DNA from: Candidatus Peribacteria bacterium
Lineage (GTDB): Bacteria; Patescibacteria; JAEDAM01; Absconditabacterales; Absconditicoccaceae
Length of the DNA stretch: 20,095 nt
Direction: 5' to 3'
Assembly: GCA_031261265.1 (NCBI GenBank)
Contig: JAISKI010000025.1
Span: forward strand, 1 to 20,095
In this document: piece by piece, positions 1 through 20,095 of the stretch
How positions within the stretch are numbered: the first letter of the stretch is position 1
How the letters are laid out: each line of letters opens with the position of its first letter
The notes under the pieces: model-generated
Database searches by the model: none
Told to the model about the DNA's origin: nothing
What the model saw: only the letters and a program-made list of their open reading frames with translations
Program-made: the position numbers and the translations under genes

Positions 1-11
1 ATGATAGCTTT

Positions 12-75
12 AAAGACATTGTTTGTAAAGTTAGAAGGTAAATCAACACTACTATTCTATCTAAACAATGTCTTT
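12..75. repeat. 13-bp perfect inverted repeat, possible terminator
   Basis: Arms at 12-24 (AAAGACATTGTTT) and 63-75 are exact reverse complements separated by 38 bases. The right arm runs into a T-run, so it could be a factor-independent terminator of a gene lying before the window, though the loop is long for that. Apart from this repeat I see no supportable gene in 1-234. Confidence 0.5.
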
Positions 76-234
76 TTTGCAAATTTTTCTCTCTGTGCGG
101 TTTTGGGTTAGATTCTACAATTTTGGCTTCTATCTGCGGGAATATACTTCCTCTTTATTTTCCCACTAAAAAAGATATACTGCACATACAAGCTATTCAG
201 AAAATCAGCTTTTTTACTTCTTCCTGAAAAAGGA

Positions 235-774
235 ATGCAGTACTTTTGGAAAGGAATTACCTATTTATGAGGGATCCCAGGAATGTTTTTGTTGATTATC
301 CCGATTTTTTTCTTTCCTACAACGAAATATGGAACAAGTCTGTTTTATGCTGAAGGACTGAGCGGGATATTAGTTCTTTTGCTGATGTTATGTGTCAGTT
401 TGTGCTTCACCCTAGGAGTTGCGGCACTCACAAAACTCTTTTTCTACAAAGAGCGTCCTGTTCCTATGCCCACCGATACCTTCCGAAAAAAACTGAATGC
501 AGGGAGTTTTCCGAGCATGCACACGATAGTAGTGACGGTTATCGCGATGGTAGTGTTTCGAGGAACGGTAGAGCTAGGCTTTTCTCAGTATATTTTTTTA
601 GCATATATGATTGTGGTGGTTGCCGTTGCACTTTCGAGAATCGCCTTAAAAAAGCATTATCCCACTGATGTTTTCTTTGGAGTGATTTATGGCGTGGCAG
701 GGACATTTATATCGATTTTTTGAGGACTGTTCTTGCTTGCACTACTTTTAAAGGTTTTTAATTTAAATGTATAG
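235..774 (+). CDS. PAP2-family membrane phosphatase
   Basis: A 179-aa integral membrane protein of the PAP2 / lipid phosphate phosphatase family, which removes phosphate from lipid phosphates such as undecaprenyl pyrophosphate or phosphatidate. All three catalytic motifs are visible: K-x6-RP at about residues 67-75, PSMH at 93-96 (the PSGH motif) and SR-x5-H-x3-D at 134-145. Several hydrophobic segments flank them. The TGA codons at 268 and 721 must be read as Gly; reading through 721 adds a last hydrophobic helix and ends at TAG 772-774. Two CGA codons (TF-x-KK and VVF-x-G) probably encode Trp, while the catalytic Arg codons are CGT and AGA. The start is uncertain: ATG 235 is the first in-frame ATG after TAG 109, and ATG 283 is an alternative with GAGGG upstream. 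The physiological substrate cannot be told from sequence. Confidence 0.85.
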
Positions 775-775
775 T
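770..775 (+). promoter_or_regulatory. Putative -10 box for a leaderless map transcript
   Basis: TATAGT lies 6 bases before ATG 782, so transcription would start at or next to the A of the start codon. It overlaps the TAG stop of the preceding gene. No convincing -35 box was seen, and map has no Shine-Dalgarno sequence. Confidence 0.35.
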
Positions 776-781
776 AAAACT

Positions 782-1558
782 ATGAAAAATCAACCTATCA
801 TCAAAACTCCCAAACAGATTTCTGCTATTCGCGAATCTGGAAAGTATCTCAATGAACTTTTACTTCAGCTTAGAGAAAAAGCAAAAGTCTGAATCGCTAC
901 CATCGAACTCGAATTCGTTGCAGAGCATTTTATCAAAACTCATAATCTTAGAGGTGCTTTCAAGCATTACAATGGATTCCCTGCAAATTTATGCTTGAGT
1001 GTAAATGATTGTGTGGTCCACGGTGAGCCTAGCGACTACATTTTAAAATCTGGGGATCTCCTAAAAATCGATGCAGGTTTGATCTACGAAAAGGGCTACT
1101 CTGATTCAGCGATTTCTGTCGTGGTCGGTGGAGAAATGGCGAATCCTCTGGCTTATGACCTCATTACGGTCAATAAAGAAGCACTCGATCGTGGAATTGA
1201 GACTATCGTCCCTGGAGACTCAATGTTTTCCTATGGTTCCACGGTTGCCAATGTCGTGCAAAATGCTGGCTACAAGGTGCTCAAGCATTTGACAGGGCAT
1301 GGAGTGGGAGTGGACGTTCACGAAAGACCCTACGTTTTCAATTACGGGCATCCAGATATGAAAAAGCAATTTTATCAGCCAGAGATGGTACTTTGTTTTG
1401 AGCCGATTATCGGAGTGATGTCAGATGATTTTTATCAGAAAGAAGCTGATGAAGGACTCTATACCAAACATGGAGATCTAGGCTCTCAGTGGGAATATAT
1501 GCTTCTCATCACAGAAAAAGGGTATGAAGTCTTGTCAGGAATCAGAGATTGGGACTAG
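782..1558 (+). CDS. map: Methionine aminopeptidase, type I
   Basis: A 258-aa cytosolic metalloprotease that removes the N-terminal Met after deformylation. The catalytic set matches the type I enzyme: His80 (CVVHGEP), metal ligands Asp97 and Asp108 with the usual 11-residue spacing, His173 (GHGVGVDVHERP), Glu207 (CFEPIIG) and Glu238 (QWEYMLLIT). TGA at 890-892 encodes Gly37; under the standard code the gene would appear to begin at 995 and lose its N-terminus. Length and residue spacing are normal for the E. coli-type enzyme, with no N-terminal extension. It lies 7 bases after the PAP2 gene. It works in the same pathway as def further along the window, although the two are not adjacent. Confidence 0.96.
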
Positions 1559-1633
1559 AAGCTTGAAAACCTGATAGAGATAGATAAGATAAAAAACAAT
1601 CCTATCTGACGTTTTATTCGCCGTATTCCACTA

Positions 1634-2038
1634 ATGCAAAACCCTCTCGACCTGCTCCTCGATCTACTCAATCTTGAGGACGAAGAAAGACATTCCTTCC
1701 TCGCAATCGGTGAAGTCATCTCTCATCATCTCAATAAAAAGCTGATCATCCACCATAGAATGGGCTTCATTTTCCAATCACGGTATGATTTACTCTTGGA
1801 AAAGCTTCCTCTAGATGCATTTCTCGCAGTCGGAGATATTTCTTCTTCTCAGCCTTTACGAAAACCTGACACCCTCTCTTCCCTAGATCTTCTACAAAGT
1901 CCCAAAAAACTGACAGAACTGCCAGAGGAAAGCCTGCTACTGGTAGATGAGATTAGCTTTTTAGCTCTTTCTACTACAGAACAACAGGCGGTGCAAGATA
2001 TTTTAGAGCAGAGGAAAGTCCTACTTCTCGTATGTTAA
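1634..2038 (+). CDS. Uncharacterised protein upstream of ruvC
   Basis: A 134-aa soluble protein I do not recognise. It is rich in Leu and acidic residues, starts MQNPLDLLLDLL and ends in a short hydrophobic stretch (KVLLLVC) at TAA. A hydrophobic strand followed by acidic residues, LLLVDEI at about residues 101-107, resembles a Walker B strand, but no Walker A loop is present, so no NTPase is claimed. It contains no TGA codon and one CGG codon (QS-x-YDLL) whose meaning is unresolved. It sits 29 bases before ruvC on the same strand and may be co-transcribed with it. No Shine-Dalgarno sequence precedes ATG 1634. It could be a lineage-specific protein or a divergent DNA-repair partner; neither can be shown here. 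Confidence 0.6.
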   Translation: MQNPLDLLLDLLNLEDEERHSFLAIGEVISHHLNKKLIIHHRMGFIFQSRYDLLLEKLPLDAFLAVGDISSSQPLRKPDTLSSLDLLQSPKKLTELPEESLLLVDEISFLALSTTEQQAVQDILEQRKVLLLVC

Positions 2039-2067
2039 ATTTCCCTTTATCTCCAACTTTCTAGCCG

Positions 2068-2538
2068 ATGATCCTCTGAATAGATCCCTGAGTTCGTAAA
2101 CTCTGATATGCACTCATCAATCCAGATTTAAGTATCGTGGATGCGGGAATTTTGCTCCAAGAAAAAAAATCTCCTACAAGAGAGGACCAGTTCCAGAGAA
2201 TAATCCAGATTTATGATTTTTTTGAAAAGCTGATTACGGACTACGAAATCACCTGTGTATCGATGGAAAAACTCTTTTTCACGAGTTTCAATCAAAATAA
2301 TGCTGAGTTTGTGTATGCGATTCGTGGAGCATTGATGATGCTTTTCCTAAAAAATTCTCTTCCTGTCCAGGAATATACTCCCATTGAAGTCAAAAAATAT
2401 ATCACAGGAAACGGGAAAGCCGACAAAATGCTGGTGCAAAAAACCATTATGAGATTTTTCAAACTTGCCGATCTCCCAAAGTTTAACGATGTAGCAGATG
2501 CTTTAGGACTAGCATATTTAGCCAAGATCAGGAAATAA
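2068..2538 (+). CDS. ruvC: Crossover junction endodeoxyribonuclease RuvC
   Basis: A 156-aa Holliday-junction resolvase, which cuts four-way DNA junctions symmetrically as a homodimer, normally with RuvAB. The four acidic active-site residues are visible: Asp6 in GIDPG, Glu67 in SMEKLFF, and Asp141 and Asp144 in NDVADALGLA. TGA codons at 2077, 2089 and 2104 fall on Gly4 and Gly8 of the GIDPG motif and on Gly13 of the LGYA motif, which is strong evidence for UGA=Gly; a standard-code reading would start only at 2137 and delete the first catalytic Asp. Start ATG 2068 gives the exact canonical N-terminus (MILGIDPGVRKLGYALI). ruvA and ruvB are not in the window. The gene converges with the LysM-CHAP gene, leaving 2 bases between the stop codons. 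Confidence 0.96.
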
Positions 2539-2540
2539 GT

Positions 2541-3608
2541 TTATCCGTAAATATATCCAAGCACTCCTGATCTGGAAGTACTTTCTACTCTCTTCGTCAC
2601 GACAAATTTTCCTTTGTAGTTCATATCTTCAATAACCATCGTACCCGCAGAAGCATCTACTGATCTAACGATTCCTACATGTCCAGCAGGATTCACACTA
2701 CTTCCATAGACGATAATAGCCCCAGCTCTTGGAGTCTGTCCTACGCTAAGCCCTGCATTTTTTGCATTTTGATATCGATACTTAGCATCTCCTACGAAAG
2801 GCCTAGACTGGGTAGTTTCGGAAGTATAAGGGAAAATATGACTCGCCTGGGTTGCAACATACCACGTACAGTATCCACGAGCAAATCCATTAGAAATATT
2901 TTTAGTAAAGGTTCGTTGAGAAGTCGTAGTAGAAACAGAAGCAGTACCTCCTGCAGAGAATGAGGAGGAATTAGAGGTGGCAGAAGTAGTGGTGGTTTGT
3001 CTCGCTATGGTAGCCACAGGTTTTGGTTTCACTACTGGAGGGTTGAGATTTGGTTGTGCTTTATCGATGAAACCAGGGATATTATTTGCTTTCTCCGCTG
3101 AGACATTGATGAAGACTTCTTGTCCTTTTTGTAAAATTTCCGTATCGTCCAAAATATAGTTGAGGGTCATCAGATCCTCGAGATTGAGATTATATTTATT
3201 TGCAAAGACTTTAATATTTTGAGTCTCCCTCACGGTATAAATAATTCCGTCTTCTTCGTTGGTCACGATCAGTTTTTGACCAGCTTTAATAGATTTTAGA
3301 TCGTTGATTTTTTTAAGATTGGAAACAGTCGTCCCAAACTCAGTTGCAATCGATTCTAAGGAATCTCCTGGCTGTACAATATACTGTACGACCACGCCGT
3401 CATCGGTTTCATCAATGGTGGTTTTGAAAGTGTCCATGTTGATGGTCACATCTTTTCCACTATCTCCTACAAAGGCAGGATTGATGTACCCCATATCTGA
3501 GGCGGAGGAAGTTAATTTGTCAGCACTGGCGATCAGTACTACAAATGCGACAAGCGAGACAATCGTTCAAATCATTTTTGCCTTGCTTATCTGGTGGTTT
3601 CTCGTCAT
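2541..3608 (-). CDS. Secreted LysM-CHAP peptidoglycan hydrolase
   Basis: A 355-aa envelope protein that probably cuts peptidoglycan peptide cross-links or amide bonds. Order: basic N-terminus and hydrophobic signal or anchor (MIGITVSLVAFVVLIASA), LysM at about residues 72-115, a second LysM-like repeat at about 122-168, a Ser/Thr-rich linker at about 200-235, and a C-terminal CHAP domain from about 240. The CHAP catalytic residues are Cys247 (GYCTWYV) and His310 (GHVGIV), with Glu327/Asn330 (VIEDMNY) as likely third member. The TGA at 3567-3569 encodes Gly within the signal segment, so the true start is ATG 3606-3608, not 3494 as the standard code suggests. CGA at 2775-2777 sits where CHAP proteins usually have Trp (AKY-x-YQNAKNAG). 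It lies 21 bases after tRNA-Ser on the same strand and may share its transcript. Confidence 0.9.
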
Positions 3609-3629
3609 AGGTATAGAAGAAGTAAACCT

Positions 3630-3716
3630 CGGAGGGAGTGGGATTCGAACCCACGGACCGAATAATCGATCGACAGTTTTCAAGACTGTTGCATTCAACC
3701 GCTCTACCATCCCTCC
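3630..3716 (-). tRNA. tRNA-Ser (anticodon UGA)
   Basis: A class II tRNA with a perfect 7-bp acceptor stem (GGAGGGA at 3710-3716 pairing with 3631-3637), anticodon stem-loop ACAGT-CTTGAAA-ACTGT giving anticodon UGA, a long serine-type variable arm, and a T-arm GTGGG-TTCGAAT-CCCAC. Discriminator is G; CCA is not encoded. It reads UCN serine codons. The anticodon spelling 5'-UGA-3' is not related to decoding of the UGA codon, which needs anticodon UCA. Confidence 0.95.
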
Positions 3717-3772
3717 TTAGCAATTTTTCTGCGGTTGAAAAATTAACACGTTCCCAGTTTATATTTTTTCAG

Positions 3773-3801
3773 TTGATTTTCAAGAGATAAATCAGTATAC
3801 A
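3773..3801 (+). promoter_or_regulatory. Sigma-70-type promoter for def-tsaD, likely leaderless
   Basis: A -35 box TTGATT at 3773-3778, a 17-base spacer and a -10 box TATACA at 3796-3801. Only six bases separate the -10 box from ATG 3808, so the expected transcription start falls on the start codon, giving a leaderless mRNA. Confidence 0.6.
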
Positions 3802-3807
3802 TTTTAT

Positions 3808-4314
3808 ATGAGTACACACAGCATCTTTTACCCTATTATTACGGGGGAGAATAATCCTATTCTTAGAAAAAAATCTGCTCCTATACAGGAATTCACTCCA
3901 GAAATCGAGGAATTTGCAGAGATCCTTTTGGAATTAATGTATGAATACGATGGGATTGGACTCTCTGCTCCCCAATTGGGACAAAATATCCGTATGATTG
4001 CAGTCACTGACTGGAGGGAGACCAAAGGGAAAAAAGACAGAAAGGGGAATCCTAAAAGAACCCTAATCGGAGAACAAGTCCTAGTGAACCCAGAAATTCT
4101 GGAATTTTCGAAAACTACGCAAGTAAATGAAGAAGGATGTCTCTCCGTACCTAATGCCTTTGGAAATGTAAGAAGATCCACAGGAGTTAAAGTAAAATAT
4201 TCCACACCTCAAGGAAAAAGTATTACTAAGAAATTCAGCGGACGAAATGCAATAGTGATCCAACATGAAATCGACCATTTGGACGGAATTTTATTTATTG
4301 ATAAATTGGTATAG
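3808..4314 (+). CDS. def: Peptide deformylase
   Basis: A 168-aa metal-dependent hydrolase that removes the formyl group from N-terminal formyl-Met of new proteins. All three family motifs are intact: GIGLSAPQ at residues 49-56, EGCLS at 109-113 and QHEIDH at 152-157; metal ligands Cys111, His153 and His157, catalytic Glu154. A charged Lys/Arg-rich loop at about 71-84 is an insertion seen in some PDF subclasses. CGA codon 146 (FSG-x-NAIVIQHE) is probably Trp. There is no internal TGA. The stop TAG is 3 bases before tsaD, so the two are almost certainly one transcript. No Shine-Dalgarno sequence; the -10 box is six bases from the start codon. Confidence 0.97.
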   Translation: MSTHSIFYPIITGENNPILRKKSAPIQEFTPEIEEFAEILLELMYEYDGIGLSAPQLGQNIRMIAVTDWRETKGKKDRKGNPKRTLIGEQVLVNPEILEFSKTTQVNEEGCLSVPNAFGNVRRSTGVKVKYSTPQGKSITKKFSGRNAIVIQHEIDHLDGILFIDKLV

Positions 4315-4317
4315 ATT

Positions 4318-5523
4318 ATGGTCAAAACTCTCGCTATAGAAACCAGTTGTGACGATACTTCCATCGGTATTATCTCCTATGATGGAGACTCGTTCCAAGT
4401 TGAAAAACTCCTCGCTTACTCCCAAATTGCCGACCATCAGAAATTTGGTGGTGTCTTGCCAGAAATTGCTTCTCGCCTCCACAGCGAAAAAATCATCGCT
4501 ATTCTCCAAAATATTGGACGAGATACCATTGCAGAGGTAGACTTCATCTCCGCCACCACCCATCCAGGACTTCCTGGTTCCCTCGTGGTCGGGAAATCTG
4601 TAGCCACCATGCTCGCCGAATATTTCCACAAACCCCTCCTTCCCGTCAACCATATCCACGGACACATTTTTTCAATCCTCCTAGAAAGAAAGCTGACTGA
4701 TCTGACTTTCCCAATGGTGATCCTCACCGCAAGCGGTGGACACAACGACATCTACCTAGTTGATGCAGACAACACCTTTGATGTGAACAACCCCTCCGGC
4801 TCTTCGAGCCACCTCCCCTGACAGGGAGATAAACTCTGTGCAGAAAACGGTATGTACAGTTTACTCCCCTGTCAGGGGGAGAGGGAGCCTGAGGGGGCAA
4901 GTTTACGAAGGCGGAAGAGGGGGTTGTTCAACATCCAAAAACTCGCTTATACCCTCGATGATGCCTCAGGAGAAGCCTTTGATAAAGTTTCCAAAATGCT
5001 TGGCGGATCCTATCCTGGCTGACCACGAATTTCCGAGCAAGCCTCCAAAGGAAACCCAAACCCCGCCTACCAATTCAAACGCATTTTCCTTCCCCAAGAC
5101 GCAGAAGGACGCTATCCGTTCAGTTTTTCGTGAATGAAAAGTCAGGTTTCTTTCCTCTTAGATAAAATAAAAAAAAGTTGACATGAATTGACGGAAGACG
5201 ATATTCACGACATCGCCTACGAATTTCAGGAAGCCACTGTTGAAACTCTAGCAAAACGCCTCCTGAAAGTCGCGAAAGAGTACGGAGCCAAAACCATCGC
5301 TGTCGCTGGTTGAGTTTCCGCCAATAACAGACTGATTGAATACCTTACAGAAGCTGTAGACCAACGAAATATACAGGTAGGGACAGGTCTTGAACCTGTC
5401 CAGACGGCAGAAGGGGGTTTGTCAGAAAAAATCCGCTTCCTTTATCCCATCAAAAAGGTCTATTCCACCGACAATGGAGCAATGATTTGAGTGGCAGGAA
5501 TTTTAGCTTATAACAACAGATAA
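4318..5523 (+). CDS. tsaD: tRNA threonylcarbamoyladenosine transferase TsaD
   Basis: A 401-aa member of the Kae1/TsaD ASKHA-fold family, which transfers threonylcarbamoyl to A37 of ANN-reading tRNAs together with TsaB and TsaE (not in the window). Visible landmarks: [10 protein letters not shown] at residues 6-15, metal ligands His112 and His116 (NHIHGHIFS), [53 protein letters not shown] and [12 protein letters not shown] encodes Gly at 4819, 5020, 5131, 5182, 5311 and 5488, several of them invariant glycines. Two stretches have no counterpart in ordinary TsaD: about 50 residues between IYLV and [12 protein letters not shown] (around 152-204), and about 20 residues before KIRFLYP (around 353-372). 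Both are coded by GC-rich palindromic DNA. The frame stays open through both, so I read the gene as intact rather than a pseudogene. Confidence 0.93.
4798..4881. repeat. In-frame palindromic insertion element 1 in tsaD
   Basis: A small hairpin GGCTC-TTC-GAGCC (4798-4810) is followed by a large imperfect inverted repeat: arm 4813-4839 (begins CTCCCCTGACAGGG) is nearly the reverse complement of arm 4855-4881, with a 15-base centre. Each arm also forms its own small hairpin. It lies inside the extra segment of TsaD and keeps the frame. GC content is well above the surrounding gene. It matches the plan of the element at 8253-8292. Confidence 0.75.
5391..5411. repeat. In-frame palindrome 2 in tsaD
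   Basis: GGACAGGT at 5391-5398 pairs with ACCTGTCC at 5404-5411 across a 5-base loop. It encodes TGLEPV within an extra segment of about 20 residues between the GGVSANN region and the STDNGAMI motif of TsaD. Confidence 0.65.
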
Positions 5524-5577
5524 TGCTGAATAGCTAATCAATTTGAGTAAAGACATCATTCCTGTCAGAAGAATTTC

Positions 5578-8046
5578 TTACAATACACATTCTACCCCCA
5601 AATTTCCTTCCTTATCCGATGAATCGCGATCAAGCCACTCAATTTCTTTTGCTTTCGTCACCCCTTTTACATCATCTTCAAAAAGCTGGATAGCCTTCTT
5701 CTCTTCCTCGTTTGCGGTAATGATGAGTTTACTTAATTCAGTACCCATAGAGATTTGAGATTCAGATTTGTATTTTCTGACTTGTTCTACGATTTCGAGG
5801 GTGATTTGCATCTTTTCTTGGATTTCAACATCACCTGACGGCTTAAAGTCAGGATATTTGGTGTTGTGAATGGAAAGTGGTATATGTTGAAAATTTGGTC
5901 AATCTTTCTTATTCCAACCGAAATAATCTTGATAAATTTCTTCGGTAATATGTGGTAAATATGGTGCGATAAGCTGGATAATGATATAAAAAACATCATG
6001 TAAAGTTTTTTGTCCACTCTGCTTTTTTATCTCTCCATCCTCAAAGAGTTCGGGTTTATAGAGTCTTACTTTAATAAGTTCAAGATAATTATCACAAAAA
6101 TCTTTTCGGAAAAATTCCTCAAATGCAATCTTGGCTAATCCGTATTCGTAATGGTCGAGGTGTTCATTCATTTTTTTAACGGTTATAGCCAATCTCTCTC
6201 GAATCCATCTATCTGTTGAGTAGACATTTCATTGGCTTATATATTGGTCTTTATTTCGATCTCCTAACTGCATCTTCACAAATTGGAACGCATTCCACAG
6301 TTTCGTGACCAGCTTTTGACCTTTTTTCAATTCTTCCTCCTCAAACACCATATCTTTTCCGAGCTGTCCTCCTGAGGTCCAATATCTCACGGCATCAGCT
6401 CCTCGTTGTTTAATCAGATTTTCTGGTTCTACTTTTGCATTTCCTGTGGATTTGGAAATTTTCTCACTCTTCCCAGCGAGTACATGCCCTGAAATCATTA
6501 CGTCTTTGAAGGGAATCTCTCCCGTTCTTAAATAATTTTGCAGGGTTGTGTAAAGTAATCGGGTTCTAATAATATCGTGAGCTTGGGGTCTGAGAGAAAA
6601 AGGAATCAGATTTCCTTCTCGCCCATCTCTTTTCAAAAAGGTTTCATTAATCAGCGGAGAAAGCCCAGATGTAAACCATGTATCGAGTACGAGGGTTTCA
6701 GCTTCTACCTGCTCTGCACGGTAGCCTTCTGGCAAGTCTCTGGTAGGATCGATAAATCCTTTAGAAAGCTGAGCTTCACTCGGTAGAAGTACTTTATTCG
6801 TCTCTTTTTCATACCAAACAGGAATCGGAATTCAGAATTTTCTTGATCTGGAAATATTCCAATCCCAAGCGAGATTATTGATCCAGTCATTTGATCTTTT
6901 TTTCATAAATTCTGGATATCGGGTCATCTTCTCATTCTGTTGCAACAAGATCTCCTTCTTATCCAATAAATTCACAAATCGCTGATAGACAGGGATAATT
7001 TCAATCGGTGTTTTTCCTCTTTCAGAGATTTTTTTTGCTTGGATAATGGGATCGCGTTTTACGATGACATTAGGCAAGGTCTCAAAATACTCCATAATCT
7101 TTTCTCTCGCCTCGTCTACTTTCATTCCTTCTATTACTTCACAACCCGAATTCTGAATGGTTCCATATCTGCTGATAATCACTTTTTCTGGGAGGTTGTG
7201 CTTTTGCACCCAATACACATCGGTTTCATCCCCATAGCTACAACACATTACTACTCAGCTTCCTTTATCCATTTTTACTTTATCATCTCCGAGCAAAGGC
7301 ACCGTGTCTCACAGCGGAGTAGTGATTTGTCTTCCAATATATTTTGAAAATCTCTCGTCATCTGGATGAGCAAATACTGCTACACAAGCTGGGAGCATTT
7401 CAGGTCTCGTTGTTGCGATCACGAGTTTCTCTCCATCATCAAGGGTAAAATTCAAATAGTTGAAAAACTCATTAAACTCTTTTTCTTCAGTTTCTGCCTG
7501 TGCAATGGTAGTCTGATTTTTAGTACATCGTAGTGCAGGAAACTGTTTCCCTACGATATCTCCCTTTTTGTACATTTCCACAAATCTTTTCTGTACGAGC
7601 TGTTGCACTTCTGGAGAGATAGTTGCATAGGTCCTTTTCCAATCAATAGAAAATCCGAGTGACTGCCAGAGAGCTTTATAGAGGTCTCTATACTTTTGGT
7701 TCACTTCCAAGCATTTCTCTACGAAATCATTTCTGTCCATTTCTTTAATATTGATTTTCAATTCTCTTTCCACGAGTTGCTCAGTAGGAATCCCATTATC
7801 ATCATATCCCATCGGATAAAAGACATTAAACCCTTTCATTCTCTTGTATCTCGCGATAATTTCCGCTTGGGTATAGGAAAAGATGTGTCCAATGTGGAGT
7901 TTTCCACTGACGGTTGGGGGAGGAGTATCAAAAGAAAAAATCTGACTTGGGTCGGTTCTTGTGAGATCAAAAGCGTTGGTCTGCTGTTCTTCTCGGAACT
8001 GTTGCCATTTGGCTTCAGATTCCTGAAAATTATATTTATTTGCCAT
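5578..8046 (-). CDS. valS: Valyl-tRNA synthetase
   Basis: An 822-aa class Ia synthetase charging tRNA-Val. Landmarks: PPPTVSGKLHIGH (HIGH at 51-54), editing-domain VIATTRPEMLPACVAV and HPDDERF, AWDWNISRSRKFGIPIPVW, DTWFTSGLSP, RPQAHDIIRT-W-LLYT, KISKS at 529-533 (a KMSKS variant), anticodon-binding region with FFW-KDFCDNYLELIK, and a Lys/Glu-rich C-terminal tail. The sequence style resembles the archaeal-like ValRS found in several bacteria. TGA encodes Gly at several points, including RKFGIP, splitting the gene into at least five pieces under the standard code. CGA codons at 6559-6561 and 6106-6108 fall on conserved Trp. It follows ileS by 32 bases on the same strand, without a Shine-Dalgarno sequence. 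No inserted domains are seen, unlike ileS. Confidence 0.95.
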
Positions 8047-8078
8047 GATGAGAGAGGGAGGGAAAGTAAAAATCAGAA

Positions 8079-11000
8079 TTAATCAATCTTTATGTTCAAC
8101 TTCTGCAAAGGCTGTTTCACAGCGATTTTATTCTTTGCACGGACGAAGAGGGCAAGTTTGATGATTTTACGGACGGTGGCAGTTTCTTCGATGAGGGATT
8201 GGTTGATGTAATGTTGGTTCGCGATAGGTCGAGAGGAGAGGTGGATGGAATCAAACCCCCCGTCCTTCGGACGACCCCCTTCTCAGGGGGTTCAATGGTT
8301 CGTTTCCGTGAAGTTGGCTAGTTGTAATCGCAAATATTCTGTGATAAATGGGGTGAACGGTGCGAGGATTTGCAAATATCTTTTCAAGACATAAAAGAGG
8401 GTAGCATAAGCAGCATTTTTATCTTCATTCATTCCATTCGCTCGGAAACGGCGACGGCTTCTTCTCAATCGTCGATTGGTGAGTTTATCCATAAAATCCA
8501 TTGCGGATTTCGTTGCTTCGTCCAAGATGTAGTTTTGCAAATGTCCGTCCACTTCAATCAGCGTTTTGTTCAGTTCTGCGAGAATTCGTTTATCGAGGTC
8601 ATTCGTTAATGCGTAGGTGGGAAGCTCAATGATTTCGGTGTTTTGGAAAGCAAATTGACCTTTTTCGTAAGAAGCACCGTAGAGTAGATTTCGTAGTCTT
8701 CTAATTTTTCCTTTATTGCTAACAATCAGAATTTTCTTTCCTTTGTGCTGTTGTAAAAATTCCAGATAGGCTTTTGGATTTCCTTCTTTTGTGAAATCTT
8801 CTGTTTCAGAAACGATTGCTGTTTCTTTATTCGCATAGTCTTTCATTACTTTTTGAACAGCTTTTGTAGTTTCTTGCACTCTCAAAAAATCGTTATCAAT
8901 GATGATATCGGGTTGGATTCTTAGCACTTTTTCAATGAATTCTTTACTTTCCAACGATGTTTTTCCCTGCTCTGTCAGGGGTGCGGAACTATCCGATTCG
9001 TCCTTATTACTCGCTTCGGCGTGCCTCATAAAATACATCTCCGTTCCGTCAGATTTTCGATTATCAATTTTTGCATAGGTTTCAAAAAAGTTGAAGACAT
9101 TCTGCAAGGGGAGGGTGAAGTCCTTGAATGCCTGCTCCGTGCCTTTTTCGTTAAATCTCATCGGTTCGGCTTTCACACTTGGGGAAGAGAGCATATGGAG
9201 CCTGAAACTATCGCCTCCTCGCTTCTCAATCAGTCCCTGAGGGTCGGGGTAGTTTTTCAGACTTTTAGACATTTTCTTTCCATCTTCTGCGAGGATAATC
9301 CCGTTTACCACGACATTTTTCATCGCATTTTCGCCTTTGATAGCGTGTCAGAGGATATGTAGCGTTCTAAATCGTCCTCTCGTTTGGTCTAGTCCTTCTG
9401 CGATGAAATCAGCGGTGAAAGTCTGAATGTTGGTAGATTTTTTCCCTGTGGTGGTGTCTATGAGGAAATCATAAAATCTTCCGTTTCTAATTTTAACTTC
9501 TGTTTTGGTTGGGTCTTCGTTGAGTTGATAGGTGATACCGTCAAAATATCTTTTACATTGAAGAATAGGAAATCGGTGAGTGCTGGCGATAACTTGTTTT
9601 CCTGCATATTTTTTTATCTCTTCCAAGAAATCATTTATTCTATCTTCTACTTTTCTTCGCTCTGCTTCTCTGTTATTGGCAAGTTCTCTGTAATTTTCTA
9701 ATTTGCTCGTGTCTATTTTCCGTTCCATAATTCTTGCGTCCAGATAGATATTTTTTTCTATTTCAATATCCGTGAAATCTTGCCAACGGAAAGTACCGTT
9801 TTTCATCGCTTCATCAAAGCGTTTCTTCGTTTCAAGGTATTTTGGGTGTTCTGTAAGCTTTCGTCCAAAGGTTTTTTCAAAGTAAGGTTCAATAGTTTGT
9901 ATAGCTCTGGATAAAAGTGATACATAGAAAATGGTATCAGCTTTTTTTACTTCTTTTTCAATCTTCTCTACAATGTCTTGTGCTTGTTTTTTCCCTTTTT
10001 CTGTGAGTTCATTTGTATCATCTCGGTAATCATACCCTGTGATTTCCCCCTCTGCTCTTTTTTTATTGCACATTGATTGTCCGTGTCTGATGAGGGAAAG
10101 TTTACAAGTCTGGTTGTCCAGTTTCATCTCATCTTGTCCGATATAATGCTCCTGACCGAAGGGCATTGACCCACTTTCAAATCGGCAATCCATCACTTCG
10201 GGAATTCTCTTGTAAGTTTTCCCGTTTTTCACGAACCAGTAATTATCCACATAGGGTTTGTGCAAGTCGACTTCTTTTTGTCTATTGTTATCTCGGTAAT
10301 GAATAGCAAAATTTCCCTTTGCATTTTCTCCATTATTTTTGAGATACCATTTAGGATAAAAAGAACGATTAGATAAAACTTTTTTATGTTCTTCTGGACT
10401 AATACAGTCTTTGCACACCTGTCTTTGATAAGTAAGTGGTAATCCGTGAGAAACGGAAATAATCGTGGAAGTCGGGAATTTTTTGCTGATGCTTTTAAGA
10501 TAAGAGGTACTTCTTGCAACGATTTGTTCTATGGTTTCATCATCAGTTTTTAGTGTTCTATCGTTGCAAACTTGGTCTTGTCTGGTTTGTCGTAATACTT
10601 CTGTAATTCTAAAATCAACGAAAATTTTCTCTCCAATCTCAAACAAATATTCGTTCTTGTCTTCTTCCAGATATGAAATAATGTTGTGTTTATCTCGTAA
10701 ATCGCGGAATTTCTTTTGCACTTCTTCATACTTTGTTCTGATATTTTTCACTTCATTTTCTCCGTACTTGTCGTTCAAAAATGGCACAATGGTTTGTCGC
10801 ACTCTTTCCATAGGGGAAAGTACGATGACTAAGTCTTTTTCATTTTTCAAATGCTGTAAATTTTGTCTGATTTGTTCAGAATGTTGTAGTCCTTCTTCGT
10901 TCAAAAGAGCCTTATCGCCGTAATTATCCTGTTTTTTCTCTTCATTATAATATGTTCTTCCGTGTCTTATCAAAATATGTTTCGTGATATTCTTGCTACC

Positions 11001-12998
11001 AGACCTAGAAAGCTGATAGATTTCTTCCAGTGTTCCTACGGAAAAAGTGTCGCTTTCATCATCGACATTCTGCCAAATCGGAAGAGGGCTTCCTCGATAA
11101 CGGTTTCTGGCGATATTTCGGTCAGGGGCTTGTTGCAATCCGTTCACAAAACGGTTTTTCACACTTTCTGGGACAAAATTCATTTTTTCTGCCTCTTTCC
11201 GAGTTTCAGCATTCATCTCTTGTTCCTTAATAAATCGGCTCGACATCGCTTTGCTAATCAATGGCGTGTGGCACCTTCGGCAGTGTGGGTAGCTGTGCGT
11301 GATACTTTCTGACTTAATCAGATTTTTTTCTGTTTTTAGTCTTTCGATAATGGTTTTGTTGATATTCAGGACACTTTCTCCTGTGTAGTCATAAATCTGT
11401 TCATCAAATTCTCCGTATTCATTTACGGGCATAAAGAGCCATTCCAGAGCGTTTTTCGCACCCAGTAATTTCGCCACAGCACCAAAATCCTCCTCTCCAA
11501 AGGTCGGAGCGATATGCACAATTCCTGTTCCGTCTTCGGTACTCACGAAATCAGCATTGAGCACTTGAAAAAACTGATTTTTGTATTCTTGTTTAATCTC
11601 CGACTTCGTGATGTAGTCAAAGAGGGGAGTATAGTGCAGACCCTGCAATTCTTTTCCTTTGAAGGTCCTGATTGGGAGGTAGTCCTCAGGATTTTTGTAG
11701 TATTTTTTGATGAGGTTGGTGGCGAGAATGTAGTATTCTTTGCTGGCGAAATCGTAGACCATTGTGTAGTCTATATTCTCCCCCGTTGCGAGGAACATAT
11801 TGCTTGGAAGGGTTCGTGGGGTGGTGGTTCGGGCTAATAAGAAGATTCCAGAAGATTTTGCCAGAAGATTATCAGAAGATTGGTCAGCAGAAATTTTCTG
11901 TGGGATTTCTTTGATATAGGTGTAGATATTCCAAAATTGGAACATCAATTCTTCAGTATCTTCCATGATATTCCCCTCAATTCTTACTCCAAAACCGAGT
12001 GCATTCTCTGAAGGTTCTATTCCTACTCGGACAAGTTGAGTATGTTTATCTGTCTCTTTTATTTGAGGTTCTCCTATAATTTTTACTTCATAGGTGTGCT
12101 GAAGCACGCATACCCCTCCTATAATTTCTTTGAATGATCCCAGATAGTGTGCTTCTTGAATTTCTACACCAACCTCTTCTTTGAGCTCTCTAGTGATTGC
12201 TTGTTCAGCATTTTCCCCTTTGTTTACTTTCCCACCAGGTGCTTCAAAGTTATGTTTTTGTGTGTTAAAAATTTGCAAGATCTCTCCTTTATCGTTTTTG
12301 ATAATAGCCCTAACATATTGTCCTACACCATCTTCAGTAAGTTCAAATTTTTCTCCTCGTTCTGCTTGTGTCGCCATTGGATTGAGCTGAAATTTTACCG
12401 TAATCGCGGTATCCGTCTTGTCTTCATATCCTTCGCTTACTTCGTTATTCGCCAGTGGTGTTGCACAGCTTGGACAGTATCGTTGCACTTTGAAGCCCTT
12501 ATACACGAGATTATCTTTGTAGATTTTATCAAAACAGTAAATCACGCTTTCCATAAAATCCAAATCCATGGTGCGATACTCATTATCTACATCAGCTCGG
12601 CGAGCGGTGTGGTCAATGAACCATTTCCAAATTTCGTTGGTATCATTCACATAGGCTCTACACTTTTCGACAAAGCTTTCAATTCAGATTTTTGTCTCTA
12701 TATCTCTTTTTCCATCAATTCAGAGAGCTTTTTCTACGGCTTTTTCCACAGGTAATCAGTGGCAGTCCCAACCTCGTTTTCTCTTTACTTGATAGCCTCT
12801 CATCGTCATATATCTCGGAATTAAGTCTTTAATTGCACCAGCGAGGAGGTGTCCGTAATGGGGAGTACCAGAGGCGAAAGGAGGACCATCGAAAAATCTG
12901 AAAGTCATTTTTTCGCTTCTTTCATCAATGGAGCGTTGGAAAGTATTGTCGCTTTTTCGGAATTTGATGATGGAGTCCATAAGTTCAAGATTGGTCAT
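8079..12998 (-). CDS. ileS: Isoleucyl-tRNA synthetase with inserted NUDIX and three histidine-phosphatase domains
   Basis: A single 1639-aa frame. IleRS landmarks in order: PHYGHLLAG (HIGH motif, 47-50), WDCHGLPVEK, RWADVDNEYRTMD, CPSCATPL, editing-site TTTPWTLPSN (about 391-400) and GTGIVHIAPTFGEEDF, HCWRCHTPL, DWNIARNRYWGSPLPIW, DLHKPYVDN, GLDQTRGWF, KMSKS (1242-1246), NWWLRRSRRRFW, and a C-terminal HLSSWP segment. Foreign domains interrupt it: NUDIX at about 210-380 with a perfect Nudix box (256-278); histidine phosphatase 1 at about 670-861 (RHG 678-680, second His 851); phosphatase 2 at about 964-1176 (RHG 971-973, His1141); phosphatase 3 at about 1320-1461 (RHA, second His replaced by Asn1428). 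TGA encodes Gly and CGA encodes Trp throughout. The IleRS core looks complete and presumably charges tRNA-Ile; roles of the inserts are unknown. Confidence 0.93.
8253..8292. repeat. In-frame palindromic element near the 3' end of ileS
   Basis: On the + strand, outer arms AACCCCC / GGGGGTT enclose hairpin CGTCC-TTC-GGACG (8261-8273) and hairpin ACCCCCT-TCTC-AGGGGGT (8274-8291). It encodes a Gly/Pro-rich linker between the anticodon-binding domain and the HLSSWP segment of IleRS. The two-hairpin plan, with a TTC loop then a C-rich/G-rich arm pair, matches the tsaD element at 4798-4828. Confidence 0.7.
11840..11881. repeat. Four AGAAGATT direct repeats inside ileS
   Basis: AGAAGATT occurs at 11840, 11850, 11863 and 11874 (+ strand), coding on the minus strand for the short segment just before the TTTPWTLPSN editing motif, at the downstream edge of the NUDIX insertion. 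The same octamer makes up the tandem repeat upstream of ileS. Confidence 0.6.
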
Positions 12999-13002
12999 AG
13001 TT

Positions 13003-13060
13003 TAGAAGATTACAGAAGATTAAAAAAGATTACAGAAGATTAAAAAGATTACAGAAGATC
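13003..13060. repeat. Tandem repeat just upstream of ileS
   Basis: About 2.7 copies of a 19-20 base unit (GATTACAGAAGATTAAAAAA) starting at 13008, 13028 and 13047, within the leader immediately upstream of the ileS start codon. Read on the minus strand, each copy contains TGTAAT, which resembles a -10 box, so the repeat may hold alternative promoters. Confidence 0.7.
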
Positions 13061-13105
13061 AATAGTTAAGACTTCAGTAGATTATCATCAAAGTACAATA
13101 CCAAA

Positions 13106-13150
13106 CAATCTTCTGAAATCATTTGGCATAATCTTCCAAAATCTTCTCCC
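13106..13150. repeat. Inverted copy of the AGAAGATT repeat
   Basis: Read on the minus strand this has three spaced GAAGATT units in nearly the same order and spacing as 11850-11884 on the plus strand (AGAAGATTTTG..AAGATTAT..AGAAGATTG). It is non-coding, between the tail-anchored protein gene and ileS. Confidence 0.45.
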
Positions 13151-13152
13151 TT

Positions 13153-13181
13153 TATAAAAAAATGCCTCTTGATTGCAAGAA
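13153..13181 (-). terminator. Possible terminator after the tail-anchored protein gene
   Basis: Read on the minus strand, a short stem TCTTG-CAAT-CAAGA (13167-13180) is followed after four bases by a run of seven T. The stem is only 5 bp, so it is weak, but it lies 15 bases past the stop codon of the upstream gene. Confidence 0.35.
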
Positions 13182-13195
13182 AAATTGATAGGAGG

Positions 13196-13897
13196 TTAGT
13201 CGGGTTGCTTGCCTTTTGCATTGTTCTTATTTATATGTTTAGCAACCACCCTTCCTCAAACGAAAAATGCTACTACTAGACCTAAGATAATTAAGCGTTT
13301 GGTAGTTATAGGTGTTTTTTTCGCTTTATTATTCTCTCATTTCTCAAAACTCTTATGAGTTTTTTGAAATCATTCAATGAGTAAGAGTATATCTTTTTCT
13401 GTTTCTATGGGTGATTCTATTTTATCCCATGGTAAAGATTCTCATATAGTAATACCAGAAATATGAGTCTCAGCAATGACGGTAAGAATATCTTCTCTTA
13501 TACCTCTTACATTATTTTCTTCAATCAGCTTTTCTGCTATTTCTTTTACTTCTGGGGGAATGATATGTTCAAAAGCCTGATTATAATAGTCTGTTATATG
13601 CTTTTCTGAAAAATCAAATGTTTCTATAAATTCAAGTAATTCATCATTTTCTAAATTGTTAATAAGGTTTTCTTGTATTTGTTTGTGTAAAATCTCGAAA
13701 TTAGGGATATGCTTAATTAAAGTCATAAGTGAAGAGTTGTCTATCTTTTCAAAGCCTATTAGGGCTTTACACAAATCTTTTGCTGTCTTTGCATGTAATT
13801 CTTTCTTTAATTCATTATATATCTCTCAGAGCTTCTTAATCAGAATACGGGTTGTTTCCCCGCCTTGTAGTGGTTCCTTTTTTTCTTTTTCAATCAT
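13196..13897 (-). CDS. Small uncharacterised protein with C-terminal membrane anchor
   Basis: A 233-aa protein I do not recognise. The first about 190 residues are hydrophilic and rich in Glu, Lys and Ile, probably helical. Near the C-terminus a basic stretch (TTKR) precedes one hydrophobic segment, LIILGLVVVAFFVGG, then a short polar tail ending at TAA 13196-13198; this suggests a tail-anchored cytoplasmic domain. TGA codons (for example 13826 and 13442) encode Gly, so the standard code shows only the fragment 13442-13774. ATG 13895-13897 is chosen because a good promoter lies 30 bases upstream. It precedes the ileS-valS operon on the same strand but a possible terminator and repeats lie between them. 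Confidence 0.7.
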
Positions 13898-13926
13898 AAT
13901 GTACGATAAGGGGTAAATACGGTATA

Positions 13927-13954
13927 ATTATACTGATATGAGAGCATAAGTCAA
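13927..13954 (-). promoter_or_regulatory. Sigma-70-type promoter for the tail-anchored protein gene
   Basis: Minus-strand -35 box TTGACT (13954-13949), 16-base spacer and perfect -10 box TATAAT (13932-13927). Expected start near 13920 gives a leader of about 23 bases before ATG 13897. It lies just beyond the stop codon of the 1237-aa gene. Confidence 0.65.
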
Positions 13955-13982
13955 ATCTCTTTTGCGGAGGAAAAAATAGAGA

Positions 13983-16900
13983 TTAGATTGCTTGGGATTG
14001 GAGTAAAATTCATGTATTACCAAATTCATAATATCCATATCCACTAGGAGAAGGAGTTTTTTCTATATCTAAGGAAATATTTTCTATCTTCAGGTCTTCC
14101 TCTTTGAATTCTTCTTGAAGATGATGGAGATTAGTATAACAAGAAGTCAAAGCCTCATCACTTATAAAAATAGCAATATCTGAAACGCCAGCTTCTTCTT
14201 GCTTTTTCTTAATGGTTTGAATAATGCTGAGCAAGACATCAGGAGTTCTCTCCCCGTATACTCTCTCTACTACGAAAGCAAGAGGTTTTTTAGTTGAAAT
14301 ATCTGATTTTTCTTCTCCTTTTACTTGGTAAGGGAAAATATCTACAATTGCATCTGCAATCGTTTTCTCTTCATCATTCCCATAGATTGCCATAAAAAAT
14401 TTATTGGGGTCTCAGAAGGCGAGATTGTGCGGATTATTGCATTCTTTTTGCATACAACCGAGACAACCGCGGATGTTGGGGATAATCACCTCAAAATTAT
14501 TGGTCATTTTTGTAATGAGAGAAGTTTTTTCTGTTGAGGTGTTCATAAAGAGTTTTTGCTGAAGAGGAGCAATTTTAGTGGTAAGGAGAGTATTTCCAGT
14601 CACGGAAATTTGATTGGAGAGATTACGAACAAAGTCTTGTATTTTTTCTTTGACTTGATACAGATTAGCCACCTGTTTTTCTATCTCCGCAATATAAGAT
14701 AAGGCCTTTTCTTTTTCCTGTACCGTGAGGATGGCATGCTCAATATTTTGAAAAAGTGATTTTACATACGTAATGTCATTAGGCAGAGGAAGAATCCCTG
14801 AGTCCGTAGAAAGTTTCTCTCCAACTTTTGCGAAAATTGCAATAATTTCTGTACTTGGAGTCTTCGCTTGGTTTAATTTTACAAGTAAAGAAGGAATCTC
14901 TAATTCCTCTACCTTTTTCACAAAGGTAATGAGGGGGTTGATTTGTTTTATTTCTGTTTGAAGTTGCGTAATCCTTTCTTTGGTGAGGGTTCCAAACATC
15001 GTTTCCAATTGTTGTTTAAGGGCTTGTTGTGCTGTTGAAAGTTCTTTTTGTTGAAAAAGTAATGCGAGTACGGTTCAGATTTCTTTCCCTTGTTCTAGTA
15101 AAAGTTGAAAAAGCTGATGGTCATTAGGGAAATTATCTGGGTCAAGTAAGTCTTGTATATCTTGTTGCAGTGCGGAAAGTTCTGTGTCTATAGTAGTGAT
15201 ATTTCCCATATACTGGCTGATAGTTTCCTCTTGTAGCTTCCTTTGTGTGGCTTCATCGTAGGATTTTAATAGTGGATACTCTTTTCTCTTATAAAAATAG
15301 CCAAAAAGCTTATTTAATGTCTTTTTCTCAAAAATATCATTCAGTTCGACTTCTTTCCCTGCCCTAAAATCCGTCCAAAGGTCGTTAATTTGGAGACCAA
15401 AAAAGAGTCATAACAGTTGAATATCTTGATTCTTCTGACCATCAAGATTAGCAATATAGGTCAAATAATGCTGAATAGTCGAGAAATCTGTTTCTATTTT
15501 TTCTATGGGGAGAGCTTTGAGTCAGAATTGTTGTTTAATATACTCTGCCATTGCTAATAAGATTTCTTGTTTTATTATGGGAAAAGAGATTTGTTGCTTA
15601 TGGTCTTGTATTTTTGAAAGGAGAGAGGAAAGATAGTCCTGTATTTCTTGGATTTTTTCAGGATTGTATTTCCGTTCAGCATCTCACCGTGGATTGGGAT
15701 TGGCATTTTCTTGTGATAGAAGCATTCGTGAACAAACGAGAGGAAGGATTTCTTTGGAAAATGCTTTTGTTTCTTTTTGGGAAAGAGTGGTAGCAAGACT
15801 TGTCGCCGTCTGAGTGAGTTGAGGAGAAACTTTAAAGAGGGTGTTAAAATTTCCATAGGTGTCTGCCTGTTCCATTAATGGTCGATTTTTCATTCTCTCC
15901 TCTAAGTCAGTCAGATTTTTTTGAAGAGCTGTAAAAATTTCTGGAGTCATATTACTATGTTTAGAAGCTTTCCAAAATTCGTTAGTTCGGTTTACAAGCT
16001 GAGTAGTAGCGGACATATTTCCTACACCGTGAGACTGTAAGGTTTGAAGTGTAGCAAATTGCTTGTAAAAAAGCTGATTTTCCTGTCCTTTGAGCAGATG
16101 GAGATAGATTTCTTTAATTTGGGTGTAGATAAAATCTTTGGTTTCTATGGGCTGAAAAAGCTGATTGAGCTGTTGTCTTTTTTCTTCCTTTATTCGGAGA
16201 TTTTGGTTAGCATAAGCATAATCTAGTGTAGCTTCCATTCGATTTTCTCCATCAACTTGTTCATATGTAGTTTGACAACGGTCCTTGTTATTCAAAATGT
16301 TGTAAATTTCTTTGAGATTTTCTTCTTTAGAAAGCTTTTCATCAAGCTGTAAATTATAGGTAGTAAGTATTCAATTTGTCTGTTGGAACATTTCAATCAG
16401 TAACATAAAATGTTCCGAAATTAGAAAATTAAATCTTTCTTCTTTGGTAGAAAATCCTAAAAAATCACAAACTGCTTCTACCGATTCATCTTTATGGTCT
16501 CATAAAAGCCTTGTTTTCTTGCTATAATTAAGTCCATTTTCATCTTCATAAAAATTTTGCAAACTTTCTAATACTTGCAAATATTGCTCTATCGTAGCGA
16601 TTCAAAAATACTCAAAAATTTGCATCGCCATCTCCCAGGAAATATCCTTATTTCGATGGTACAGTTTTGTTAAATAAGGGAAAAAATTCTTGAAATCCTC
16701 AAGAGTATTAATTTGGAAATACGATAAATATTCTGATAAATATTCTGCTTTATGAAATCCATCACAGAGGAATTCTACGAGAGCATTTTTACCTGTTACA
16801 AAAGGAAAATATTTATAAGTTCATTGCTCTGACTGTGCTTGTGCTACCGTAGCAAAATCCTCCATTACCTTATTCATTTTTTCAGGACTATCAATTTCAA

Positions 16901-17696
16901 AATGACACATAAAAAGCCCAAACCATTCACTTTCTATTCTCATCATAAATTCCGCCGAAGCCTCAGAAAATTGCGGTAATCGCTCTTGGGAAAAAGGGAT
17001 TCACATCAGTATTGCAGTAGTATTCATATTTGTATTCAGTCTATCTTGATGTGGCCCTGGATCTTCTTTACTCCGTTTTAGATATTCTGGGAGATATTGT
17101 CATCCCATTCCTTTGCTGTATCTTTTGAGACTATTGATAATCAAGGTAGACAGAGTTAAAGGATCGTGAGCTTGAAGTGCTTCATCACTAAAAGTTTCTT
17201 CAATAAAATTTCTAATTTCTTCATCAGTAGGTACTTCCCCTTCCCTAGCTTGAATTTCTTCTTTTATTTGCTCCACAATGAGATGTTCCGCCAATCCCCA
17301 ATAAAGAAGAAAAGTCATACCCATATCCTCTATAGACGATTTCCCTTTTGCCCATTTTTTTAATCCGATAAAGAGGTCGCGAGTGTGGATATTTTCAGAT
17401 GCTTCTCCAGGTTCTGCTTGTGGTTGGTCATCATTTCCCTCTTTTTTCTTATTCCCCCATAAAATCCTTTCTGCTATATCAAAGTATCTCTGATGTTCCG
17501 TGGTAAGAATATCATATATTTCCTTTTTCGCTATTTGAAAAATTTCTTCATTTTCTAGGAAATCTACAATTTCATATTCGTCAAATTCGCTATTTCACTG
17601 CAGAATACTATACATCTTCTTTGCAAGGTCAGCTTCTTTTGAGTCAGGAGTATACAGTATTCTCTCAATGAGTTTATCTTTCGATATATATATCAT
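13983..17696 (-). CDS. Very large uncharacterised protein with C-terminal CxxC / NNPHNLAFGDPNKF domain
   Basis: A 1237-aa protein without recognisable signal peptide or membrane helices. It was traced codon by codon from ATG 17694-17696 to TAA 13983-13985 with no TAA or TAG in frame; more than ten TGA codons are read as Gly. Most of it is acidic, Gln/Glu/Lys-rich and probably helical, with coiled-coil-like stretches around residues 880-1060. The C-terminal part is different: CLGCMQKECNN (about 1076-1087), NLAFGDPNKFF, then a compact alpha/beta-looking region with AFVVERVYGERTPDVLL. The Cys pairs could bind metal. No catalytic motif known to me is present. A strong promoter precedes it and it is transcribed away from a divergent membrane protein gene. 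It could be a structural, surface-associated or lineage-specific protein; function unknown. Confidence 0.8.
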
Positions 17697-17727
17697 TATT
17701 TCACAACATAAATATAAATACAAAAAC

Positions 17728-17756
17728 AGTATACATATTCATATACATAAAGTCAA
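17728..17756 (-). promoter_or_regulatory. Strong sigma-70-type promoter for the 1237-aa gene
   Basis: Minus-strand -35 box TTGACT (17756-17751), 17-base spacer and -10 box TATACT (17733-17728). The expected start near 17721 leaves a leader of about 25 bases before ATG 17696. No Shine-Dalgarno sequence follows. Confidence 0.7.
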
Positions 17757-17779
17757 TACGATATTTAAAAAAATGTATT

Positions 17780-17803
17780 ACTTATACAATAACTTATACA
17801 ATA
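17780..17803. repeat. Two tandem 12-bp repeats between divergent genes
   Basis: ACTTATACAATA occurs at 17780-17791 and again immediately at 17792-17803, between the divergent promoters of the 1237-aa gene and the membrane protein gene. The position suits an operator for a regulator, but no regulator gene is in the window. Confidence 0.6.
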
Positions 17804-17827
17804 AGAGGTTGACTAATAAATAATCTC

Positions 17828-17855
17828 TTGATACTGAAAGAGAAATTTATACATT
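17828..17855 (+). promoter_or_regulatory. Possible promoter for the membrane protein gene
   Basis: TTGATA (17828-17833), 16-base spacer, TACATT (17850-17855). An alternative -35 box, TTGACT at 17809-17814, lies just after the tandem repeats but has no good -10 partner. Both matches are moderate. Confidence 0.3.
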
Positions 17856-17893
17856 AAAAGTAATCTAGTTTTTATTTCTTATGTTCTATTGTC

Positions 17894-18529
17894 ATGAAAG
17901 AGAAAGGAATGAGGCACTTTTTACAGGCAACAAAGAAATTTTTTGAAAAAATCTGAAAGAGATTTTCCAATTATAATAATTCCAGAAAATGGTTTGTCTT
18001 GTATCTTATTGTCTTAGCATTGATATTGCTCTTTCCTCCGATCGTAAGAATCAATGAAATGTCAGGGGCAGAATGATCTCACTATTCTTTGCTCTTTTCT
18101 ACTGCCTATTTCAGATCTTTGATTGTGATTTTAGTCAGCTTAATCTTCCTCTTAGGATGGAATATTAGCATGAAGTTTAAAAGTTTCGTGGTGTATCTCT
18201 TTTCCTTGAGAGAAGATGAACCACTGGTAGACTTTGCGTTTCTTTGGGTGATTGCCAGTGTATTTATGGGAATCGTGGATACCGTAGGAGTAGCTCATAT
18301 CATTTCCCCCAGGATCAATCTGACTTATCGAGCAGTAATATCAGAGACACTTTTATGAATAGGATTAATCTGGTCTTTTGTCTCCCTTCGACTGTCTGCA
18401 AAGAAAAGCTCCAGAAAAGCGAAAATTTTGACGGTAGTGGATGAACCATCTGCTCATCAGAAAGCTGTAGAAATCGCTAACCAACCAAAAAGACCTATGC
18501 ATCATCTTTTTGATGATATAGAAGAATAG
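17894..18529 (+). CDS. Four-helix membrane protein, uncharacterised
   Basis: A 211-aa integral membrane protein. A basic N-terminus precedes four hydrophobic segments: WFVLYLIVLALILLFPP, SLIVILVSLIFLLGWNI, FAFLWVIASVFMGIVDTVG and TLLGIGLIWSFVSLRLSA, followed by a basic cytoplasmic tail ending HHLFDDIEE. I recognise no family motif. Three TGA codons (17954, 18074, 18356) encode Gly; the standard code shows only part of it starting at 18089. One CGA (LTY-x-AVIS) is probably Trp. ATG 17894 is the first in-frame ATG of a region opened by upstream stops and has no Shine-Dalgarno sequence. It is divergent from the 1237-aa gene and is followed after 49 bases by the dinD-like gene, probably in one transcript. 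Confidence 0.75.
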
Positions 18530-18578
18530 CAGAAAAACCTGATTGAAATTGTTTTTTTATCTTTTGTCCTTGCTCGCA

Positions 18579-19385
18579 ATGGAAGCTCGTCTCCTGACCG
18601 AAAACTCCTTTCCCACGTTTGAAGATTTTCAACAACAAGAAGGGGAAATTATCTATCGATGGGCATCAGAATTTTTGCTGATGTTGGGATATGTGGATAT
18701 CAAAGAACAAAAAAAGCTGATCAATAAGACGATGAAAGCCCTGATTAATTTAGAGGTTGATCTTCATGAAAATATCCAAAAATCTGATAATGATGACAGA
18801 CCCGACTACAAAATGTCCAGATATGCGTGTTATATTATGGCGATGAATGGGAATCCAAAGATTCGTCAGGTTGCTATGGCACAAAATTATTTCGCAGAGC
18901 AGACCAGAAAGTTCGAGTTATTGCGACAGGACCCAGAGAGATTATCCGTGAGAAGCGAGATTTCCGAAGGAAACAAAACTCTCTCCAAAACCATTGCACG
19001 TCATGGAGTAGCAGATTATGCAAGATTTAATTTAGCGGGATATGAAGGAATGTATGAAATGTCCAACCAAGACCTTGCAGAGAGAAGAAATATTGATAAA
19101 GAGAAACTTTTTGATTATATGGGACGCACGGAATTAGCAGCAAACCTTTTCCGTATTACCCAAACCGAAGAAAGAATTAGAAGTCAGAAACTCCAAGGGC
19201 AGGCTCAACTCGAAGATGCTCATCGCAGAGTCGGGAAAGAAGTTCGTGAGTTTGTAAAAATCAATACGGGGGATGCTCCAGAAAATTTACCAAAGGAAAT
19301 GCCACTTGGCGAGATGAAAAGAGAGCTAAAAGATGTGCATAAAGAATTGAAGAAAGTGGATGAAGAAGAAAGTGATACAGAGTAG
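18579..19385 (+). CDS. dinD: DinD-family (DNA damage-inducible protein D) protein
   Basis: A 268-aa protein that follows the DinD family along most of its length: IYWWASEFLLMLGY near the N-terminus (DinD has YWSARDLQ..LGY), MSRYACYIMAMNGNP, AMAQNYFAEQTRK, GYEGMYEMSNQDLAERR, MGRTELAANLFRITQTEE, VGKEVREFVK and PENLPKEMPLG, then a charged Glu/Lys-rich tail. E. coli DinD is LexA-regulated and reported to restrain RecA filament activity; the same role here is inference. CGA at 18657-18659 falls on the first Trp of YWW, matching the family Trp. The start is uncertain: ATG 18579 is used, but TTG 18543 would add 12 hydrophobic residues. No SOS box was recognised. There is no TGA in the frame from this start. 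Confidence 0.88.
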   Translation: MEARLLTENSFPTFEDFQQQEGEIIYRWASEFLLMLGYVDIKEQKKLINKTMKALINLEVDLHENIQKSDNDDRPDYKMSRYACYIMAMNGNPKIRQVAMAQNYFAEQTRKFELLRQDPERLSVRSEISEGNKTLSKTIARHGVADYARFNLAGYEGMYEMSNQDLAERRNIDKEKLFDYMGRTELAANLFRITQTEERIRSQKLQGQAQLEDAHRRVGKEVREFVKINTGDAPENLPKEMPLGEMKRELKDVHKELKKVDEEESDTE

Positions 19386-19460
19386 ATAAAAAACAACAAA
19401 GTGTCCATTTTTCTAAGAAAATCCCTTGCTTACCTAGGAGAAAAAAAACATAACTTTCTC

Positions 19461-19488
19461 TTGCAATTAGTTGGCAAATCTGTATCTT
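19461..19488 (+). promoter_or_regulatory. Possible rRNA promoter
   Basis: TTGCAA (19461-19466), 16-base spacer, TATCTT (19483-19488); expected start about 29 bases before the 5S gene. Matches are only 4 of 6 in each box. Confidence 0.3.
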
Positions 19489-19523
19489 ATACCTTGCAAC
19501 ATTGAAAAACAACCTCTCTAAAC

Positions 19524-19639
19524 GGTGGTGCTGATGTGGAGTATGGAAACACCTGTTCCCATTCCGAATACAGAAGTTAAGCATATTCCAGTCGATGATA
19601 CTGGTGGGCTTCCCGCTGGGAAAGTAGATTAGTGCTACC
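19524..19639 (+). rRNA. rrf: 5S ribosomal RNA
   Basis: About 116 bases with 5S landmarks: terminal helix GGTGGTGCT (19524-19532) pairing with AGTGCTACC (19631-19639) using GU wobbles, the conserved core CCCATTCCGAATACAGAAG with GTTAAGC following, and GGTGGGCTTCCCGCTGGGAAAGTAG in the later helices, quoted here as separate blocks. It lies on the same strand as and about 110 bases before 16S, reversing the usual 16S-23S-5S order. Confidence 0.9.
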
Positions 19640-19647
19640 ATTTAGGG

Positions 19648-19702
19648 CGGTTGAAACCGTTGCAGAAGCCACACTTGGTGTGGTCCCGTACGAAGCTACG
19701 GG
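19648..19702. repeat. Three consecutive hairpins in the 5S-16S spacer
   Basis: CGGT-TGAA-ACCG (19648-19659), CCACAC-TTG-GTGTGG (19669-19683) and CCCGTA-CGAAGC-TACGGG (19685-19702). They do not form a tRNA. They may terminate or process 5S RNA, or be relatives of the palindromic elements found inside genes. Confidence 0.6.
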
Positions 19703-19749
19703 GTGATCTTTACCAATACAAGAAAGAATTAGAGCTAAGATGTATACTT

Positions 19750-20095
19750 TTTTTGAAGAGTTTGACCCTGGCTCAGGATGAACGCTAGCGGAACGCCTAA
19801 CACATGCAAGTCGAACGAATTCTGCGTTGTAGCAATACATAGTAGAATTAGTGGCAAACGAGCGAGTAACGCGTACCTAACTTGCCCTCGAGATGAGAAT
19901 AACTACAGAGATGTAGCTAATCCTCAATATGCTCACATGAAGTGAAATTCTTTAGTGAGGAAAGATTTATCGCTCGGGGAGAGGGGTGCGTCCTATCAGG
20001 TAGTTGGTTGAGGTAATGGCTCACCAAGCCTATGACGGGTAGCCGGTCTGAGATGATGTCCGGCCGCGATGGGACTGAGATACGGCCCATACTCC
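19750..20095 (+). rRNA. rrs: 16S ribosomal RNA, 5' part
   Basis: The conserved 5' sequence AGAGTTTGACCCTGGCTCAG begins at 19757 (E. coli position 8), followed by ATGAACGCTAGCGGAACGCC, ACACATGCAAGTCGAACGA and the GGACTGAGATACGGCCC region at the window end. The gene runs out of the window after about 346 bases; the 5' end is estimated from alignment to E. coli numbering. The shortened V1 and V2 regions fit a CPR lineage. Classification would be settled by the full 16S. Confidence 0.95.

Follow-up and report, generated by a model that had tools for sequence, protein, structure and literature searches.

The stretch of DNA analysed here (20,095 nucleotides, in the following called the window) comes from an uncultured Absconditabacteria bacterium and encodes a complete isoleucyl-tRNA synthetase (IleRS) core that is interrupted, within one reading frame, by four inserted domains: one Nudix domain (I1) and three histidine phosphatase domains (I2, I3 and I4). 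We favour, with little more than even confidence, the reading that I1 and two of the phosphatases are likely active, that I4 is likely dead and that all four are passengers on an essential chassis. The first-pass annotation knew of no such IleRS architecture, and no description of one was found in the literature searched.

The IleRS frame lies on the minus strand, which the first-pass annotation had left unnamed and which was found here, and runs from an ATG at 12998 to a stop codon at 8081-8079. Translation with TGA as Gly and with CGA and CGG as Trp confirms the single frame of 1639 amino acids reported before. The earlier proposal to read UGA as Gly and CGA as Trp is upheld by the residues that relatives carry at these positions: Trp is the commonest residue in 19 of the 26 CGA columns with at least five unambiguous relatives and Arg in none, and Gly is found in all four TGA columns. 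Ordinary Arg codons, which served as a control, correspond to Arg in 34 of at least 46 columns, with the rarer outcomes uncounted. The CGA test does not extend to CGG, since its two codons yield one scorable column, where the residue is Val. As a wrong code cuts or garbles such IleRS genes, they pose an annotation problem. A piece of such a gene (P0245) is annotated as 'broad specificity phosphatase PhoE' by one source.

Table 1. Core blocks and inserted domains of the interrupted IleRS, with residues of the protein and positions in the window
Feature	Residues	Positions	Strand	Description
Core block 1	1-206	12381..12998	-	N-terminal half of catalytic domain, HYGH
I1	207-379	11862..12380	-	Nudix domain immediately before editing domain; PF00293 at 229-327
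Core block 2	380-668	10995..11861	-	Editing domain (TTTPWTLP) and catalytic core
I2	669-909	10272..10994	-	Histidine phosphatase domain, R678 H679 R732 E800 H851
Core block 3	910-962	10113..10271	-	DCWFESGSMPFGQEHY; from yeast IleRS alignment
I3	963-1192	9423..10112	-	Histidine phosphatase domain, R971 H972 R1031 E1092 H1141
Core block 4	1193-1308	9075..9422	-	KMSKS at 1242-1246
I4	1309-1462	8613..9074	-	SixA-like histidine phosphatase domain, Asn1428 at second catalytic His
Core block 5	1463-1639	8082..8612	-	Anticodon-binding, PF08264 at 1469-1633

The identification as an IleRS with the landmarks HYGH, KMSKS and HLSSWP proved correct. The whole protein scores 766 bits with the ileS profile TIGR00392 (cut-off 621.4) in five stretches, PHYGH is located at residue 46, HLSSWP lies close to the C-terminus and the anticodon-binding domain PF08264 is present. 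Pfam reports tRNA-synt_1 (381 bits), Anticodon_1 (114), NUDIX (46, at 229-327) and His_Phos_1 (109, in five stretches). In the alignment to yeast IleRS the core falls into five blocks, with extra sequence at residues 206-386, 673-909, 963-1194 and 1308-1464, near yeast residues 211/219, 498, 552/555 and 667/689, respectively. Pfam and this alignment together bear out the two earlier claims that the inserts are one Nudix and three histidine phosphatase domains and that they lie between conserved IleRS blocks. The predicted structure of core block 2 matches the solved IleRS editing domain 1wk8 (TM 0.78-0.79 by target). No Hint or splicing domain, as an intein would have, is among the eight matches that Pfam gives for the window protein up to E=1.

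The inserts differ in how well their active sites are preserved. I1 possesses a complete Nudix box at residues 256-278 that follows GX5EX7REUXEEXGU, and its predicted fold (pLDDT about 90 over 201-370) leads Foldseek to MutT/RppH; by sequence it is nearest to RNA pyrophosphohydrolase, CTP pyrophosphohydrolase and MutT. Its metal glutamates are kept in 32 of 32 aligned rows. Both I2 and I3 exhibit the features of branch 1 histidine phosphatases, namely the RHG motif, the second Arg, the acidic residue and the second His, and the R, H, R and H residues of I2 are retained in all 29 aligned rows. The predicted fold of I2 reaches pLDDT 80-95 across 671-860, except for about 61 at 811-820, and is weak (33-59) at 861-900; that of I3 is mostly at 77-93, with some dips. 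I1 as a putative Nudix hydrolase and I2 and I3 as putative phosphatases are therefore likely active enzymes, as judged by their key residues.

I4 is predicted with a pLDDT of mostly 85-97, again with some dips, and SixA is its nearest fold. The SixA profile also has its best stretch here (residues 1320-1457), but the whole protein, with three stretches summed, stays below the cut-off (71.8 vs 74.5 bits). Since Asn1428 occupies the position of the second catalytic His, the I4 of the window is probably inactive as a histidine phosphatase; the catalytic set is full in 14 of 29 rows and incomplete in 15. The first-pass annotation had spoken of four enzyme domains, which holds for their families and places but not for I4 as an enzyme. 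For I1 (32), I2 (29) and I4 (29) the rows counted were drawn from 32 genes chosen by hand, several of which are closely related. All fold predictions come from models that cover one half of the catalytic domain, and of the alignments used for structure prediction A3 and A4 were kept, while A1 and A2, in which I3 was misaligned to the core or I2 of other rows, were set aside.

Among the matches listed, I1, I2 and I4 recur at the same places in Absconditabacteria IleRS on independent contigs. The full-length Absconditabacteria genes examined carry these three inserts, with P0004 (called as 1146 amino acids) being without I2. Chance is excluded as the source of the architecture, since three of the four inserts occupy identical places on independent contigs. 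An assembly error, a pseudogene or a misread code that joins separate genes is hardly credible: although the window is a single contig, the three-insert architecture is present on many independent contigs and on a complete chromosome, I3 is found on two further contigs and the relatives show purifying selection. In the complete genome RAAC1_SR1_1 no ileS other than the interrupted gene exceeds the cut-off, and both PF00300 matches of this genome (E up to 0.001) lie within it. A TIGR00392 search of four genomes, including RAAC1_SR1_1, gave one frame each over the cut-off, in every case the interrupted one, and we infer from this and from essentiality that the interrupted IleRS charges tRNA-Ile.

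Within the sampled Patescibacteria, at least 41 of 273 genomes have a histidine phosphatase that is continuous with IleRS flanks in the same loop. A plain IleRS without an insert was found at 44 of the 162 Patescibacteria loci tabulated. No IleRS phosphatase insert appeared among the matches listed for 199 genomes of a Bacillota phylum, that of L031 (a Bacillota bacterium by title). The first-pass annotation had proposed to search related genomes for the same architecture and had counted uninterrupted relatives against its proposal. The outcome is mixed: I1, I2 and I4 do recur and the full-length Absconditabacteria genes examined are interrupted, whereas I3 is rare and the plain loci exist in the wider group. 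I3 was detected only in the window and in two other large proteins on two further contigs, in a search that admits proteins of 0.55-1.75 times the query length and thus places stand-alone I3 relatives outside its range. Outside Absconditabacteria, all 97 scored IleRS phosphatase units (a few from near-duplicate loci) and three of four ValRS units show R-H-R-[E/D]-H, with a profile that was built from inserts showing RH[GAE]. These 101 units omit 18 matches that cover only one or the other end of the profile, most of which are IleRS flank, and like the 162 loci they were partly retrieved for holding a phosphatase and include partial genes and some near-duplicates.

The ValRS of four genomes bears a similar phosphatase insert. 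In the window, a ValRS gene follows 32 bases after the IleRS gene. A conserved ileS-valS pair was rejected, as tblastn of 14 relatives' loci (11-22 kb) returned only IleRS-like stretches with 23-35% identity, while the same query recovers the ValRS of the window.

Insert domains have been gained and lost and have apparently also moved from lineage to lineage without following the synthetase core. Along the chain, identity between P0003 and P0054 is 84-100% (G/W and R/W differences counted as equal, as database rows such as P0003 are translated by another code), yet P0054 is without I3. Between the window and P0245 the core blocks are 89-90% identical, I3 70% and I2 38%. I1 and I2 each give a tree at odds with that of the core; these trees were already known when the exchange tests were selected, and the p of 0.029 for one I2 group is weak. 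The two I3 copies in separate clades could also reflect one old gain and many losses. In the tree of the phosphatase inserts 15 label changes are needed. However, several independent phosphatase origins were dropped as a firm claim, since AU tests reject neither a single origin of all IleRS phosphatase inserts (p 0.080) nor a common clade for those inserts from outside Absconditabacteria that lie at profile position ~672 (p 0.447).

In two relatives (L002 and L178) ileS is split at the I3 site (site 3), and in L178 a UMPH-1 nucleotidase gene lies between the two IleRS halves. An intron at the L002 break was considered and rejected: Rfam yields nothing up to E=1 for L002:10500-13500, and the halves possess a stop and an ATG of their own, so that we read this as an ileS split by intervening foreign genes. 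The L002 stretch is also not a repeat, as its own genome contains two further matches, of 187 bases (76%) and of 27 bases, and the genomes of three relatives contain none. Misassembly could account for both split genes and for the I3 difference between P0003 and P0054.

Purifying selection on I1, I2 and I4 was shown in close relative pairs, with dN/dS values of 0.03-0.08 for the core, 0.01-0.09 for I1, 0.10-0.15 for I2 and 0.03-0.23 for I4. These values are from those eight of 15 rows that have at least 82% amino acid identity and represent seven distinct pairs, the window being in none; I3 has no close pair. In the seven more distant pairs insert values rise up to 0.32-0.45, which reflects either swapping or weak constraint, and pairs that include the window are at or close to saturation. 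Since I1 and I2 have been kept for long, they are more than merely tolerated, which counts against the passenger reading.

In the reading of the inserts as passengers, the insertion sites would accommodate whole folded domains because these leave the fold of the core intact. The cassettes may stem from small hydrolase genes captured in frame and from recombination between IleRS genes. Retained inserts would act as hydrolases of small phosphorylated compounds, nucleotides being the likeliest, and would gain steady, translation-linked expression. That they are passengers is probably the case, and this is supported by the unrelated domains that the same gene holds elsewhere (a serine hydrolase, DUF559 and a Y1 transposase-like domain) and by the split in L178 around a UMPH-1 gene. 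A tight link to charging is disfavoured because the sets of inserts vary in close relatives, unrelated chemistries occur and the histories of inserts and core conflict. Phosphohydrolases nevertheless dominate, and a common chemical purpose would fit this better than random passengers.

One such purpose is the clean-up of by-products: the tethered domains might hydrolyse AMP, Ap4A, released aminoacyl-AMP or signalling nucleotides near the synthetase. Nudix and histidine phosphatase families act largely on nucleotide phosphates, I1 has the nearest relatives named above, a similar insert occurs in ValRS and a 5'-nucleotidase gene separates the halves of a split IleRS, all of which is in line with this idea. 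We still consider it rather unlikely, as the same gene holds unrelated inserts, the insert sets vary among close relatives, I4 is decaying and most sampled Patescibacteria have no phosphatase at the site by the query used, with none among the matches listed for Bacillota. The side-product removal suggested by the first-pass annotation was not borne out, with insert histories that conflict with the core adding to the unrelated inserts and variable sets. A listing of papers on IleRS and Ap4A added nothing in its favour.

It is improbable, too, that the Nudix and SixA-type pair controls nucleotide pools or phosphohistidine by acting on nucleoside diphosphate kinase (NDK) and NTP pools. Profile and fold both place I4 near SixA, and according to two papers such proteins do act on this kinase: the Nudix domain of MutT1, which joins a Nudix and an RHG phosphatase domain, dephosphorylates NDK (PMC11784022), and E. 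coli SixA dephosphorylates Ndk (PMC12934123). However, it is precisely the SixA-like domain whose second His is lost in the window and whose catalytic set is incomplete in 15 of 29 rows. We give equally little credence to a structural or regulatory role, in which the inserts would lend stability to the synthetase or serve as nucleotide sensors and catalysis would be a relic. The persistence of I4 in 15 rows without a full active site would agree with it, but all rows of I1 and I2, like the 97 IleRS units scored elsewhere, retain their catalytic residues in full.

Beyond the window, we tentatively propose that the IleRS of Patescibacteria, foremost of Absconditabacteria, may be a platform for exchangeable cassettes, where whole enzymes are captured, duplicated, swapped, decayed and replaced at a few fixed sites, possibly undoing toxin or phage damage to nucleotides or tRNA. 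If true, this would give bacteria with tiny genomes a fast-evolving set of hydrolases tied to translation. Synthetases are held to be among the most constrained proteins of the cell. An IleRS that is the sole one over the cut-off in the relatives checked and has up to four in-frame foreign folded enzymes, with sets that vary in close relatives, shows that such a core can host recurrent insertion and exchange of domains. It becomes testable which sites of class I synthetases tolerate whole domains, which is of use for engineering, and whether a translation-tethered enzyme is of advantage to bacteria with reduced genomes.

Compared with the IleRS proteins described by TIGR00392, the window protein shares all core blocks and motifs and differs by about 800 residues in four inserted domains; its best solved matches are the yeast and Candida IleRS, followed by Priestia IleRS2. 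Editing domains act on misacylated products, whereas the inserts of the window are variable, putative phosphohydrolases. The CP1 editing insertions of class I synthetases are likewise folded enzyme domains within the catalytic core, and PMC13114784 discusses editing domains as insertion-only modules. The SixA phosphohistidine phosphatase is the nearest fold to I4, which differs by the absent second His, with a score of the whole protein below the cut-off. Mycobacterial MutT1 has the same two superfamilies on one chain (PMC11784022), but it is a stand-alone two-domain protein, whereas in the window IleRS blocks separate the domains, which sets it apart from the MutT1 type. A precedent for an extra enzyme domain in IleRS is NCBIfam NF040702, an IleRS with an N-acetyltransferase, from which the window protein differs by its score (262 vs the cut-off of 1999 bits) and by a Pfam list without GNAT. 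Cassette exchange of the kind proposed for the Patescibacteria IleRS is otherwise seen in defence islands and phage tail genes.

The first-pass annotation had claimed that the IleRS of the window spans 1639 residues in a single reading frame and is interrupted, at four places between its conserved blocks, by one NUDIX and three histidine phosphatase (HP) domains, and both claims are borne out. Read with TGA as glycine and CGA as tryptophan, the protein scores 766 bits against TIGR00392 in five stretches (cut-off: 621.4 bits), its closest solved proteins are the IleRS of yeast and Candida, followed by Priestia IleRS2, and all four inserts (I1 to I4, at sites 1 to 4) could be located. A ValRS gene (822 aa, window 5578-8046) lies on the same strand 32 bases after the IleRS gene; no ValRS was found near IleRS in the 14 relatives' loci examined.

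Location of the IleRS frame in the window and of the inserts in the protein
Feature	Location	Strand	Description
IleRS frame	12998 to 8079	minus	one frame, 1639 residues
I1	residues 207-379		Nudix
I2	residues 669-909		histidine phosphatase
I3	residues 963-1192		histidine phosphatase
I4	residues 1309-1462		histidine phosphatase

The proposed reading of UGA as glycine and CGA as tryptophan holds up in relatives, where 19 of 26 scorable CGA columns carry tryptophan and none carries arginine, and the Absconditabacteria literature agrees with this code (PMC8629427). Tryptophan is encoded by 60 CGA vs. 40 TGG codons in the window (5755 codons, 12 frames) and by 31 vs. 9 in the IleRS gene. The frequency of CGA in the window, counted over whole frames, is approximately 104 per 10,000, compared with less than 37 per 10,000 in every Absconditabacteria genome of PMC8629427, where aligned Pfam domains were counted. 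The partial 16S rRNA gene at the end of the window (346 bases) shares 97% identity with the Absconditabacteria assembly containing locus L001 and 96% with the genome of L002. A 5S rRNA gene immediately precedes the start of the 16S rRNA gene in the same orientation (region 19524-20095), which is either an uncommon gene order or a junction of two operons.

Structure prediction, done on two overlapping parts of the chain, recovered the inserts as domains. In the model of residues 1-962, pLDDT is about 90 for I1 and 80-95 for I2 across residues 671-860, but about 61 at 811-820 and 33-59 in the I2 tail (861 to 900). In the model of residues 905-1639 it is chiefly 77-93 for I3 (dips 45-68) and 85-97 for I4 (dips 66-74). 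Prediction is poor for the catalytic halves, which is no surprise because the chain was cut for modelling. Foldseek matched the first model to IleRS, the IleRS editing domain 1wk8 (TM 0.78-0.79 by target length), MutT and RppH, and the second to IleRS, SixA and phosphoglycerate mutases.

The Nudix box of I1 is complete in the window, and its three metal-binding glutamates are present in all 32 aligned rows. In I2, the R, H, R and H residues are found in 29 of 29 rows, with Glu (15) or Asp (14) as the acidic residue. I3 of the window possesses R971, H972, R1031, E1092 and H1141. All four catalytic residues of I4 are present in only 14 of 29 rows, and the second histidine of the window's I4 is replaced by Asn1428. 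Beyond Absconditabacteria, 101 HP units were scorable (96 RHREH, four RHRDH, one RHRDS): R-H-R-[E/D]-H is intact in all 97 from IleRS, and the second histidine is lost in one (L165) of the four from ValRS. Purifying selection acts on I1 (dN/dS 0.01-0.09), I2 (0.10-0.15) and I4 (0.03-0.23), with 0.03-0.08 for the core, in the eight closest comparisons, which amount to seven distinct pairs of relatives (the rows L003-L004 and L003-L067 are identical), none including the window. Several of seven more distant pairs are saturated, and insert values there reach 0.32-0.45; no close pair existed for I3. Considering the predicted folds, the intact active sites of I1, I2 and I3 and the selection on I1, I2 and I4 in relatives, most inserts are probably enzymes. 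By sequence, I1 is nearest to RNA pyrophosphohydrolase, CTP pyrophosphohydrolase and MutT, and I3 to phosphoglycerate mutases, and neither likeness identifies a substrate.

A protein search with the window's IleRS returned 7861 relatives, plain IleRS among them; the best 120 are mostly 1338-1389 residues long and carry NUDIX and His_Phos domains. At the 33 contig loci encoding such relatives, the same architecture recurs in part: full-length Absconditabacteria genes contain I1, I2 and I4 at matching places and lack I3. In the complete Absconditabacteria genome RAAC1_SR1_1, only the interrupted IleRS scores above the ileS cut-off, and the genome's only two PF00300 matches fall within that gene. 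An HP insert matched continuously with IleRS flanks in 41 of 273 genomes of the phylum, always at profile position 486-508; this is a lower bound, since the query came from another lineage and did not span the Absconditabacteria insert. In the phylum of L031 (Bacillota by title), for which 199 genomes were searched, none of the matches listed joins an HP to IleRS flanks: HP occurred solely in frames of up to 593 residues, and the flanks occurred without HP. The class I synthetase domain PF00133 is present in all 120 matches listed of 357 large proteins with this HP type, and four ValRS frames (L164, L165, L166, L167) bear an HP approximately where IleRS has site 2.

Measured on a profile of plain IleRS, Nudix inserts lie mainly at 214-222, reaching about 299 where the aligner set the gap elsewhere, and HP inserts at about 470-513, 543-546 and 670-676. 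After removal of exact duplicates, 162 loci, partly picked for HP and including partial genes, comprise 44 without insert, 56 with the second site only and 23 with the I1, I2 and I4 sites. Like the window's IleRS, that of L163 is interrupted at four sites; it carries a Nudix, a serine hydrolase, a DUF559 domain and an HP, all in frame. The serine hydrolase (PF06821) is also found in L162 and L145, some genes contain tandem HP units, and an HD domain lies close to the C-terminal end of three HP-bearing IleRS (P0137, P0148, P0211). L152 and L180 have about 180 additional residues around profile position 310, with an in-frame Y1 transposase-like domain (Y1_Tnp) in L152 and no Pfam match in L180.

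The inserts are also gained, lost and apparently exchanged. Among large proteins, three carriers of I3 were found: the window, P0245 (a 945-residue piece, I3 70% identical to the window's over 220 residues) and P0003. In a core-only tree, drawn without P0245, the window is sister to L002 (99/97) and P0003 falls in another clade; the core data reject a clade uniting the two I3 carriers (AU p 5.8e-5). P0003 shares 84-100% identity per 40-residue window with P0054, from which I3 is missing. The window and P0245 are 89-90% identical in core blocks, but only 38% in I2. I1 sequences unite L012, L082 and L183 (100/100), in conflict with the core clades L012+L008+L009+L020 (AU p 1.5e-4) and L082+L013+L078 (p 2.9e-5). 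With I2, the grouping L014+L015 is rejected (p 0.0026) and so, though weakly, is the L012 group (p 0.029). All these groups were chosen after inspection of the trees. In L178 (6481-7600) and L002 (10842-12760), IleRS is broken at the I3 site into two frames; the first half has a stop codon of its own, and the second has an ATG. In L178 the halves are separated by a UMPH-1 pyrimidine 5'-nucleotidase gene (207.6 bits), in L002 by frames encoding DUF559 and DUF4357. In a first HP tree, drawn without support values, the I3 domains from the window and P0003 cluster together beside the I2 clade, as would be expected of an internal copy. On the supported HP tree the seven site labels must change 15 times, but a single origin of all IleRS HP inserts is not rejected (AU p 0.080).

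The core must be functional, since it is apparently the only IleRS. The turnover of the inserts and the variety of their chemistries argue that a permissive IleRS chassis would host them as guests rather than as organs of the charging reaction. A lead for their role, by analogy only, is mycobacterial MutT1, likewise a Nudix plus RHG protein, which acts on nucleoside diphosphate kinase (PMC11784022), as does SixA in E. coli (PMC12934123). The architecture had been regarded as undescribed, and indeed our literature search, Absconditabacteria synthetases included, found in the texts available no published account of an IleRS with Nudix and histidine phosphatase domains; where NCBI names such proteins, it is as 'class I tRNA ligase family protein' or similar. 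Since a curated IleRS with an added acetyltransferase domain (NF040702) is a precedent for an extra enzyme domain, we rate as new only the multi-site, exchanging pattern of inserts.
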